Positions 1 to 64,000 of a stretch of DNA of 64,000 bases are shown here, piece by piece; position 1 is the stretch's first letter, and each line of letters opens with the position of its first letter. This stretch comes from Terriglobales bacterium (GTDB taxonomy: Bacteria > Acidobacteriota > Terriglobia > Terriglobales > Acidobacteriaceae): the NCBI GenBank assembly GCA_035651655.1, contig DASRFG010000035.1, positions 62,001 to 126,000 of the forward strand. The letters run 5' to 3'. The position numbers and the translations under genes are program-made. The notes under the pieces are model-generated. The model was not told where the DNA came from. It saw only the letters and a program-made list of their open reading frames with translations, and searched no databases.

Positions 1-756
1 AACAACGTCGGCAGCACGGTCTATCATGCATTTGAGGCAAAGCTGGAACAGAGGCTTTCTCGCGGCCTGTCCTATCTCGTCAGCTATACCCATTCCAAGT
101 TGATCGATACAGCATCCTCGGTCTTTGATGCCTCAATCCTCACCGGGCCGATCGCGAACTTTCCGGTTGCCGACAGCTTCAATCTTCGTCGTGAACGGGA
201 TTCGTCGACGGGCGACATTCCAAACGTTTTTGTGGCGAGCTCCACCTGGGAAATTCCGGTTGGCCACGGACACGACCTGAATCCCGGTGGCGTTTGGGGT
301 GTACTGGCGAATGGCTGGCAGATGACAGGAATTGTCCTGCTTCAGTCTGGCATGCCCTTCGCCATCACCCAAACGACGAACTTCAATGCCTTTGCCGGAT
401 TTGGCGTGCAGCGGCCCAATGTCGTGACTTCACCGGACCTGCCTTCGAACCAGCGCACCCCAGCTCACTGGTTCAACACTAATGCGTTTCGAGTAGCGCC
501 GCAATTCACGCTTGGCAACGCATCCCGAAATCCGGTTCGGGGGCCCAACTACAGGGATGCGGACATTGCCTTGATCAAACACACGCAATTACGGGAAGGG
601 ACTGACTTGGAGTTTCGCGCCGAAATCTTCAACCTTACAAATACACCGGCCTTTGCTCAGCCGAATGGTGTGGTGGGGAGTAGCGCCTTCGGGACAATCA
701 CGGCTACCGCGACAGACCCTCGCGTGACTCAATTTGGAGTTAAGCTGAACTTCTGA
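1..756 (+). CDS. TonB-dependent receptor, Oar-like, C-terminal part (truncated by window start)
   Basis: The reading frame is open from base 1 and encodes the last 251 residues of an outer-membrane beta-barrel. Visible features match the C-terminal third of Oar-type receptors: aromatic-rich alternating strands, an asparagine-rich 'RNPVRGPNYRDADIAL' stretch (the usual last-strands signature), 'LEFRAEIFNLTN', and a terminal Phe in 'FGVKLNF' that fits recognition by the BAM complex. A complete relative lies at 4873-8034 and ends the same way. The gene stops 135 bases before the convergent RpiR-type regulator. The substrate cannot be read from this part; the plug and carboxypeptidase-like N-terminal domains lie upstream of the window. 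Confidence 0.9.
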   Translation, partial: NNVGSTVYHAFEAKLEQRLSRGLSYLVSYTHSKLIDTASSVFDASILTGPIANFPVADSFNLRRERDSSTGDIPNVFVASSTWEIPVGHGHDLNPGGVWGVLANGWQMTGIVLLQSGMPFAITQTTNFNAFAGFGVQRPNVVTSPDLPSNQRTPAHWFNTNAFRVAPQFTLGNASRNPVRGPNYRDADIALIKHTQLREGTDLEFRAEIFNLTNTPAFAQPNGVVGSSAFGTITATATDPRVTQFGVKLNF

Positions 757-890
757 CGTGACTTATCTGTGGCTTCGCACGTACCTCCGAAGATCACTAG
801 CATCCCGGTCAAGGCTCAAGCTCTGAACTCACCTTGCGGATGGCGCGGGCCCTCGTTGTTCTCGTGCTGACTACAGGAGAAGGCTCCACC

Positions 891-1814
891 TTAGCGTGAA
901 TGTCGCCGAGACGCCTCATCTGCTCCTGCTCCTCTTTTCTCAAGTTTTTCCGGAGCCCAGCGGGAACCGGTGCGCTGTTCCTGGTCTGCCATTCGGAGAA
1001 GGCGGATCGTCCGCTTTTTCCGAGCGTTGGCACAGGCGACGAGAAGCATATTGAGAAAAGCCATGGGTGCAACATAGGAACCTGCAAGCGACGTACTTTC
1101 TGTCGAAATAATGAAGCATTCATTTGCATAGCGAGCAATCGGAGAGACGAAGTTGTCCGTAATGCCGACACAATAGGCGCCGTTCGACCTGGCCGCTATC
1201 AGGCTATCTACGGTTTGTCGTAATCCTCTCCGGAAGCTGATGGCGAATACGAGGTCCTCTCGGGTTGCATGCTGCGATAGATACGCCGCATGGCCTGGAG
1301 ACTCTCCCAGAAAACTGGGCAGGTCGATCACTAACAAGGCATGGTGTAAGAACCCCGTGAGGTTGGTAGCAAGGTCGCCTCCGAAAATCATGATCCGCCG
1401 AGCCGCATGTATCCGCTTTGCCACGTGGATTACTCGCTTTTCCTCGAGCGACTCTCCCAACATGCGCAAATTCTCTAAGTCTTGCCGCATGCATTTTGCC
1501 AGCAGCGCAGATCGCTTCACCGCTCCCGCGGTTTCCACTAAGTCCAGCGATGTGGTGCTTGCGATCGATTGTTCATGCATAAAGCGCTGGAACTCGTGAT
1601 AGCCACTGAACCCCATTTCGCGAAGGATGCGCAGCAATGTGCTTGGATCGCACCCTGCGACCCGCGCCAACTTCCTGAGGCTCAGTAGGACGTACTTACG
1701 AGGCGATTCAAGAATAGGCCGGACCATCTCCTTTCGACGCGAGTCCAAGCCGGAAAGCGGCTGCAGTGTCGGAGCACCAGCATAAATTCGGAGTGAACTG
1801 GAACCCTTGCCCAT
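891..1814 (-). CDS. MurR/RpiR family transcriptional regulator (HTH + SIS domain)
   Basis: About 307 residues. The N-terminal third carries an RpiR-type helix-turn-helix ('LARVAGCDPSTLLRILREMGF') and the middle carries a SIS sugar-phosphate-binding fold ('RIMIFGGDLATN' followed by 'DLVFAISFRRG'). RpiR proteins are usually repressors or activators whose ligand is a phosphosugar bound in the SIS domain. The gene diverges from the amidohydrolase operon, and the intergenic region holds two copies of GCAACA-N2-TGTTGC, the natural candidate operators. The ATG at 1814 is chosen; an in-frame TTG at 1838 would add eight residues, and neither has a clear Shine-Dalgarno. The C-terminal ~35 residues are charged and low in complexity. 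Ligand and sign of regulation are unknown. Confidence 0.88.
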   Translation of the reverse strand: MGKGSSSLRIYAGAPTLQPLSGLDSRRKEMVRPILESPRKYVLLSLRKLARVAGCDPSTLLRILREMGFSGYHEFQRFMHEQSIASTTSLDLVETAGAVKRSALLAKCMRQDLENLRMLGESLEEKRVIHVAKRIHAARRIMIFGGDLATNLTGFLHHALLVIDLPSFLGESPGHAAYLSQHATREDLVFAISFRRGLRQTVDSLIAARSNGAYCVGITDNFVSPIARYANECFIISTESTSLAGSYVAPMAFLNMLLVACANARKKRTIRLLRMADQEQRTGSRWAPEKLEKRGAGADEASRRHSR

Positions 1815-1897
1815 GCCCGCAATTATATGCGACCCCAATTCTGGAAATTACCCCAATTTCACTTTTTGACGTTCGAGGGAAAGAATTGTGCCATATA

Positions 1898-1911
1898 GCA
1901 ACATCTGTTGC
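1898..1911. promoter_or_regulatory. Palindromic operator candidate, copy 1
   Basis: Perfect inverted repeat GCAACA-N2-TGTTGC. It lies just upstream of the -35 box of the amidohydrolase promoter and 84 bases upstream of the divergent RpiR start. The same arms and spacing recur at 1996-2009. Binding by the RpiR protein is inference. Confidence 0.6.
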
Positions 1912-1941
1912 GCACTGGAAATCAAGAAGCTGCGTTTTTTA

Positions 1942-1971
1942 TTGACAGCTCAGGTTTGTCGTGAGTATATA
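1942..1971 (+). promoter_or_regulatory. Sigma70-type promoter for the amidohydrolase operon
   Basis: Consensus TTGACA (1942-1947), an 18-base spacer, then TATATA (1966-1971). It predicts a transcript starting near 1978 with a leader of about 70 bases ahead of the AAGGAAGGA ribosome-binding site (2028-2036). The two operator-like palindromes lie on either side of it. Confidence 0.65.
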
Positions 1972-1995
1972 GACAGCTTCTAATGTTCGCCGGCC

Positions 1996-2009
1996 GCAAC
2001 ACATGTTGC
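1996..2009. promoter_or_regulatory. Palindromic operator candidate, copy 2
   Basis: GCAACA-N2-TGTTGC again, extended by one C/G pair on the outside. It sits about 18-31 bases downstream of the predicted transcription start, where a bound protein would block elongation. The distance from copy 1 is 98 bases, suitable for looping. Confidence 0.6.
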
Positions 2010-2046
2010 GGGACGAACCGCTACCCAAGGAAGGACTGAGCTGAAC

Positions 2047-3438
2047 ATGGTTCGCAAGCCACATGCCGCAATGAGCGTTGCAGTATGGGTCGGACTGACT
2101 TTCGGTCTGATGATCCTTGCGCTTTCTGTCCTGGGGCCTCTGGCGCTGGCTGCCGATAGACCCACCGTGCTGGCAATCACTGGCGGAATGCTGGTCGATG
2201 GTAATGGAGGTCCGCCGGTCCATGACTCAGTTGTGATTGTGGAGGGCTCCAAGATTACCGCAAGCGGAAGCCGCGGCACCGTCGGCATTCCGAACGGCGC
2301 GAAAGTGATCGATGCGCGAGGCATGACCGTCATGCCTGGGCTGTTCGACGCTCATGTGCACCTGCTGATCATGGGCCATGGAAAGTACGACGAATATTTC
2401 CCCAAGTATCGCTCCCGGATGCGGAACGAGATCATGCCAGCAAGTGCGAAAGAGTTGCTGATGCACGGTGTCACCAGCGTCCGCGATATGGGAGCGAATC
2501 TTGAGGACATTCTGTCGGTCCGTGATCGTGTAAATCGCGGAGAGCTTCCCGGCCCTCGTTTGTTCATTTGCGGTCCATTTCTGCAAAAGACGCTCCCCAA
2601 AGTGGCGTTTCACTACAACATGCAGATCCAGGCAGATTTTCGTTGGACTGTCGATGGCCCGGAAGACGCACGTGCCAAGGTGCGGAAGTTGGTTGCAGCG
2701 GGAGTCGATTTCATCAAGGTCATACAAGCAACCGAACTTACACCGGCGGAACTCCAGGCCATCGTGGACGAGGCACATAAAGCCGGGAAAACAGTAGCAA
2801 CTCACGGTATGGACGAAAACGAACTAACAACAGTGCTTGCTGCCGGGGTTGACTCCGTCGAGCACACAGGCTTAGCGCCAGGCTCCTTGCCCTATTCTGA
2901 CGATATTGTCCGAACGCTCGTCGCAAAGAACACATTTGTGGATCCGACTGGAATGGTGATCTGGCGCTATAAGCAGGCCACCGACTTTCCCGAGGGACGC
3001 TACAACGCCGAAGTAGAAAAAGATTACTCCCCTGACCTCGTCCAGGACATGGAGCAGTCTTACGCCAATTTCACAGCCCTTCCCTATTTCTCTGATGCGC
3101 CAGGCTGGATTCAAAGCGCGCCCGTGCGCTGGAGACAGCTGCACAACGCCGGGGTACGGATGCTAGTGGGCACCGATTCTGGGACACCGATGAACTTTCA
3201 CGTAGATTCCACGCGGCGGGAGATGCAACTTCTCGTCGCCAACGGGATGACACCCCTTGAAGTAATCACGTCGGCTACCAAGTATCCGGCAGTGATGCTA
3301 AAGAAGGATGCCGAGCTGGGAACGATTGAGCCTGGCAAGCTGGCGGACATCATCCTCGTCCAAGGCAATGTCTTGGAAGATATATCCAATTTGGCAAATG
3401 TAGTCCACGTGATTAAGGGTGGCGAAATCTATAAGTAG
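2047..3438 (+). CDS. Exported amidohydrolase family protein (imidazolonepropionase/prolidase-like), first of a pair
   Basis: 463 residues with a hydrophobic N-terminal segment (about 10-35) that looks like a signal peptide, so the enzyme probably acts in the periplasm. It belongs to the metal-dependent amidohydrolase superfamily: HxH at His103/His105 ('DAHVHLL'), a candidate carboxylated Lys224 ('FIKV'), His253 ('ATHG'), His273 ('EHTG') and Asp377 ('GTDSGT'), giving a complete metal site. The beta-sandwich halves flank the barrel, with 'LADIILVQGN' at the C-terminus. Relatives hydrolyse C-N bonds in cyclic amides or Xaa-Pro/Xaa-Arg dipeptides; the substrate here cannot be assigned. It is followed after 35 bases by a paralogue and then a TonB-dependent receptor. 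AAGGAAGGA ten bases upstream supports the start. Confidence 0.88.
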   Translation: MVRKPHAAMSVAVWVGLTFGLMILALSVLGPLALAADRPTVLAITGGMLVDGNGGPPVHDSVVIVEGSKITASGSRGTVGIPNGAKVIDARGMTVMPGLFDAHVHLLIMGHGKYDEYFPKYRSRMRNEIMPASAKELLMHGVTSVRDMGANLEDILSVRDRVNRGELPGPRLFICGPFLQKTLPKVAFHYNMQIQADFRWTVDGPEDARAKVRKLVAAGVDFIKVIQATELTPAELQAIVDEAHKAGKTVATHGMDENELTTVLAAGVDSVEHTGLAPGSLPYSDDIVRTLVAKNTFVDPTGMVIWRYKQATDFPEGRYNAEVEKDYSPDLVQDMEQSYANFTALPYFSDAPGWIQSAPVRWRQLHNAGVRMLVGTDSGTPMNFHVDSTRREMQLLVANGMTPLEVITSATKYPAVMLKKDAELGTIEPGKLADIILVQGNVLEDISNLANVVHVIKGGEIYK

Positions 3439-3473
3439 CAGTCGTTGGGTGAAGCTATTTCAAGGAGAATCTT

Positions 3474-4814
3474 ATGCATTTTTTGAAAACTTGGTTCGGT
3501 GTGCGGTTGGCGCTCGTGCTTGCAATGTTTGCGCTCTGTGGGGTAGGGAATGCGCAAAGTTCTGACGTGATTGCGATTGTAGGAGGTCAACTGGTAGACG
3601 GCAACGGAGGGCCGCCGGTACACCGCTCTGTCGTCCTGGTCAAGGGCAAGAAGATTCAGGCTGTGGGCAGGGAAGGTGAGCTTCAGATTCCGGCAAACGC
3701 GAAGGTGGTTGATGCTCATGGCATGACGGTGATGCCCGGACTCATTGAGATGCATACCCATTTGCTCATCTTGGGGGCGGGTGATTACTACCAGTGGTTC
3801 CCCTGGCTCGAACGTCAAAAGCGTGCGATGGAGGTAATGAAGATCACTGCGCACCAGCTCTTGATGCAAGGAGTCACCACGGCGCGGGACGTGATGAGTC
3901 CGACCGACGAATCGATTCAGTTACGAGATGCGATCAATTCAGGCAAGGAAGTTGGCCCGCGGCTTTTCGTAACAGGAGCGTTCATTGCACGCAATTGCTG
4001 GATGCTCTCGACCTATTACTGCGACAAGATCACTACCCCAGAAGAAGGGGTTGCGCTGACGCGAAAACGGATCGCTTCCGGCGTTGACTGGGTCAAGGCA
4101 TGGATGGGAGTGACGGCGGAAGACCTGAAAGCTATCACCGAAGAGGCCCACAAGGCAGGCAAGAAGGTTGCGACCCACGGCACGAACGATGCCGAAATCA
4201 ACGCTGCTGTGGATGCGCACGTAGATAGCATCGAACATACCGGCGGTGCGGCGAGTGGTCCCTTCTCGCCCCAACTGATCAACAAAATGGCGCAATCGGG
4301 CATCTGGGTTGTGCCCACCATGATGCAGGGCTGGGTCTACAAGCTCACAGAGGACTTTCCGGAGCGGGTTGACGATCCCCAGCTGAAGAAAGATTTTCCC
4401 CCCGACATTTACAAGCTGGCGCACGAGCAAACGGAACATCCCGAGCGGCTGCAGTACTACTTTGCAGACATACATGAGCGCATTAAGGCTATGCCAGACG
4501 CATGGAAGCAGCTCATCAGCGGCATATCCAATCACATCCTTCTTGGCACCGACAGCGGGACTCCACTCAATTGGCAAACTAATGCCACCAGGAATGAATT
4601 GATCCTGTTTGTCCAGAACGGGATGACGCCGCTGCAAGCGATCAGCGCCGGGACGCGGTGGCCGGCAATGGCTCTGGGGAAACTTGATGAGTTCGGAACT
4701 GTCGTTCCGAACAAATATGCCGACATCATCGTGGTGGATGGCAATCCCCTCGAAGATATGGCGTATATGAAAAACGTTGTCCACATATTCAAAGAGGGCG
4801 TGCAAGTCAAGTAG
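3474..4814 (+). CDS. Exported amidohydrolase family protein, second of a pair
   Basis: 446 residues, clearly paralogous to the preceding gene along its whole length (shared 'VDGNGGPPVH', 'GMTVMPGL', 'EEAHKAGKKVATHG' and 'GTDSGTPLN'). A typical signal peptide ends near 'GNAQSS' (residue 28). The metal ligands are present: His94/His96 ('EMHTHLL'), Lys208 ('WVKAW'), His235, His255 and Asp360. The ATG has AAGGAG six bases upstream. The segment between barrel strands (about residues 165-185) differs from the first copy, with an extra Cys-containing stretch, so the two enzymes may split substrates. It precedes the receptor gene by 58 bases. Confidence 0.88.
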   Translation: MHFLKTWFGVRLALVLAMFALCGVGNAQSSDVIAIVGGQLVDGNGGPPVHRSVVLVKGKKIQAVGREGELQIPANAKVVDAHGMTVMPGLIEMHTHLLILGAGDYYQWFPWLERQKRAMEVMKITAHQLLMQGVTTARDVMSPTDESIQLRDAINSGKEVGPRLFVTGAFIARNCWMLSTYYCDKITTPEEGVALTRKRIASGVDWVKAWMGVTAEDLKAITEEAHKAGKKVATHGTNDAEINAAVDAHVDSIEHTGGAASGPFSPQLINKMAQSGIWVVPTMMQGWVYKLTEDFPERVDDPQLKKDFPPDIYKLAHEQTEHPERLQYYFADIHERIKAMPDAWKQLISGISNHILLGTDSGTPLNWQTNATRNELILFVQNGMTPLQAISAGTRWPAMALGKLDEFGTVVPNKYADIIVVDGNPLEDMAYMKNVVHIFKEGVQVK

Positions 4815-4872
4815 TCGTTCACTCTGCGAGAGCTTGGGGATACGAGTCCGACATTGCGGTAGGGAGGTTTCC

Positions 4873-7800
4873 ATGAGAACGGTATTCTTTCATTTATTGT
4901 TCATCATCACTCTGGTTGCGTCGAATGCACTGGCACAAGAGATCCGAGCGACAATCTCCGGAACAGTAACCGACCAATCGGGCGCCATCATGCCCAATGT
5001 AAGCGTCACGGTTCGAAACTTAGATACGGCAAACGAAACCACGATCACAACCGCGTCAGATGGTTCGTTCCGCGTTCCTCAATTGCTTCCCGGCAACTAC
5101 GAACTCCGCGCATCCGCCACTGGCTTCAGAAGGGCTGTTCGCCCGGGGATACATCTGAATGTCGGCGACCACGCGGTTGTCGACATGCAGATGGCCGTGG
5201 GCCTCCTGAATGAAGAAGTGCAGGTGACCGACGCTCCTCCCGTGATCGAAACAACTTCTTCCGAATTGAGCGGCATAGTTGATGACAAGCAGATGCGCGA
5301 CCTTCCGCTTAACGGTCGAGATTTCTTCCAGCTCACAATGCTACAGCCGGGGGTTGTCCCCGCCACCAACGCTGGCCCGAACCCATGGGGTCAGGGTGGT
5401 ATCGCGAAGGCTACCGTCAATGGCATGCGGCCCACGTACAACAACATTACGATTGATGGCACTGACGTAAACGACCCGACCTACAACATCCCTCCCGGGG
5501 GTGCCTCGGGAGCATTTCTCGGAGTAGAAGCCATCAAGGAGTTTCGTATTGTCACCAACACGATGAGCGCCGAATACGGTCGCAACGCCGGCTCGGCGAT
5601 TAGCGCGATTACTCAATCAGGTACTAATAAGTTGCACGGATCTGTTTACGAGTTCCTGCGAAACAGTATCTTCGATGCCAAGAATTACTTCGACCTGCCG
5701 CAACAGCCGATTCCTCACTTCAGCAGAAACCAATTTGGAGGTGCAATCGGCGGCCCCATTGCAAAGGACCGCACATTCTTTTTTGTCAACTACGAGGGCC
5801 TGCGCGAGGCGCTTGGACGCACCGCGACTGCTACGGTTCCAGACGCGCTCGCGCATCGGGGATTCTTGCCGGATCCGAACAATCCAGGAACACTCACCAA
5901 CGTTGGGGTCAATCCGGCAGTGGCTCCGTTTCTCGCGCTGTACCCATTGCCCAATGGACAAAACTTCGGCGACGGAACGGGACTGTTGACCTCCTCCGCT
6001 TCGCAGCCCACTACCGAAAACTATTTGACGGCCAGAATTGATCAGAAGCTGGGTGCGAATGGGTTGCTATTCGGCAGGTATACCCTCGACAGAAGCGATA
6101 CCGAGAACCCCTTCTTGAGCACTTTTGTGCCGGGGTTCCGCGCTTTCCAATTCCGTCGTAACCAATTCTTTACTCTTTCAGAAACGCAGACGTTCACGAC
6201 AAAGCTGTTGAACGAATTCCGGTTTGGATTCAACCGTACTGTCTACGGAGCCAATGCCGCCAATTCCAATCCCGGAGTCACCATCTCGGCGCTGGCACCG
6301 AGTGGGCCGCTTGGTTTGTTAGATATTCAGGGTCTCTCGGCCGTCGGTAATAGCGTTCTTTTCCCCATTACTTCCGCGGGAAACACTTTTCAATTCATCG
6401 ACAACTTCAGCATCAACACCACTCGTCACCTCATCAAGTTTGGAGCCGACATTCGCCGGGTACAAATGAACGGCAAGTTCGATCTGTACTCCGGCGGCGC
6501 TTACACCTTCTTTACGGTGAGCGATTTTCTGCAGGCAGCTCCGTTCTCGTACTTCGGGGCGGTTGCACCGTCCGACTCAAACCGTGGCTATCGGCAGACC
6601 GCTCTCGGGTTCTTTGCTCAGGACGATTTCAAAGTCCGGCCCAGCCTGGTTCTTAACCTGGGTCTCCGGTATGAGTACAACACGACGCCCACAGAAGCAC
6701 GCGGGCGCATCGTCAACATCCGCGATACCTTGCACGATACCGCAGTTACTCTCGGCGACCCGCTGTACGAAGCTCCTACGAAAATGTTTTCACCGCGCAT
6801 CGGCTTCGCCTGGACGCCTTGGGCTGGGCGTAAAACTGTGATTCGAGGTGGGTATGGGATCTTCTATGACCAGATCTGGATGAACCTGTATGGGAACACG
6901 CGCTGGTCGCCTCCGTACTACCACACCACGTTCTTTCTGTTTCCGAAATTCCCGGACGCATTGGCCGGCGCGGGAGCAACCATCCCAGTGGGAATCAATG
7001 CGCCCATCCAATTCCACATGGCCCAGCCCTATGCCATGCAATACAACCTGAACGTGCAACAGGACCTCTCTCACAACTTTGCATTCACCATGGCGTACGT
7101 GGGAGCCCGTGGAGTGCACTTGCCTACCCAGGAACAAGTGAACCCCCCTACCCCAACCGTGCAGCCGGATGGAAGATTGTTCTTCGCGGCTGGTGCGCCT
7201 CGCCTGAATCCGAATTTCGGGCCGATTGGTAATGTCCACATGCGGTCTAACTCCTTTTACAACGGCCTGCAGGCCAAGGTCGAGCGACGTTCGGGGGCCT
7301 TACAGTTCCAGGCTGCCTACACGTTTTCACGCTCAATTGATGATGCGTCGGGACCATATCCTACTGATTGGACCACTGACCCTGCTGTTCCCCAAAACCC
7401 ATTCAACTTGCGCGATAACCGTTCGATCTCCTCCTTCGACCACACCCATGCGCTCACGGCCAACCTCGTGTACGAGCTGCCGTTCGGTCAGGGGAAGCAA
7501 TTCGGAGCGAGTTGGCCTGGTGTCTTGAATGCTATTGCCGGAGGTTGGTCGGTTTCCGGTATCACGAGTGCGATCAGCGGTGGCCCGTTTACCGTCCTTC
7601 TTGGTTTCGACCGTTGCCAGACAGTAGATACGCCGTGCCGTCCTGATGTGGTCCCCGGCAAGCTGCGAATCCTCGGCAATCCGAATCAATGGTACGATCC
7701 CGCGGGGTTCAGTGTGCCTGCGGCAGGCTTCCTCGGCAACGCCCCCCGCAACCCTCTACGCGGACCGCGTCTCTTCACCCAGGATATAGGGCTAAGGAAG

Positions 7801-8034
7801 GAGTTTCGTTTTTCCGAGAGGACCAGACTAGAGTTTCGTTCGGAGCTGTTCAATGTCTTTAATCATCCCAACTTCGCCGCGCCTAATAACACAAGAGATC
7901 CAACCGGGGCGGGAGGTCGGGGCGACGTAGTCTTTGCAGATGCCAGCGGGACGCCGGTCGGCAATGCGGGCAAGATATTCAGCACTGTCACTACGTCTCG
8001 CCAAATCCAGTTTGCGTTGAAGCTAAGCTTCTAA
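4873..8034 (+). CDS. TonB-dependent receptor, Oar-like, with carboxypeptidase regulatory-like domain
   Basis: 1053 residues. A signal peptide (to 'NALAQ') is followed by a carboxypeptidase regulatory-like beta-sandwich ('ATISGTVTDQSGAIMPN', about residues 20-100), a plug domain ('LPLNGRDFFQLTMLQPGV', then 'INGT'-type turns near residue 180) and a 22-strand-type barrel ending in 'QFALKLSF' with a C-terminal Phe. No separate TonB box can be picked with confidence. The start at 4873 is preferred over an upstream ATG at 4777, which would overlap the amidohydrolase, because AGGGAGG lies five bases upstream and the signal peptide begins there. Given its neighbours it probably imports the substrate or product of the two amidohydrolases. 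Confidence 0.92.
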   Translation: MRTVFFHLLFIITLVASNALAQEIRATISGTVTDQSGAIMPNVSVTVRNLDTANETTITTASDGSFRVPQLLPGNYELRASATGFRRAVRPGIHLNVGDHAVVDMQMAVGLLNEEVQVTDAPPVIETTSSELSGIVDDKQMRDLPLNGRDFFQLTMLQPGVVPATNAGPNPWGQGGIAKATVNGMRPTYNNITIDGTDVNDPTYNIPPGGASGAFLGVEAIKEFRIVTNTMSAEYGRNAGSAISAITQSGTNKLHGSVYEFLRNSIFDAKNYFDLPQQPIPHFSRNQFGGAIGGPIAKDRTFFFVNYEGLREALGRTATATVPDALAHRGFLPDPNNPGTLTNVGVNPAVAPFLALYPLPNGQNFGDGTGLLTSSASQPTTENYLTARIDQKLGANGLLFGRYTLDRSDTENPFLSTFVPGFRAFQFRRNQFFTLSETQTFTTKLLNEFRFGFNRTVYGANAANSNPGVTISALAPSGPLGLLDIQGLSAVGNSVLFPITSAGNTFQFIDNFSINTTRHLIKFGADIRRVQMNGKFDLYSGGAYTFFTVSDFLQAAPFSYFGAVAPSDSNRGYRQTALGFFAQDDFKVRPSLVLNLGLRYEYNTTPTEARGRIVNIRDTLHDTAVTLGDPLYEAPTKMFSPRIGFAWTPWAGRKTVIRGGYGIFYDQIWMNLYGNTRWSPPYYHTTFFLFPKFPDALAGAGATIPVGINAPIQFHMAQPYAMQYNLNVQQDLSHNFAFTMAYVGARGVHLPTQEQVNPPTPTVQPDGRLFFAAGAPRLNPNFGPIGNVHMRSNSFYNGLQAKVERRSGALQFQAAYTFSRSIDDASGPYPTDWTTDPAVPQNPFNLRDNRSISSFDHTHALTANLVYELPFGQGKQFGASWPGVLNAIAGGWSVSGITSAISGGPFTVLLGFDRCQTVDTPCRPDVVPGKLRILGNPNQWYDPAGFSVPAAGFLGNAPRNPLRGPRLFTQDIGLRKEFRFSERTRLEFRSELFNVFNHPNFAAPNNTRDPTGAGGRGDVVFADASGTPVGNAGKIFSTVTTSRQIQFALKLSF

Positions 8035-8045
8035 CGGTTGCGATG

Positions 8046-8074
8046 CGGGAGCAGCCTCGCTACGGCTGCTCCGC
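8046..8074 (+). terminator. Stem-loop after the receptor gene
   Basis: GGAGCAGCC and GGCTGCTCC form a 9-bp stem with a 7-base loop starting 13 bases after the receptor stop, extendable by two pairs across one bulge. There is no T-tract, so it may be a Rho-associated or mRNA-protecting hairpin rather than an intrinsic terminator. Confidence 0.4.
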
Positions 8075-8094
8075 AGTACCGTCGCGAGCCCTGC

Positions 8095-8250
8095 ATGACA
8101 AAGAGACCCTTCGAACTAGACGAAAGTGAGTTCGTGAGTGGTGAGTTGACCCCCTCAAGAAGAGAAGAGTGGACCATTTATTTGATGGTTGCTGTTATAG
8201 GCCTTGCAGCTGTGATTGCCGGTTATATGTTGTGGGCGAAAGTTAACTGA
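8095..8250 (+). CDS. Small single-span membrane protein (51 aa)
   Basis: A 51-residue product: an acidic N-terminal half ('FELDESEFVSGELTPSRREE') followed by one transmembrane helix (about residues 26-47) and a short basic tail. I do not recognise the family. The start at 8095 places the hydrophilic part cleanly before the membrane span; an ATG at 8038 would read through the preceding hairpin. It is transcribed with the receptor and ends 16 bases before a tRNA-derived fragment. It could be a small accessory subunit or a chance open frame; amino-acid composition favours a real membrane protein. Confidence 0.45.
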   Translation: MTKRPFELDESEFVSGELTPSRREEWTIYLMVAVIGLAAVIAGYMLWAKVN

Positions 8251-8266
8251 GTTCCCACAGTCTGTT

Positions 8267-8293
8267 GAAGGTTCGATTCCTTTTGCGCTCACA
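8267..8293 (+). other. tRNA 3'-end fragment (T-arm plus acceptor strand)
   Basis: GAAGG-TTCGATT-CCTTT makes a complete 5-bp T-stem with a canonical 7-base T-loop, followed by seven acceptor-strand bases TGCGCTC, a discriminator A, and CA. No matching 5' half (GAGCGCA, D-arm, anticodon arm) lies upstream; that space is occupied by the end of the small ORF. It is therefore a remnant or duplicated tRNA end, the kind of sequence left at the edge of tRNA-targeting integrative elements. Confidence 0.55.
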
Positions 8294-8409
8294 ATCTTTT
8301 CAATCACCTGCAACTTTGGCCTGCGCCACTGTGACGTGATTATGCCAGGAAGGGCTCAGTCACCGGAACATGTGAGCGGATAGAGATGCGGACGGTATCC
8401 TTTTGATTT

Positions 8410-8472
8410 CGCGTATTGGCTCATGCCTTCGGAGTTTTGAAATAATTAAACCCTGCCATGAGCCAATACACG
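8410..8472. repeat. Long inverted repeat (15 of 16 bp)
   Basis: Arms 8410-8425 and 8457-8472 pair at 15 of 16 positions (core TATTGGCTCATG / CATGAGCCAATA) around a 31-base AT-rich loop. It lies between the tRNA fragment and the Hsp20 stop. It could be the transcript end of hsp20 (no T-tract) or a small mobile-element remnant. Confidence 0.6.
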
Positions 8473-8528
8473 CCGAAAAATATTCTGCCAATCAGAAAAG
8501 CGACCTGCGCCTCCATGATTGCAATCGT

Positions 8529-9194
8529 TCAGGCTGCCTTCTGTGCGGGAGCTTCAGTCGTCTTCTGCTCGCCTCCCTGTCCCCGTTCTTGTTGCGATGT
8601 TGACGTTTGAACGGGTATTTGCCGCACGTTATTCTGATCCTGAGGAAGTGGTACGGTTACGTACAACACGCCATCCCGAAATTCGGCGCGGGCCTGCTCA
8701 GGATTGACCCCGTCGGGCAGGGCGATAGCGCGATAGAAACGCCCATATCTCCGCTCAATCCGACGAATTCCGCCATCACCTTCCTCTCGCTCGTCCCGGC
8801 GTTCCCCTTGGATGACCAGGACATCGTTATCAATCTCCACTCTGACGTCATTCTCTTTGAGGCCCGGCAGTTCAGCAGCCACAACCAGGTTTCCATCCTG
8901 GACGGCGATGTCAACCGCAGGCGTCCATGCCGTAGTGCTCAGGTCATCGCCTCGACCCGAAGCATTGGCGGCCCTTGATTGCCCCATCACCCGGTTCATC
9001 TCCTGCTGGATCCTGCTGATTATTGAGAAGGGGCTATCGTCGAAGATGGCAAAAGGATCTAGTAAGAGTGAAGGAAGACTGGGAAGCGCGCCACCGCGAC
9101 GGGCCAACGTGGTTTGTTGACCTCGCTGTCCTCTTTCTTCCCCCTGAGAGCTGGTCTGTGAAGTTGATTGCTGGTTTGACTTTTGTGCTGACAT
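8529..9194 (-). CDS. Small heat shock protein, Hsp20/alpha-crystallin family
   Basis: 221 residues. The alpha-crystallin domain spans about residues 91-183 ('VDIAVQDGNLVVAAELPGL' to 'GVLYVTVPLP'), preceded by a Gln/Ser-rich disordered N-terminus with an 'LLLDPFAIFDD' hydrophobic patch, and followed by a Gln-rich tail holding an 'IPV' anchoring motif. Such proteins are ATP-independent holdases that bind unfolding proteins in the cytoplasm. At over 220 aa it is longer than usual because of the two low-complexity ends. The ATG at 9194 is used because AAGGAGG lies just upstream; a GTG directly precedes it. It lies 40 bases downstream of an HdeD-like gene, probably the same transcript. Confidence 0.95.
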   Translation of the reverse strand: MSAQKSNQQSTSQTSSQGEERGQRGQQTTLARRGGALPSLPSLLLDPFAIFDDSPFSIISRIQQEMNRVMGQSRAANASGRGDDLSTTAWTPAVDIAVQDGNLVVAAELPGLKENDVRVEIDNDVLVIQGERRDEREEGDGGIRRIERRYGRFYRAIALPDGVNPEQARAEFRDGVLYVTVPLPQDQNNVRQIPVQTSTSQQERGQGGEQKTTEAPAQKAA

Positions 9195-9234
9195 CACCCC
9201 TCCTTTATTTGAGTTATTTAAAGTGCTCAGAAGC

Positions 9235-9876
9235 TTACTGATAACGCCTCGCGCTCAAACTGCCGGTATATCCCTGCGAATTGGAGCTCCGAAAATTGTG
9301 GGGAATTCGCCCTGACATAATCGACGACCAGCCCCTAGCTATCAGCGATAGGCCCAGGGCCAGGCCGAAGAACTGCGGTCCTAGCCACGGCCATGCGGTC
9401 CACAAGATGGTCCCCAACAAGAGCGTGACAGCGCCGTCGAAGACCATCCAGGTCCACCCCGGAAATTTAAGTCGAAATGCGGCAATCATGCGAAAGAGAC
9501 CAATCACTGTGAAATAAGAAGCCAACAGCAGCATCCAGGCGATCGCACCAGCAGCGGAATGAGCGGCTATTAACAACCCGATGGGAACGCCTGCAATTGC
9601 CGGCGTGATGTGCAAGAAAAATTCAGCTGACCTGCGTACGTGAAAAGCGTGCACGGCTTCCACAATTCCACTGAACACGATTAGCCATGCAAAAAGCATC
9701 TCCGGCGCAAATGTCTGGGTCCGAGTGGTACTAAGTGCAACGATGCCGACAAGGATCAGAGCGGCACCGAGCTGGGCGGACCAACTGCGAGGCAGAGCCT
9801 CCAACGAGGCACGTGCTATTGGCCGACTCCCTGGGTTTTCTGCTCTGAATGGAGTTTCGGAAGCTGCCCTGTCCAT
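9235..9876 (-). CDS. HdeD-like membrane protein (DUF308), copy 1
   Basis: 213 residues, with about six transmembrane helices arranged as three hairpins typical of the HdeD/DUF308 family; 'VFSGIVEAVHAFHVRR' and 'GWTWMVFDGAVTLLLGTILW' match the family's repeated 'G..E..HA' and 'W..DG...L.LG' motifs. HdeD is linked to acid resistance in enterobacteria and is a standard member of transferable stress-tolerance loci. The start at 9876 has GGAGG six bases upstream; 9912 would add 12 residues without a ribosome-binding site. It is the upstream gene of a likely hdeD-hsp20 operon and is paralogous to 12529-13113. Confidence 0.85.
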   Translation of the reverse strand: MDRAASETPFRAENPGSRPIARASLEALPRSWSAQLGAALILVGIVALSTTRTQTFAPEMLFAWLIVFSGIVEAVHAFHVRRSAEFFLHITPAIAGVPIGLLIAAHSAAGAIAWMLLLASYFTVIGLFRMIAAFRLKFPGWTWMVFDGAVTLLLGTILWTAWPWLGPQFFGLALGLSLIARGWSSIMSGRIPHNFRSSNSQGYTGSLSARRYQ

Positions 9877-10249
9877 CCTGCCCCTCCAGCGGTCAGCAAT
9901 AAAAAGCTGCACTCACGTGACTTAACGCCTATTGCGAATGCTAGCGAGGGCATTGTGTCCAGGCAATTCCTCATGAGGACGAGCCTGACCTTCGAAAGAA
10001 TGCCTAGCCAGCGATCTGCCGGTTGTCGGATGTGGCCCTAGGCTGGTAGGAGTTGCTGCAGCTAGGACAGCGGTGCCGTCAGTAGCACTGGATGTCGCGA
10101 GAAATGGAGCAGATTGCCTATTGATGTCAACCTATGTCGGAAATTGACGGTTTTGCCTTCCACGATAGTAGTAAAGAATCCCAATAGGTCACGCGAGCTA
10201 GACCACAAGTCCGCGGGAACTATAAACGCCCTCACCACTAGGAGATGCG
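9877..10249. other. Divergent intergenic region, no gene seen
   Basis: 373 bases between the HdeD-like gene (minus) and a LuxR-type response regulator (plus). No plausible ORF or RNA gene was found. TTGACG at 10144-10149 with TAGTAG about 16 bases downstream is a weak promoter candidate for the response regulator; AGGAG at 10240-10244 is its ribosome-binding site. No CIRCE element (TTAGCACTC-N9-GAGTGCTAA) was seen. Confidence 0.4.
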
Positions 10250-11107
10250 ATGGCAACGAACGGGAGAAACCCTGACGATCGTTTCCGAACTGGACGTCGT
10301 TCCCCAGTAACTGAAATGCGATCTGGTGCTGAAAATTGGCCTGCAACCAAGGTCCAGGAGATCTGGCAGCATAACAGCAATTTGCGGCCTATTTCCGGTA
10401 CTGCCCTGGAGGGCATCACTGAGGCGACCCAACTGGAATCAGCAGGACGAGAGGGTCAGGTGAAGGCAAATAGAAGTTTCACGATTCTGGTGGTGGATGA
10501 TCATCCGGTGGTACGCGAAGGCTTAGTCGCACTTATAAATCGCCGTTCGGATATGCGAGTCATCGCTGAGGCGAGCAATGGCCAAGAAGCCGTGGAAAAA
10601 TTCCTTGCTCAGCGGCCGGATGTTGTCCTGCTCGATCTGCGGATGCCGGTTATGGGTGGAGTAGAAACGGTCATGGCTATTTGCCACGAAGACCCCACGG
10701 CACGGATTTCGATGTTCACGGTGTGCCACTGCGAGGAAGACATTTACCGCGCGTTACGAGCAGGAGCACAAGGATACGTGCTGAAGGAGGCCCCAGCCGA
10801 CGAGCTGCTCGCCTGTATCCGCGCGATTGGTGAAGGGCGTACGTGGATCCCACCAGACGTTGGCGCCAAGCTGGCAAAGCGGGTCGCCGATCCCGAGTTG
10901 ACGAACCGCGAACGAGAGGTCCTTCACGCCGTGGCGACTGGCAAAAGCAACAAGGAGATTGGATCAGCTTTTAACATCAGTGAAGCTACAGTGAAGGTGC
11001 ACGTCACGCACATCCTGGAAAAGCTCAAAGTCGCCGGCCGTACTGAGGCCATAAATGTGGCTGCGAAGAGGGGCCTGGTACATCTAGGCTCGGGGATTGC
11101 GGCTTGA
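10250..11107 (+). CDS. Response regulator, NarL/LuxR family, with unusual N-terminal extension
   Basis: 285 residues. A receiver domain (about 77-190) carries Asp83/Asp84, phospho-acceptor Asp129 ('VVLLDLRMP') and Lys179; a LuxR/GerE helix-turn-helix follows (about 214-275, 'LTNREREVLHAVATGKSNKEI'). The first 75 residues match nothing I recognise and are hydrophilic; AGGAG five bases before the ATG supports this long start, but an in-frame GTG at 10460 with GAGGG upstream would give a standard-length regulator. The next gene, 83 bases on, is a sensor-less histidine kinase, its likely partner. Position among chaperone and HdeD genes suggests a stress response. Confidence 0.88.
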   Translation: MATNGRNPDDRFRTGRRSPVTEMRSGAENWPATKVQEIWQHNSNLRPISGTALEGITEATQLESAGREGQVKANRSFTILVVDDHPVVREGLVALINRRSDMRVIAEASNGQEAVEKFLAQRPDVVLLDLRMPVMGGVETVMAICHEDPTARISMFTVCHCEEDIYRALRAGAQGYVLKEAPADELLACIRAIGEGRTWIPPDVGAKLAKRVADPELTNREREVLHAVATGKSNKEIGSAFNISEATVKVHVTHILEKLKVAGRTEAINVAAKRGLVHLGSGIAA

Positions 11108-11190
11108 ATGCACCTCTGTCCAATAGCAGCGGCCAAATTTGATCGTTCAAACACTTTGACGCGCCAAGCTCCCAAGGAAGCAGACACTTC

Positions 11191-11898
11191 ATGTCATTGA
11201 AACCATTTTCCAGGTTGCGGAAGTTGAGCGTTGTTCTCCCCAGGCGTCATTATATGAGCGACCCCAGTTTGCAATCTTTCTGTCAGCAAATGGTATTGAA
11301 AGAACGCAAGCAATTAGCGGCCGACATCCACGACACACTCTGTCAAAGCCTGAGCGCTATCATTCTTCAGCTACAAGCGGCCGAAGAAGAGCTTCCGCAT
11401 AACTTGGACATCGCTCAACGGCACATACGCCGCGCACACGAGCTGGCGGGGAGCAGTATAAGCGAAGCGCGGCGCACGATCTGGAGACTCTTTCATGATT
11501 CGTCGGAAGAAGAGGACCTGGCGACAGCCTTGTCCCTATTAGCGAAGGACCTTTTAGCGGAGACACCTCTGAAACTCGAGCTCTTGATTCCGAAAATGGC
11601 TCGATCGGTCCGACCAGACATTCGGCTTTTGCTCTTGCACGTCGGAAGAGAAGCGGTGACGAATGTCGTAAAGCACGCACGTGCGACTAACGTCCGCATT
11701 GAGCTGCTCTACAAAAAAAGAGAAGCACTGTTGTGCGTCCACGATGACGGCCTTGGGATCCATAATTCTGCCGCACCGCGAGATTGCTTTGGCATTACTA
11801 GCATGCGTCAAGGAGCAGAGAGTCAGGGGGGAACGCTTTTAGTTCAAAGCCAGCCGGGCAAAGGAACGCGCGTTATGGCACGTGTACCTTTGGACTAG
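11191..11898 (+). CDS. Sensor histidine kinase, HisKA_3 type, without sensor domain
   Basis: 235 residues. The dimerisation/phospho-acceptor helix carries 'ERKQLAADIHDTLCQSL' with His47; the ATPase domain has an N-box 'EAVTNVVKHARA' and a G-box 'DDGLGI', and ends with 'GKGTRVMARVPL'. There is no transmembrane segment and only about 35 residues before the H-box, so the protein must be cytoplasmic and receive its signal from another protein or from that short N-terminus. NarL-type kinases normally pair with LuxR-type regulators, and the gene just upstream is one. AAGGAAG ten bases upstream marks the start. Confidence 0.88.
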   Translation: MSLKPFSRLRKLSVVLPRRHYMSDPSLQSFCQQMVLKERKQLAADIHDTLCQSLSAIILQLQAAEEELPHNLDIAQRHIRRAHELAGSSISEARRTIWRLFHDSSEEEDLATALSLLAKDLLAETPLKLELLIPKMARSVRPDIRLLLLHVGREAVTNVVKHARATNVRIELLYKKREALLCVHDDGLGIHNSAAPRDCFGITSMRQGAESQGGTLLVQSQPGKGTRVMARVPLD

Positions 11899-11945
11899 GA
11901 TTTTTTCTCTCTGTTGTTGGGCGGCTGCCACTCGAATTTTCTGTT

Positions 11946-12515
11946 TTAGTTTGCTTTCTTCTGACGTTGTCCCACCCGCACCATTGCAGGACGCAACAGG
12001 CGGTCTCGGAGTTTGTAGCCACGTTGAAGTTCTTCCTCGACGTGGGCCTCGTCGCCAACTGCATTTTCTGACATCTCAACTGCTTCGTGCAGGTGCGGAT
12101 CGAAAGGCTCACCCCGAGATGGTATTCGCCTGAGCCCGAGCTTGCTGAGCGCATCGTGTAATTGCTTGCGGATCAGCTCCACGCCAGAACGAAAGTCCTG
12201 CAGATTCACGGCAGGTGCTTGCAGGGCGCGATCAAAACTGTCCAGGATGGGCAACAAGGACTTGAGAGCGTCCTCGAGAGCAAATTCCTTGAATTCCTGT
12301 TGTGCCCGGGCATTGCGCTTGCGGACATTTTCAAACTCCGCTTGCACGCGGGCGACACGATCGAGAAGTACGTCGCGCTCTGACTTTATTTGTTCCACCT
12401 CATTCTGCGTTGAATCCGTGCCTTGCTGTGCAGGCTGCCGAGTTTCTGACGCTTGTCCCAGTGAGGTTTGTTCTGCATCCGCCGGTTCCGGTATTTGTGA
12501 CTTAGTCTCAGCCAT
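11946..12515 (-). CDS. grpE: GrpE, nucleotide exchange factor of DnaK
   Basis: 189 residues. A Gln/Glu-rich N-terminus leads into the long coiled-coil ('ERDVLLDRVARVQAEFENVRKR') and the C-terminal beta-wing domain with the signature 'FDPHLHEAV' and 'LQRGYKLRDRLLRPAMVRV'. GrpE releases ADP from DnaK in the Hsp70 cycle. No dnaK or dnaJ is next to it here; instead it lies 13 bases downstream of an HdeD-like gene in the same direction. It may be a second, stress-dedicated copy, but that cannot be decided from this window. Confidence 0.95.
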   Translation of the reverse strand: MAETKSQIPEPADAEQTSLGQASETRQPAQQGTDSTQNEVEQIKSERDVLLDRVARVQAEFENVRKRNARAQQEFKEFALEDALKSLLPILDSFDRALQAPAVNLQDFRSGVELIRKQLHDALSKLGLRRIPSRGEPFDPHLHEAVEMSENAVGDEAHVEEELQRGYKLRDRLLRPAMVRVGQRQKKAN

Positions 12516-12528
12516 TGCAACCCATCAA

Positions 12529-13113
12529 TTAAGCTGCTTGTCTCACTTGTGCTTGTGCAGGTGCTCGCAGGTTGTGAATCGCGAGCGCAAGCATAATGTA
12601 TGACCAACCGCGCAGAATTAGTGACACTCCTACAGCTAGTCCCAGGAACCATAGCCCCGACCATGGCCACTCTGCCCAAAGTAGGATTCCTAGCACCAGG
12701 CTAACGATCCCATCAAAAACTGCCCAGCCCCAGTTGGGATACTTCAAGCGAATTGCAGTGATCAACCGGAGTAAACCAAACGCGGTAAAGAACGACGCAA
12801 AAAGAAGCGTCCATGCAAGGGCGCCGGCAACGGGATGAGTCACCACCAGTAAGCCGACGAGCGTTCCCAAAATTCCAGCGATGAGATGAAGCACGGCGCC
12901 GCCCCAACGTCGGACGCGAAACGCATGTATAGCCTCGATGATGCCACTCACCACCAGTAGCCAACCCAGCACGAGCACAGTTCCCAGGGTGGCTGCGGGA
13001 ATAATGAGGAATGCAATAGTTCCCAGAACCACCATCATGATTCCGAGTGCCAGGAACCATCCCCACCTGCGCCGCAAACTCTCTACTTCAATTGACAATG
13101 GCGTTGTAACCAT
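12529..13113 (-). CDS. HdeD-like membrane protein (DUF308), copy 2
   Basis: 194 residues and about six transmembrane helices. It resembles copy 1 closely in the central and C-terminal parts ('VVSGIIEAIHAFRVRRWGG', 'LRLITAIRLKYPNWGWAVFDG', 'LILRGWSYIM'). GAGG five bases before the ATG supports the start. It is the first gene of an hdeD-grpE pair and diverges from a thioredoxin gene. Two HdeD paralogues within 3.3 kb, each ahead of a chaperone gene, suggest duplicated membrane/chaperone units. Confidence 0.88.
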   Translation of the reverse strand: MVTTPLSIEVESLRRRWGWFLALGIMMVVLGTIAFLIIPAATLGTVLVLGWLLVVSGIIEAIHAFRVRRWGGAVLHLIAGILGTLVGLLVVTHPVAGALAWTLLFASFFTAFGLLRLITAIRLKYPNWGWAVFDGIVSLVLGILLWAEWPWSGLWFLGLAVGVSLILRGWSYIMLALAIHNLRAPAQAQVRQAA

Positions 13114-13387
13114 ATGGCCTCGCGAGATAACTGATCTCTATAGTTTGAATGGCGCGCCCTGCTTGTCCCAAGTTTCTACTTTCAAACCGGATGCGCACGG
13201 CATGCCTCTTCTGGCAAACAATCTAGCTGAGGGGTGGTGCCGCATCAATTCCTCTAGAGCATGAACAGAGGACTAGACAAGATGGCGGCGCCAGGCTTGC
13301 TCGGCTGTGGTAGCAGGATCTAGCGCTTTCGCAGCAGGTAACATTTAATTTGCATCAGTTAGAATGGTCCATCTAGCGGAGGGCTTT

Positions 13388-13834
13388 ATGCCGGTGATCC
13401 GATCATGTAAGACTTGTGGACGCAAGAACCGCATTCCGGCAGCACACCTTGCAGACAGCGGCCGCTGCGGCGCATGTAAGTCTCAACTGCCTCCGCTAGG
13501 TGAGCCGCTGGAGGTCGATCGTGAGCAGTTCGAGGAGATCGTGCACAACGCTCGCGTTCCCGTCTTAGCTGATTTCTGGGCCTCATGGTGCGGACCCTGC
13601 CATATGGCAGCACCTGAGGTCGCTCGTACTGCCTCCGACCTGGCCGGACAAGCAGTGGTCATGAAGGTGGATACCGAACGTTATCCTGAGCTGGCGTCCC
13701 GCTACAACGTCCGCGGCATACCGAATTTTGTGGTGTTCTTCAAAGGCCGTCCCGTTTCACAGCAGGCGGGAGTCATGGACCATCAGCAACTGGAAAGCTT
13801 GTTAAAGTCCGCCGCATGGGCGCCCGCGGCTTGA
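13388..13834 (+). CDS. trxC: Thioredoxin 2 with N-terminal zinc ribbon
   Basis: 148 residues. Two CxxC pairs at the N-terminus ('CKTCGRKN' and 'CGAC') form the zinc ribbon typical of TrxC; the thioredoxin fold follows with active site WCGPC in 'FWASWCGPCHMAAPEV', the cis-Pro loop 'VRGIPNFVVF', and 'GVMDHQQLESLL'. TrxC-type proteins reduce cytoplasmic disulfides and are often induced by oxidative stress. The start at 13388 is chosen because the zinc-ribbon Cys follow at once; 13364 would add eight residues. Thioredoxins are also found in transmissible stress-tolerance loci beside hdeD and hsp20. Confidence 0.93.
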   Translation: MPVIRSCKTCGRKNRIPAAHLADSGRCGACKSQLPPLGEPLEVDREQFEEIVHNARVPVLADFWASWCGPCHMAAPEVARTASDLAGQAVVMKVDTERYPELASRYNVRGIPNFVVFFKGRPVSQQAGVMDHQQLESLLKSAAWAPAA

Positions 13835-13990
13835 GTGCAGCAGAGATAAAGATTATTCACGTCTGCAGTCCCTACCGCATAAGTTGTAGCTTCAATTCAT
13901 TCTCCGGGGCAATTGTGCGCGTCGTGTAATGCCCGTAGGCTCGATGTGCAGGAGTCAAGACACGTCACCACAACACGAAGGAGCGGACCA

Positions 13991-14356
13991 ATGAAGAAGT
14001 TAATGTCGAGTCTATTCGCAGTAGTGCTTTCGCTTTCGATCGCGGCATGGGGATACCAGAGTTCGCAAAGTGATCAGTCGCAGCAAGGCGGACAAGGACA
14101 ACAGAGTGGTCAAGCTCAGCAGAGCGACCAATCACAGCAAGGCGGCCAAAACTCTCAACAGAGCATGTCGGGCCAAGTCAGCGACAATGGAAAAACATTT
14201 ACTGACAGTCATGACAAGAAGACCTACAAGGTAAGCAATCCTGACGCTCTGAAAGGTCACGAAGGCCAGGAGGTAGGACTCATAGTTCATGTGGATCCTG
14301 ACACCAATACCATCCACATAATTCAGCTGGAGGCGCCACCGACTCCACAGCGGTGA
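13991..14356 (+). CDS. Exported Gln/Ser-rich small protein
   Basis: 121 residues. A signal peptide (about residues 1-22, after AAGGAG) is followed by a low-complexity block of repeated 'QSDQSQQGGQ'-type units (about residues 25-58) and a compact C-terminal domain (about 60-117) with 'GKTFTDSHDKKTYKVSNPDALKGHEGQ' features split over short strands and 'LIVHVDPDTNTIHII'. The C-terminal part resembles small exported domains often seen in Acidobacteria that look like OB-type folds. No enzymatic motif is visible. The start at 13991 is preferred to 13913 because it yields the signal peptide. Confidence 0.75.
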   Translation: MKKLMSSLFAVVLSLSIAAWGYQSSQSDQSQQGGQGQQSGQAQQSDQSQQGGQNSQQSMSGQVSDNGKTFTDSHDKKTYKVSNPDALKGHEGQEVGLIVHVDPDTNTIHIIQLEAPPTPQR

Positions 14357-14381
14357 AGCTGACCAGACAGCAAGTAGCATC

Positions 14382-14422
14382 GGGGCGTTGTGATTGAGAA
14401 AGTCTGCAACATCACGCGCCCC
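14382..14422 (+). terminator. Bipartite stem-loop downstream of the exported protein
   Basis: GGGGCG pairs with CGCCCC and, after a small interior loop, GTGAT pairs with ATCAC, closing a 16-base loop. It begins 25 bases after the stop codon. There is no T-tract, so intrinsic termination is doubtful. It also lies upstream of groES and could act in its leader. Confidence 0.35.
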
Positions 14423-14489
14423 ACCCCAACTGAATTTCCGCCCGGTTCGGTGGCTTCAAGATATTCGTCGGATCGTAAGGAGTTGACGC

Positions 14490-14813
14490 ATGGCCATAAA
14501 TTTCGTTCCACTGCACGATCGCATCCTGGTGCGCCGTATTGAAGAGCAGGAAACCACCAGGGGTGGACTCATCATTCCAGATACCGCGCAGGAAAAGCCG
14601 CAAGAAGGCGAGGTCTTAGCGGTCGGCAAGGGCAAAACCAACGAAAATGGTAAGGTCCTTCCTCTGGACGTCAAAGCCGGAGATCGAATTCTGTTCGGAA
14701 AATTCGCGGGTAACGACATTATTCTGGAAGGCGAAGATCTTCTAATCATGCGAGAAGATGAAGTGCTGGGATTATTGGCGAAGAGTAGCAAGCGGGCCCG
14801 AGAGGCAGCATAG
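14490..14813 (+). CDS. groES: Co-chaperonin GroES (Hsp10), without adjacent groEL
   Basis: 107 residues. It contains the Hsp10 signature near the N-terminus ('[17 protein letters not shown]'), the mobile loop ('[19 protein letters not shown]') with the GroEL-binding Gly-Leu-Ile-Ile, and '[14 protein letters not shown]'. It is about ten residues longer than usual owing to a basic C-terminal tail ('[11 protein letters not shown]'). AAGGAG seven bases upstream marks the start. The downstream gene is a phosphoesterase-like protein rather than groEL, so this is an orphan co-chaperonin, possibly an extra copy serving the stress region or a main GroEL elsewhere. Confidence 0.95.
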
Positions 14814-14852
14814 CGATCGGGCATCATGTAACCGGCAATTTCAGGAGGAACC

Positions 14853-15563
14853 TTGCGCAAACGAGTATCGAAAATACTGGCTGCTGCTGACGCTCGCGGT
14901 AACATCGAAGCGGTGCAGCAGTTTGCGGAGGAAGCCGCTAACGTTGGAGCCGACGCGATTGTGCTTCTGGGAAGTTTGACCGACAACAATGCCAAGGTAA
15001 GAGAGTACGGCCGGGTGCTCAGAGCCTTGTCCACCCCCGGACTCCCCGCCTTTTACATTCCGGGTCGTGAAGATGCTCCCTTTGCCGAGTTTCTCCACCA
15101 GGCCGCGAATATCGAGGTCGTTTGTCCAAATCTCCATGGCGTTCACGGCACCTTTGCTTTTGCCTCGGGATACCTACTGTTTGCCGGGATGGGCGGCGCG
15201 ATTGAGGATGAAGCCAACACTTTACGCGACGAGACTGAGACTCTTCGCTATCCCGGCTGGGAAGTCGAGTATCGGCTCAAGTTTCTCCGTGAGTTGAAGG
15301 ACTATCAACAAGTATTCCTGTTCGCCACTCCCCCCGAACACAAGGGGCATCATCAAAAAGGCAGCTCGGTTGTAGCGGAGCTAATCAAGACCTACAAGCC
15401 GCGGGTTGCGCTGTCCGGGGGACGAGCGCCCAGTCAGGAATTGCTGGGGACCTCACTGCTGGTGACGGTTGGCGGGCTTGAGCACGGCGACTTCACTTTA
15501 GTGGACCTGGGCAAACACACGGCTACGGCCGCTACTCTCGGTCAAACGCTCAAGGTCGCATAG
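14853..15563 (+). CDS. Calcineurin-like metallophosphoesterase-fold protein with degenerate metal motifs
   Basis: 236 residues starting at a TTG with AGGAGG upstream. The overall pattern follows Icc/YfcE-like phosphoesterases: an N-terminal 'KILAAADARGNIEAVQQF' where active enzymes have D-x-H-G-N, 'ADAIVLLGSLTDN' where they have GDxxD, 'PAFYIPGREDAPF' where they have GNHD, and 'VFLFATPPEHKGHH' near the place of the late His motif. The first His, the GD Asp and the Asn/His of GNHD are replaced. It may therefore be inactive or use a different metal arrangement. It lies 39 bases after groES in the same direction. Confidence 0.65.
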   Translation: MRKRVSKILAAADARGNIEAVQQFAEEAANVGADAIVLLGSLTDNNAKVREYGRVLRALSTPGLPAFYIPGREDAPFAEFLHQAANIEVVCPNLHGVHGTFAFASGYLLFAGMGGAIEDEANTLRDETETLRYPGWEVEYRLKFLRELKDYQQVFLFATPPEHKGHHQKGSSVVAELIKTYKPRVALSGGRAPSQELLGTSLLVTVGGLEHGDFTLVDLGKHTATAATLGQTLKVA

Positions 15564-15584
15564 CCTGATTCGCATAACCTGACC

Positions 15585-15962
15585 TTAGCTCCCAGGTCCT
15601 TCACTCGGCGTTCGTTCGAATTGTTCCTGACAGTCACGGCAATATAGAGTCCAGGGGATAGCTTCCAAGCGCTTTTCACCTATTTCACGTCCACAATTGG
15701 TGCATTGACCGAATGTGCCATCGTCAATTCGATCGAGCGCGCCTTCGATAAGACGCAAGAGCCGTCTGGCCTGAGCCCTTCGCTGAAAAACAAACTCTTT
15801 GGTGTAGGTGGTGTTAGAACGGTCACCGAGATCCTGGGGTTCGCTGTGATCGAAGCTTCTGCTTTCCTGTTCCAAACTGCCAAGTGAGCTAATGAGTTCT
15901 TGCCTGCGAACCTCCAAATCCTTCTTGAACAACTCAACCCGCGGCTGCGCGAGAGCGTTCAT
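15585..15962 (-). CDS. DksA/TraR-family zinc-finger protein
   Basis: About 125 residues from the ATG at 15962 (an ORF start at 16019 adds 19 unlikely residues). A coiled-coil N-terminal half ('VELFKKDLEVRRQELISSL') is followed by the C4 zinc finger 'CTNCGREIGEKRLEAIPW' ending in 'CRDC'. DksA-type proteins insert the coiled coil into the RNA polymerase secondary channel and work with ppGpp; the 'DRSNTTYTKEF' segment lies where DksA carries its acidic tip. It converges on the phosphoesterase-like gene, with 21 bases between stops. Confidence 0.88.
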   Translation of the reverse strand: MNALAQPRVELFKKDLEVRRQELISSLGSLEQESRSFDHSEPQDLGDRSNTTYTKEFVFQRRAQARRLLRLIEGALDRIDDGTFGQCTNCGREIGEKRLEAIPWTLYCRDCQEQFERTPSEGPGS

Positions 15963-16155
15963 GAGGGAAAGTAGCCAGGCCAATCGCAGTTTCGTGCATT
16001 GCGCGTGGCGGCCAACCATTCATGAGAACGCTGCCTTGGCCTTCGGACAAGTTCCATGCACCGCCAAATTCTGTCAGTACTCGACGTTGGCCGACAGACT
16101 CCTGCAACAATAGGTGATATGAGCTTCGAGTAAATGGAAAGTGGAGCCTTCTCCG

Positions 16156-16869
16156 CTATCCAGAGCGACGCATTCTGGGTTCCTGCGCCGGTGCGGGACA
16201 TGTTTTTGTAAGAGGCTCCATGCGAATGACTGCCTTTGCCACCAGCTTCGGAGGTATGCCTACCCAGCTCTGGATAGTGGACAGGAGAACAGTAGCACCT
16301 GCCGCTTTTGTCAGTGTGCTGTCTGCGAGCTGGCGTACTCTCACGGACAACTCTTCTTCCCCAGACAAGACGACGACAGGGATTTTCGAATTGCGCCGCT
16401 TCAACATGCGCAAAACAACTTCTGCTTCCATGTCCTTGACACCTGTCTCAAGCACCACCAGATCGACGCGATGCTGCTCAAACAGGGCCACCCCGCTGCG
16501 TCCATCACGTGACGTCAGCACCCGATAACCCTGAGCTTCTAAAAATGCAATGCGGACTTTTCCGGCCCGTCCTTGATCAGCAATGCAAAGCAACAGGGGT
16601 CCAACCCGAGGGCTTCCTTCCGGCGCAGGTTGAACGGCAATCGGACCGGGCGCTTGAGGTTCTTCGATTTCGGAAGCACGCATTGTCGGCGTCCCTTTGA
16701 TCCATTTGTCGATCTCCGCAGGAAGAGCAATTACAGAGCTGCGAAGCTTGCCTGCGGGACGATGCACGGGGAAGCCGAGATACCTTTCCCAACGCTGAAT
16801 AGTGCGTTCGCTGCGGCCGACGTATTGGGCAACTTCCTTCCAGGAATTAAGGAACTCTTTTTCAGACAT
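16156..16869 (-). CDS. HTH protein fused to a receiver-like domain lacking the phospho-acceptor Asp
   Basis: 237 residues. The N-terminal ~60 residues form a MerR/excisionase-like winged helix ('SWKEVAQYVGRSERTIQRWE') of a type common in Acidobacteria. After a Pro-rich linker (about 60-88) comes a CheY-like domain (about 90-205): 'LLLCIADQG' replaces the acidic 'DD' pair, 'DLVVLETGVKDM' has Glu at the phospho-acceptor site, and 'STLTKAAG' retains the Lys. The Glu could mimic the phosphorylated state, making the protein constitutively active. CGGAG six bases upstream supports the start. Its role is presumably transcriptional; no partner kinase is adjacent. Confidence 0.75.
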   Translation of the reverse strand: MSEKEFLNSWKEVAQYVGRSERTIQRWERYLGFPVHRPAGKLRSSVIALPAEIDKWIKGTPTMRASEIEEPQAPGPIAVQPAPEGSPRVGPLLLCIADQGRAGKVRIAFLEAQGYRVLTSRDGRSGVALFEQHRVDLVVLETGVKDMEAEVVLRMLKRRNSKIPVVVLSGEEELSVRVRQLADSTLTKAAGATVLLSTIQSWVGIPPKLVAKAVIRMEPLTKTCPAPAQEPRMRRSG

Positions 16870-17144
16870 GATGTACTCCGATAGGCGGGTTCTGCTGGCA
16901 GGTTGGAGTGTCGCGCACTATTCGTGGGCAAGTCTTTTGGCGGTACATATCAGCCCAAACAATTGCAGGCAATCATCCTCAGCCCTAACCGTGTTGGATG
17001 TCAAACGTCTGGCCTGTGATTTGTATTTGATCAAAACAATTCGTGAAACCTCGGCTCACGATTTTTTGGAGGTCGTCGCTACTGGCGTCGCGGTACCACT
17101 AAGGTGGGGATTACGGACCTTCTTCGCCTTTAACGGCCAGCCTC

Positions 17145-17663
17145 TCACTTGTCCCTGGCGAGGATGGGCCCTAGCCGATTTCGAATTTCGCCTTCGCGGC
17201 GAAGGATCTCTGAACGGTCGAGCCGAATGGCTCGTGCGAGCTGCTGCCAAGGGTCTTGATCGAGAGTAGGGGGAGACGCCTTTCCGGGAACCTCGACGGG
17301 CGCCAGCGAGGGCCTTTGGCCGATTTTCATAAATGCTTCAGCGTAAAGATCCCGATATGCGTCCCACTGCTCCGAGTTATCCAGGACTTGGTCGTCAAAG
17401 TCAAGCAAGGAGTCGAATTCGTCCTTCCGAACGTCTGCCACCAAGCTTTCGCCCCACAAGTGAACTCGGTCTGCCGGCAGCAAGACCTCACGCTTGCCGC
17501 TACGAACCACCACGTAAGCGATCTCACAGTCATCCACGTCTATGACCACGTCGTGCACTGACCCGAGTTCCTGTTGTCCAGAGCGATCGAAAACGCATGT
17601 GCCGCGAATGTCGTCGTTTTCATCCTGAAAGTGGTAATCGCGTAAGGTGCTGTAAAAAGGCAT
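17145..17663 (-). CDS. PRC-barrel domain protein
   Basis: 172 residues. The first ~85 residues form a PRC-barrel ('GTCVFDRSGQQELGSVHDVV', 'IAYVVVRSGKREVLLPADRV'); the C-terminal half is hydrophilic with 'WDAYRDLYAEAF' and a Pro-rich linker. PRC-barrels occur in RimM and in photosynthetic reaction-centre H subunits, and free forms are found in stress gene clusters of soil bacteria. GAGGAG five bases before the ATG sets the start. It follows the phosphoribosyltransferase-like gene by 31 bases, probably in one transcript. Confidence 0.82.
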   Translation of the reverse strand: MPFYSTLRDYHFQDENDDIRGTCVFDRSGQQELGSVHDVVIDVDDCEIAYVVVRSGKREVLLPADRVHLWGESLVADVRKDEFDSLLDFDDQVLDNSEQWDAYRDLYAEAFMKIGQRPSLAPVEVPGKASPPTLDQDPWQQLARAIRLDRSEILRREGEIRNRLGPILARDK

Positions 17664-17694
17664 AAAGTCTCCTCGGAATCGAACACGTACCAGC

Positions 17695-18351
17695 TTATGC
17701 CGCGCGGGCTACCTTGTTGTTGGAGCGCTCGAGCAAAGCGCGAATTTGTTCATCACTTACTTCAGGGAACTCGCGATAGCAGTGGGCGATGGAGATGAAA
17801 GAGTCGGGAGTGGCGACACATGCCACTTCGTCCACCTCTCTCGCAAGTTCTGTGCAGGTGCCGGGGGCAGCAACTGGAACGGCGACCGTTACCCAGGCTG
17901 GTGACCTATCCCGAAGTGCGAGGGCGGCGGCCCGGATGCTCGAACCAGGGACCAACCCCTCGTCTACCAAAATCAGAGTACGCCCATGCACCCCCAGCGG
18001 TGCTCGCTCTCCACGGTACAGTCGCTCGATCTGTTCTAGTTGCCGCTGCTCGCGACCGGCAACTTCTTGGACTTCTTCTTCAGAGATCCTTAGGCCATGT
18101 ACCACATCGGGATACAGCAGCAGCACGTCTCCGGAAGTAACGTATCCCATCGTAAGGTTGGGGTGTCCGGGGACCGGCAGGCTGCGGACAATAAAAATAT
18201 CCAGGGGCAAACCTAGCGCGCGTGCGACCTCGAAGCCAACCGGAACACCCCCGCGTGGTACGGCGAGAACCACCGCGTCTGATCGTCCCGAGAATTGCAT
18301 GAGCCTCGCTGCCAAAGCTCGGCCCGCTTCCGCTCGGTCCTTGAATATCAT
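17695..18351 (-). CDS. Phosphoribosyltransferase-like protein with altered PRPP loop
   Basis: 218 residues, similar to the type I phosphoribosyltransferase proteins often found beside dienelactone hydrolases or stress genes ('FKDRAEAGRALAARL', 'VVLAVPRGGVPVGFEVARAL'). The canonical PRPP motif (VDDGxATGAT) reads 'LILVDEGLVPGSS': the second acidic residue is kept as Glu, but Thr-Gly-Ala-Thr is changed to Pro-Gly-Ser-Ser. Binding of PRPP is uncertain. The C-terminus carries 'HCYREFPEVSDEQIRALL', typical of this subgroup. It lies between htrA and the PRC-barrel gene on the same strand. Confidence 0.78.
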   Translation of the reverse strand: MIFKDRAEAGRALAARLMQFSGRSDAVVLAVPRGGVPVGFEVARALGLPLDIFIVRSLPVPGHPNLTMGYVTSGDVLLLYPDVVHGLRISEEEVQEVAGREQRQLEQIERLYRGERAPLGVHGRTLILVDEGLVPGSSIRAAALALRDRSPAWVTVAVPVAAPGTCTELAREVDEVACVATPDSFISIAHCYREFPEVSDEQIRALLERSNNKVARAA

Positions 18352-18372
18352 GCAGCTTCTCGAATCAGGTGT

Positions 18373-18648
18373 TCACTCTGGCAAAACTTCGGTTGCCGTT
18401 TGCGAGCCCAGCGACTTGAATTCGACCAGCGCACCCTGGCGGGCCTGATCTGTCTTGAGCTTTTCCGACCGACTGGAAGCAGTGCTCTGGGCCGTAATGT
18501 AGTCATTCATTGCGCCCCAGAGGCTGCACACGGGGGCCAATATGAGCGCTTCGCTCAGCAGACTCGCAATCACGGCTTGGGCGGAAACCCGCATTACGTT
18601 TTCGCAATCCCCCATGCCTTCGCGCACCTTAGTCCGCAGGTACAGCAA
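18373..18648 (-). CDS. Possible small protein (91 aa), doubtful
   Basis: An open frame between htrA and the phosphoribosyltransferase-like gene. Its ATG overlaps the last 20 bases of htrA, and it ends 21 bases before the next start, which is operon-like spacing. The product has a short hydrophobic stretch ('VIASLLSEALILAPVCSLW') and a charged tail; I recognise no family. It may be real, or the ~280 bases may simply be a non-coding spacer; no better frame exists there. Confidence 0.3.
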   Translation of the reverse strand: MLYLRTKVREGMGDCENVMRVSAQAVIASLLSEALILAPVCSLWGAMNDYITAQSTASSRSEKLKTDQARQGALVEFKSLGSQTATEVLPE

Positions 18649-20122
18649 CGAAGGCCGTATTTCCGTGACGGTTTACCAGCAGGACAAGCGATTGCTTGCC
18701 TGCCTGACGTACGATGCGCTGGTACTCGGAAACTGAAGTTACCGGTTGCCGATTAATCTCCTGGATCACGTCGCCGGGACGAAGGCCTGCATCAGCGGCA
18801 GGCGACCCCGGGTCAATATCCGTCACCACGACTCCTTTGGTAGTCGCGGGCAGCCCTAGCTCACGCGCCACGCGGGCGGTCATCTCGTCTACTTGGACTC
18901 CTCGTAACGGGCTGTTCTCCGCGGAGCCACCGCCAGGCGCACTCTCCGCGTTTTTCTCCGGCAGCTCACCCAATGTAACCGTGACATCTTGTGGCTGGCC
19001 GTCACGCAAGATCTTGAGGTGAGCTACGCTGCCGGGAGCCATGGACGCGATCTGCAACTTCAGCTGATTCGGTCCATCGATCGGCTTCCCGTTTAGCTCT
19101 ACTATTACATCCCCTTTCTTCAGCCCGGCCTTCGCAGCTGGGCCATTGGGGGACACATCACCGACTAGCGCCCCCTTGCCGGGCGGCACCTTAAAGGCCT
19201 TGGCGAGATCGGGCGTGACTTCCTGGATCACAACTCCCAGGTAGCCGCGCACCACCTTGCCGTGCTTCAGAATTTGCTCCATCACATACCGGGCCATGTT
19301 GACCGGTACGGCGAATCCAATACCTTGATTGCCTCCACTGGCACCGGCAAGGATCGCGGTATTTATGCCAATGAGCTCGCTATGTGCATTGATGAGAGCG
19401 CCGCCGGAGTTTCCGGGATTAATGGCGGCGTCGGTCTGAATGAAGTCTTCATAATCCTCGATGTCAAGGTTGCCGCGCCCCGTCGCACTGACGATCCCAA
19501 GGGTGGCGGTCTCGCCAAGGCCGAATGGATCTCCGATGGCCAGTGCAAAATCGCCGACCTGTGCTTTCGAGGAATCACTCAGCGCCAGGGTCGGCAGATC
19601 AGTAGCCGGAATCTTCACCACGGCTACATCGGTTTTGGGGTCTGTTCCTACTACCTTGCCTCTGAACTCTCTTTTGTCCGCAAGGACTACCTTAATTTCC
19701 GTGGCCTGCTCTACCACATGGTTGTTGGTGAGTATGTACCCGTCTCGACTGACGATTACCCCCGATCCCAGCCCCCGCATTCGCTGCTCGCGAGGCGGCT
19801 GAGGTGATTGATCTCCGAAAAACCGGCCAAAGAAGGGATCGTTGAACAATGGCTCGTTCGGTGTCTTTACAACCCTCGACGATGAAATGTTTACCACCGC
19901 CGGCAAGGCGGGTTTCAGGACTTGCGCAAATCCGGAGGTGTTGTCGCGCAGCTCTTGATTCTTGGAACCTTGCTCAATGAATACGGGCACTTCGCGGGGG
20001 GCTCCGAATACCGGACGACCCGCCAACGAAGTAAGCGCGCCTCCTACTAAACCACCCATGACGAGCACGGAGGCGAGGAGGAAGACCGCAACCGGCTGGC
20101 GCACGTAGAATGCTCCTTGCAT
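18629..20122 (-). CDS. htrA: HtrA/DegP-type periplasmic serine protease with two PDZ domains
   Basis: 497 residues. A basic N-terminus and one transmembrane/signal segment (about 10-34) direct it across the inner membrane. The trypsin-like domain contains the full triad: His135 ('LTNNHVVE'), Asp165 ('DPKTDVAVVKI') and Ser239 ('NPGNSGGAL'). PDZ1 spans about 280-375 and PDZ2 about 405-490 ('GSPAADAGLRPGDVIQEIN'). These proteases degrade or refold damaged envelope proteins. AAAGGAG overlaps the stop of a 15-codon hydrophobic leader ORF, so initiation may be coupled to it. It heads a minus-strand group with the phosphoribosyltransferase-like and PRC-barrel genes. Confidence 0.95.
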   Translation of the reverse strand: MQGAFYVRQPVAVFLLASVLVMGGLVGGALTSLAGRPVFGAPREVPVFIEQGSKNQELRDNTSGFAQVLKPALPAVVNISSSRVVKTPNEPLFNDPFFGRFFGDQSPQPPREQRMRGLGSGVIVSRDGYILTNNHVVEQATEIKVVLADKREFRGKVVGTDPKTDVAVVKIPATDLPTLALSDSSKAQVGDFALAIGDPFGLGETATLGIVSATGRGNLDIEDYEDFIQTDAAINPGNSGGALINAHSELIGINTAILAGASGGNQGIGFAVPVNMARYVMEQILKHGKVVRGYLGVVIQEVTPDLAKAFKVPPGKGALVGDVSPNGPAAKAGLKKGDVIVELNGKPIDGPNQLKLQIASMAPGSVAHLKILRDGQPQDVTVTLGELPEKNAESAPGGGSAENSPLRGVQVDEMTARVARELGLPATTKGVVVTDIDPGSPAADAGLRPGDVIQEINRQPVTSVSEYQRIVRQAGKQSLVLLVNRHGNTAFVAVPAD

Positions 20123-20132
20123 ATTTCTCCTT

Positions 20133-20180
20133 TCAAAAAACAGTCAGCAGAATTGCAGTGAGCAGTAACGCGCTCCTCAT
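20133..20180 (-). CDS. Candidate 15-residue hydrophobic leader peptide upstream of htrA
   Basis: ATG at 20180, preceded by AGGA; it encodes 15 residues, mostly Leu, Ala, Thr and Ile, and stops with TGA that overlaps the ribosome-binding site of htrA, ten bases before its ATG. The arrangement fits a regulatory uORF, but its shortness means it could be chance. Confidence 0.3.
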   Translation of the reverse strand: MRSALLLTAILLTVF

Positions 20181-20401
20181 GTTTGTCCTGAAAGGATTTC
20201 CCCTAACTACGATTTAGTTGCAATGCGCCATGAACGGAGGAGGGCTCAACCAACGTCAACTTCAGACAATGCCCGACAGCAACGGGCGCAACTCTCCGCG
20301 AGTTTAGTGCTCAGCACTGCTCCAGAAGTGAAATCAGGGTCCGCAGTGGGTTGAGTGTTTTTTGGCGGAGGGGGCGAGAAAGAACTCGTGTAGCGTGCGG
20401 C

Positions 20402-20418
20402 AGTGTCCGCCCTACACC
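20402..20418. repeat. 17-bp interspersed repeat, copy 1
   Basis: AGTGTCCGCCCTACACC is found again in reverse orientation at 60403-60419. Here the neighbouring hairpin arm is decayed; at 60.4 kb it is intact. It lies in the 298-base spacer between the leader of htrA and the end of the receiver-like gene, just before the latter's stop. Confidence 0.6.
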
Positions 20419-20420
20419 TA

Positions 20421-20840
20421 TTACATTGCGATCAGATCGTTTGCATCGTTTCTTGCCATAAATCGTTCGCGGCGAACTTTCTCAAGAACCGAAATGACGC
20501 TCTCGGGGTCCGTTCTTTTGACAACGACGCTGATAAAGAGCGGCAATTCCCGCCACTCTTGCGGGTCTTCGACGGTCAGCATTAGCGTCGTTTTTGGACT
20601 GACCAGGTGCAGCAACTCGGGAATGGACCACTGGTCCACCTCCATCAGGCCCTCGCTGAGTAGCACCATGTCGGGCTGATAGCTTCCGCAAAGGGAAATA
20701 CAGTGAGCAGCCGAATCAGCCAGGAGGATTGAGAATCCATCGAGTGCTGCATGCAAAAAAGAAAAAAGGCGGTGGCTTGACTCATCTGCACAAAGCACAG
20801 TCGCCTTTCTAGAGCTTTCGTAGCTGATTTCTGGAAACAT
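20421..20840 (-). CDS. Receiver-like protein without phospho-acceptor Asp
   Basis: 139 residues with the length and strand/helix alternation of a stand-alone CheY-like domain: 'ATVLCADESSHRLFSFLHAAL' (only one acidic residue pair retained), 'PDMVLLSEGLMEVDQW' where Ser replaces the phospho-acceptor Asp, and 'ISVVVKRTDPESVISVL' with a Lys near the expected place. It is therefore probably not phosphorylated. It starts 13 bases downstream of the CRP/FNR-family gene and is probably co-transcribed, so it could be a protein-interaction partner of that regulator. I do not recognise a named family. Confidence 0.6.
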   Translation of the reverse strand: MFPEISYESSRKATVLCADESSHRLFSFLHAALDGFSILLADSAAHCISLCGSYQPDMVLLSEGLMEVDQWSIPELLHLVSPKTTLMLTVEDPQEWRELPLFISVVVKRTDPESVISVLEKVRRERFMARNDANDLIAM

Positions 20841-20853
20841 ACATCAACCTTGT

Positions 20854-21573
20854 CTACTCGATATCGTCTCTAAATTTCGTCAGGCTCTCAGGACGCTGGA
20901 CGACAATCCGCCCTCGACTCTTTGTCAGCCAGCCCTTCCGCTCCCAACCTCCAAGTACCCGGCTCAGCGTGTACTTAGTCGTCCCCGCCATGTCGGCAAG
21001 ATCTTCGCCGCTAAATCCCTCCGGGATCACGTACACACCGTTCTTTTGTTTTCCAATTTGTCGCCCAAGAGTGGTCAGCGCCCAGGCGATCCGGCGCTCC
21101 ACTCGCTGCGTGGTCAAATACACGTACCTCTCACGAAGTTTACTCAGGTGATAGGCGGTGAGCATCAACATGTTGAATGAAAACCGGCCATGCTCACGCA
21201 GCACCCGCTTCAGAACGTCCCGCTTCCAGAACACTGCTTCAGTGGGGGCTACGGCTTCAGCACTTGCGAAATAATGTGGAGCGGATAAAAGCGCCGAGAC
21301 TCCAAAAATCCTTCCTGGGCCAACAAAACCGAGGACCGTCTGTTTTCCCTCATCGGTGACATGGAAGACCTTTGCGTGGCCACTTTCCAGGAGATAAAGG
21401 CCTTCCGTTGGGTCCCCTTGTTGGAAGAAAAAGTTGCCTCGCTCCTCTCTTCGGCGTTTCCCAAGACTCAGGATGGCTTTTGTTTGTTTCTCGGAGAGGC
21501 CATGAAAAAGCTCGCTCCTCCCATCCACTTGACCCGATCGTGTTGCCCTCCCTAAAAGGCCCGACGCTTTCAT
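20854..21573 (-). CDS. CRP/FNR family transcriptional regulator
   Basis: 239 residues from the ATG at 21573; an earlier frame start at 21735 adds 54 residues that look non-coding. The cyclic-nucleotide-binding-type beta-barrel ('FFQQGDPTEGLYLLESGHAKV', 'GRIFGVSALL') is followed by a long dimer helix and a Crp-type HTH ('EDLADMAGTTKYTLSRVLGGWERKGWL'). The N-terminal cysteine cluster of FNR is absent, so an Fe-S oxygen sensor is unlikely. Relatives respond to cAMP, nitric oxide or redox. It lies upstream of the receiver-like gene and diverges from an MHYT-domain kinase gene. Confidence 0.9.
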   Translation of the reverse strand: MKASGLLGRATRSGQVDGRSELFHGLSEKQTKAILSLGKRRREERGNFFFQQGDPTEGLYLLESGHAKVFHVTDEGKQTVLGFVGPGRIFGVSALLSAPHYFASAEAVAPTEAVFWKRDVLKRVLREHGRFSFNMLMLTAYHLSKLRERYVYLTTQRVERRIAWALTTLGRQIGKQKNGVYVIPEGFSGEDLADMAGTTKYTLSRVLGGWERKGWLTKSRGRIVVQRPESLTKFRDDIE

Positions 21574-21862
21574 TCTTGTATCGGTGGGGAGGGTATCTGG
21601 ATTGTTTTTTTCTGTCGTTGCTCTGGAGCAACTGGGTTCATTGGATGAAATCTTCGATGTATCCCAACGTGTAAAGCTGAAGGAGCCCATACGGTCCCTA
21701 TTCAGTACGCTAGCCGGGCCATTGAAACTGCACAATCGGGTGGAGCACTAGCTGCGTTGAGGGACGAATCTTTAGAGACCCCTAAGGGTTCTGGCGGGTG
21801 ACGGCCTTCCCCCGTTTGAACCGCATCGCGGCTGCGCGGCCTATAATGACAACGCCACAAGA

Positions 21863-23383
21863 TTGCTCCCCGGTTGCGGAGAGTACTTGATATCCTCCAA
21901 CGTCGTTTTAACGGGGTCGCACAACCACCCGCTGGTGGCGCTCTCGGTTTTCATCGCCATTTCCTCTTCTTTCGCCGCACTCGATATGGCAGGGCGGATC
22001 ACTGTCGCGCGCGGCAGGGTTCGTTTGTGGTGGTTGGCCGGTGGCGCCGTCTCCTTGGGCCTGGGCATCTGGGCGATGCACTACGTTGGCATGCTGGCTT
22101 TCCAGTTGCCTGTCGAGGTGCGCTACCACTGGCCGACCGTGCTTCTGTCGGTGTTGACTGCGATCATCTGTTCAGCATTGGCCCTGGATATAGTCAGCCG
22201 GGGGCACTTGAAGGCGGTTCCCGCCTGGACGAGCAGTTTCATCATTGGCAGTGGCATTTCCGGCATGCATTACATAGGCATGGCAGCCATGCGTCTGCCC
22301 GCCGTGCGCACGTACAACCACCGGCTTGTGCTCCTCTCAATTGCCTTTGCAGTTCTGTTTTCGTTTCTTGCGCTGCGACTGGCGTTCTTCTTCAGAAAAG
22401 ATCCCAGAGTAATCGGATTGCGAAAGATCAACGCTGCCTTGGTAATGGGTACTGCCGTTTCGGCAATGCATTACACTGGCATGGCGGCCGCCAGGTTTAC
22501 GCCCTCGCCGCTCGCTCCCAACTTCTCCCACAGCGTTGACATTTCGCTGTTGGGCGCGCTCGCCATCGCTCTCGCGACACTCGTCGTCCAGGGTGCAGCA
22601 ATATTGACTTGCATCGTGGATCGGCAATTTGCGCTCCGAGCCGACCAGTTGCAGCTTAGTGAACAACGCTATGGACAACTCCTGGAAGCGGAAGCCTCGC
22701 TCCACCAACTTTCCGCCGACCTCCTGCACACACAGGACGAGGAACGCCGACGCATTGCACGAGAACTGCACGAAACCGCGGCCCAAACGCTGGTGGCCTT
22801 GAAAATGAACCTGGCGAAGATCAGCCGCTCCGAATGCGTGCGCGATCCAAACACGAATTCAGCCCTCGCGGAAAGCATTGCGCTGGCAGAAGAGTGCATG
22901 AAGGAGATCCGGACCCTCTCTTACCTGCTCCACCCGCCTCTATTGGACGAGGCGGGGCTGGGTCCGGCCCTGAGGTGGTATGCCACTGGATTTGCTGAAC
23001 GCAGCGGGATTGCCGCTGACCTGAATCTCCCGCCTGACCTCAGTCGATTGCCTGAGGAAGTTGAGACCGCAATCTTTCGCATCGTGCAGGAAGCCCTCAC
23101 CAACATTCACCGTCACTCGGGCAGCGCCACTGCCACTATCGCGCTCAGACAGGATGTTGACCACGTGGAACTGGAGGTAAAAGACCAGGGCCGGGGAATG
23201 GGCGCTGTCGAGGTAAAGAAAGGCGCGGAATCGCCGGTCACGGTGGGGGTCGGTATCGCGGGAATGCGCGAGCGAGTGAACCAATTGGGCGGGCGGCTGG
23301 ACATCCGGTCTGACAAATACGGGACCACAATCAAGGTGACTCTGCCGATGAACGGAGTAAGGTGGCAAGAGTTCGCATCCTGA
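21863..23383 (+). CDS. MHYT-domain sensor histidine kinase (HisKA_3)
   Basis: 506 residues. The N-terminal ~250 residues are seven transmembrane helices with three MHYT motifs ('AMHYVGM', 'GMHYIGM', 'AMHYTGM'); MHYT domains are proposed to bind a metal and sense O2, CO or NO. Then come a short linker, the phospho-acceptor helix ('EERRRIARELHETAAQTL') and an ATPase domain with 'IVQEALTNIHRHS' and 'DQGRGM'. No ATG fits: the frame opens at TTG 21863, and TTG 21887, with GGAG five bases upstream, is equally good. It overlaps its response regulator by 22 bases, so they form a pair. Confidence 0.92.
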   Translation: MLPGCGEYLISSNVVLTGSHNHPLVALSVFIAISSSFAALDMAGRITVARGRVRLWWLAGGAVSLGLGIWAMHYVGMLAFQLPVEVRYHWPTVLLSVLTAIICSALALDIVSRGHLKAVPAWTSSFIIGSGISGMHYIGMAAMRLPAVRTYNHRLVLLSIAFAVLFSFLALRLAFFFRKDPRVIGLRKINAALVMGTAVSAMHYTGMAAARFTPSPLAPNFSHSVDISLLGALAIALATLVVQGAAILTCIVDRQFALRADQLQLSEQRYGQLLEAEASLHQLSADLLHTQDEERRRIARELHETAAQTLVALKMNLAKISRSECVRDPNTNSALAESIALAEECMKEIRTLSYLLHPPLLDEAGLGPALRWYATGFAERSGIAADLNLPPDLSRLPEEVETAIFRIVQEALTNIHRHSGSATATIALRQDVDHVELEVKDQGRGMGAVEVKKGAESPVTVGVGIAGMRERVNQLGGRLDIRSDKYGTTIKVTLPMNGVRWQEFAS

Positions 23384-24018
23384 TCGCCGATGACCACTCG
23401 GTTGTCCGCCGAGGTCTTCGCTCGTTGCTTGAATCCCGCCCAGACTGGCAGGTGGTGGGTGATGCCGCCACCGGCCGGGAGGCTGTCGAACACGCCAGGC
23501 GACTGAAGCCGGACATCGTCATACTCGACATGACTATGCCGGAATTGAATGGCCTGGAAGCCACCCGGCAAATCCTGAAGCAGGCGCCGCACACCGAGGT
23601 GCTCATCCTGACAATGCACAGTTCCGAAGAAGTAGCGCGTGAAGTGCTGCGCGCGGGCGCACGTGGGTTCTTGCTGAAGTCGGATGCCGACAATGCGCTG
23701 CTCACAGCGGTGGAAACGCTCAGCCGGCACAAGCCTTTCTTGACTCCTCATGTAACTGAGCTCGTTTTGGAAAAATATGTAGGCGAAGATGCGGGTCTCG
23801 GAGCAAATGTCCACTCCGCTGACCGGCTGACTCCACGTGAACGCGAGGTGATTCAGCTTGTCGCCGAAGGCAAAAGCAATAAAGAGGTGGCCAGTTCCTT
23901 GGGTGTGAGTACCAAGACCGTGGAAGCTCATCGCGCCAACATCATGAACAAGCTCGACCTTCACTCTGTCAGCGACCTGGTGCGATACGCCGTACGAAAC
24001 AAAATCGTTCAAGCTTAG
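23362..24018 (+). CDS. Response regulator, NarL/LuxR family, partner of the MHYT kinase
   Basis: 218 residues beginning at a GTG with GGAG four bases upstream, inside the last codons of the kinase gene. The receiver domain has the acidic pair ('LIADDHSVV'), the phospho-acceptor Asp in 'IVILDMTMPELNG', and Lys in 'GFLLKSDAD'; the C-terminal LuxR HTH reads 'LTPREREVIQLVAEGKSNKEV'. It is a DNA-binding output for the preceding membrane sensor. Targets are not evident. Confidence 0.95.
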   Translation: MARVRILIADDHSVVRRGLRSLLESRPDWQVVGDAATGREAVEHARRLKPDIVILDMTMPELNGLEATRQILKQAPHTEVLILTMHSSEEVAREVLRAGARGFLLKSDADNALLTAVETLSRHKPFLTPHVTELVLEKYVGEDAGLGANVHSADRLTPREREVIQLVAEGKSNKEVASSLGVSTKTVEAHRANIMNKLDLHSVSDLVRYAVRNKIVQA

Positions 24019-24297
24019 AACTCTAGCCTCTTCGCCCACCAATTCGCGAACTGTACCAAACTAAAGTTTGCTCACCCTGCTTTCTAAGTATTTGCAACCA
24101 AACCAGTACACACTTATTCAGCCGCTAAAGTAACTTCAACAGCCGCGCTCTTTAAGGCTAATTTCCCTGAGGCAACTCAGAACAGCCTCCGCAGCGGTCT
24201 CCTTCGCCGAAGTAGAGAGTTTCTGGTTGAAGCGCGCCTTCGAAACTCTGCGCGCCGCCCAAAGCTGCACACGCAGCACGAGTCGAGGGAAAGAGTT

Positions 24298-26523
24298 ATG
24301 AAAATCTTAGTGAGGTTCGGAGCGGGACTTCTTGTAATAGCGCTGCTATGCGCAGCCGCCATGGCGGACGACGATCCGCCGGGCCGCGTGGCCAGGTTGC
24401 AATACATGTCCGGACAAGTTTCGTTGCAGCCCGGTGGCCTAAACGACTGGGTTGAAGCGGTAAACAATCGCCCGCTGACTACTGCCGATCGTCTGTGGAG
24501 CGACAAAGAGTCGCGCGCCGAGCTGAATCTGGGCGCCGCCACCATGCGCGTGAACGCAGAAACCAGCCTTACGCTAACCAACCTCACGGATGGCACTCTG
24601 CAGGTCGAACTCGACCAGGGCACGCTGAATTTACGTGTCCGCCGTCTCTACCACGGCGAAATTTACGAGGTGGATACACCCAACCTTGCGTTTATGGTAA
24701 TGAAAGCCGGCAACTACCGCTTCGATGTTGATCCAAATGGCGACAGCACGTTAGTTACGGTTTGGCGCGGCGAAGGCGAAGCCACCGGCGAAGGCCGCAG
24801 CGTAAGAGTGAAAGGTGACCGGCGCGCCCGCTTTACCGGCGGCGCATCTCTCGAACACGAGATTTCTGATGATCCCGAACGTGATGGCTTTGACGATTGG
24901 TGCCGTGTTCGCGACAAGCGCCAGGCTTCTTTGCAATCCGCACGCTACGTTTCGCCGAGCGTGATTGGCGCCGAGGACCTCGACGAGTACGGAACCTGGC
25001 GTGTGGTGCCTGAGTACGGCGCCATGTGGGTGCCTCGGGTAGATCCCGACTGGGCTCCTTACCACTACGGTCACTGGGCCTGGGTTGAGCCCTGGGGATG
25101 GACCTGGGTTGACGATGCTCCCTGGGGATTTGCTCCCAGCCACTATGGCCGGTGGGTGCACTACGGTGGAACTTGGGCCTGGTGTCCCGGACCCGTGGCA
25201 GCTCGTCCCGTATATGCGCCTGCTTTGGTGGCCTGGGTCGGTGGTGGAGGTGTGAGCGTCGGCGTGACCATCGGTGAAGCCCCGACCGTCGGATGGTTTC
25301 CACTCAGTTATGGTGAGCCGTATATCCCGCCGTACAGAGGAAGCCGCAACTATTTCCAAAATGTGAACGTCTCCAACACTCGCATCACGAACATCACCAA
25401 CGTTACTAACAACTACTACAACAACAATACGACGATTACCAAGAACAACACCACCATCATCAACAACAACACAACGAACATCACCAACAACCGGACGACC
25501 AACGTTGCCAACAACAGCATTCACGTTAACGGCAACCACAACAATGTGCACATCCGGTATGCGAACCAGAACGTCCCCGGAGCAGTAACCGCCGTACCCG
25601 GCAATGTAATGGCGAGTTCACAGCCGGTAGCAAAGTCGGCGGTGCACGTGCCGGCAAGCGAATGGAGAAAGGCACCGGTCGGGGCAGCTCCGCCGATCGC
25701 GCCTTCAAGAGAGAGCGTCCTTGGGGAGAGAGCTGGCCGTCCCGCTTCCATGCCGCGAGGACAAGGGATCTCCAGGCCGATCGTAATGAGGACCGCGGCC
25801 CCGCCGAAACCAATTCCGTTCGCCGCTAAACAGGAAGCGCTGGAGCATAATCATGGCCGCCCGTTGGATCGCGACACAGAAAAGCAATTAAGGGAAAGAG
25901 TGGCACGGCAGCAGTCGAATGCTCCGGGAAGAATGGCGGAAAAGCAGCCTGTTCAAGCAGAAAGACCAGCAGGACCCGCTGCAACGCGCAACCCGGCTTC
26001 ACACCAACCCGACCAACGACCTGCCATGCAGAGCGAAGCGCAGCCGCGTGGTCACGGTGTTCAAGCTCCCCAGAATCAAGGACCACAGGGGCATGCTGTG
26101 CCGCGGCCGCCGCAGCGCAACAGCGCACCTCAACCTAATTACCAGCCGGTAGTCAGCTCGCCGCGGCAAGGCGAACCTCGCATCGTGCGACAAGCGCCAG
26201 CAAACACCGCTCCCATTCCACGTGACGCCACACAGCATGAATCCGGAATGAATGAACCGCGTCGTCCGGACCACCAGATGACTGCTCCACGCCCACAATC
26301 TGCACCCGATCGTGGTCCGAGCAGCCCGATTGCTGCCCCCGCGCCGCGTCCAACTGAATCCCGGCCGCATGCTGAACCGGCTCACGCAGATCGGCCCGCT
26401 CCTCACGCGCAATCAGCCCCCAGCGGTGGCGGACGCCCAGCGCAATCGCCCGCTCCCAGTGCGCCACCAGCTGGACATGGAAAAGACACGAAAGACAAGG
26501 CGCACGGGGATAATAAACACTGA
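24298..26523 (+). CDS. Exported FecR-like / W-rich (DUF6600-type) protein with Asn/Thr and Pro/Gln-rich regions
   Basis: 741 residues. A signal peptide (1-23) is followed by a FecR-like domain (about 30-190: 'ARLQYMSGQVSLQPGG', 'ANAETSLTL'-type strands, 'VTVWRGEGEATGEGRSVRV'); a Trp/Tyr-rich block of short repeats (about 235-310: 'YGTWRVVPEYGAMWVP', 'GHWAWVEPWGWTWVDD', 'YGRWVHYGGTWAWCPG'), matching the DUF6600 pattern; an Asn/Thr/Ile segment (about 350-420) with regular 'NNTT/NIT' periodicity; then a Pro/Gln/Arg-rich disordered tail. Probably an envelope or surface protein. No anti-sigma partner is adjacent. Confidence 0.8.
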   Translation: MKILVRFGAGLLVIALLCAAAMADDDPPGRVARLQYMSGQVSLQPGGLNDWVEAVNNRPLTTADRLWSDKESRAELNLGAATMRVNAETSLTLTNLTDGTLQVELDQGTLNLRVRRLYHGEIYEVDTPNLAFMVMKAGNYRFDVDPNGDSTLVTVWRGEGEATGEGRSVRVKGDRRARFTGGASLEHEISDDPERDGFDDWCRVRDKRQASLQSARYVSPSVIGAEDLDEYGTWRVVPEYGAMWVPRVDPDWAPYHYGHWAWVEPWGWTWVDDAPWGFAPSHYGRWVHYGGTWAWCPGPVAARPVYAPALVAWVGGGGVSVGVTIGEAPTVGWFPLSYGEPYIPPYRGSRNYFQNVNVSNTRITNITNVTNNYYNNNTTITKNNTTIINNNTTNITNNRTTNVANNSIHVNGNHNNVHIRYANQNVPGAVTAVPGNVMASSQPVAKSAVHVPASEWRKAPVGAAPPIAPSRESVLGERAGRPASMPRGQGISRPIVMRTAAPPKPIPFAAKQEALEHNHGRPLDRDTEKQLRERVARQQSNAPGRMAEKQPVQAERPAGPAATRNPASHQPDQRPAMQSEAQPRGHGVQAPQNQGPQGHAVPRPPQRNSAPQPNYQPVVSSPRQGEPRIVRQAPANTAPIPRDATQHESGMNEPRRPDHQMTAPRPQSAPDRGPSSPIAAPAPRPTESRPHAEPAHADRPAPHAQSAPSGGGRPAQSPAPSAPPAGHGKDTKDKAHGDNKH

Positions 26524-26621
26524 CACCTAAGAACCCGTAGTTAAGAATACGAGTTGAAGCGCTTCTCACAGATACTTGTTGTACTCAGATCTGCTGGAGC
26601 TCTGCGGGTCGGGCAAGCGCC

Positions 26622-27080
26622 CGATGCTGACTGCACCACGTGGAAAGCGGAGAACATTCGGACTGATTACACCACCGTGGAAGCGCACGGCTTCAGCCGT
26701 GCGATAAGCCGGCCCAATAACCTTGGGCTTCAGCCCCTGACGAAGGAGAACATTCGGGCTGCTCCCCGCTCCTTCATATTTCGCCGCGCAAGCTCCCAAT
26801 GCTGAATGCAGCACCGTGGAAGCGCACGGCTTCAGCCGTGCGATAAGCCGGCCCAATAAACCTTGGGCTTCAGCCCCTGACGATGGAGAACATTCGGGCT
26901 GCACCACCGTGGAAGCGCACGGCTTCAGCCGTGCGATAAGCCCGATGCTGATTGCAGCACCGTGGAAGCGCACGGCTTCGACCGTGCGATAAGCCCAATG
27001 CTGATTGCAGCACCGTGGAAGCGCGCGGCTTCAGCCGTGCGATAAGCCGGCCCAATAACCTTGGGCTTCAGCCCCTGAGA
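26622..27080. repeat. Cluster of REP-like palindromic repeats, five good copies and one decayed
   Basis: This fills the spacer between two convergent genes. Copies begin with CACCGTGGAAGCGCACGGC at about 26673, 26812, 26905, 26958 and 27011, with a decayed one near 26622. Each holds the hairpin GCACGGCT-TC-AGCCGTGC; the first, second and fifth continue through GATAAGCCGGCCCAATAA to a second hairpin (GGGCTTCAGCCC). A GGAGAACATTCGG motif separates some copies. The same family, inverted, occurs at 50459-50700. Confidence 0.9.
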
Positions 27081-27091
27081 AAAACATTACG

Positions 27092-28471
27092 CTAGCGGGA
27101 CATCTCGACGGGAACCACTCGAGTTGAGTTCCGTCCAAACTCAAAAGGCAGCATCCATTCCCGCGAGGCGTCTCGGCCGCCTTCGGAAGCAAATTTCCAC
27201 TGCATCGCGGCCTCCATCGCCAGCCGCGCAAAATACTTGCTGGGTCCTCGCAAAACAAACTTTGCCCCGGTGACGCTCCCCGAAGGATCTACCCGCACTC
27301 GTACCTTTACCCGAATTGTGCCGTGAATGGTATCTCTCGCCGATTTAGGGACACTGGGCACAACCCGGCTCACCACCTTTTGCTGCCCGTCGGCGTTCGG
27401 GGTCTTTCCTGCCCGCACGTCAGCGGCATAAGAACTCTCAGCTGCAGGCGTGCCAGTCGAAACCTGCCGCATATGCCCGCTCGGAATGACTTTTCCCGCG
27501 GCCGGCTTCTGCTCAAATCTGGATTCTGCTGCTTTCACCGCTGCCGGCTGTTGCAATGTCGCAACCGCCACTTGCCCTTTCACGGGTTTTCGCATCAGCC
27601 TGGGGATACCCAACGCGGCTATAAGCACCACCACCGCCATCGCGGTCACCACGTAACCCATGTTGGAGGTGTTTCGATGATGCACTACCGAATGTTCGGC
27701 CCGCGCCGGCGTCCTCTGCGAAAGGCGAAGAGTAATCTGCTCGATGCTCCCGCGCTCCTGGGGTGCGACCCGCAGACAAAGGCGCGCCACCTCCAGCAGC
27801 GGAATCGGCATCTGCGCTGGAACCGCTGCAACATCCTGTTCTGGGGTGATCACCGGCAGGCGTTGCGTCAGCGCCTCGCAAATTAGAACCCCAAGCGACC
27901 AGACATCATCCGCCGGTGAGAGTGCCGGGTCGCGACTCACGGGAGGGTCGTACACGCCAGGCTGTGCCGGCTTTTTCGCAGCACTGCCTACGGTGCACAT
28001 TCCGTCGCTCGAAAGTTTCAGCTGTTCCCCGACCGCTAGAACATTGGAAGGCTTCAGATGGCCATGCACCAATCCCTTGCGATGAATGAATGACAATGCG
28101 TCCAAAGTAGGCGCAAGCATCTCGTAGGCTTCCCCTGGCGTCAGCGAACGCTTCGGCAGGATCTGTGACAGATTCTCTTCCGCATATTCCATTACTACAA
28201 ACAGGAGCTGTTTCTTGTCCAACTGGCAGCGACCCATTTCAAAAAGCCGAACCAAATGAGGGTGAGAGAGTTTCGCCGCCCAGTTCCAGCGCGAGAGCTG
28301 CGCCTCCGCATCTTTCGGGTCGGCCGCGATCAGTTTTATTGCGAACTTTGAACCTGGAGCTTCACTCCGTTCCGTGAGGAAGACAGCACTGTGGTCAGAC
28401 CCTCCCAAATACTGGCCCAATACGTGACCATCAACCACACGGCCCTGCCACCGTTTCCAATCTTCACCCAT
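27092..28471 (-). CDS. Membrane pseudokinase fused to TonB C-terminal domain
   Basis: 459 residues. The N-terminal ~250 residues have a Ser/Thr kinase fold with the ATP-anchoring Lys46 ('FAIKLI') and 'VHGHLKPSNVL' in the catalytic loop: HRD has become HGH (136-138), losing the catalytic Asp, and DFG has become Ser-Asp-Gly (155-157), losing the Mg-binding Asp. It is probably not a kinase. A transmembrane helix (about 273-291) leads to a Pro/Ala-rich linker and a TonB-C-like domain (about 382-437, 'TIRVKVRVRVDPSGSVTG', 'AMQWKFA'). The cytoplasmic part may sense or scaffold, with the periplasmic part contacting envelope proteins. A GTG at 28495 is an alternative start. Confidence 0.82.
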   Translation of the reverse strand: MGEDWKRWQGRVVDGHVLGQYLGGSDHSAVFLTERSEAPGSKFAIKLIAADPKDAEAQLSRWNWAAKLSHPHLVRLFEMGRCQLDKKQLLFVVMEYAEENLSQILPKRSLTPGEAYEMLAPTLDALSFIHRKGLVHGHLKPSNVLAVGEQLKLSSDGMCTVGSAAKKPAQPGVYDPPVSRDPALSPADDVWSLGVLICEALTQRLPVITPEQDVAAVPAQMPIPLLEVARLCLRVAPQERGSIEQITLRLSQRTPARAEHSVVHHRNTSNMGYVVTAMAVVVLIAALGIPRLMRKPVKGQVAVATLQQPAAVKAAESRFEQKPAAGKVIPSGHMRQVSTGTPAAESSYAADVRAGKTPNADGQQKVVSRVVPSVPKSARDTIHGTIRVKVRVRVDPSGSVTGAKFVLRGPSKYFARLAMEAAMQWKFASEGGRDASREWMLPFEFGRNSTRVVPVEMSR

Positions 28472-28627
28472 GGGATCGGTACTCCCCCCGCTCACAAATT
28501 AGCGCCATTCTAGCAGCGTGGCTACAGCAAGTTTCACAGCGGAAGGACATGGTCGCGATGTAGCAAGAGTACGGCCATTTCTACAGCTGCTATGTACTTT
28601 CGGCACCCCGAAAATGGCTGTGGGATC

Positions 28628-30085
28628 TCAGTCCAGCGTCTGGCGGCAAAGCTCGGCCAGAGTCTCAATTGCATCCTCAACTTTTGGCGACCAGGGCGCG
28701 CCACAGCTCACCCGGATGAAGCCCTGGTGCTTCCGGGATGGAGAAAAAATCTCTCCCGGCAAAATGCTGATCCCGCTTTCCATGGCGCGATGATAGAGAA
28801 GAGTGCCGTCACTGTTTTTGGGGAGTTGGATCCACAACAAGTTTCCGCCCGAAGGTTGAGTCATTCGGGTCCCCGGCGAAAAGAATTTTGTGATAGCGCT
28901 CACATAGCGCGAGACGCGGTCGGCCAGCCGAATTCGTAAGCGGCGGACATAACGCTCGTAGAATCCGCTCTCCAGCAACTCCGCGATCGCCAGCTGCGGC
29001 AGCGTCGCCGTCACCAATGAGGTAATGCTTTTCAAGGTCTCGACTTCCGTGCGGAACTGCCCGGGCTCGATCCAACCCACCCGTAGTCCCGGCGCCAGCA
29101 CCTTCGAAAATGATCCGCAAAGCAGGACCAATCCTTTGCGGTCGTAAGATTTTGCTGTCCGCGGCCGCGTTTGGGTATACGCCAGCTCACCATAAATATC
29201 ATCTTCAATCACGGCGACGTTATGACCATGAGTAAGCGCCACCAGCTCCGCCTTTGCGTCATCGCTCATCACCGTTCCTTGCGGATTATGGCAATTCGGC
29301 ATCACGATCACGGCTTTGATCTTGTTCTGCTTGATAGCACGTTCCAACAGGTCAAGATCAATTCCCGAGCGCGGATGAGCAGGCACTTCCACAACCTTAA
29401 CGCCCAGCGATTCCGCTGCTTGCAGTACTCCAAAGTATGTCGGGCTCTCAACTGCTATTACTTCGCCAGGTTTTGCTACCGCTCTTAGGGCCAGGTTTAG
29501 CGCCTCAAGCCCGCCAGATGTCACCACGATGTTGTCCGGATCGCCACTAAACCCTCCGGCAAATTGCAAGCGCGCAATCTGCCGCCGCAGCTCAGCGGCC
29601 CCGTTGATGGTCCCATAAAATGCGCTGTGCAAGGGCGACCGCGCAGCCGCCCGCCGTATCGCCCGATTCACTCGCATCACCGGCAAAAGCTCGGGCCCAA
29701 GACTGCCTACCCCCAGCGGAACCAGGCTGCGATCGTTGATCCGGCGCAGCAGGTCCAGCACCTGAACTCCAATGCCCACTCCCACCGGCGAGACTAGCGC
29801 GCGCCTCGTCTTCGGTTCTGGATACGCAATCGGTTGTGCGGCATAGAACCCCGATCGCTCCCTCGACTTCACCAGCCCGTCGCGCTCCAGCCACACGTAG
29901 GCCTGCACGGCGGTCGCGGCGCTCACCCGATATTTTCGTCGCAGGTCCCGCACCGACGGCAGACGGTCTCCAATTTTGAACACACCACGTTCAATAAGCT
30001 GGCGAACGTCGCCCGCCAGCTGCAGGTACAGAGGCAGATTCCCGGAGCCCGAATCTGTATCGGTTGATATAGTCGCTTTCTGCAT
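28628..30085 (-). CDS. MocR/PdxR-type regulator (GntR HTH + aminotransferase-like domain)
   Basis: About 485 residues. A GntR winged helix ('RLPSVRDLRRKYRVSAATAVQAYVWL' region, about 10-80) is fused to a fold-type I PLP domain with 'PNCHNPQGTVMS', 'VAVIEDDIYGELAY' and the Schiff-base Lys in 'LCGSFSKVLAPGLRVGW'. MocR proteins use PLP or its aldimine with an amino compound as effector and control a divergent gene. Here the divergent unit, 85 bases away, is a small monooxygenase and a PLP-dependent decarboxylase. An in-frame GTG at 30103 is an alternative start; 30085 ATG is used. Confidence 0.9.
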   Translation of the reverse strand: MQKATISTDTDSGSGNLPLYLQLAGDVRQLIERGVFKIGDRLPSVRDLRRKYRVSAATAVQAYVWLERDGLVKSRERSGFYAAQPIAYPEPKTRRALVSPVGVGIGVQVLDLLRRINDRSLVPLGVGSLGPELLPVMRVNRAIRRAAARSPLHSAFYGTINGAAELRRQIARLQFAGGFSGDPDNIVVTSGGLEALNLALRAVAKPGEVIAVESPTYFGVLQAAESLGVKVVEVPAHPRSGIDLDLLERAIKQNKIKAVIVMPNCHNPQGTVMSDDAKAELVALTHGHNVAVIEDDIYGELAYTQTRPRTAKSYDRKGLVLLCGSFSKVLAPGLRVGWIEPGQFRTEVETLKSITSLVTATLPQLAIAELLESGFYERYVRRLRIRLADRVSRYVSAITKFFSPGTRMTQPSGGNLLWIQLPKNSDGTLLYHRAMESGISILPGEIFSPSRKHQGFIRVSCGAPWSPKVEDAIETLAELCRQTLD

Positions 30086-30170
30086 CTGTGCCGATCCTAT
30101 CACAATTGCTATTTATTACTCAGAAGAATTTCGCTGCTGTTTCAACAGGAGACAGCGCGGAGGCGAAAAA

Positions 30171-30518
30171 ATGGTCGTCATCGTCTTCCGTTCGAAACTT
30201 ACATCCGCCGCCGGCGAAGATTACGCTGCCATGGACGCTGAGCTGAGCCGCCGCGTCAGAACTTATCCCGGTTTTATCGCGGTAAAGAGCTTCCAGGCGG
30301 AAGATGGCGAACGCCTGACCATTGTCTGGTGGAAGGACCGCATCAGCCTGAAAGAATGGCAGCATGATCCCCGCCATTTGCAAGCCAAGAGCGCAGGACG
30401 CCAGCGCTGGTACGAGTACTACAAGATGGAAGTGGCCGAAGTCTTCCACGAATCCGGCTTCGAAAGGGCGCACTCAATTGAAGATATGATCTCTGCCATC
30501 GTTGGGGAGCACGCATGA
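30171..30518 (+). CDS. Antibiotic-biosynthesis-monooxygenase (ABM) domain protein
   Basis: 115 residues forming one ferredoxin-like ABM domain: 'MVVIVFRSKLTSAAGEDY', 'YPGFIAVKSFQAEDGERLTIVWW' (with internal variation) and 'RQRWYEYYKMEVAEV'. Members range from cofactor-free monooxygenases to heme-degrading enzymes and proteins of unknown activity. The start at 30171 fits the domain; a longer frame from 29976 would overlap the divergent gene. Its stop overlaps the start of the decarboxylase gene by four bases (ATGA), so the two are translationally coupled. Confidence 0.82.
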   Translation: MVVIVFRSKLTSAAGEDYAAMDAELSRRVRTYPGFIAVKSFQAEDGERLTIVWWKDRISLKEWQHDPRHLQAKSAGRQRWYEYYKMEVAEVFHESGFERAHSIEDMISAIVGEHA

Positions 30519-32011
30519 GTCCTAAAGAGGAAACACTCGATCCCCAGGCTTGGGGACCGGTTCGCGAATTGGGCCATGAAATGTTGGACGACCTGTTCGC
30601 CTATCTTCAAAGCGTTCGCGAACGGCCAGTCTGGGCGCCGTTGCCCGCAGAACTGGCGCAGCATTTTCAAAGGCCCATACCGCAAGAGGGAGAAGGGCTC
30701 GAACAGGCATATGCAGATTTCGTACGAGACGTCCTCCCCCATCCGCTGGGCAACATTCACCCCAGATTCTGGGCATGGGTATGTGGCACGGGCACGGTCG
30801 GTGGGATGCTGGCGGAGATGCTTCTGGGTGGCATTAACTCCAGCGTGCACGGCGCTGCCCAGGCAGCAGTGAAGGTTGAGGAGCAAGTCATCTCCTGGTG
30901 TAAGGAAATGCTCGGCTACTCCGCTGATGCCAGCGGGATTCTGGTGAGCGGTGGGTCCATGGCCAATCTGGTTGGACTGGCGGTGGCGCGAAACACCAAG
31001 GCAGGAGTTGACGTAAATGATCGCGGGCTGCAAGCAGCACCGCCGCTCACTATCTATTGCTCAACTGAAACCCACAATAGTGTGCACAAAGCCATGGGCT
31101 TGCTCGGATTAGGACGGCAGTCCCTGCGTCTCGTCCCAGTGAACGCGGAATTCGAAATTGACCTTTCAGAGCTGAAGAAAACTATTGCCGACGACAAAGC
31201 CCGCGGCTTTAAGCCCATCTGCATCATCGGCAACGCCGGAACCGTTAACACCGGCGCGATTGACGATCTCAACGCTCTCGCCGACATTTGTCAGTGCGAA
31301 GATATGTGGTTCCATGTGGATGGGGCTTTCGGGGCAATAACAGCAATTTCTCCTGCCTTGGCTCCTAAGATCACAGGAATGGAACGCGGCGACTCGCTCG
31401 CCTTCGACTTTCACAAATGGATGTACATGCAGTATGACGGCGGATGCACCCTCGTCCGCCATGCAAAGGCCCACCACGATGCCTTCACTGTCGCCAGCAG
31501 CTACTTGAATCATGGCACACGTGGTCTTGCCTCCGGTGATACGTGGTTCAGTGAGTATGGAATTGAGCTCTCGCGCCAGTTCCGTGCGCTGAAGATTTGG
31601 ATGTCAATCAAGGAGCACGGTATCCGAAAGTATGCCCGGCTCGTGGAGCAAAATGTTGCTCAGGCACAGTATCTCGTCGGCCTCGTGAACTCCTCTCCTC
31701 AGCTTGAGGTGTTGGCGCCCGCGCCGCTGAACATAGTCTGCTTCCGCTTCAAAGAGTCTAGGCTGAGCGAAGCGTCGCTTAATGAGCTCAACCAAGAGAT
31801 ACTTCTGCAATTGCAAGAGCAGGGCATTGCAGCGCCATCTTCCACCTTGCTGAACGGAAAATTTGCCATTCGCGTGGCCATCAGCAATCACCGCAGCCGC
31901 TTCCAGGATTTCGACGTGCTTGCGAGAGAAGTAGCGCGCTTGGGAAATCAGCTTCTTCAGCGCTTCAGCAACCCGGAGAACAAAGCACTCTCATTGAGCG
32001 AATCCGCCTAG
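30515..32011 (+). CDS. PLP-dependent decarboxylase, aromatic-L-amino-acid/glutamate decarboxylase family
   Basis: 498 residues of group II decarboxylase type. Landmarks: 'HPRFWAWVCGTGTVGGMLAEML' near residue 82, 'GILVSGGSMANLVGL' for the PLP phosphate, 'WFHVDGAFG' with Asp269 contacting the pyridine N, and the Schiff-base Lys301 in 'FDFHKWMYMQYDGG'. These enzymes make amines from aromatic amino acids, glutamate or cysteine sulfinate; the Phe/Trp-rich N-terminal site suggests an aromatic or related substrate, but this is not certain. It is coupled to an ABM protein and probably controlled by the divergent MocR regulator. Confidence 0.9.
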   Translation: MSPKEETLDPQAWGPVRELGHEMLDDLFAYLQSVRERPVWAPLPAELAQHFQRPIPQEGEGLEQAYADFVRDVLPHPLGNIHPRFWAWVCGTGTVGGMLAEMLLGGINSSVHGAAQAAVKVEEQVISWCKEMLGYSADASGILVSGGSMANLVGLAVARNTKAGVDVNDRGLQAAPPLTIYCSTETHNSVHKAMGLLGLGRQSLRLVPVNAEFEIDLSELKKTIADDKARGFKPICIIGNAGTVNTGAIDDLNALADICQCEDMWFHVDGAFGAITAISPALAPKITGMERGDSLAFDFHKWMYMQYDGGCTLVRHAKAHHDAFTVASSYLNHGTRGLASGDTWFSEYGIELSRQFRALKIWMSIKEHGIRKYARLVEQNVAQAQYLVGLVNSSPQLEVLAPAPLNIVCFRFKESRLSEASLNELNQEILLQLQEQGIAAPSSTLLNGKFAIRVAISNHRSRFQDFDVLAREVARLGNQLLQRFSNPENKALSLSESA

Positions 32012-32105
32012 CGGAACCCACCCCTTGGGAGTAAAAGTTTGATGCACGCCTGATTCTTGCAAGCTTTGCCTCGCTTTGCTGCTACTGCTATTCTTTTTCT
32101 TCTCC

Positions 32106-32672
32106 ATGGCAATTCAGGTTGAGTCACGGCAACTGCGCGACGTTCTCGTGCTTGTTCCCCAGGTCTTCGAGGATGAACGCGGCTTCTTCCTGGAGAGTTT
32201 TCGCGCCGACCAGTTCCGTGAGCTTGGCTTGCCTACAGAGTTTCCGCAGGACAATCATTCGCGTTCGCGCAAAGGCGTGATTCGCGGCCTGCACTTTCAG
32301 TGGGATCCACCGATGGGCAAGCTGATGCGCGTCACGTACGGAGAGGCATTCGTCATTGCTGTGGACATCCGCAAGGGATCTCCGACTCTGGGACAATGGT
32401 TCGGCGTCATCGCCTCGAGCGGCAACCAGAAGCAGGTTTGGGCGCCGCCCGGCTTCGCTCGCGGATTTTGTGCTTTGTCTGATTTTGCGGAGGTCCAGTA
32501 TAAGTGCACCGCCCTGTGGAACCCCAAGGCGGAATCCGGCATTCGCTGGAATGATCCCCAGGTGGGTATTACCTGGCCCATCGAGAAACCCTTGCTCTCT
32601 CCCAAAGACGCGCAGGCCCAGACTTTGCAGGAGTGGTTGAAGTCGCCAGATTCGGATCGCTTCACCTATTAA
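32106..32672 (+). CDS. rfbC: dTDP-4-dehydrorhamnose 3,5-epimerase
   Basis: 188 residues of the cupin-fold RmlC family. Active-site signature 'QDNHSRSRKGVIRGLHFQ' contains the catalytic His; 'FVIAVDIRKGSPTLGQWFGV' and 'WAPPGFARGFCAL' are characteristic, and 'IRWNDPQVGITWP' closes the domain. It performs the double epimerisation in dTDP-L-rhamnose synthesis for surface polysaccharides. The ATG at 32106 is chosen; 32076 would add a hydrophobic non-family stretch. It is followed 31 bases later by rfbD; rfbA and rfbB are not in the window. Confidence 0.95.
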   Translation: MAIQVESRQLRDVLVLVPQVFEDERGFFLESFRADQFRELGLPTEFPQDNHSRSRKGVIRGLHFQWDPPMGKLMRVTYGEAFVIAVDIRKGSPTLGQWFGVIASSGNQKQVWAPPGFARGFCALSDFAEVQYKCTALWNPKAESGIRWNDPQVGITWPIEKPLLSPKDAQAQTLQEWLKSPDSDRFTY

Positions 32673-32703
32673 GGACGACGGGAACTCAGATGCGGGAACT
32701 CAG

Positions 32704-33579
32704 ATGAAAGTAGTGCTGATCGGGGCAAACGGCCAGTTGGGTACAGATCTGAATCGCACGCTCGCCGCTCAGGGAACTTCAGTCAAACCATTCACTCATA
32801 ACGATCTCGACGTCCGCGACACCGGGAAGATCGAGAACGTGATTTCTTCCGCCCAGCCAGACGCGGTGATCAGCACCGCCGCCTTCCACAAAGTCGAAGT
32901 TTGCGAGACCGAACCAGAGACTTCGTTTTCTGTGAACTCCATCGCTCCCCGCAATCTGGCGCTCGCTTGCCGCCGCCACAATGCGGTGCTGGTCAACTTC
33001 AGCACTGATTATGTTTTCGATGGCGCCAAACGCCAGCCCTACCTGGAAGAAGACCGGCCCTCTCCCCTGAATGTGTATGGCGTCTCCAAGCTGGCGGGCG
33101 AGTACATGCTGGCGCTCACTTGGGAGCGCCACTTCATAGTTCGTACATGCGGTTTATATGGCGTGGCGGGCAGCGCCGGAAAAGGCGGAAACTTCGTCGA
33201 AACTATGCTGAAGAAAGGTGCAGCTGCCGAGGAAATCCGTGTGGTGAGCGATCAGGTGCTCACGCCGACCTTCACCGGCGATCTGGCCGAAGCCGTGGCC
33301 CAGCTTATTAAGACCGATGCCTATGGGCTCTACCACGTGACCGCCGAAGGCGAATGTTCCTGGCACCAGTTCGCCCAAAAAATATTCGAACTGGAAGGGC
33401 TGCGGCCCAAGCTCTCGCCGGTTTCGAGTTCCGAGTTCGCCAGTCCGGTGCGCCGTCCCAGCTATTCCGTTCTGAGCAAGGAAAAGGTCTCTCGACTCGG
33501 AATTAAAATGTCGGCCTGGGAAGAGGGCCTGCGGCGATACCTGGCCGCACGGAGACAAAAAAAAGCTACGCCGGTCTGA
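32704..33579 (+). CDS. rfbD: dTDP-4-dehydrorhamnose reductase
   Basis: 291 residues, extended short-chain dehydrogenase fold. Rossmann motif 'VLIGANGQLGTDL', 'FSTDYVFDGAKRQPYLEED', catalytic Tyr/Lys in 'NVYGVSKLAGEYML', and 'TPTFTGDLAEAVAQLI' are standard for RmlD. It reduces the 4-keto group to give dTDP-L-rhamnose. A duplicated 'GCGGGAACTCAGATG' just upstream provides the start context. It converges on the glycosyltransferase/methyltransferase pair, which may use the sugar nucleotide. Confidence 0.95.
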   Translation: MKVVLIGANGQLGTDLNRTLAAQGTSVKPFTHNDLDVRDTGKIENVISSAQPDAVISTAAFHKVEVCETEPETSFSVNSIAPRNLALACRRHNAVLVNFSTDYVFDGAKRQPYLEEDRPSPLNVYGVSKLAGEYMLALTWERHFIVRTCGLYGVAGSAGKGGNFVETMLKKGAAAEEIRVVSDQVLTPTFTGDLAEAVAQLIKTDAYGLYHVTAEGECSWHQFAQKIFELEGLRPKLSPVSSSEFASPVRRPSYSVLSKEKVSRLGIKMSAWEEGLRRYLAARRQKKATPV

Positions 33580-33610
33580 TCAAGTTCCCGCAGCTTATCG
33601 GGTTTTCAGA

Positions 33611-34414
33611 TTATTTCGGCGCAGACCCCATCGCGGCGGCCGCCGGATCCTCACTGGACAGCCGGCGATAACGCGCCCTAAGGCTTTCGAATTGCCGGGA
33701 ACGATGTAATCCCGAGCGATGGAGCATAAAACGAAACAGCAACCATAGAATCTTCAGACCATATATCGTGCTCTGAAAAAAGCTGGCCGATGAGGCTTCC
33801 GCAAAGTAGCGCACCGGCACGGCAATCTCGCCAATGCGGAACTGTCCCGCCACTGCCTGCGCAATGATTTCCTGATCGAAAACAAACCCATCCGAGTTCA
33901 TCTGGAAATTCACCGTCTCCAGCACGTCGCGTCGGAATGCACGATATCCGGTGTGATACTCGCTATGATTGAGTCCAAACGCCCAGTTCTCTAAATTCGT
34001 CAGAAAGCGGTTGGCAATGTACTTCCACCAAGGCATTCCCTGGCCGACGGCAGATCCCTGCTTGAGTCGCGACCCCAACACCAAATCGGCATTGCCGCTC
34101 AAAATTGGGTCTATGATTTGCGGCAAAAGCGTTGGATCATACTGATAATCCGGATGCACCATCACCACGATTTCAGCGCCAGCGTTGAGGGCTTCTGTGT
34201 AACAGGTCTTCTGATTGGCCCCGTAACCGTAATTACGATTGTGGACAAAAACTTCCAGATTCAGCTTGCTTGCGATGTCCAGCGTTGAATCAGTTGATCC
34301 GTCATCCACCAGGATCACAAGGTGCACCTGGTCTTTGGGGAGTTCCTCGTAAGTCATCCGGAGCGTGCGGCCCGCGTTGTATGCCGGCATCACCACCACA
34401 ACCTTCGGATTCAT
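33611..34414 (-). CDS. Glycosyltransferase family 2, dolichol-phosphate-mannose-synthase-like
   Basis: 267 residues. GT-A fold: 'VVVMPAYNAGRTLRMTYEEL', 'LVILVDDGSTDST', 'NRNYGYGANQKTCYTEALN' and 'VMVHPDYQYDPTLLPQII', where Asp residues fill the metal-binding DxD place; 'YHTGYRAFRRDVLETVNF' follows. It ends in a basic region with little hydrophobicity ('RSGLHRSRQFESLRARYRR'), so it is probably peripheral rather than polytopic. Likely acts on polyprenyl phosphate or in cell-surface glycan synthesis. Its start overlaps the stop of the methyltransferase gene by four bases. Confidence 0.88.
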   Translation of the reverse strand: MNPKVVVVMPAYNAGRTLRMTYEELPKDQVHLVILVDDGSTDSTLDIASKLNLEVFVHNRNYGYGANQKTCYTEALNAGAEIVVMVHPDYQYDPTLLPQIIDPILSGNADLVLGSRLKQGSAVGQGMPWWKYIANRFLTNLENWAFGLNHSEYHTGYRAFRRDVLETVNFQMNSDGFVFDQEIIAQAVAGQFRIGEIAVPVRYFAEASSASFFQSTIYGLKILWLLFRFMLHRSGLHRSRQFESLRARYRRLSSEDPAAAAMGSAPK

Positions 34415-35187
34415 TGCGCGGCTCCCTTGCGCGTCAGGGCGACGAATTGATAGGCGAACATTGTCTTCCAGCGTCGGGCCACAAATGCGCTCATGCCATG
34501 CACCGTGTCTAACATTCTCCCATGATAACGTTCGGGCACTACTAAAGGCAGTGGGGCCGGTGTCGTGGTTAGCTTGAGGACTGTCAATCCAGCTTCCCGC
34601 AACAGCCGTCTAAATGAAGATAGTGTGAAAAAGCGCAGGTGCGTGCGGTCGAGCACGCCTCTTTCCGCATAATCGAATCTTCCCAGGCAGAGTTGCAGGC
34701 GCACCCAGAGATGCGCGGCGTTGGGCACGGAAACCACTGCAACCCCTTCCGGTTTAAGCTGTTGCCGCAAATCTACAAGCACCCGCAACGGATTCTTCAA
34801 ATGCTCCAGCACGTCCGCGCACAGCACCACGTCAAATGGTCCCTCCAGATTCGGAAGTGAATAGTCTAGATCAGCCACAATAACCTTATGGCACTTTCGG
34901 CGCGCCATTTCTGCCAGGGTCGGATCCCCTTCAAGAGCGGTCACTTCGTATCCATGTGTAGTAAGCACCTGCGCCATATCGCCCTGCGCGGCGCCCACGT
35001 CGAGCAGACGCTGGCCCTTTCCCTCCCCGAGCAGCGCAACGATCACAGAGTGGCTGGAATGCCGGTCCTTCTTTACCGGATACGGCACTGCTGCCCAGCT
35101 TGAGTGGAGTGCGGCCGACTCCGAGGTTGGTAGCGCGTTTCCCATCCAGCTTGGACCTTGGTCGCCAGAAATTGGGTGAGAGCCCAT
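34411..35187 (-). CDS. Class I SAM-dependent methyltransferase
   Basis: 258 residues. Motif I 'RLLDVGAAQGDMAQVLTTHG', acidic 'VTALEGDP', and 'FDVVLCADVLEHLKNPLRVL' are typical of Methyltransf_11/UbiG-like enzymes often seen in surface-glycan loci. A C-terminal hydrophobic patch ('TPAPLPLVVPERYHGRML') may contact substrate. It is translationally coupled to the downstream glycosyltransferase (ATGA overlap), so the two probably act on the same glycolipid or glycan. The N-terminal ~25 residues are weakly conserved in look and the start could be internal. Confidence 0.88.
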   Translation of the reverse strand: MGSHPISGDQGPSWMGNALPTSESAALHSSWAAVPYPVKKDRHSSHSVIVALLGEGKGQRLLDVGAAQGDMAQVLTTHGYEVTALEGDPTLAEMARRKCHKVIVADLDYSLPNLEGPFDVVLCADVLEHLKNPLRVLVDLRQQLKPEGVAVVSVPNAAHLWVRLQLCLGRFDYAERGVLDRTHLRFFTLSSFRRLLREAGLTVLKLTTTPAPLPLVVPERYHGRMLDTVHGMSAFVARRWKTMFAYQFVALTRKGAAQ

Positions 35188-35325
35188 GCTTCACACCACA
35201 TTCCGCTAAAAAACTAACGGAAGTCGCACTTGTGTGTGCGCAATAGTTCTTAATGACGTTTGTCTTGCGACTCTAACATGACGCTCGACGAAAAGTCACT
35301 GCACCGATACCCGCTGCAACGCTGG

Positions 35326-35357
35326 TTCAGAGCGGTGAATGTTCAGAGCTGTGAATG
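35326..35357. repeat. 16-bp tandem repeat, two copies
   Basis: TTCAGAGC(G/T)GTGAATG is present twice back to back (35326-35341 and 35342-35357) with one mismatch, ending 11 bases before the stop of the HTH-receiver gene. Its function is unknown. Confidence 0.6.
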
Positions 35358-35368
35358 AAGAGGTTACC

Positions 35369-35992
35369 TCAGCTTGGCAGCAGTACTGAAGACGCGTCAG
35401 ACGAAGACTCCCGTAGCTTGCCCACAAGCACGTCCGGCTCGATCGGCTTTGGTAGCAGCTCAAAGGAATATCCCTGTGCCAGCGCCGTCTTCAGCAACTC
35501 ACTGGTAACCGATTGGCCCGAAAACAGCAATATTCGCGCGTCGGGACACATCTCATGGATCGCCTTTGCGGTCTCAATTCCGTTCATCTGTGGCATGAGC
35601 ACATCGGCGAGAACGGTGTCTGGACAATCCTGCAGTACCAGCCGGATCGCCTCCCGCCCGCCATAAGCGACCTGGGTCTTAAATCCGTGTTCATCAAGAA
35701 TCTGCGCAATAGTATTGGCGATATTTTGCTCATCATCCACTACCAGCACGCTCTGTTTGTGACCGTTGGTCCCGCGTGTCGTCGGTTTTCCGACTACCCG
35801 GAGCTCTTTTTGAATGCGCCGCAGCTCTGCCTTCAGGGCATCTTCCACCCGCTGTGAGCGCCGCTCACCCTGTGCCACGCGGCTTACATACGAACGGTCG
35901 ACCCCAAGTTGTCGTGCTACGCGGCTGTACACTCCTTTGAATAACCCGAATGCTTGCGGTGTCAGGCCTCGATGGTTTTTCTTTTTCTTCAT
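35369..35992 (-). CDS. HTH protein with C-terminal receiver domain
   Basis: 207 residues from the ATG at 35992 (a frame start at 36034 adds 14). The basic N-terminal domain looks like a Cro/XRE-type HTH ('VARQLGVDRSYVSRVAQGE'); the receiver domain (about 75-195) is complete: 'VLVVDDEQN', phospho-acceptor in 'TVLADVLMPQMNG', and Lys in 'ELLPKPIEPD'. The order (DNA-binding first, receiver last) is the reverse of most response regulators and is common in Acidobacteria. No kinase is adjacent. Confidence 0.85.
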   Translation of the reverse strand: MKKKKNHRGLTPQAFGLFKGVYSRVARQLGVDRSYVSRVAQGERRSQRVEDALKAELRRIQKELRVVGKPTTRGTNGHKQSVLVVDDEQNIANTIAQILDEHGFKTQVAYGGREAIRLVLQDCPDTVLADVLMPQMNGIETAKAIHEMCPDARILLFSGQSVTSELLKTALAQGYSFELLPKPIEPDVLVGKLRESSSDASSVLLPS

Positions 35993-36122
35993 TTTTCCGT
36001 CTCTGAATCCCTTGCAAATGCGTCGTAACCGCACCAGTTATGTCTTATAAAGTAGGTTGCTCCCGCTGAGAGCGGAGTTGTAAGCCGCCGTCCCAACGCT
36101 GCAAACGTGGTAATTTTTCGCC

Positions 36123-37328
36123 ATGCAACCTTTTACGCCGGCCGCCCTGGCAGCAGCAACGCTGGTTTGCCTGATGTGGATTTACCTGCTGGTTGGGCGC
36201 GGAAGATTCTGGCGGGTCGGCGTAGAAGCACCAGAAAGAGTCGGGGAACTCAAAGCTAGTGTTGCGGTCATCATCCCGGCAAGGAATGAAGCCGCCTTCA
36301 TCGAGCCAAACCTTGTATCGTTACTGGAACAAACCTGCAACCGCTCGCTTCACATTTTGTTGGTTGATGATGGCAGCACTGACGCCACCGTCCACATTGC
36401 TCGCCAGGCAACTCAAAAAATTGTAAGCCAGGGAGGCGGCCCGGCATCGTTCAACCTCATTCAAGGCCAGCCGCTTCCGCCGGGATGGTCGGGAAAGTTG
36501 TGGGCCATGCAGCAGGGAATCGAAGCGGCTTGCCGGCTCAATCCCACATTCTTCATGTTTTCCGATGCCGACATTGTGTATCGCCCGGAAAACGTAGCTG
36601 CTCTGGTGGCGATCGCTCAGGCCGGAGGCTACGACCTCGCATCGTTCATGGTGAAATTGCATTGCCAAAGCTTCGCGGAGAAGCTTCTAATTCCTGCATT
36701 CGTATATTTTTTCTTTCAGCTTTACCCGCCTTCTTGGATTGCCGATCCCAAGCGCTCCACCGCCGGAGCCGCCGGGGGATGTCTCCTCATCCGCCCTGAA
36801 GCCCTGGCTCGCGCCGGAGGACTCGAAGCCATTCGCAATGAAATTATTGACGATTGTTCTCTCGCCAGAGCCGTAAAAGGCAGCGGCAGCAAGGTGTGGC
36901 TGGGGCTCACAGATTCTGCCAGAAGTATCCGCCCCTATGATTCGTTTCGCACGATCGGCCGCATGATCTCGCGCAACGCCTTCAGCCAACTGCGGCATTC
37001 GACTCTGCTGCTCGCGGTTGCGCTACTTGGACTCACCATCACCTACCTTCTTCCTCCGGCGTTGCTATTCGCGACCCGGCCGCTTCCCGCGTTGCTCGCG
37101 GCCGTAGCGTGGGCGCTGATGACAATCACATATTTTCCGCTCGTAAGGTTTTACCGGCTGCATCCGCTCTGGGCATTGACGCTGCCCGTGACCGCTCTGT
37201 TCTACATGGCCGCCACCCTGCATTCTGCCGTGAGTTTTTGGAGGGGCCGCGGAGGTCAGTGGAAGGGAAGAGTACAGGACCAGAAAATAACCGACTCACT
37301 GGAGAAGCGAAGCCTGAATCCACTCTAG
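36123..37328 (+). CDS. hpnB: Hopanoid-associated glycosyltransferase HpnB
   Basis: 401 residues. An N-terminal membrane segment (about 5-25), a GT-A domain ('VAVIIPARNEAAFI', 'LLVDDGSTDAT', 'GQPLPPGWSGKLWAMQQGI', 'FMFSDADIVYRPEN'), the HpnB-specific 'YPPSWIADPKRSTAGAAGG' and 'IIDDCSLARAVKGSGSKVWL', then three C-terminal transmembrane helices. HpnB belongs to hopanoid gene sets, but no squalene-hopene cyclase is near, so the hopanoid role here is inferred from the family only. It is followed after nine bases by a pseudouridine synthase gene. Confidence 0.85.
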   Translation: MQPFTPAALAAATLVCLMWIYLLVGRGRFWRVGVEAPERVGELKASVAVIIPARNEAAFIEPNLVSLLEQTCNRSLHILLVDDGSTDATVHIARQATQKIVSQGGGPASFNLIQGQPLPPGWSGKLWAMQQGIEAACRLNPTFFMFSDADIVYRPENVAALVAIAQAGGYDLASFMVKLHCQSFAEKLLIPAFVYFFFQLYPPSWIADPKRSTAGAAGGCLLIRPEALARAGGLEAIRNEIIDDCSLARAVKGSGSKVWLGLTDSARSIRPYDSFRTIGRMISRNAFSQLRHSTLLLAVALLGLTITYLLPPALLFATRPLPALLAAVAWALMTITYFPLVRFYRLHPLWALTLPVTALFYMAATLHSAVSFWRGRGGQWKGRVQDQKITDSLEKRSLNPL

Positions 37329-37337
37329 CGGAACCCT

Positions 37338-38141
37338 ATGCCGCGCCCCCACACTCAGCGACGGATCGGCCTGGCCCGGGCCATCTCGAAACTTGGTTAT
37401 TGCTCCCGCGCCCAGGCCGCGCGATTAATTCGCGATGGCAAGGTCAAGCTCAACCACGCCGTCCGTCACGACCCGGAAACTCCCGTCAACCTGCAAGACG
37501 ACGCAATCGAAGTAGACGGCCAGCCGATCGCTGCCGGCCCCAAGACTTACCTCATGCTTAACAAACCCCGTAACGTCGTCACGACCGCTTCCGACGAAAA
37601 AGGCCGCGACACCGTCTATTCACTCCTCTCCCCGAACCTGCCATGGCTCGCGCCCGTGGGCCGCCTGGACAAAGCCAGCGAAGGTCTGCTGTTGCTGACC
37701 AACGATTCAGAGTGGGCGGCGCGCATCACCTCGCCGGAGAGTCACCTCGAAAAGACCTATCACGTGCAGATCGCCGGCATAGCAGACGCCAGGCTGCTCA
37801 CGACTCTGCGCCAGGGCGTCAGCGATCAACGCGACTTTCTCCGCGTCAAAGCTGCCCGTATGATTCGCATCGGCCAGCGCAATACCTGGCTCGAGATTGT
37901 GCTCGATGAGGGCAAGAACCGCCACATCCGCCGCCTGCTGGCGCATCTCAGCGTCGACGTTCTGCGGCTGGTGCGCATCGCCGTCGGACCACTTCAATTG
38001 GGAGACCTACCCAAGCGCGGCTCTCGATTGCTTACCGCCGGCGAGAAGCGGGCTCTGGATGAGGCCATGGCTCTCGCACCTCGGGAACGCAGCCGAAGCT
38101 CGTCGTCAGTCGCCCGCGCCCCTACTCGTAGAAGTTCCTGA
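37338..38141 (+). CDS. rluB: Pseudouridine synthase, RsuA/RluB family
   Basis: 267 residues. An S4 RNA-binding domain (about 10-60, 'ISKLGYCSRAQAARLIRDGKV') is followed by the catalytic domain with 'APVGRLDKASEGLLLLTND' (catalytic Asp), 'KTYHVQI' and 'LDEGKNRHIRRLLAHL'. The family isomerises specific uridines in 23S or 16S rRNA; RluB-type (23S) is likelier than RsuA, but this is not certain. A Ser/Arg-rich tail of about 25 residues ends the protein, overlapping the 3' end of the convergent aldo/keto reductase gene by 20 bases. Confidence 0.88.
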   Translation: MPRPHTQRRIGLARAISKLGYCSRAQAARLIRDGKVKLNHAVRHDPETPVNLQDDAIEVDGQPIAAGPKTYLMLNKPRNVVTTASDEKGRDTVYSLLSPNLPWLAPVGRLDKASEGLLLLTNDSEWAARITSPESHLEKTYHVQIAGIADARLLTTLRQGVSDQRDFLRVKAARMIRIGQRNTWLEIVLDEGKNRHIRRLLAHLSVDVLRLVRIAVGPLQLGDLPKRGSRLLTAGEKRALDEAMALAPRERSRSSSSVARAPTRRSS

Positions 38142-39087
38142 TCCAGCGATACTTTCGGACCTTCTGGAGCACCGCGGGCGGCAGCGGCCCCGCATCCGAC
38201 GCCGCGGCATTCGGGCCCACGTGAGCCGGCGTACGCATTCCCGGTATCACCGTCGAAACCGCCGGGTGGCTCAGACAGAAGCGCAACGCGATCTCCGGCA
38301 GCTGCTCCGGAGTAATACCAAGATCTTTCGTCAGCCGCTGCACGCGCTCCCATACTTGTTGCTTGCGGTCTCCCCCAAAATACTGGTGCCGAAAGTCGCC
38401 CTCCGGAAACTTCGTCTCCGGCCGAATCTTGCCCGTTAGGCTGCCCTCGTCGAAGGGCACACGGGCGATCACCCCAATCTTGTTCTTTTGGCAGTAGGGA
38501 AGCAGCTTGTCTTCAGGAGCCTGATCGAAAATGTTGTAAATCACCTGCACCGTATCAAGGAGTCCGGTCTCAAGACCTTTCAGCGAGTTGTCGGGCTGGT
38601 GATCATTGATGGATATCCCTACGAACCTGGCCTTGCCCGAGCTCTTGATCTCGCGGGCCGTGTCCAGCCACTCTTGTTCTTTCGCCCACTCGTCGGTCCA
38701 CACGTGGAATTGGTACACATCCACGTGTTCGCGTCCCAGGTTCTTTAGGGTCTTATCCAGGCAGGAGAGGACGTACTCTTTTGGAAAAACTTCCTCCAGC
38801 GGGGTGCCTCGTTGTGCCGGCCAGACGAAATTCTTGGGCGGCACTTTGCTGGCAATAACCACGTCCTTGGATTTTCCGAATGCACGCGCCAGAAGTTGTT
38901 CGCTGTGGCCCATGCCATAGGCCAGTGCCGTGTCGAAAAAATTCACCCCGGCATCGCGCGCCGCTTTCAGCGACTTGAGGGAGACTTCATCCTCGGCGCC
39001 CATCCACTCGCTCTTCCCAATTCCCCAGGCGCCGTAACCAATCTCGCTCACCTCGAGCCCCGTCCTGCCCAGTTGCCGATATTTCAT
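38122..39087 (-). CDS. Aldo/keto reductase
   Basis: 321 residues, TIM-barrel NADPH-dependent reductase. 'YRQLGRTGLEVSEIGYGAWGI', catalytic Asp/Tyr in 'FFDTALAYGMGHSEQLL', Lys in 'VVIASKVPP', and His in 'VYQFHVWTDEW' make up the tetrad; 'LSHPAVSTVIPGMRTPAHV' is the cofactor-binding end. Substrate unknown. It ends with a short basic 'YRWIRNFYE' tail. Confidence 0.93.
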   Translation of the reverse strand: MKYRQLGRTGLEVSEIGYGAWGIGKSEWMGAEDEVSLKSLKAARDAGVNFFDTALAYGMGHSEQLLARAFGKSKDVVIASKVPPKNFVWPAQRGTPLEEVFPKEYVLSCLDKTLKNLGREHVDVYQFHVWTDEWAKEQEWLDTAREIKSSGKARFVGISINDHQPDNSLKGLETGLLDTVQVIYNIFDQAPEDKLLPYCQKNKIGVIARVPFDEGSLTGKIRPETKFPEGDFRHQYFGGDRKQQVWERVQRLTKDLGITPEQLPEIALRFCLSHPAVSTVIPGMRTPAHVGPNAAASDAGPLPPAVLQKVRKYRWIRNFYE

Positions 39088-39171
39088 CGCTCGCTCTCAG
39101 CGTCCGCCGCTCATACCAGCGCGGGCGCGCCTGTAGTTTATCGCAGGCGGTTGGGGGCCTCTGCTCCAAGG

Positions 39172-39669
39172 CTAGATCGGCGGGTCGTCCTCCTCCACCA
39201 AGTCGAGGCGTTTGAGCAGGACGGAAACCAGGCTACCGCCGTTGGCGTTCAACTCTTCGTGTTGCTTGATGGAGAGCAGCTCACCAGCAGTCTCAGGATA
39301 GTCCTGGCGAACCAAGGCTTCGGCGACGTCGGGCTGGATCTGCTTCAGATTGTGGGCAGCAGTTTGCAGGGCGTAAAGCATGAGGCCGGCTTTGCGCTCG
39401 GTGAGGGCATCGGTGGTGATGGCTTCGAGCACGCGCATCAGGCTGACCTGGACGGCGGCAGCGTCCTCCAGCGGCGGCAGTGCAATGGGGTGCTGAATAA
39501 TGGGGTGCTGAATAGTGCCTACAGGACGAGCGCTCGTGCGACGGCGCGGACGTTGGCGGAAACTCTGGTGGAAGTGGCAGTAGAGTTTGCCGCGCATCGC
39601 GGGCGACCCGCAGCGCAGTCCATTGATGTGTTTGTGAGAACAACGTGGCACCGACTTTGGCAATTGCAT
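39172..39669 (-). CDS. Cys/His-finger protein of unknown function, copy 1
   Basis: 165 residues. The N-terminus holds C-x9-C-x10-C-x2-H (Cys9 to His33) with the core 'RCGSPAMRGKLYC', a plausible CCCH-type zinc site. After a basic linker comes an alpha-helical region ('LEDAAAVQVSLMRVLEAI' and 'KAGLMLYALQTAAHN'). The same order, finger then 'LEDA' helix then 'K..LMLFALQ' helix, occurs in the gene at 43970-44314, so they are paralogues. A 15-bp tandem duplication (39484-39513) makes the repeat 'IQHPIIQHP' in the linker. The two copies bracket the restriction-modification genes. Function unknown. Confidence 0.7.
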   Translation of the reverse strand: MQLPKSVPRCSHKHINGLRCGSPAMRGKLYCHFHQSFRQRPRRRTSARPVGTIQHPIIQHPIALPPLEDAAAVQVSLMRVLEAITTDALTERKAGLMLYALQTAAHNLKQIQPDVAEALVRQDYPETAGELLSIKQHEELNANGGSLVSVLLKRLDLVEEDDPPI

Positions 39670-39955
39670 TGCGGAACCTATCCCCTGTGGTCTACAAAAA
39701 AGTGGTCTAGAAAACTGACGGTGCTCGCAAGCAGAGCACAGAAGTAGTCTGGAGAAATCGCGGGATATTAAGCAAGGGGAAAGTGGAGTGGAGAGGGAAA
39801 TTCCAGCTGGGCAACGCCCGTCCAGGGACCTACACCTACGGTTTACAAAAAGCAGCGGAGGATCGCAGCCCTTTCTCGCAAGCCGCCCGAGCTAGGAGTA
39901 AGATAATTTGGCATCAGGATGGTGGCGACATCCGTCGAAGTCACCCGGTGATCGC

Positions 39956-40351
39956 ATGATTACATCGGATCTAAATGCAACGTTTGGGTACCCAAGAGAA
40001 TTGTGGGACGCTGCCAAGAAGGAAGGCCTCGCGATTCTCATCCTCAGAGCGCGCGGCGGCGTTATGATCCAATACGGTGAATTCGCTGCTGAGCTGCACC
40101 GTATCTCCTTCGACCCGCACGGTACGGAGTTTCGAAACTTTCTCGGACAGTTGTCGTTCGAGGAAGATGCTGCGGGCCGTGGCATGATAACTGCGATTGT
40201 AGTTCACAAGTCGGACGGCCATCCCGGTCGAGGATTTTTCGCGCTAGCACGGGAGCTCGGGCGGAACGTAGATGACCCTGAGAAGTGCTGGGCTGAAGAA
40301 GTGGCTAGGGTGTTTGCCGACTGGCAGCCACAGGCAAGAGCCGGTGACTAG
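39956..40351 (+). CDS. Hypothetical small protein next to the restriction-modification gene
   Basis: 131 residues from the ATG at 39956. 'ELWDAAKKEGLAILILRARGG', 'IQYGEFAAELHRI', 'FRNFLGQLSFEEDAAGRGM', 'TAIVVHKSDGHPGRGFFALA' and 'WAEEVARVFADWQ' recall a family of small proteins seen near defence genes that have the pattern 'W..A...I.Y..L' and 'L.alVv.k..g.PG.GF'. I cannot name a verified function. It lies 230 bases upstream of the large RM enzyme gene on the same strand. The 286 bases before it contain no gene. Confidence 0.6.
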   Translation: MITSDLNATFGYPRELWDAAKKEGLAILILRARGGVMIQYGEFAAELHRISFDPHGTEFRNFLGQLSFEEDAAGRGMITAIVVHKSDGHPGRGFFALARELGRNVDDPEKCWAEEVARVFADWQPQARAGD

Positions 40352-40581
40352 CGATACACGTAAGTCCTCCGGTTACGGACTTCTGCACGCGTTTTGCCCA
40401 ACTGCTAACACCCTGTCATCCTGAGTGAGGCGCGACTAAAAAAGAAGAGCGCCGAACGTCAGGACCTTGCGTTTAGCTCCAACGAGCCGCCCAGCTAACA
40501 CCTGACCACTAGAACCGGAACGGAATCCTTAAAACAACCCCCGCGCCCTATTCCAATGCTAGACTGTGCCCACCATCTAAT

Positions 40582-43500
40582 ATGCAACACCTGAATCTCA
40601 AGCCCAACCACAAGCCGGTTAAAGATTATTACGCCGCCCTTGGTCAATATGGACATCTGTACGTCGACCACGAAATGGCAGTTCGCTCCGCCTTCGGTGC
40701 CCTACTGGAGAAGTGCGCCCGTCAGTTTGACTGGACACTAGTTCCGGAATACTTATTCAAGCGGCCAAAGGCGTCACCGCTTCGGGTTGACGGCGCCCTG
40801 CTCGACACATTCCGTCTTGCCCGTGGCTACTGGGAAGCCAAGGACGAACATGACGACCTCGCCAAGGAGGCGCAAAGGAAGCTCGAGCTCGGTTACCCAC
40901 GAACAAACATGCTATTCCAAGCGCCCGAGCGCGCCATTCTCTGGCAGGGCGGTGTTCGCAAACTCGACGAAGATATATCACGTCCGCAGGCGTTGGTCGA
41001 TGTTCTTAAACAGTTCTTCGACTACCGCGAGCCCCACCATCAGGAATGGGAGGACGCGGTTCAAGATTTTTCATCTCGGCTGCCTGAGATTGGAGACGCT
41101 GCAAAAGCACTCATCGAAAGGGAAAGGCGTACCAATCTAGCGTTCGTCGAGAGCTTTGATGCTTTTTATGAACTCTGCCGCCAAACAATCAATCCCAACC
41201 TCAGCAAAGATGCAGTTGAAGGAATGCTCATCCAGCACCTTCTCACGGAACGCATCTTCCGCAAAATTTTCGATAATCCTGATTTTACGCGCCGCAATGT
41301 CATCGCCGTCGAGATTGAAAAAGTCATATACACCCTCACCGCGCGGGCTTTCAACCGGGATGCATTCCTGCGCGACCTTGATCGTTTTTACAAGGCCATC
41401 GAACTAAACGCCCAAGATGCCAAGGACTACTCGGAAAAACAAACGTTCTTGAACACGGTCTACGAGCGCTTTTTCCAGGGCTATTCGCCTAAAGAAGCAG
41501 ATACCCATGGAATTGTCTATACGCCGCAACCCATCGTTAATTTTATGGTGCGTAGTGTCGAGGAAATCCTGCAGAAGGAATTTGGCCGCTCCTTAAGCGA
41601 CAAGGAAGTACATATTCTCGACCCATTCGTGGGCACTGGCAATTTCATCATGCGCGTGATGAAGGAAATTAAGACCTCCGCCCTGCCGCATAAGTACGGA
41701 AATGAACTCCACTGCAATGAGGTCATGCTTTTGCCTTACTATCTTGCCAGCATGAATATCGAACACGAATATTTGGAGCGCATAGGTGAGTACAAGCCAT
41801 TTCCTGGAATCTGTCTTGTGGACACATTCGAGCTTGCTGAGCCAGAGCAGCCATCGCTCGGATTTATGACCGCCGAAAATGCAGTACGCGTGAGGCGACA
41901 GAAAGAATCTCCGATTTTTGTCATTCTGGGCAATCCGCCTTATAACGCCTGGCAGGTGGACGAAAACGATAACAACAAAAATAGAAAATATCGCACGCTG
42001 GATGCCAAAATATCTTCCACGTACCGGAAAGATTCCAAGGCAGGTCTTACCATCGCGGTCAATGACCCATATGTAAAGGCAATACGCTGGGCATCTGACC
42101 GCATCGGCGAAGAGGGGATCGTGGCATTTGTGACCAATAACAGCTTCATAGATCAAGCTGCCTTTGATGGAATGCGCAAACACCTGGCCCAGGATTTCAG
42201 CTCGATATATCTTCTTGACTTGGGCGGAAACGTTAGAAAGAACCCCAAGCTCTCGGGAACGATAAACAACGTGTTCGGAATCCAGGTCGGTGTAGGAATT
42301 AGCTTGTTCATACGACACAAAATGTCCGCGAGTCAGGAACATGAATTATGGTACGCCCGAGTGGACGAATGGTGGCGTAAAGAGCAAAAATACAATTTTC
42401 TCGATGCCGCAGGAGCCAGGGCACGCATTGACTGGAGCCGAATTGTACCGGACTCGAAGTTCAACTGGCTTACGACCGGGCTGCGGAAAGAGTTCGGCTT
42501 GTTCCTGCCCCTCGGAAATAAAGAAACCAAATTTTCCGACGAAGGGCGCACAATATATGGCGTATTTAGCAACGGCGTAAAAACCAACCGCGACGCGTGG
42601 GTCTACAATTTTTCGCGTAGTAATCTAGAAGCAAACATGCAGCGCATGGTCGAAAACTATAATCGGGAAGTCATTCGGCTCCGCCATGCGAATCCTCAAC
42701 CAAAGAATATCGATGAGTTTCTGGACCCCGATCCAAGACGCATCGGTTGGAGTGGGGATCTAAAAGCTGCTGCTAAGCGCGGCGAGCTTGCTGAGTACAC
42801 TACGACTCGGATCAGGAGGGCATTGTACCGCCCTTTCACCGAATGCACCTTCTATTTTGACAGGTTACTCAACAACAGTGTCTATCAGTTCCCGACCATT
42901 TTTCCTGACGAGAACTCGGAGCAAGAGAACCGGGCTATCTGTTTGCCCGGCATTGGCAACCGTATGGGATACAGCTGTTTTGTAACGGCTCGCATTCCGG
43001 CACTAGATTTCGCATTCGAGAAAGCACAGTGCTTTCCCTTCTATACCTATGCTGAAAGTGGCGGTAACCGCCGGGAGAACATCACGGACTGGGCACTGGA
43101 CCAGTTCCGTTCCCACTACAACGCTTCAATCAACAAATGGCAAATCTTTTATTATGTTTATGCCATTCTGCATCATCCAGCATATCGCGAGCGCTACCAA
43201 GCGAATCTAAAACGAGAACTGCCCCATATCCCCTTTGCGCCTGACTTCAATGCCTTCTCCAATGCAGGCGAGCGCCTGGCTGGCCTGCATATTAATTACC
43301 AAAAGCAGAAAGAATATCCGCTAGAAAAGATGGAAAAGCCAGGAGAAAAACTCGACTGGCGTGTTGAAAAAATGCGGCTAAGTCGCGACAAAACATCTGT
43401 CTTCTACAACCGGTTCCTGACTTTGAGGGGTATTCCTTCGGAAGCGTTCGAGTACCGCCTCGGAAACCGCTCAGCCTTGGAATGGATCATTGATCAGTAT

Positions 43501-43686
43501 CAGGTCAGCACCGACCAGCGTAGCGGCATTGTGAATGACCCGAACCGAGTTGATGATCCCGAATATATCGTCCGCTTGATCGGCCAAGTGATCACTATCA
43601 GCTTGGAAACCATGAAGGTTGTCAAGGGCCTTCCCGATTTGGGACTCCCCGCCGAAGATAAAGCTCAAGCGCAAACTGTTCAGTGA
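40582..43686 (+). CDS. Single-chain restriction-modification enzyme (type IIG / helicase-less type ISP-like)
   Basis: 1034 residues. The N-terminal part holds a PD-(D/E)xK-like nuclease site: Asp70 ('LRVDGALLD') and 'GYWEAKDEH' (Glu85-Ala-Lys87). A helical connector follows (about 150-310). The gamma-class N6-adenine methyltransferase has SAM motif 'ILDPFVGTGNF' (about 345-355) and catalytic NPPY at 451-454. The remaining ~500 residues would contain the target-recognition domain and resemble type ISP C-termini ('WTLNDW'-free, with 'LYRPF' near residue 750). No Walker A or helicase motif is seen, unlike the LlaGI/LlaBIII ISP enzymes. It would methylate one strand of an asymmetric site and cut nearby. 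Sequence is visibly more AT-rich than its neighbours. Confidence 0.82.
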   Translation: MQHLNLKPNHKPVKDYYAALGQYGHLYVDHEMAVRSAFGALLEKCARQFDWTLVPEYLFKRPKASPLRVDGALLDTFRLARGYWEAKDEHDDLAKEAQRKLELGYPRTNMLFQAPERAILWQGGVRKLDEDISRPQALVDVLKQFFDYREPHHQEWEDAVQDFSSRLPEIGDAAKALIERERRTNLAFVESFDAFYELCRQTINPNLSKDAVEGMLIQHLLTERIFRKIFDNPDFTRRNVIAVEIEKVIYTLTARAFNRDAFLRDLDRFYKAIELNAQDAKDYSEKQTFLNTVYERFFQGYSPKEADTHGIVYTPQPIVNFMVRSVEEILQKEFGRSLSDKEVHILDPFVGTGNFIMRVMKEIKTSALPHKYGNELHCNEVMLLPYYLASMNIEHEYLERIGEYKPFPGICLVDTFELAEPEQPSLGFMTAENAVRVRRQKESPIFVILGNPPYNAWQVDENDNNKNRKYRTLDAKISSTYRKDSKAGLTIAVNDPYVKAIRWASDRIGEEGIVAFVTNNSFIDQAAFDGMRKHLAQDFSSIYLLDLGGNVRKNPKLSGTINNVFGIQVGVGISLFIRHKMSASQEHELWYARVDEWWRKEQKYNFLDAAGARARIDWSRIVPDSKFNWLTTGLRKEFGLFLPLGNKETKFSDEGRTIYGVFSNGVKTNRDAWVYNFSRSNLEANMQRMVENYNREVIRLRHANPQPKNIDEFLDPDPRRIGWSGDLKAAAKRGELAEYTTTRIRRALYRPFTECTFYFDRLLNNSVYQFPTIFPDENSEQENRAICLPGIGNRMGYSCFVTARIPALDFAFEKAQCFPFYTYAESGGNRRENITDWALDQFRSHYNASINKWQIFYYVYAILHHPAYRERYQANLKRELPHIPFAPDFNAFSNAGERLAGLHINYQKQKEYPLEKMEKPGEKLDWRVEKMRLSRDKTSVFYNRFLTLRGIPSEAFEYRLGNRSALEWIIDQYQVSTDQRSGIVNDPNRVDDPEYIVRLIGQVITISLETMKVVKGLPDLGLPAEDKAQAQTVQ

Positions 43687-43848
43687 AGTTTTCCCTTGCA
43701 CAATATCCACGCAAATCGCTACGTTGCTCGTGTACCTATTTTTGGAAAAGACTAACTGCTTGTCGCTCAAGGTTTTCCAGCAAGCGCTCTCGATCCAAAG
43801 ATTTACACCCCGACCATGCTCCAAATCTTTGATTCCACTGCGGCGACA

Positions 43849-43866
43849 GGGGAGGGGGGTGGGGGG
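43849..43866 (+). other. G-run, possible G-quadruplex
   Basis: GGGG-A-GGGGGG-T-GGGGGG on the plus strand, 104 bases upstream of the Cys/His-finger gene copy 2 and in the 283-base spacer after the RM gene, which otherwise shows no feature. Folding is possible but untested. Confidence 0.4.
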
Positions 43867-43969
43867 TATGCGTCACACGTTGGTTGCCATTCCCAACCGC
43901 CTGCCCGTCGATCGTGCCCTCTGTTTTTTTTGCTTGAAGTAAATGCTTGAAGGAAGAAAGAAGGAGACT

Positions 43970-44314
43970 ATGCCAGAGGTCGTAATTCCCAGTTGCCAGC
44001 ACATCAAGCCCAATGGCGTGCCGTGCGGCTCGCCCGCGCTCCGTACCAAGAAATTCTGCTACTTCCACGACCCCGGCCGGGGCTCGTTTACCCGCTCCGC
44101 CCGTGCACGCGGGTTTCGCACGTTGGAGGAGATGACTGAATTTCCCATCCTGGAGGACGCCATTTCTATCCAGTTTGCGCTGATGCAGATCCTGCGGGAG
44201 CTCCTTAGAAACAAGCTGAATCCGAAAACCGCCTCGCTCATGCTCTTCGCGCTCCAGATCGCCTGCATGAATAAGCGTGATATGCGCGCCGAGCGACGCG
44301 CCGAGGCGAAGTAG
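43970..44314 (+). CDS. Cys/His-finger protein of unknown function, copy 2
   Basis: 114 residues; AAGGAG precedes the ATG at 43970. The same finger as in copy 1, C-x9-C-x10-C-x2-H, appears near residues 9-33 with the core 'PCGSPALRTKKFC', followed by 'ILEDAISIQFALMQILREL' and 'KTASLMLFALQIACMNK'. It is shorter than copy 1 (no long linker or tail). Opposite orientation to copy 1 places the two as outward-facing brackets around the RM genes. No function is known to me; the zinc-binding role is inference from residue spacing. Confidence 0.65.
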   Translation: MPEVVIPSCQHIKPNGVPCGSPALRTKKFCYFHDPGRGSFTRSARARGFRTLEEMTEFPILEDAISIQFALMQILRELLRNKLNPKTASLMLFALQIACMNKRDMRAERRAEAK

Positions 44315-44326
44315 CGGTTGGGTGTC

Positions 44327-44408
44327 GCCCCTCCGGGGCTCGGGTTAATTGTGGCGGTCTACCCAGCGCTTACGCGCTGGGCTAAATTCTGTTCCGCCCC
44401 TGCGGGGC
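44327..44408. repeat. Three-hairpin palindromic repeat
   Basis: GCCCC-TCC-GGGGC (44327-44339), CCCAGCGC-TTAC-GCGCTGGG (44362-44381) and GCCCC-TGC-GGGGC (44396-44408) form three consecutive stem-loops starting 13 bases after the preceding stop. It is a REP-like intergenic element of a different family from that at 26.7 and 50.5 kb. Confidence 0.75.
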
Positions 44409-44460
44409 TGGGGTGGATGACATCGGCTGTCAAATTACCCGATTCCGCAATTACGCGGCC

Positions 44461-44799
44461 TTACAATGTGCTCCACGAGCCGCACAGGCGTCGAATCGAG
44501 CTCCGCTGCGCATCTCGCAGCAGAACGAATTCGAAGCCGTGGGTGAATCCATGCAGATTGCGAACTGCCCCATAGACGCGCAGTGCATTTGCCAACTCCA
44601 GAAACACTACTTGTCCAATGTTCAGCTGCTGCGGCAGTACGATTCCCATGCCGCCTTCGCTCATCACCCGGCAGCGTCCGGCAAGCGTCAGATAGGGAGA
44701 GCCTTCCCACTGCAGCAGCGCGCTCACGGACCGATCAACCACGTAGCGCGGGAAACGACGAGTAGTGGAGTATTGCTGCACGGATTGCAACGCGGACAT
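44461..44799 (-). CDS. PilZ-domain protein
   Basis: 112 residues, a single PilZ-type beta-barrel: 'TRRFPRYVVDRSVSALL' near the start carries an Arg-rich segment like the RxxxR c-di-GMP motif; 'GRCRVMSEGGMGIVLPQQL' is the (D/N)xSxxG-like second motif with Glu instead of Asp/Asn and Gly before Met. Binding of c-di-GMP is possible but not assured. It stands alone between a repeat element and dinB. Confidence 0.8.
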   Translation of the reverse strand: MSALQSVQQYSTTRRFPRYVVDRSVSALLQWEGSPYLTLAGRCRVMSEGGMGIVLPQQLNIGQVVFLELANALRVYGAVRNLHGFTHGFEFVLLRDAQRSSIRRLCGSWSTL

Positions 44800-45009
44800 T
44801 TGGTTCCTCGCTCCGAAGTACTCAACGACTTACACCGGAAGTGGAGAGTGCAGTTGGGGTACCAATCTCCGGGAGGGCGTAAGTGACTGATTGGATGAGC
44901 TTCTCGGAGGTCGACTGTTTCTGCCGTTGGTAACGTGAGCGAAATGCGGTTTGCGGAATGACAGAGAGTGTCAAGCGAGTGCTTCGCCAGGCCACGCTCG
45001 TCCGGGTGT

Positions 45010-46263
45010 TCATTGGCCTTTCGGTTTTTTGCCGGGCAAACCCGCAGGGTTCTCGTGCACACGCTCGCGGAAACGCGCCTTCAGGCCGCCGCCAAGCGAC
45101 ACCGCCGATTCGCCATATTTATCGCGCAGGTGGTCCGCGGCGGAGAGTGCTTGCCGCCAGCGCTGATTGCGCTCGCCATCGAGCAGGTCCAGCTGGCCTT
45201 CAGAGTCGCCGAAGGAAGAGACCTGCACTCCCAGGAGCCGCACCGCCGCTCCCTTTCGCCAGTTTGCACGGAAAAGCCCGCGCACCTGCTCGAGAATTTC
45301 TGTATCAAGTTGCGTCGAGTGCGGCAAAGAATGCGCCCGCGTATAGGTGCTGAAGTCGGAGTAACGCAACTTGAGTTGAATGGTTCGAGCGTGCAGCTTT
45401 GCCTCGCGCAGCCGTCGCGCCACCATCTCCGTCAAGCGTGCCAGGGTGGATTCCAAAACCTGCGGATCGGCGGTATCCACAGAGAAGGTATGTTCGTGGC
45501 TGATAGATTTGGGATCTTCGTCGGCGCCCACCTCGGAATCGAACCAGCCTCCGGCGTCTTCGCCGCGCGCCTTGCCGGCCAGTGCCAATCCCCATTTGCC
45601 AAAGCGCTCTTGCAGAAAATTTTCATCGAAGCGACTGAGATCGCCGACGGTGCGAATGCCAAGCCCATGCAGGCTTTGCTCCGTTACCTTGCCGACTCCC
45701 GGGATACGCCGAATCTCCAGTGGCGACAGAAAGCGCGCCTCGTTTTCGGGCAAGACCCAGAGCACACCGTTGGGCTTGGCTTGATCGGAAGAGACCTTTG
45801 CCACCAGTCGGGAGGTTGCGATGCCAATCGAGCAGTTCAATTTTGTTTCCGCCTGAATCGCCTGATGCAGGTTCGCCGCCGCCCGCAAAGGCGGTCCATG
45901 AAGACGTTCGGTGCCGGTCATGTCGAGATAGGCCTCATCAATCGAGACCATCTCTACTTTGGGGGAGAAGTGCTGCAGCACGCCGTAAACTCGGTCGGAG
46001 TATTCGCGATACCTCTGGGGATGGCCATCAACAAAGATGGCATGGGGCGCGAGCCGCGCGGCCGTGCGCAACGGCATGGCCGAATGCACTCCGAACTTGC
46101 GCGCCTCGTACGACGCCGCAGAGACCACGCCGCGTTCGTCCCGCTGACCCCCCACAACGACCGCTTTGCCCTTCAACCCGGGATCAAACAGCTCCTCAAC
46201 CGAGACAAAGAAGGCGTCCATGTCCAGGTGGAAAATGGTGCGCGTAAAGGCAGGGGAGGACAT
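45010..46263 (-). CDS. dinB: DNA polymerase IV (Y-family, error-prone)
   Basis: 417 residues. Catalytic acidic residues in 'FHLDMDAFFVSVEE' and 'VEMVSIDEAYLDMTG'; 'GVVSAASYEARKFGVHSAMP' and 'LNCSIGIATSRLVAKVSSDQAKPNG' are signature Pol IV segments; a helix-hairpin-helix thumb ('RRIPGVGKVTEQSL') and little finger follow. The C-terminus lacks a clear QLxLF clamp motif; 'QLDLLDG' at about residue 361 could serve. It bypasses DNA lesions. No lexA-type box was recognised in the upstream 90 bases. Confidence 0.95.
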   Translation of the reverse strand: MSSPAFTRTIFHLDMDAFFVSVEELFDPGLKGKAVVVGGQRDERGVVSAASYEARKFGVHSAMPLRTAARLAPHAIFVDGHPQRYREYSDRVYGVLQHFSPKVEMVSIDEAYLDMTGTERLHGPPLRAAANLHQAIQAETKLNCSIGIATSRLVAKVSSDQAKPNGVLWVLPENEARFLSPLEIRRIPGVGKVTEQSLHGLGIRTVGDLSRFDENFLQERFGKWGLALAGKARGEDAGGWFDSEVGADEDPKSISHEHTFSVDTADPQVLESTLARLTEMVARRLREAKLHARTIQLKLRYSDFSTYTRAHSLPHSTQLDTEILEQVRGLFRANWRKGAAVRLLGVQVSSFGDSEGQLDLLDGERNQRWRQALSAADHLRDKYGESAVSLGGGLKARFRERVHENPAGLPGKKPKGQ

Positions 46264-46685
46264 GGGACTTCCGGACCGTGGAGGTTAGCTTATCGCAAAA
46301 ATGGTTTGCTACAACCGCGCATCGGCAGTGAAATTTGGCGCAGAAATTAAGAGGGGAGCGACGGTTGCCCGTCGCTCCCCTTGGCTCGCACCCTCCCCCG
46401 AGGTACTCGCCAAACTCGTTGACTTCAACTCTCGAATTCTCGATGACGGTAGCCTCAAATCCAGAGGCGCTGACGCCAATCACTGGCATTCCAGCCCGTC
46501 CACTGCAGCGAATCCTAGCGGTCGCTCAAATTTCAGGCAAGGTAACGGAGGTAATAGGTAGTTTCTGCAAGCCATCTTCTGTTAGTCGCAGGGAGAGCGT
46601 TCCACAACGCCACGCGGCGCGTAACCTCGCCTTATTACCTACGAGACTTTACCGTAATCGCGAAGGGCCGTACTGTTGCGCCATC
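46264..46685. other. Intergenic region between dinB and the receiver-PilZ gene
   Basis: 422 bases between divergent genes. Apart from the strong hairpin at 46353-46380 there is no RNA gene or convincing ORF: a plus-strand frame from 46335 joins the downstream gene but its first ~117 residues lack domain-like content. No c-di-GMP riboswitch core was recognised. Confidence 0.4.
46353..46380. terminator. Perfect 12-bp GC-rich hairpin
   Basis: GGGGAGCGACGG-TTGC-CCGTCGCTCCCC. On the minus strand it is followed by a moderately T-rich TCTTAATTTCT. It lies 89 bases upstream of the dinB start, on the leader side rather than behind a gene, so an attenuator or the end of an unseen short RNA are options. 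Confidence 0.5.
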
Positions 46686-47441
46686 ATGTCGAGCGCAATC
46701 ATGCCTCTTGAATGTTTAGTGGTCTCGCGGCACCAGCCTTCGATTCGCGCCTTGGGCGCGGTGCTTGAGGAGTTGCACATTGCCAGCGAAATCTGCTCCG
46801 AGCCGCAACACGCACTGGATCAGATGGAGCGCCGCCATTTCGGCGCAGTCGTGCTCGATTTCGATACCCGCGGCGCGGCCCAACTGTTGGCGTCAGCTCG
46901 TATGACATCAACCCATCAGAAATCAGTAATCTTTGCCGCCATCAGCCGCTGCACCGCAACCGGCAGCGCTTTCGAATTAGGCGCCAACTTTGTGCTTTAC
47001 AAACCGCTGACCGGGGAACAGGTAGGCCGAGCTTTGCGCGCGGCACGCGGGTTCATGCGTCCGGAGCGCCGCGAGTTGGCGCGCCATCGCATGGAGGCGC
47101 TGGCATATATCAGTTGGGACAAAGAGTCGCCCTCTCCCGCCCTGCTTATCGACGTGAATGAAAGGGGAGTGGCGATCCAGGCCGCTGGCCCAATCTCTGC
47201 AGCCGGTCCCGTGCAGGTACGACTTCTTTTTCCAGGAACCTTGATCGAAGCTAAAGGCGAAATTACTTGGGCTGATACCCAAGGCCGGGCTGGCATTCAA
47301 CTCCTGGAGCTTGCGCCACGCGACCGTCGCGAACTGAAGAACTGGGTAACCACTCAATCCGAGAAGGGACGGACGGTTCCTGCCAATGGGCATCGTACGA
47401 AAGCCCGCGCAATGGCGGCCAAGCAGGGCGGATACCGTTAG
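46686..47441 (+). CDS. Receiver-like domain fused to PilZ domain
   Basis: 251 residues from the ATG at 46686. A CheY-like domain (about 5-120): 'CLVVSRHQPSIRALGAVLEEL' (no acidic pair), 'FGAVVLDFDTRGAAQLL' with a possible phospho-acceptor Asp, and 'FVLYKPLTGEQV' with Lys. The PilZ-like barrel (about 130-225) has 'PERRELARHRMEALAYISW' and 'LLIDVNERGVAIQAAGP', where Asn-Glu-Arg-Gly-Val corresponds to the (D/N)xSxxG loop. The missing acidic residues suggest phosphorylation may not occur. It ends with a basic tail. Possible link of a signalling input to surface or motility output. Confidence 0.75.
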   Translation: MSSAIMPLECLVVSRHQPSIRALGAVLEELHIASEICSEPQHALDQMERRHFGAVVLDFDTRGAAQLLASARMTSTHQKSVIFAAISRCTATGSAFELGANFVLYKPLTGEQVGRALRAARGFMRPERRELARHRMEALAYISWDKESPSPALLIDVNERGVAIQAAGPISAAGPVQVRLLFPGTLIEAKGEITWADTQGRAGIQLLELAPRDRRELKNWVTTQSEKGRTVPANGHRTKARAMAAKQGGYR

Positions 47442-47581
47442 GCTGAACCACATTCCTGCCGGTGGCCAGCCACCCCGGCCCTCGACACAACCACCTCAAA
47501 ACAGCTAAGCTGTCCCGTCTCCCCAACATCCAGAAGGCGCGGAGCAAGTTGGGTGTAAGCCATTTAAGTTTATCTGGTCCA

Positions 47582-50449
47582 ATGTCACTCCCCGAGAGGC
47601 CTCGCTTTCACAAACTGCTGACCGTACTCCTCGCTCTACTGTTCTGTTCGGCGGTTTATCTCTTTGCGTGGCCGCAGCCCAACATCTTTTATGCCGGAGT
47701 CGTGGTCTTGCACGTCGTGGTGGGACTGCTGACCAGCATTGTCCTGGCTATTACGGTGTGGCGGAAGTTGCGTCAGGAAACCGCGATTGCTCGGCTTGGC
47801 TGGGCGCTGCTTGTGGCTGGCGCTGCGCTGGGTTTGGTCCTTATTTATACCGGCACCCCACGCAGCGACTGGAACCGGCTGTATCTCCACATTGTGCTGT
47901 GCACCGCGGGAGTGGGCTTTCTGCTGGCTGATTGGGGCGGCCGTCGCGGCTGGCTACGTAATGTTCCGGCAGCAACAGTGGTACGCAGTATCGCGGTGCT
48001 CGCGTTGCTCGCTGGGCTGGGCGCTGCGGCTTGGTACACCCGCACAGCGGTCTGGCAGCGGAGCGCGCGGATTCAGAATCCGGACATTCCTCCCGCCAGC
48101 ATGGACGCTGAGGGCGACGGCCCCCAGGGTGCCTTCTTTCCCAGTTCAGCCCAGGTCAAGGGTGGGGGAAAGATTCCCAGCAAGTTCTTCATGGAGTCGG
48201 ATTCCTGCAAGCGCTGCCATGAAGATATCTACAACCAGTGGTACAGCTCGGCCCACCATTTTTCTTCCTTCAACAATCAGTGGTATCGCAAGAGCATTGA
48301 ATATATGCAGGACGTAGTCGGCACGCGGCCTTCAAAGTGGTGCGGCGGCTGCCATGACCCGGCGGTGCTCTACAGCGGGATGATGGATACGCCGATCCGG
48401 CAGATCATCCATACTCCGGAAGCCCAGGCAGGACTGGGCTGCATGATGTGCCACTCCATCGCGCAGGTCAAAAGCACCATGGGTCAGGGCGACTTCTACT
48501 TGGAATACCCCAAGCTTCACGAACTGGCGGCTACGAAGAATCCGCTCGCTCGCCGTGTCCATGATTTCCTGGTCAACTTGAATCCGGAACCGCACCGCAG
48601 AGTGTTTCTGAAGCCATTTATGCGGCAGCAGACCGCCGAATTCTGCTCTAGTTGCCACAAAGTCCATCTCGACGTGCCGGTGAATCATTATCGCTGGATC
48701 CGCGGCTTCAACGAGTACGACAATTGGCAGGCCAGCGGCGTCTCCGGCCAGGGAGCCCGGTCGTTTTACTATCCCGCCAAGCCGCAGCAATGCGCCGATT
48801 GCCATATGCCGCTCGCCGCCTCCAAGGACGCGGGCAATATCGCTGGGTTTGTGCACTCCCACCGATTTCCTGCCGCCAACACTGCGCTTCCCACCGCCAA
48901 TGAAGATGCCGCACAGCTCAAGCTCACAGAAAATTTCCTGAAAAACAACGCCATGAGCGTGGATATCTTCGCAGTCTCGCCCGCGCGCTCCAAAGCCGAA
49001 GCGACCATGGCTCCCCAGGCCGAACTGGCGACAACTTTTGCAGTAGGTGAGGAAGCGGAGGCCAAGCCAACCAAAGGTGAGTCAGGCGCCGCCGCTCCGG
49101 TTACTGCGCCGCTTAACCGCGTTCAGGCGGTGGTTCGCCGCGGCGATGATGTGCTGGTGGACACGGTGGTCCGCACGCGCAAGGTGGGACACTTTTTCCC
49201 CGGCGGAACGGTTGATGCTTACGATGTCTGGCTGGAACTGAAGGCCACCGATGATCGCGGGCAGACGCTGTTCTGGAGCGGGATGGTGGAAGACAACGGC
49301 AAGGGCCCGGTCGAAGCTGGAGCGCACTTCTATCGCTCCTTGCAGGTGGACGCGCACGGCAATCCCATCAATAAGCGTAATGCCTGGGCCACCAGGTCGC
49401 TGGTTTACGTCCACTTGATTCCGCCGGGCGCGGCTGATACCGCTCACTTTCGCCTACACATTCCTGATAATGCGGGCGACAAGATCAAACTGCAGGCCCG
49501 GCTGTGCTATCGCAAGTTCGCCTGGTGGAACACGCAATTCGCGTTTGCTGGTGTGCCCGATCCCAAGCAGTCCAAAGTCTCTGATCCGCAACACCCGCTT
49601 ACCACGCCTGAATACGACGACACACACTATTCGATCAAAGGCCCGGTGCGAGACGTCTCCGCCAAACAACAGGAAATTCCTGACCTGCCCATCGTGCCCG
49701 TGGCCGAAGACGAAGTTACGTTGCAGGTCGCGCCCCGGGCAGCACCCACGCCGCAGCCCAAGGTAGAACTCCAGGCAGCAGATTGGACGCGCTGGAACGA
49801 TTACGGGATCGGCCTACTGCTGCAAGGAGATTTGAAAGGCGCTGCCGCCGGGTTCGAGAAAATCACGCAGATTGATCCTAAAAATCCAGACGGTTGGGTC
49901 AACATCGGAAGAGTGGCCCAGCAGGAAGGCGACATGGAACGTGCCCGAGTGGTGCTCGAGAAAGCACTCGCCCTTGCTCCCAATCTCGCACGCGCAAACT
50001 TCTTTTACGCCAAGGTGCTGCGAAATGATGGTCGCTATGAAGAAGCAGCCCAGCATCTACGGACCGTGCTCGAGCAATATCCGCGTGACCGCGTCGCGCG
50101 CAATGACTTGGGGCGAATTTTGTTTCTACAACGCCGCTATGGCGACGCGGTGAAGCAGTTCCAGGCAGTGTTGTCGGTTGATCCCGAGGATTTGCAGGCG
50201 CACTACAACCTAATGCTTTGTTACACGGGAATGGGTGACGCCAAACAGGCACGCGAGCACCAGCTACGCTATCTGCGCTTCAAGGCAGACGAGGCTGCGC
50301 AGACAATCACCGGACCCTATCGGCGCTTGCACCCGGAAGACAACAACGAGCGGCAGCCGATTCACGAGCATGTCTCGGTGCCGCTAGCGGCTTTAAAAGC
50401 AAAACCAGGTGGGTTGAGAACGTCGGCCGCATCAGGAGCGGGCCGGTGA
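47582..50449 (+). CDS. Membrane-anchored pentaheme cytochrome c with C-terminal TPRs
   Basis: 955 residues. About five transmembrane helices occupy residues 11-152, with His44 and His103 inside or near them. The periplasmic part has five CxxCH sites (C209, C254, C287, C355, C404), with extra conserved-looking His around them, resembling the cytochrome c554/multiheme family. A beta-rich middle follows (about 540-720), then four or so TPR units (about 770-935, 'WNDYGIGLLLQGDLKGAAAGFE'). The start at 47582 precedes the first helix. It is coupled by a GTGA overlap to the next gene. Probably an electron-transfer and scaffold protein; partner unknown. Confidence 0.85.
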   Translation: MSLPERPRFHKLLTVLLALLFCSAVYLFAWPQPNIFYAGVVVLHVVVGLLTSIVLAITVWRKLRQETAIARLGWALLVAGAALGLVLIYTGTPRSDWNRLYLHIVLCTAGVGFLLADWGGRRGWLRNVPAATVVRSIAVLALLAGLGAAAWYTRTAVWQRSARIQNPDIPPASMDAEGDGPQGAFFPSSAQVKGGGKIPSKFFMESDSCKRCHEDIYNQWYSSAHHFSSFNNQWYRKSIEYMQDVVGTRPSKWCGGCHDPAVLYSGMMDTPIRQIIHTPEAQAGLGCMMCHSIAQVKSTMGQGDFYLEYPKLHELAATKNPLARRVHDFLVNLNPEPHRRVFLKPFMRQQTAEFCSSCHKVHLDVPVNHYRWIRGFNEYDNWQASGVSGQGARSFYYPAKPQQCADCHMPLAASKDAGNIAGFVHSHRFPAANTALPTANEDAAQLKLTENFLKNNAMSVDIFAVSPARSKAEATMAPQAELATTFAVGEEAEAKPTKGESGAAAPVTAPLNRVQAVVRRGDDVLVDTVVRTRKVGHFFPGGTVDAYDVWLELKATDDRGQTLFWSGMVEDNGKGPVEAGAHFYRSLQVDAHGNPINKRNAWATRSLVYVHLIPPGAADTAHFRLHIPDNAGDKIKLQARLCYRKFAWWNTQFAFAGVPDPKQSKVSDPQHPLTTPEYDDTHYSIKGPVRDVSAKQQEIPDLPIVPVAEDEVTLQVAPRAAPTPQPKVELQAADWTRWNDYGIGLLLQGDLKGAAAGFEKITQIDPKNPDGWVNIGRVAQQEGDMERARVVLEKALALAPNLARANFFYAKVLRNDGRYEEAAQHLRTVLEQYPRDRVARNDLGRILFLQRRYGDAVKQFQAVLSVDPEDLQAHYNLMLCYTGMGDAKQAREHQLRYLRFKADEAAQTITGPYRRLHPEDNNERQPIHEHVSVPLAALKAKPGGLRTSAASGAGR

Positions 50450-52386
50450 TTTTCTTCTCAGGGGCTAAAGCCCAACATTTGGGGCGGCTTTATCGCACGG
50501 CTGAAGCCGTGCGCCTCCACGGGGGTGCGATGAAGCCGTGCGCTTCCACGGTGGTGCAATCGGTATCGGGGGCTGGCCGGAGGAAATATCGGGAAGAGAA
50601 CGAGCAGGCCCAATCTTCTTTTTCATCGTCAGGGGCTAAAGCCCAAGATTTGGGGCGGCTTATCGCACGGCTGAAGCCGTGCGCTTCCACGGTGGCACGA
50701 TCGGCATCGGGGGTCGTTCTATTGGGGCTTGCAATCTTTACGCTTGCCACTCCCCTCGTTGCCCAGAACTCCAACATCCGCTTTCACGATATCACCCAAG
50801 CCGCGGGCATTCACTTCACCCACAACAACGGCGCCTTCGGAAAGAAATATCTGCCGGAGACAATGGGTCCGGGATGCGCGTTCATTGATTACGACAACGA
50901 CGGCTGGCCGGACATTCTCCTGATCAACGGCCAGGATTGGCCCGGCCACCATATTCACCATTCCACGCTGAAGCTCTTTCACAACAACCACAACGGTACG
51001 TTTACCGACGTCACTGCGAAGGCCGGCCTGGCAGTCGAGATGTTCGGCATGGGGGTTGCGATCGGCGATTACGACAACGACGGCTATGACGATATTTTTG
51101 TCACCGCCCTTGGCCAGAGCCGGTTGTTTCACAACAACGGCAATGGCACTTTCACGGACGCAACCAAGGCCGCCGGATTGTTGGGCCCGAACCAATTCAG
51201 CACCAGCGCGGCATGGGTGGATTATGATCGCGACGGGCGGCTCGACCTGGTTGTCGCGAACTACGTCCAGTGGTCGCAGCAGAACGATTTGTTCTGTACT
51301 CTTGATGGCACTCACAAGTCCTATTGCACGCCGGAGTCGTACAAGGGCGACTCCGTCCGCCTCTGGCACAACCTCGGGAATGGCAAGTTTGAAGACGCTA
51401 CCCAGAAGGCGGGCTTTTTTGATCCCACGTCGAAGAGCCTTGGCTTGGCCATTCTTGATTACAACCAGGATGGCTGGCCGGATATTCTGATCGCCAACGA
51501 CACGCAACCCAACAAGCTCTACCTGAACAAGCAGAACGGTAGTTTCGAAGAACGCGCACTGCCTGCCGGCGTGGCCTTCAGCGAAGACGGTGTGGCGCGT
51601 GCTGGCATGGGGGCAGATGCCGCCGACTACGACCGCTCCGGGCGGCCGAGTATTCTCATCACCAACTTTGCCAACCAAATGGTTTCTCTTTATCACAACG
51701 AAGGAAATGGCCTGTTCGTGGACGAAGCGCCGCGATCGGAAGTCGGTCGCGCCTCGTTGCTCACCCTGGGTTTCGGATGCTTCTTCTTCGACTACGACCT
51801 CGACGGCTGGCCCGACATCTTCGTCGCCGACGGCCACATTGAGAATGAAATTGAGCGCGTGCAGAAGCGTGTGAAATACGCCGAGCCGCCACATCTTTTT
51901 CGCAATCTTGGAAACCACCGGTTCGAGGAGGTGACCAGTTCTCTCGGACCAGCATTCAGCTCTCCCAAAGTCGGTCGTGCGGCCGCGTATGCCGATATTG
52001 ACAATGACGGTGACCTCGACCTTCTCATGACGACTAACGGCGGCCGCACCTACTTGTTCCGTAACGACGGGGCCACGAACCACAGTTTGCGCATCCGCCT
52101 AACAGGGACAAAATCCAACCGCGACGGTATTGGTGCAGTTGTGCGGATTGTTGCCGGGGATGAGAAGCAGTGGCAAATGTTGCGCAGCGGCTCCAGTTAT
52201 CTCTCGCAAAGTGAGCTGGTTTTGACTTTCGGCTTGGGGACGCGAACCAAGGTTGATTCGATAGAGGTGACTTGGCCGAGCGGACAGGTTGACAAGCTCA
52301 CGAACGTGGCCGCCGATCAGACGGTCACCATTCAGGAAGGCAAAGGTCTCAGCGCATCACGATCTTTTTCCAAAAGATCGCAATAG
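50446..52386 (+). CDS. CRTAC1-type VCBS/FG-GAP repeat protein with ASPIC/UnbV domain; 5' end made of repeat DNA
   Basis: Up to 646 residues. From about residue 85 the protein is orthodox: a signal-like hydrophobic stretch ('VVLLGLAIFTLATPLVAQ'), then seven or so VCBS/FG-GAP blades with calcium-binding DxDxDG loops ('FIDYDNDGWPDILL', 'IGDYDNDGYDDIFV'), then an ASPIC/UnbV domain ('RDGIGAVVRIVAG', 'SSYLSQSELVLTFGLG'). The first ~80 codons are the inverted palindromic repeats (50459-50700). The GTG at 50446 overlaps the preceding stop, ATG 50530 is an alternative, and the Arg/Lys encoded by the last repeat would provide the basic start of the signal peptide. Probably exported. Confidence 0.8.
   Translation: MIFFSGAKAQHLGRLYRTAEAVRLHGGAMKPCASTVVQSVSGAGRRKYREENEQAQSSFSSSGAKAQDLGRLIARLKPCASTVARSASGVVLLGLAIFTLATPLVAQNSNIRFHDITQAAGIHFTHNNGAFGKKYLPETMGPGCAFIDYDNDGWPDILLINGQDWPGHHIHHSTLKLFHNNHNGTFTDVTAKAGLAVEMFGMGVAIGDYDNDGYDDIFVTALGQSRLFHNNGNGTFTDATKAAGLLGPNQFSTSAAWVDYDRDGRLDLVVANYVQWSQQNDLFCTLDGTHKSYCTPESYKGDSVRLWHNLGNGKFEDATQKAGFFDPTSKSLGLAILDYNQDGWPDILIANDTQPNKLYLNKQNGSFEERALPAGVAFSEDGVARAGMGADAADYDRSGRPSILITNFANQMVSLYHNEGNGLFVDEAPRSEVGRASLLTLGFGCFFFDYDLDGWPDIFVADGHIENEIERVQKRVKYAEPPHLFRNLGNHRFEEVTSSLGPAFSSPKVGRAAAYADIDNDGDLDLLMTTNGGRTYLFRNDGATNHSLRIRLTGTKSNRDGIGAVVRIVAGDEKQWQMLRSGSSYLSQSELVLTFGLGTRTKVDSIEVTWPSGQVDKLTNVAADQTVTIQEGKGLSASRSFSKRSQ
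50459..50700. repeat. Inverted copies of the 26.7-kb palindromic repeat family
   Basis: Two near-complete units (about 50459-50522 and 50629-50698) and one partial (about 50531-50555), in opposite orientation to the cluster at 26.6-27.1 kb: GGGGCTAAAGCCC, then GCACGGCTGAAGCCGTGC, then CGCTTCCACGGTGG. They lie inside the apparent 5' coding part of the CRTAC1-type gene, in frame and without stop codons. Confidence 0.85.
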
Positions 52387-52431
52387 TTGGTAAGCTGTTG
52401 CCGCTCACCTCGAACGAAATATCCACGGCTC

Positions 52432-55400
52432 ATGGTGAATTTGAAATCCCCGCGACGCGTTGCTTTTCTTCTGGTGCTGATGGTTCTTTTTGCGCTAGCC
52501 GCACTGACCCTTGTCGGCCAAACTAAACGTGCCTCCCCAAAAATACCCAAACAATCCGCGTCAACCTCCCCCGCCACATCGCGAGCCGCTCAAGCCGATA
52601 GCCTGAATAATCTCGGCGTCGGATATATGAACCAGCAGCAGTTCGAAAAGGCGCTCGGATATTTTCGGCGGGCGTATGCGCTGCAGCCTCGATTAACCAT
52701 CGCACGCCTCAATCAAGCAATCGCTCTGTTGAATTTGCAACGCATGGAACAAGCCACCGCCATCCTGCTGGACATCGTGAAACACGATCCGCAAAACGTC
52801 CGCGCCTGGTACAACCTGGGCCTGCTCTACAAGAGTGAAGGCCAGGCAGAGCCCGCGGCAGATGCCTTTGAGCACGTCACGAAACTCGATCGTACCGACG
52901 CCGACTCCTTCTATTTTCTCGGTTCCGTGCGCATGCAGTTGAAACAGTATCCACAGGCGATCGCCGCTTTCCAGCAAGCGCTGAAGCTGAATACTTATCA
53001 TGCCTCGGCGGAGTTCGGCCTTGCACGGGCGTACCAGCAATCCGGAGATCTGGCGCACGCCCGCGAGCACCTGGCGCGCTTCCAGCAGATCACGAAAATA
53101 AAACTGGGAACTCCGATGAGCGTGGCCTATGGCGAACAAGGCCCACTGTCGCTGGCAGCCACTTCTTCAGCGACTCCCGAGCCCGTCCCGCCCGCCATCC
53201 CGGTCCGCCTCGTTGATGTCAGCGCCCATGCCGGTTTGGGGAGTTCATCTGCCGGCCAGGAAAAACCAAGCCTCGACCGTGCTTCAACTTTTCTGCCGCC
53301 GGGAGCGTGTGTTTTTGACTTCGACGGCGACGGCCATCCCGACCTCTTTATTGCCGATGGCGGCCCGCAGGGGGGGATGGCCTTATACCGCAACCTTGGC
53401 GATGGGCGCTTTGCGGATGTGACCAAGGCCGCAGGACTTGACCCCAACGCTCACGCAATCGCATGCGCGGCAGGAGATTACGACAACGATGGTTTCACCG
53501 ATCTTGCCATCGGCTTCAACGGTCGTGTTGCGCTATATCACAACGAAAAAGATGGCAAGTTCCGCGACGTGACTCAATCCAGCGAGGTTCGGGTGAACGG
53601 ACTGCCGCTGGGCATGACTTTCATTGACTACGATCATGACGGTGACCTTGACCTCTACATCACGCGCGGTGTGGACGTTGCCAATAAGAGCGGCAAAAAG
53701 CGCGGCCAGGAAGGGGAACAGAGCAATATTCTTCTTCGTAACAACGGCAACCAGACCTTCACCGATGTCACCGGAGAAACTGGTTTGCAAGGGCCTGGAT
53801 TCAGCCTCGGCGCAGTGAGCACCGATCTTAATAACGATCGCGCAATAGACCTGGTAGTCACATCGCCGGAGAAGCCGCCGACGATCTTCTTGAATCCGCG
53901 TGAGGGAAAGTTTTCAACCCTGGGCTCATGGAGCGGCGCCATGCCGCCCCCTGCGGCGGGGGTCGCGGTTCTCGACTACAACAAAGATGGCTGGATGGAT
54001 CTCGCGTTTACCCATTGGAGCGCGCCCGGTCTTAGTTTGTGGCGCAATGCCGAGGGCAAGAGCTTTGAGCCGGTGCAGCTGCCCAAGCTGAATTGGGCAC
54101 GGGGATGGGGTTTGGCCGCACTCGACTTTGATAACGACGGCTGGATTGATCTGGCCGCCGTGGGCGAAACCGACGATGGCCGCGGCGAGGTTCGCCTCTT
54201 CCGCAACCTCGGCCCGAATGGATTCAAAGACGTGACCGCCGAGGTCGGCCTGGACAAAATTCAACTGCACGATCCGCGCGCGCTGGTGACCTGGGATTAC
54301 GACGGCGATGGCGCCACCGATCTACTCATCACCCAAAATCATGGCCCGGTTGTGCTGTTGCGCAACCAGGGCGGCAGCCGTAATAACTGGCTGCGCATCG
54401 CGCTCAAAGGTTTAAACGATAACAAGAGCGCCATCGGCGCCAAAGTCGAAGTATTCGCCGGCGCAGTTCACCAGAAATGGGAGGTGCAGGGAAGCTCGGG
54501 TTACCTGGGACAAAATTCGCCGGAGATCACCGCTGGACTCAACGGCCAAAGCACCGTGGACGTGCTCCGTCTGCTGTGGCCCACTGGCGTGGTGCAGGAT
54601 GAAATCCAGTTGGCGGCACGAAAACAGGCGAACATCCTGGAGATAGATCGCCGCGGCAGTTCGTGCCCGACGCTGTTTGCCTGGGATGGCAAACATTTTG
54701 ATTTCATTTCAGACATGCTGGGCGCGGGCGTCGTCGGGCACTGGGTCGGGCCGGGTGAGCGCAACATTCCACGTCCGACGGAGTACGTAAAAATTGATGG
54801 CGATCATATCCGTCTGCGCGACGGCAAGCTCAGCTTCCGGTTCATGGAGCCGATGGAGGAGGTGGTTTATCTCGACCACACGCGCCTGCTAGCGGTGGAC
54901 CATCCGGCTGACACCGAGGTTTACCCCAACGAATATTTCGCCAGCAATCCTCCGTATCCGGAATTCAAGGTGATCTCAAGCCGGAATGCGCGTCCTCCGG
55001 TTGCTGCCCGGGACGACGCCGGCAGCGATGTCCTAGCGCAGTTGCTCTACCGGGACCGCAAATATGTCACCGGGTTCGAGCTGCTGCCATTCGCTGGATT
55101 CACGAAGATGCATACGTTGGAGCTGGATTTGGGCGAACCTTATGCAAGCGGTCCGCTGCGACTGCTGCTGCACGGATATGTTGACTACTTCACGGCTACG
55201 AGCATGTACGCGGCGAATCAGGCTGGTGTTCACGCCGTCGCTCCTTACATTGAGGCGCTGCGTTCCAATGGGAAATGGACGCGCGTGGTGGACGACATGG
55301 GATTCCCCGCCGGCCTGCCGCGCACGATTACTACCGACCTGAGCAAGAAGTTGCCCGCGGGCACGCGGCGCATTTGCATCCGCACGAATCTGCAAATTTA

Positions 55401-55947
55401 CTGGGACCAGGTGCTGATTGATCGCACCGATGATACGCAGCTCTCCGTGCGGCTTACGCCGGTGCCGCTGGCCGACGCTCAGCTCCGCTTCCACGGATAT
55501 CCCCGCCAAGTCGCGCGCAGCCTGCCCGGGGACATCAATTTTCTTTACGACCAGGTGAGCGCGACCGGCCCGTACGCACGCGAGCAGGGCAACTACACAC
55601 GTTATGGAGACGTAGTGCCTCTGGTGTCAAAATCAGATGATCGCTTTGTGGTGTTCGGGTCTGGCGAGGAAGTCGCGCTGGATTTCGATCCCAGGTCGCT
55701 GCCGCCGCTTTCTCCGGGTTGGAAGAGGGATTATTTCTTTATGGCCGATGGTTATGAGAAAGACATGGATTTTTACGCTGCCGAGGCCAACACCGTTGCG
55801 CCGCTGCCATTCCATGACATGGGTGTGTACCCCTATAGCGCGGGGAAAGGTCTCCCGCTCGATGACATGCGTCTGAGAGATCTGCTGGAATACAACACCC
55901 GCTACATTTCAGGGAGCGAACCGAGGAGCTATCGCTTCCAATTCTAG
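52432..55947 (+). CDS. TPR + VCBS/FG-GAP + ASPIC/UnbV protein with long C-terminal domain of unknown type
   Basis: 1171 residues. A signal anchor (about 8-28) precedes four to five TPRs (about 45-220, 'LNNLGVGYMNQQQFEKALGYF'), seven VCBS blades with DxDxDG loops (about 285-620, 'VFDFDGDGHPDLFI'), and an ASPIC/UnbV domain (about 640-735, 'NWLRIALKGLNDNKSAIGA'). The last ~430 residues begin 'SCPTLFAWDGKHFDFISDMLG' and contain many aromatic residues and 'VDYFTATSMYAANQ'; I cannot assign them. The ATG at 52432 is preferred over 52387. It follows the CRTAC1-type gene by 45 bases and completes a three-gene set with the pentaheme cytochrome. Likely outside the cytoplasm. Confidence 0.82.
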   Translation: MVNLKSPRRVAFLLVLMVLFALAALTLVGQTKRASPKIPKQSASTSPATSRAAQADSLNNLGVGYMNQQQFEKALGYFRRAYALQPRLTIARLNQAIALLNLQRMEQATAILLDIVKHDPQNVRAWYNLGLLYKSEGQAEPAADAFEHVTKLDRTDADSFYFLGSVRMQLKQYPQAIAAFQQALKLNTYHASAEFGLARAYQQSGDLAHAREHLARFQQITKIKLGTPMSVAYGEQGPLSLAATSSATPEPVPPAIPVRLVDVSAHAGLGSSSAGQEKPSLDRASTFLPPGACVFDFDGDGHPDLFIADGGPQGGMALYRNLGDGRFADVTKAAGLDPNAHAIACAAGDYDNDGFTDLAIGFNGRVALYHNEKDGKFRDVTQSSEVRVNGLPLGMTFIDYDHDGDLDLYITRGVDVANKSGKKRGQEGEQSNILLRNNGNQTFTDVTGETGLQGPGFSLGAVSTDLNNDRAIDLVVTSPEKPPTIFLNPREGKFSTLGSWSGAMPPPAAGVAVLDYNKDGWMDLAFTHWSAPGLSLWRNAEGKSFEPVQLPKLNWARGWGLAALDFDNDGWIDLAAVGETDDGRGEVRLFRNLGPNGFKDVTAEVGLDKIQLHDPRALVTWDYDGDGATDLLITQNHGPVVLLRNQGGSRNNWLRIALKGLNDNKSAIGAKVEVFAGAVHQKWEVQGSSGYLGQNSPEITAGLNGQSTVDVLRLLWPTGVVQDEIQLAARKQANILEIDRRGSSCPTLFAWDGKHFDFISDMLGAGVVGHWVGPGERNIPRPTEYVKIDGDHIRLRDGKLSFRFMEPMEEVVYLDHTRLLAVDHPADTEVYPNEYFASNPPYPEFKVISSRNARPPVAARDDAGSDVLAQLLYRDRKYVTGFELLPFAGFTKMHTLELDLGEPYASGPLRLLLHGYVDYFTATSMYAANQAGVHAVAPYIEALRSNGKWTRVVDDMGFPAGLPRTITTDLSKKLPAGTRRICIRTNLQIYWDQVLIDRTDDTQLSVRLTPVPLADAQLRFHGYPRQVARSLPGDINFLYDQVSATGPYAREQGNYTRYGDVVPLVSKSDDRFVVFGSGEEVALDFDPRSLPPLSPGWKRDYFFMADGYEKDMDFYAAEANTVAPLPFHDMGVYPYSAGKGLPLDDMRLRDLLEYNTRYISGSEPRSYRFQF

Positions 55948-56024
55948 GCTGCGAATCGTCGCCGACTTCCGCAGGGTGGAATTCTTGCGTTAGGTTTCCA
56001 CAAGTGCTAGATTCCGGGGCACTG

Positions 56025-57419
56025 ATGGCCACCACACCCTCCACTGCTCGCACTCAATCTGCTCCCCATCTGCGCCGCGTACTCACTCTTTGGGACTTAA
56101 TCCTCTACGGCATCATCGTGATCCAACCGGTCGCGCCCATGGGGATCTACGGCGTGATCAGCAACAAAGCCGGCGGGCACGTGGTAACCACCATTCTGAT
56201 CGCCATGGTCGCGATGTTGTTTACTGCGATCAGTTATGGGCGCATGGCCAGAGCGTATCCCAGCGCCGGCTCCGCTTATACCTATGTTGGAAAGGAAATC
56301 CATCCCGCCGCCGGTTACGTGACCGGATGGAGCATGGTGATGGATTACATTCTGAATCCGCTGATCTGCGTGGCGTTCTGCAGCAAAGCGGCGATGAATA
56401 TTATTCCCGAGGTTCCGTTCTACGCGTGGGTGGTGTTCTTCGCGGCATTCTTCACCTTCCTGAACGTTTGGGGCATCGAGACCTCGGCCACCATCAACCA
56501 GTGGATGGCCGCAGGTATGGGCATTGTGGTATTGATTTTCTTTGCCGCCGTGGCACGCTACGTGTGGGGCATACACAACTACGGCCCGCGCTTCTTTACC
56601 GAGCCGTTCTACAACCCGCAGACGTTCAGCCTGCACAGGCTGTTTCAAGGCACGTCGGTCGCGGTGCTGACTTATATCGGCTTCGACGGAATCTCCACTC
56701 TGTCGGAGGAAGTGGAGAACCCGCGCCGCAACATCATGCTGGCTACGGTATTGGTGTGCGTGATCACCGGGATTGTCTCCGGGATGGAGGTCTATGCGGC
56801 GCAATTGGTGTGGGGATCGAAGCCATTTCCCAGCGAGATGGTGGAATCGGCATTCGCGATAATCTCGCGCGCGGCGGGCGGCGTGATTCTGTTTCACATC
56901 ATAAATTTCACCCTCCTGATCGCGAACATCGGCTCCGGCATGGGAGCGCAGCTCGGTGCGGCACGGCTGCTTTATGGAATGGGCCGGGGCAACGCGCTCC
57001 CGAAATCATTTTTCGGCAAAATCGAGCCCAAGCACCGCATTCCCCGCAATAACGTAATCGCCGTCGGGGTTTTTGCTTTGATTGGCGCTGCGCTGCTGGA
57101 AATGTTCTCCAAGCAGCTGGGCGGAGGCGCCTATGAGATCGGCGCCCAGGCTCTGAACTTCGGAGCCTTCATCGCTTTTATGGGAGTGAATGCCGCGGCC
57201 TTCGTTCGCTACTACTTGCGTGCGCCTGAAAAAAAGCTTGGCAACCTGCTGCCGCCTGTCCTCGGCTTTTTGATCTGCGGATACATCTGGCTGAACCTCA
57301 GCCGTCCGGCCCAGGTCGTGGGCGCTGTGTGGGTCCTGGCGGGCGTGGCGTACGGGGTGGTTAAGACCAAAGGCTTTCGCGGCGAGCTCGTCAATTTCGA
57401 TATCCCCGCAGACGAGTAG
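56025..57419 (+). CDS. APC-family amino-acid permease
   Basis: 464 residues with 12 predicted transmembrane helices. Helix 1 carries the Gly-rich region ('LILYGIIVIQPVAPMGIYGV') and 'AMVAMLFTAISYGRMARAYPSAGSAYTYVG' is the APC consensus segment between helices 2 and 3; 'LTYIGFDGISTLSEEVENPRRN' is the conserved helix 6 and loop. Substrate likely an amino acid or polyamine, not further definable. ATG 56025 is taken as start (56004 adds seven residues). A repeat block separates it from the convergent GH2 gene. Confidence 0.92.
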   Translation: MATTPSTARTQSAPHLRRVLTLWDLILYGIIVIQPVAPMGIYGVISNKAGGHVVTTILIAMVAMLFTAISYGRMARAYPSAGSAYTYVGKEIHPAAGYVTGWSMVMDYILNPLICVAFCSKAAMNIIPEVPFYAWVVFFAAFFTFLNVWGIETSATINQWMAAGMGIVVLIFFAAVARYVWGIHNYGPRFFTEPFYNPQTFSLHRLFQGTSVAVLTYIGFDGISTLSEEVENPRRNIMLATVLVCVITGIVSGMEVYAAQLVWGSKPFPSEMVESAFAIISRAAGGVILFHIINFTLLIANIGSGMGAQLGAARLLYGMGRGNALPKSFFGKIEPKHRIPRNNVIAVGVFALIGAALLEMFSKQLGGGAYEIGAQALNFGAFIAFMGVNAAAFVRYYLRAPEKKLGNLLPPVLGFLICGYIWLNLSRPAQVVGAVWVLAGVAYGVVKTKGFRGELVNFDIPADE

Positions 57420-57441
57420 TTCTCTCCACAAAGGTCACGAA

Positions 57442-57670
57442 GGTTCACGAAGTGAGATCAAAAGTCTAACCACAGAGGACACAGAGTCTCACAGAGGCTT
57501 ATTGAAAAAACAAAAAAATGGTCAAGAAGGTTCACGAAGTGAGATCAAAAGCCTAACCACAGAGGACACAGAGTCTCACAGAGGCTTATTGAAAAAACAA
57601 ACAAATGGTCAAGAACATGAGAGCAGGCTTTTTACTTCATCCTTTCTGTGTTCTCTGTGTCCTCTGTGGT
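57442..57670. repeat. 87-bp direct repeat (two copies) plus long inverted repeat
   Basis: Units at 57442-57528 and 57529-57614 differ at two positions. Each contains CCACAGAGGACACAGAG. An inverted match of 18 bp (57469-57486 against 57653-57670, CTCTGTGTCCTCTGTGGT) closes the block. It lies between two convergent genes, so the palindrome may act as a bidirectional terminator; its composition is that of a dispersed genomic repeat. Confidence 0.9.
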
Positions 57671-57678
57671 GAATAAGA

Positions 57679-60324
57679 TCATTGCTTTACATTCCAGCCG
57701 CTCACTTCAACCACCGGCTTCTTTGCTCCCAAATCGGCCATGCGATAGCTGGCGCTGATGTCCCGTCTCTCGCCCGGCAATAGTGAGAAGTAATTGTCCT
57801 GGTATAGGATCGGCAGCACTTCACGTCCGCCTACGCCTTTTGCCACCTTCACCCGAATGAAAAATGCCAATGCCTTGCTGGGGTTCTCAACCGAAATAGA
57901 GCTCTCCCCTCTCTTTCCATCCACTCTGCGATGGCTGCTGACCTTGAGTTTCACGGGCGCAAGATTTTTCAGCGCCGTGAAATCGGCGAACGATGCGGTA
58001 GGGGTGTAATACCAGGTGGATTTCTTCCAGTCCAGGGTCTCGGGCTTGGTTGAGAGCCAGTACAAATTCGTGCTCAGCACTTTGCCATCGGGATCTGCGA
58101 CGCTTAGGCGCAAGAAGTAGGTCGGGCTTAGACCCTCTACTACGGGGATATCGAACAATTTCGTGCTGCTGTCCGCTGCCGCATGAACTGTTACTTCTTT
58201 CGAGAATTTTTCCGTAAGATCAAGGTTCAGCACCTTCGCGGTGACCTTCAGCCCCTTGGCATCCGTGTACTGGCTACTGACCAACGCCACGGAATGATCG
58301 TCGTATGAGTATTGCGCGTGCAAGGGTTCGCACGCTTTCTTGGCGCCAAAGTACCCGCCCGCGGGCTGCATGTAGTAATCGTAGAGATGCCAGATGACCG
58401 ACGGCCAGGCGTTGTTTAACATCCATTGGATAACGCCTGTGGAGCGGTATTTCTCACGGCTGAAGGCCTCAAACATGGCGCGGATACCCTCATAGGCCAT
58501 GAGCTGCGATTTCTGGTTGTAGTCCTGCAGGTCAGTGGCTTTGCCATAGCGTCTGTTGAGTGAATTCGTGAACACGCTCACGTCCTTAAACGCTCCCCCG
58601 CCTGCGTGATAGTTCCAGTAGTCGTTGATCGGCCAAAGCCGCTCTTTAGGGATGAACCTTTCCAAACTCTCCACGACCGGAATGGCAGGTCCGGGGCTGG
58701 TCTCGGTGTTAAACCCGTAAGCGCCGCCATGGGTCTTGTCTTCCAGCCAATACCCTGGCGCCACATACTCATATGGCCCCGTCATCTTGACGCCACTCTT
58801 GCCGGTAATCGGTGTCGGCTTTTCCGTGGCCGAAGACACATACGGGTTCGGCCATCGGCACTGCTTCAGCACACCGATGTAATTTTGCTCAACGTCCGGC
58901 GGCGGCGGATTGTCGCTGCCGTTCAGCCACACGAAAAAGCTGGGATGATTTTGTAGCCGTTGTATCTGGTCGCGCAGCGAGTCGGCTGAAATTTTGAAAT
59001 TCGCTTCCGGCCACTTGGTCCATTTTTCCCATGCGTCGCAGCAGCACCAGCCGGCCATGAGCAGGATTCCATACCGGTCCGCCAGATCGAAAAATTGATC
59101 AGTTTCCAATTTTCCTTCCAGCCGGATGGTGTTCAGCCCCATGTCGCGGGTATAGCGAAAATGGTCCTCCAACCAGCGTGGGTTCTCGCGCAACATCATG
59201 TCCGGCGACCAACCTCCGCCGCGAATCAGGATCGGCTTGCCATTGATGCGAAACTGAAGGTAGCCCTCCGCGTTGAGCTCCGAAGTTACTTCACGAATCC
59301 CAAAGCTCACGTCCTGTTGATCGGAGGCCTTTCCATCCACATCAGTTTCGATGTGCAGATCGTAAAGATTCTGCTCTCCCATCTGCGCCGGCCACCATAA
59401 TCGGGGATGTGAAGCGTTAAGCTGGGAAAACTTTTCCGGCGTGAATTCCACCTCTTTCGATTCGCCCGGTCCCAATTCGACAGGTTGCGAAAACTCCAGG
59501 TTTTCGATTTTGCCTTTTACCTCTGCTTTCACCGGTTGATCTCCGGCATTGCGCACGTCAGCGGTCACGGTCAGGTGTGCATTCTCGAGCGTAGGCGGAT
59601 CCACTTTGGTCACCACGTGGGCATGGCGGACGGTGACCGGCCCACTACTGCTGAGGGAAACGCCACGCCACAAACCCATATCTTTGTCCGCGGGCAGCGG
59701 ATTCCAGTCAACGAATGTCACTGCCAGATCATTTGGGCCCGGAGGAAACACCTCTACGGCCAGCACGTTCCCTTCGCCGGTATGAATGGCGTTTGTAACG
59801 TTGAACTCATAAATCCGCCACGCCCCGGCTACGTTTTGGTCGGTCGCGATCTGCTGGCCATTCAGAAAGATGTTGGCGCGATAGTTAATTCCCTGAAAAT
59901 TCAACCAGATCTGTTTTCCGTTAAACTCCGCAGGTGCCTGGAATTCGGTTCGGTACCACCACGGGACCGCAAAGGGACTATTCGCCGGCATCGGCAGGTT
60001 GGAAAAATTCTTGCCGATGGGATAGGTCGTTCCAGGTATGGATCGCAGGTTCTTTCCGAAATACGGGTCAGGATAGACGTTGTTCTTCACCAGCGCTGCG
60101 ATGATGGTGGTCGGCACCGCCGCCGGATACCACCCTTTCGGCCGATACCTGGTGGTTGAGAGGACCTCCCCGCTTTCTTTGGTCTTCGCGGAAGACTGAA
60201 TCATCCAGCCCTGTGCCAGGGGCAGTTTGCCATCCTTGCTGCGGTCGCCAGTTGATGCAAACGAGAGAAGGCGACCAGAACAAATCGAAATCACCAGAAC
60301 AAAGCTGGCTAAGAATTGAGTCAC
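57679..60324 (-). CDS. csxA: Glycoside hydrolase family 2, exo-beta-D-glucosaminidase (CsxA)-like
   Basis: 881 residues beginning at the GTG at 60324, which has a near-perfect AGGAGGGAG just upstream and starts a signal peptide ('TQFLASFVLVISICSG'); the longer frame to 60459 runs through repeat DNA. Jelly-roll, immunoglobulin-like and TIM-barrel domains are in GH2 order. The acid/base is Asp471 in 'FVWLNGSDNPPP' where most GH2 enzymes have Asn-Glu, and the nucleophile is Glu541 in 'FNTETSPGP', as in CsxA exo-glucosaminidases acting on chitosan. Two C-terminal beta domains follow. Exported; role likely chitosan/chitin-derived GlcN release. No chitosanase gene is near. Confidence 0.88.
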   Translation of the reverse strand: MTQFLASFVLVISICSGRLLSFASTGDRSKDGKLPLAQGWMIQSSAKTKESGEVLSTTRYRPKGWYPAAVPTTIIAALVKNNVYPDPYFGKNLRSIPGTTYPIGKNFSNLPMPANSPFAVPWWYRTEFQAPAEFNGKQIWLNFQGINYRANIFLNGQQIATDQNVAGAWRIYEFNVTNAIHTGEGNVLAVEVFPPGPNDLAVTFVDWNPLPADKDMGLWRGVSLSSSGPVTVRHAHVVTKVDPPTLENAHLTVTADVRNAGDQPVKAEVKGKIENLEFSQPVELGPGESKEVEFTPEKFSQLNASHPRLWWPAQMGEQNLYDLHIETDVDGKASDQQDVSFGIREVTSELNAEGYLQFRINGKPILIRGGGWSPDMMLRENPRWLEDHFRYTRDMGLNTIRLEGKLETDQFFDLADRYGILLMAGWCCCDAWEKWTKWPEANFKISADSLRDQIQRLQNHPSFFVWLNGSDNPPPPDVEQNYIGVLKQCRWPNPYVSSATEKPTPITGKSGVKMTGPYEYVAPGYWLEDKTHGGAYGFNTETSPGPAIPVVESLERFIPKERLWPINDYWNYHAGGGAFKDVSVFTNSLNRRYGKATDLQDYNQKSQLMAYEGIRAMFEAFSREKYRSTGVIQWMLNNAWPSVIWHLYDYYMQPAGGYFGAKKACEPLHAQYSYDDHSVALVSSQYTDAKGLKVTAKVLNLDLTEKFSKEVTVHAAADSSTKLFDIPVVEGLSPTYFLRLSVADPDGKVLSTNLYWLSTKPETLDWKKSTWYYTPTASFADFTALKNLAPVKLKVSSHRRVDGKRGESSISVENPSKALAFFIRVKVAKGVGGREVLPILYQDNYFSLLPGERRDISASYRMADLGAKKPVVEVSGWNVKQ

Positions 60325-60402
60325 TCTCCCTCCTCGGACCTGATTTGAAAACCCATTATCAATCAGATTGTCAATCAGCAGTGGACGTCCATTTGTACGT
60401 AG

Positions 60403-60427
60403 GGTGTAGGGCGGACACTCTTGTCCG
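60403..60427. repeat. 17-bp interspersed repeat, copy 2, with hairpin
   Basis: GGTGTAGGGCGGACACT is the reverse complement of 20402-20418. It continues into CGGACA-CTCT-TGTCCG, a 6-bp stem. It lies between the divergent GH2 and PpiD-type genes and was read as coding in the longest GH2 frame. Confidence 0.6.
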
Positions 60428-60460
60428 GTACGCAAGTAGCGCCTCCCGCTCCCCTCCATT

Positions 60461-60466
60461 TATAAT
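60461..60466 (+). promoter_or_regulatory. -10 box for the PpiD-type gene
   Basis: TATAAT, 37 bases upstream of the ATG at 60504, with TTGGAG as ribosome-binding site. A matching -35 hexamer is not evident. Confidence 0.4.
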
Positions 60467-60503
60467 CAAAGTTTCCGAACTTAATCCTTGGAGTTCCTGA
60501 AAG

Positions 60504-62498
60504 ATGATCCGATTTTTGCAAACCCCTGGCCGCGCCAAGAAAATTGTGATTGGCAGCCTTTTGACCCTTATCTGCGCCGCAATGGTAATCACCCTCATCC
60601 CCGGTGGATTTTTGGGTGATTCCTTCGGCTTTAACAGGGGCGGGCTTGATCCCAACGTACTTGCCAAAGTCGGCGATCAGCAGGTCACCGTCCTGGAGAC
60701 TCAGCGCGAGGCCCGGAACATGGGGCAACAGCAGTTTGGCGGCCGCAACATGCCTGAGCAACTGATGCCATATCTGATCCAGCGCGCCGCTGATCGGCTC
60801 ATCATGCAAAAGGCCGTGTTGAGCGAGGCTGGACGGATGGGCCTCTCCGTAAGTGATGCCGAGCTTCAAGACGAACTGCAACACGGCCGCTACAGTCAGA
60901 CTTTTTTCCCGAACGGCAAGTTCATCGGGCAGCAGGCTTATGAGGGGATGCTCCAGGAAGCCAATCTGACTCCCACCCAGTTCGAGAATGGGGTAAAAGA
61001 CGAATTGCTGATGCGCAAGCTCGAAGCCTTGATCACCGGCCCGGTGGCGGTTTCGAACTCCGATATTGAGCGGCAGTTTAATAAAGAGAACACGAAGGTC
61101 AAGTTTGAATATGCCGTCCTTAGCACCGACCAGATCAAGAAAGGCATTCAGCCTACGGAAGCCGAGCTCAAGGCCTATCACGACCGCAACAAGCAGATGT
61201 ACGCCAACTCCATCCCGGAGAAGCGGAAAGTTCGCTACATCCTGATTGACAGCTCCAAAGTAGCGAGCCAGGTACAGGTCAGTCCCTCCGATATTCAGCG
61301 GTACTACAGCGATCATCAGGACGACTACCGCAGCCCCGAACAAGTGAACGTCCGCCATATCCTGATAAAAACTCCAACCCCGGCGCCTGACGGCAAGATA
61401 GACGAGAAGGCGGTTAACGCTGCCAAACAAAAAGCCGAAGACATTGCCAAGCAGTTGAAAGCGGGCGCTGATTTCGCGGCTTTAGCCAAGAAGTACTCTG
61501 AAGACACGGTGAGCGCCAAGAACGGCGGCTCTCTCGGCTGGATCGGCAAGGGGCGTACGGTTCCCGAGTTCGAGCATGCTGCCTTTGGTCTTGCCAAGGG
61601 CGGCACCAGCGAAGTGGTCCGCAGCAGCTACGGCTTTCACATCATCCGCGTGGACGATAAACAGGATGCTCGCCTTAAGCCGCTCAGTGAGGTGAAGGCG
61701 CAGATTGAGCCCGTACTGGCGCAGCAAAAAGCTTCACAGGCTGCACAGAACCTGGCCGATAGAGTGCAGAACCAGGCCCGCACCGCCGGTTTGGACAAGG
61801 CCGCAGCCCAGAACGGCGAGCAAGTGATCACCACCGGATTCATCGGCCGCACGGACTCGCTTCCCGGGTTGGGGAACGCTCCCGAATTCATGAATGCTGT
61901 CTTTGAAGCCAGCGACAAGAACCCTCCTGAAGAAGCGAACCTCAGGACGGGATACGTGATCTTCCAGGTGGCGCAAGTGCAGCCGCCGCGTACGCCGAGC
62001 TTTGAGGAAATTCGCAGCAAGGTCGAAACCGATTTCGTCAGCGAACGCGCTGCCACCCTGCTGAGCCAGCAGGTCCAGGGACTCTCCGATCGTGCCCGCA
62101 CCCTGCATGACTTAAAGAAAGCCGCGAAGGAACTTGGGGCAACGGTCAAAACCAGCGAGCTGGTTTCGCCCACCAGTCAGGTGCCTGACATTGGTTCAAT
62201 GCAATCGGGGCAAGCCAATCTGGCCTTTAGCATGAAACCTGGTGACGTCAGCGGGCCAATTCAAAATGGAAACACTGGCGTCGTGCTGCGGATACTTGAA
62301 AAGCAGGAACCCTCTGCCGCCGAATTTGCCAGAGCCAAAGACCAGACGCGCGACAAAGTGGCCGACGAAAAGCGCGGCGAACTGTTTGAGCTATTTGTAA
62401 CCAACTTGCGCCAGGACATGGAAAAGCACGGCAAGATTCGTGTCAACGAGCAAGTCATGAAACAGCTCTCTACCCCGCGCGGCGAACTGGGAGGCTAG
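60504..62498 (+). CDS. PpiD/SurA-type periplasmic peptidyl-prolyl isomerase
   Basis: 664 residues. One N-terminal transmembrane helix (12-33) anchors it; a SurA-N-like chaperone domain (about 50-250) precedes a parvulin domain (about 290-390: 'VNVRHILIKTPTP', 'FAALAKKYSEDTVSAKNGGSLGW', 'GFHIIRVDD'). A second partly parvulin-like region (about 450-640) lacks the full motif. The layout matches PpiD: a membrane-tethered chaperone assisting folding of exported proteins as they leave Sec. Fits a cell with many outer-membrane barrels. Start supported by TTGGAG. Confidence 0.9.
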   Translation: MIRFLQTPGRAKKIVIGSLLTLICAAMVITLIPGGFLGDSFGFNRGGLDPNVLAKVGDQQVTVLETQREARNMGQQQFGGRNMPEQLMPYLIQRAADRLIMQKAVLSEAGRMGLSVSDAELQDELQHGRYSQTFFPNGKFIGQQAYEGMLQEANLTPTQFENGVKDELLMRKLEALITGPVAVSNSDIERQFNKENTKVKFEYAVLSTDQIKKGIQPTEAELKAYHDRNKQMYANSIPEKRKVRYILIDSSKVASQVQVSPSDIQRYYSDHQDDYRSPEQVNVRHILIKTPTPAPDGKIDEKAVNAAKQKAEDIAKQLKAGADFAALAKKYSEDTVSAKNGGSLGWIGKGRTVPEFEHAAFGLAKGGTSEVVRSSYGFHIIRVDDKQDARLKPLSEVKAQIEPVLAQQKASQAAQNLADRVQNQARTAGLDKAAAQNGEQVITTGFIGRTDSLPGLGNAPEFMNAVFEASDKNPPEEANLRTGYVIFQVAQVQPPRTPSFEEIRSKVETDFVSERAATLLSQQVQGLSDRARTLHDLKKAAKELGATVKTSELVSPTSQVPDIGSMQSGQANLAFSMKPGDVSGPIQNGNTGVVLRILEKQEPSAAEFARAKDQTRDKVADEKRGELFELFVTNLRQDMEKHGKIRVNEQVMKQLSTPRGELGG

Positions 62499-62569
62499 TC
62501 GGCCGGCGTGGCCCTGGCCAACCCAGGTACAGCCAACGGCACAGCCAACCATACAAGCGACCACCGTCC

Positions 62570-64000
62570 ATGTCCTTTCCGCGCTCCACCGGCATTTTGC
62601 TGCATCCGACCTCGCTGCCCTCCCGTGGAGGCATCGGCGACTTTGGTCCGGCAGCGTACGAATTCATTGATTTTCTCGCCGCCGCTCGCCAGGGGCTGTG
62701 GCAGATACTGCCGCTCGGCCCGGTGGGTTACGGGAATTCGCCATATTCTTCCACTTCAGCTTTTGCCGGCAGCCCGCTGCTCATCAGTCTGGAGCGTCTG
62801 GCAGAGCACGGATGGATAGATCGTGCCCGCCTCGGCGCTCTGCCCGACAACGCCGGCGATGTGAACTACGATGAGGTGAGCGCGGCGAAATTGCCTCTGC
62901 TGAACGAAGCCGCTCAGAATTTTCTCGCTCATGCCAGCGCCGCGCAGCGTGCGCGCTTCAACGACTTCTGCGGCCAAAATTCATGGTGGCTGGAAGGATT
63001 TGCCCTGTTTGACGCGTTACGGCAGCGGTACAAAAAAGCCTGGAATGAATGGCCTCGCGACCTGGTTCATCGTCAGCCCGAGGCTTTGGATCGTGCCCGG
63101 AGCGAGCTGGCAAATGAGTTGCAGATCAACCGCGCCTTACAATTTGCGTTTTTCGAGCAGTGGAGCGGCTTGCGACAATACTGCGCCGCGCGTTCCATTC
63201 GCATCGTCGGCGATATCGCCATCTTCATCAATTACGATAGCGCCGATGTCTGGTCGCATCCCGACATCTTTCGCCTCAACAGCAACCTGGAACCGGAAGT
63301 TGTCTCCGGTGTGCCGCCAGATGCGTTTAGCGAAACCGGCCAGCGGTGGGGAAACCCGCTCTATCGCTGGGATGTTCTGCAATCCCGCGGCTACGACTGG
63401 TGGGTACAGAGAATACGCTGGGCCATGCAGACATGCGACCTGGTCCGCATTGATCATTTTCGCGGCTTCGCGCAATCCTGGGAAATTCCTGCCAGTGAGC
63501 CGACGGCGGTGCACGGGCGCTGGGTGGAGGGTCCTCGCGACGATCTCTTCAATCGCCTGCGCGAGGCGCTCGGTGGTTTGCCTCTCATCGCCGAAGACCT
63601 GGGCTTAATCACAGAAGACGTGCATGCCCTGCGGCAGCGGCTGCAAATTCCTGGGATGCGGGTCATGCAGTTTGGCTTCGGCAATCCCGGCGCGCATATT
63701 TATCTTCCGCACCGCTTTGACTGGAACACGGTCGTTTATACCGGCACCCACGACAACGAAACCATGGTGGGCTGGTGGAAATCGGGCGCCTCCGAAGGCG
63801 AACGCCGAGCCGTCGAGGCGTACTTCGGGCCGGTTGAGAAGGAAGGCGTGCACTGGGCCTTCGTTCGCGCTGCCCAAGGTTCCATTGCCGATCTCTGCGT
63901 GGTCCCGCTGCAGGATGTGCTTGGGCTCGGCAACGAAGCTCGCATGAATACTCCGAGCCAGAGCCAGGGCAACTGGACGTGGCGTCATAAGGCCGGCGTG
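62570..64000 (+). CDS. malQ: 4-alpha-glucanotransferase (amylomaltase), truncated by window end
   Basis: 477 residues visible from the ATG at 62570 and open at the window end; full-length proteins are about 500-520 residues, so only the C-terminus is missing. GH77 landmarks: 'GILLHPTSLPSRGGIGDFG' at the N-terminus, 'VGDIAIFINYDSADVW', catalytic nucleophile Asp in 'CDLVRIDHFRGF', acid/base Glu in 'LIAEDLGLIT', and the third Asp in 'TGTHDNETMVGWW'. It transfers maltooligosaccharide units in cytoplasmic glycogen/maltodextrin metabolism. It starts 71 bases after the PpiD-type gene. Confidence 0.95.
   Translation, partial: MSFPRSTGILLHPTSLPSRGGIGDFGPAAYEFIDFLAAARQGLWQILPLGPVGYGNSPYSSTSAFAGSPLLISLERLAEHGWIDRARLGALPDNAGDVNYDEVSAAKLPLLNEAAQNFLAHASAAQRARFNDFCGQNSWWLEGFALFDALRQRYKKAWNEWPRDLVHRQPEALDRARSELANELQINRALQFAFFEQWSGLRQYCAARSIRIVGDIAIFINYDSADVWSHPDIFRLNSNLEPEVVSGVPPDAFSETGQRWGNPLYRWDVLQSRGYDWWVQRIRWAMQTCDLVRIDHFRGFAQSWEIPASEPTAVHGRWVEGPRDDLFNRLREALGGLPLIAEDLGLITEDVHALRQRLQIPGMRVMQFGFGNPGAHIYLPHRFDWNTVVYTGTHDNETMVGWWKSGASEGERRAVEAYFGPVEKEGVHWAFVRAAQGSIADLCVVPLQDVLGLGNEARMNTPSQSQGNWTWRHKAGV

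Follow-up and report, generated by a model that had tools for sequence, protein, structure and literature searches.

A conserved gene pair for a membrane-bound pentaheme cytochrome and a CRTAC1-like propeller protein in Acidobacteriota

Described relatives of the locus

A pentaheme domain followed by a beta (Ig-like) domain is known from the cytochrome c552 of Thermochromatium tepidum (PDB 5ze8) and from the ExtKL/PHC family, which occurs in Geobacter and in cable bacteria. PMC11976967 describes the small pentaheme cytochromes of cable bacteria as c552-like in structure and cites a suggested link between c552 and a nanowire cytochrome of archaea. A second group, the inner-membrane quinone/multiheme oxidoreductases CbcL/MtrH/MtoC and ImcH, fuses membrane helices with conserved histidines to a multiheme c domain. 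According to the excerpt of PMC6295460, CbcL starts with its hemes, which are followed by six helices like those of HydC/FdnI, and its homologs carry three conserved membrane histidines, while ImcH has three helices, a CX3CH motif and partial similarity to NapC/NirT. Finally, a CRTAC1-annotated FG-GAP gene is located between multiheme homologs of hydrazine synthase subunits in clades I-III, as given in the excerpt of PMC12758564.

The locus described here lies in a window of 64,000 nucleotides, which is the whole stretch of DNA that was analysed, and comprises three genes, A, B and C. Like c552 and ExtKL, gene A encodes a pentaheme domain followed by a beta domain. It differs from them in its membrane domain of five helices, two histidines of which are invariant, in its TPR tail and in having a partner of CRTAC1 type. 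The fusion of membrane helices, with conserved histidines, to the heme domain is shared with CbcL and ImcH as these appear in the excerpt. Unlike in CbcL, the helices of A precede the hemes and have no significant match to the cytochrome b561 family (PF01292, E 7.1 only); unlike ImcH, A has five helices and five CXXCH motifs, lacks CX3CH in the 61 loci examined and has no significant match to NapC/NirT (PF03264, E 2). The hydrazine-synthase-like loci resemble this one in placing a CRTAC1-annotated gene beside multiheme genes, some with c554 domains, as B lies beside A. Their neighbours are the alpha and beta-gamma homologs, however, whereas here the neighbour is a membrane pentaheme-TPR protein (excerpt of PMC12758564). 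No description of the A-B-C gene set was found in the open-access literature.

Gene layout and domains

The sequence-only reading had proposed a membrane-bound multiheme cytochrome with TPRs, coupled by a GTGA overlap to a CRTAC1-like protein and followed by a TPR-propeller-ASPIC protein. The three genes are real, and open frames for A, B and C are found where that reading had placed them:

47582..50449, + strand: gene A (955 aa), membrane c-type cytochrome with five hemes, an Ig-like domain and a tail of TPRs
47600..48064, + strand: membrane domain of A, residues 7-161, five helices (structure model; invariance across homologues)
48170..48943, + strand: pentaheme domain of A (Pfam Cytochrome_C554; profile match to 5ze8; CXXCH motifs)
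48941..49747, + strand: Ig-like beta domain of A with invariant His537 (GHFFPGG) (VIA-align rows, model 454-722; invariance)
49790..50296, + strand: C-terminal TPR array of A (Pfam TPR families; consensus TPR matches in the PDB)
50446..50449, + strand: GTGA overlap of the A stop and the first possible B start (sequence; overlap also in relatives)
about 50450..50713, + strand: dispersed palindromic repeat, two copies, separating the GTGA overlap from the signal peptide of B
50692..52386, + strand: gene B, probably starting at GTG 50692 with a signal-peptide-like stretch, then FG-GAP repeats and ASPIC (frame open from 50446)
52126-52329, + strand: ASPIC of B
52432..55947, + strand: gene C, probably starting at ATG 52432 with a signal peptide or anchor, then TPR, FG-GAP repeats and ASPIC (frame open from TTG 52387)
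52594-53082, + strand: TPR of C
54430-54618, + strand: ASPIC of C
54976..55428, + strand: jelly-roll (F5/8-type-C/CBM32-like) domain of C (VIA-align rows, model 120-270, Z up to 9.6)

The proposed identities hold as well. A exceeds the Pfam cut-offs for Cytochrome_C554 and TPR families, B those for FG-GAP and UnbV_ASPIC, and C those for TPR, FG-GAP and UnbV_ASPIC; the sequence-only reading had noted TPRs at both ends of the cluster and propellers in the last two genes. No cytochrome family in Pfam was matched by B or C. The repeat copies follow directly after the GTGA overlap and the signal peptide of B begins near GTG 50692; with repeats between the two, the true N-terminus of B in this genome is uncertain. 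The start of C is probably ATG 52432 and not TTG 52387, judging from the signal-peptide-like stretch; the signal peptides of B and C were both judged by eye. The C-terminal region of C has no Pfam match. Plain Foldseek with a model of this region gave one match with an rmsd of 19.7, and VIA-align gave the consistent jelly-roll rows listed above. In a promoter and terminator scan of the locus, counts were inside the range of shuffled sequences. Genes downstream of C, labelled APC, GH2 and PpiD by inspection, are also kept in many close relatives.

The five CXXCH motifs of A are located at residues 209, 254, 287, 355 and 404 (codon starts 48206, 48341, 48440, 48644 and 48791), and the largest number obtained in 20000 shuffles of the protein was two. 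They are all kept in 152 of 161 A proteins; eight of the remaining nine have CX4CH at heme 1 and one has CXXCR at heme 5. The case of a cytochrome lacking heme, which the sequence-only reading had named as the outcome that would speak against it, is thus not what is found. Outside these motifs, His225, His427 and His537 are invariant in the 161 proteins and His338 is present in 160. His362 is constant only in the closer groups (15/20 and 0/8 in distant groups) and therefore one heme of A may lack a histidine ligand. This bears on the reading of A-B as an enzyme, in which A would be a multiheme reductase or oxidase anchored in the membrane, acting perhaps on a nitrogen or sulfur compound, with an open site at one heme and with B helping to form the catalytic complex. 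Weak matches to NrfB (10/43) and NrfH (1/43) models and the position of the CRTAC1-annotated FG-GAP gene between hydrazine synthase subunit homologs (excerpt of PMC12758564) point in the same direction. Against this, A of the window matches no known reductase over a curated cut-off, and its heme ligands are assignable only with a heme-bound structure; an enzyme is unlikely.

The heme and Ig-like part of A appears to resemble c552 and ExtKL. The profile match to 5ze8 (E 3.2e-4) covers the first hemes only. The model match (Z 7.2, rmsd 5.1, 233 residues, model 197-714) is dominated by the Ig-like domain and is middling, as a Z of this size can arise from a common arrangement and the mean pLDDT of the A model is 63; plain Foldseek with this model returned nothing under E 0.001. 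The ExtKL model matches 25 of 43 A members at E 0.01 or better, and the OmcA/MtrC and GSU2203 decaheme models match about as many (22 and 26 of 43). A of the window scores 22.8 bits with ExtKL (NCBIfam NF040886), which is below the curated cut-off of 250.

Two features of A are new: its TPR tail, and a membrane domain in which only His44 (47711), Gly48 (47723) and His103 (47888) are fully invariant. These have a frequency of 1.00 in 151 A proteins (28% identity or higher, with an alignable membrane domain), and no other transmembrane position reaches 1.00 in the same set. The membrane-bound nature that had been proposed for A agrees with five long helices in the model (H7-29, H35-65, H68-90, H94-121 and H131-161), their membrane crossing being judged from the hydrophobic sequence; ten-residue pLDDT means in this region are mostly 77-93, against 63 for the whole model. 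Net positive charge is highest in the TM2-3 (2.3) and TM4-5 (2.7) loops, and the topology signal is mixed: the stretch after TM5 is positive too (1.9 net), and the N-terminus has almost no net charge (0.3). Pfam gives no significant match for the domain (best E 0.011). It holds a putative heme-b or quinone site, and for heme b the two invariant membrane histidines are the feature that suggests it.

Linkage of the three genes across genomes

The pairing of A with B is truly conserved in Acidobacteriota. Among the matches listed, at least 59 of the 150 genomes of the family carry A at an identity of 55% or higher, fragments included, and the B ortholog (64% or more) is present in all 59 and in two more, there as a B fragment only. 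The 150 genomes are non-independent samples, so that Fisher values computed on them do not stand for probabilities, and the genome sets were assigned by hand (55% or more for A, 64% or more for B, 46% or more for C), with E cut-offs of 1e-100 and 1e-120 behind part of them; two C matches at 35-36% (G093, G133) were scored absent and the B of G050 was taken from locus L024. B is directly downstream of A in 108 of 112 distinct A loci, the exceptions being a rearranged locus (L042), a locus from which the contig continues for 925 nt and two where it ends. The A stop is overlapped by a start codon in the usual way in 72 of the 108, and in 69 of these 72 the frame of B is that overlapping frame, and open, where a random frame expects 24. 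Over all 108 loci, the B frame is open from a start on the A stop codon in 69, or in 57 by a narrower count. Where an ATG lies on the last base of the A stop, B is always in that frame (37/37). One apparent A-B fusion, a 1547-aa frame in L152, is more probably a frameshift, since its TPR part matches in a different frame.

The pair extends beyond the family. In other families of the phylum, B adjoins A in 16 of 20 loci whose identity is 48-58% and in 14 of 20 with 29-38%, and four of eight still more distant picks are without B just downstream; these forty loci and eight picks are a selection from match lists, and six of the eight have no membrane domain. The identities of A and B correlate with r 0.95 over 149 pairs, which include duplicate and distant loci, and with 0.67 over 107 near loci. 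In a tree of B, the clade of the window's B, whose node has a support of 0.184, takes in 101 of 131 A-adjacent B proteins, and the other 30 come from distant loci. Beyond Acidobacteriota the searches covered genome contigs and plasmids. The contig search kept 80 of 476 relatives, all with Acidobacteriota names. A plasmid search with the first 735 residues of A gave 17 records, none covering 80% of the query, and the best 15 of the 17 have identities of 21-28% (Granulicella, Shinella, Nitratiruptor, Aeromonas, Leptospira). The sequence-only reading depended on co-conservation of the cytochrome and VCBS genes, and A and B do co-occur and stay adjacent. That the two are mere neighbours held by general synteny could be argued from the APC, GH2 and PpiD genes, which many close relatives keep too. 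However, the A-B pair persists in other families amid different neighbours, and the start/stop overlap in relatives and the matching presence of both genes largely contradict such an account, which is hardly credible.

The linkage of C is looser and C is not tied to A. Of 95 loci with enough sequence to hold it (judged downstream only), 63 contain C, and C also occurs in 37 of 91 genomes without A among the matches listed. Of the proposed three-gene set, the A-B pair stands as conserved, while C belongs to it in part of the lineages only.

Proposed role in the envelope

Little is known of the electron-transfer chains of Acidobacteriota, which are widespread in soils, and the adjacency of A and B in this phylum points to an undescribed envelope electron-transfer module. 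A redox function is predicted for A-B. The best explanation overall, to which we give about an even chance, is that A is an inner-membrane electron-transfer protein with B as its dedicated partner, and that C joins them in part of the phylum. The distant loci that lack B, the genomes with C but no A and the commonness of FG-GAP/ASPIC proteins in this genome count against it. In the inferred topology, His44 and His103, nine residues into TM2 and TM4, would bind a b-type heme or quinone, and A would carry electrons, in a direction that is likewise a prediction, from or to the quinone pool by way of five c-type hemes that form a wire in the periplasm. The periplasmic TPR tail may dock B, a secreted FG-GAP/ASPIC propeller, and C would supply another propeller, together with a TPR of its own and a jelly roll like those that bind glycans. 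A could tentatively be placed beside CymA, ImcH and CbcL as a further class of inner-membrane quinone/multiheme-cytochrome oxidoreductase spread across Acidobacteriota, with an ExtKL-like wire, a TPR dock and a heme-free propeller partner.

As c-type hemes must sit outside the cytoplasm, the envelope location that had been proposed fits the hemes and helices of A and the signal-peptide-like starts of B and C. The genome has CcmE, which makes system I heme attachment plausible; ResB (system II) was not found in the search. Alternatively, the TPR proteins and propellers could form an assembly or chaperone module that builds other envelope cytochromes or structures, with the hemes of A serving in sensing or maturation. 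The TPRs of A (49.4 bits) and C (55.5 bits) do score above the Pfam cut-off of 42 for the CcmH/CycH TPR family, but TPR models cross-match freely, many TPR families being matched in the A/C scan, and A carries five heme motifs of its own along with the invariant histidines of its membrane domain. Such a module is very unlikely.

The suggested reach to the cell surface is unsupported. Extracellular electron transfer, with A sending electrons via B and C to the surface, would agree with the apparent likeness of the heme part of A to ExtKL and c552, with the proposed c552-nanowire relation cited in the excerpt of PMC11976967 and with the signal-peptide-like starts, by eye, of both propellers. However, B and C match no cytochrome family, an outer-membrane conduit is not seen at the locus, the Cytochrome_C554 profile (the multiheme profile run against the genome) matches two places in it, and the MtrB/PioB porin (PF11854) was not found there by profile, in a search of uncertain sensitivity, as no control genome scored over the cut-off either. 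Surface transfer is distinctly unlikely.

Returning to the inner-membrane electron-transfer protein with its propeller partner, the pair would give the bacterial CRTAC1/ASPIC family, whose FG-GAP/ASPIC members are common in this genome (13 matches), a functional context, and its presence in many families would make it a marker for an undescribed envelope redox module in genomes. It also turns heme b binding and quinone reaction of the two-histidine membrane domain into a testable question. A B-C fusion suspected from a 1620-aa frame in L162 was not found on re-examination. A physical complex of A, B and C, as the sequence-only reading had suggested, may exist, and its one direct hint is locus L047 of a single draft genome, where B and C are fused in one frame.

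Conservation of the A-B pair and the place of C

The three genes under study are arranged as follows:

47582-50449, + strand: gene A, a membrane pentaheme c-type cytochrome of 955 aa with five long hydrophobic helices (model), five CXXCH motifs, an Ig-like beta region (model) and a TPR array (Pfam)
50446-52386, + strand, open frame: gene B, a CRTAC1-type protein with FG-GAP repeats and an ASPIC domain (Pfam)
Open from 52387, likely start 52432, end 55947, + strand: gene C, with TPR, FG-GAP and ASPIC (Pfam)

When scored as present at 55% identity or more with fragments counted, A occurs in 59 of 150 family genomes, and a B ortholog occurs in the same 59 together with G117 and G125, where B is found in part only. 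B lies directly downstream of A in 108 of the 112 distinct A loci (133 minus 21 duplicates), the exceptions being two contig ends, L042, in which B is rearranged, and L126, where the 925 nt between A and the contig end hold no match to B. These counts bear out the co-conservation of A and B on which the sequence-only reading depended. Named organisms with A include Candidatus Sulfotelmatobacter, Angelobacter and Acidiferrum, and the first 735 residues of A are matched in 121 of 396 genomes across the phylum (E 1e-30 or better). Among loci at 48-58% identity to A, B comes next in 16 of 20, and A, B and C follow in order on one strand in 9 of 20; at 29-38% identity B is within ~0.6 kb in 14 of 20, and it adjoins A in four of eight more distant picks. 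In a tree of B, 101 of 131 A-adjacent proteins cluster with window B and the rearranged B at a node support of 0.184, while another 21 proteins, all non-adjacent, join in the next larger clade (support 0.983); the coordinates of 20 of these place them just upstream of A (strand seen for eight).

The sequence-only reading had proposed a three-gene set, of which A-B stands as a conserved pair and C is a frequent but not obligate companion. C is carried by 53 of the 59 genomes that have A and by 37 of the 91 that lack it. Of the 112 A loci, 58 have C downstream, three have it upstream in the same orientation and two have it divergent; 32 show no C despite room downstream, and the other 17 end too soon. 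As that reading had supposed, no paper describing the A-B-C set was found in the open-access literature; one article offers a parallel to A-B, a CRTAC1 gene adjoining hydrazine-synthase-like multiheme genes (PMC12758564).

The last 442 residues of C gave no match in a Pfam search. In a model of this C-terminal part, residues 864-1014 or thereabouts form a jelly roll of F5/8-type-C/CBM32-like type, with VIA-align Z values as high as 9.6. Glycan binding is frequent among such folds, but having a fold in common is no proof of function. In a single draft genome (L047, 10856-15706) B and C share a single open frame, 1617 codons long, the match to C beginning after its signal-peptide stretch. The window's own genome has 13 UnbV_ASPIC matches, a large paralog family that includes B and C.

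Overlap of A and B and the palindromic repeat

The GTGA overlap of A and B was confirmed in the sequence and the arrangement is conserved among relatives. The A stop is overlapped by a start codon in 72 of 108 loci, and in 69 of these the start is in B's own frame, which runs uninterrupted into B, against 24 expected with a random frame. In 37 loci the final base of the stop begins an ATG, which lies in B's open frame in all 37. The window locus carries in addition:

50450-50713: dispersed palindromic repeat, two copies, between the A-B overlap and the signal-peptide-like stretch of B

This stretch starts near GTG 50692. Because the overlap is conserved in relatives while the repeats precede the signal-peptide-like stretch, the coupling is probably ancestral, and the repeats would have been inserted later, separating the coupled start from the signal peptide at this locus. 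A loose repeat core is matched between A and B in four of 108 loci, including the window locus. The palindrome has 28 strand-wise matches in the genome at <=2 mismatches, a count in which several sites appear twice, once per strand. The region 26685-27040 holds five further places with the repeat found between A and B (<=2 mismatches).

Membrane domain and hemes of A

The five-helix membrane domain of A (residues 7-161) has no significant Pfam match. Only His44, Gly48 and His103 reach a frequency of 1.00 in the 151 proteins aligned here, the histidines being nine residues into TM2 and TM4, respectively, in the model. Since net loop charge peaks in TM2-3 (2.3) and TM4-5 (2.7), against -0.06 in TM1-2 and 0.86 in TM3-4, the sequences suggest that both histidines are near the periplasmic face. 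The segment that follows TM5 is also positive (1.9), which fits this topology less well. Either a bis-histidine heme b or a quinone site would require such an arrangement. Nine of 161 proteins lack the pair in the alignment, eight with gaps at both positions and L064 with a gap and Asn; they comprise six TM-less distant picks (L064-L069), the distant L171 and L174 and the near relative L117.

The predicted cytochrome retains five CXXCH in 152 of 161 proteins, in keeping with its original assignment, with CX4CH at heme 1 in eight and CXXCR at heme 5 in one. The unusual CX4CH spacing belongs to the distant relatives L154, L157, L159, L163, L173, L174, L062 and L063. Beyond these motifs, His225, His427 and His537 are invariant in 161 proteins and His338 is kept in 160, while His362 is constant in closer groups only, which makes it no more than a tentative candidate for the fifth axial ligand. 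In model comparison the heme and Ig-like part appears to resemble the Thermochromatium tepidum pentaheme c552 (Z 7.2, rmsd 5.1, 233 residues), and a profile match (E 3.2e-4) covers the first hemes. A paper on small pentaheme cytochromes of cable bacteria describes a c552-like structure, groups them in one family with ExtKL and cites a proposed link of c552 to an archaeal nanowire cytochrome (PMC11976967). The ExtKL model matches 25 of 43 A members with the lowest E of the models (5.4e-9), decaheme models match similarly (GSU2203 26/43, OmcA/MtrC 22/43), and window A is far from the membership score of all three. We would place A with the ExtKL/c552-like pentaheme kind, as a variant.

Possible electron route and regulation

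A may work like the inner-membrane quinone oxidoreductases CbcL or ImcH, although it is without their defining features. In the likeliest scheme, to which we give an even chance, A would join the quinone pool to a periplasmic heme wire and its TPR tail would hold B. CcmE for heme attachment is present. The suggested reach to the cell surface is unsupported, because a profile search of the own genome found no MtrB/PioB porin (no control genome scored over the cut-off either) and the c554 profile matched two places.

Six of 11 loci, mostly those labelled gp2, share the order MFS, histidine kinase, LuxR-family response regulator, B paralog, A, B, with families upstream of A in gp2 loci assigned from L120:

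L120, 4943-8098: genes for an MFS transporter, a histidine kinase and a LuxR-family response regulator, followed immediately by the B paralog and A; similar in gp2 loci

L119 and L116 have the A-proximal part of this order. The kinase and regulator genes upstream of the B paralog, A and B suggest that A-B expression is regulated. In the window, the stretch 46335-47441, upstream of A and in the same orientation, encodes a PilZ-domain protein; several close relatives also have a related protein encoded upstream of A.
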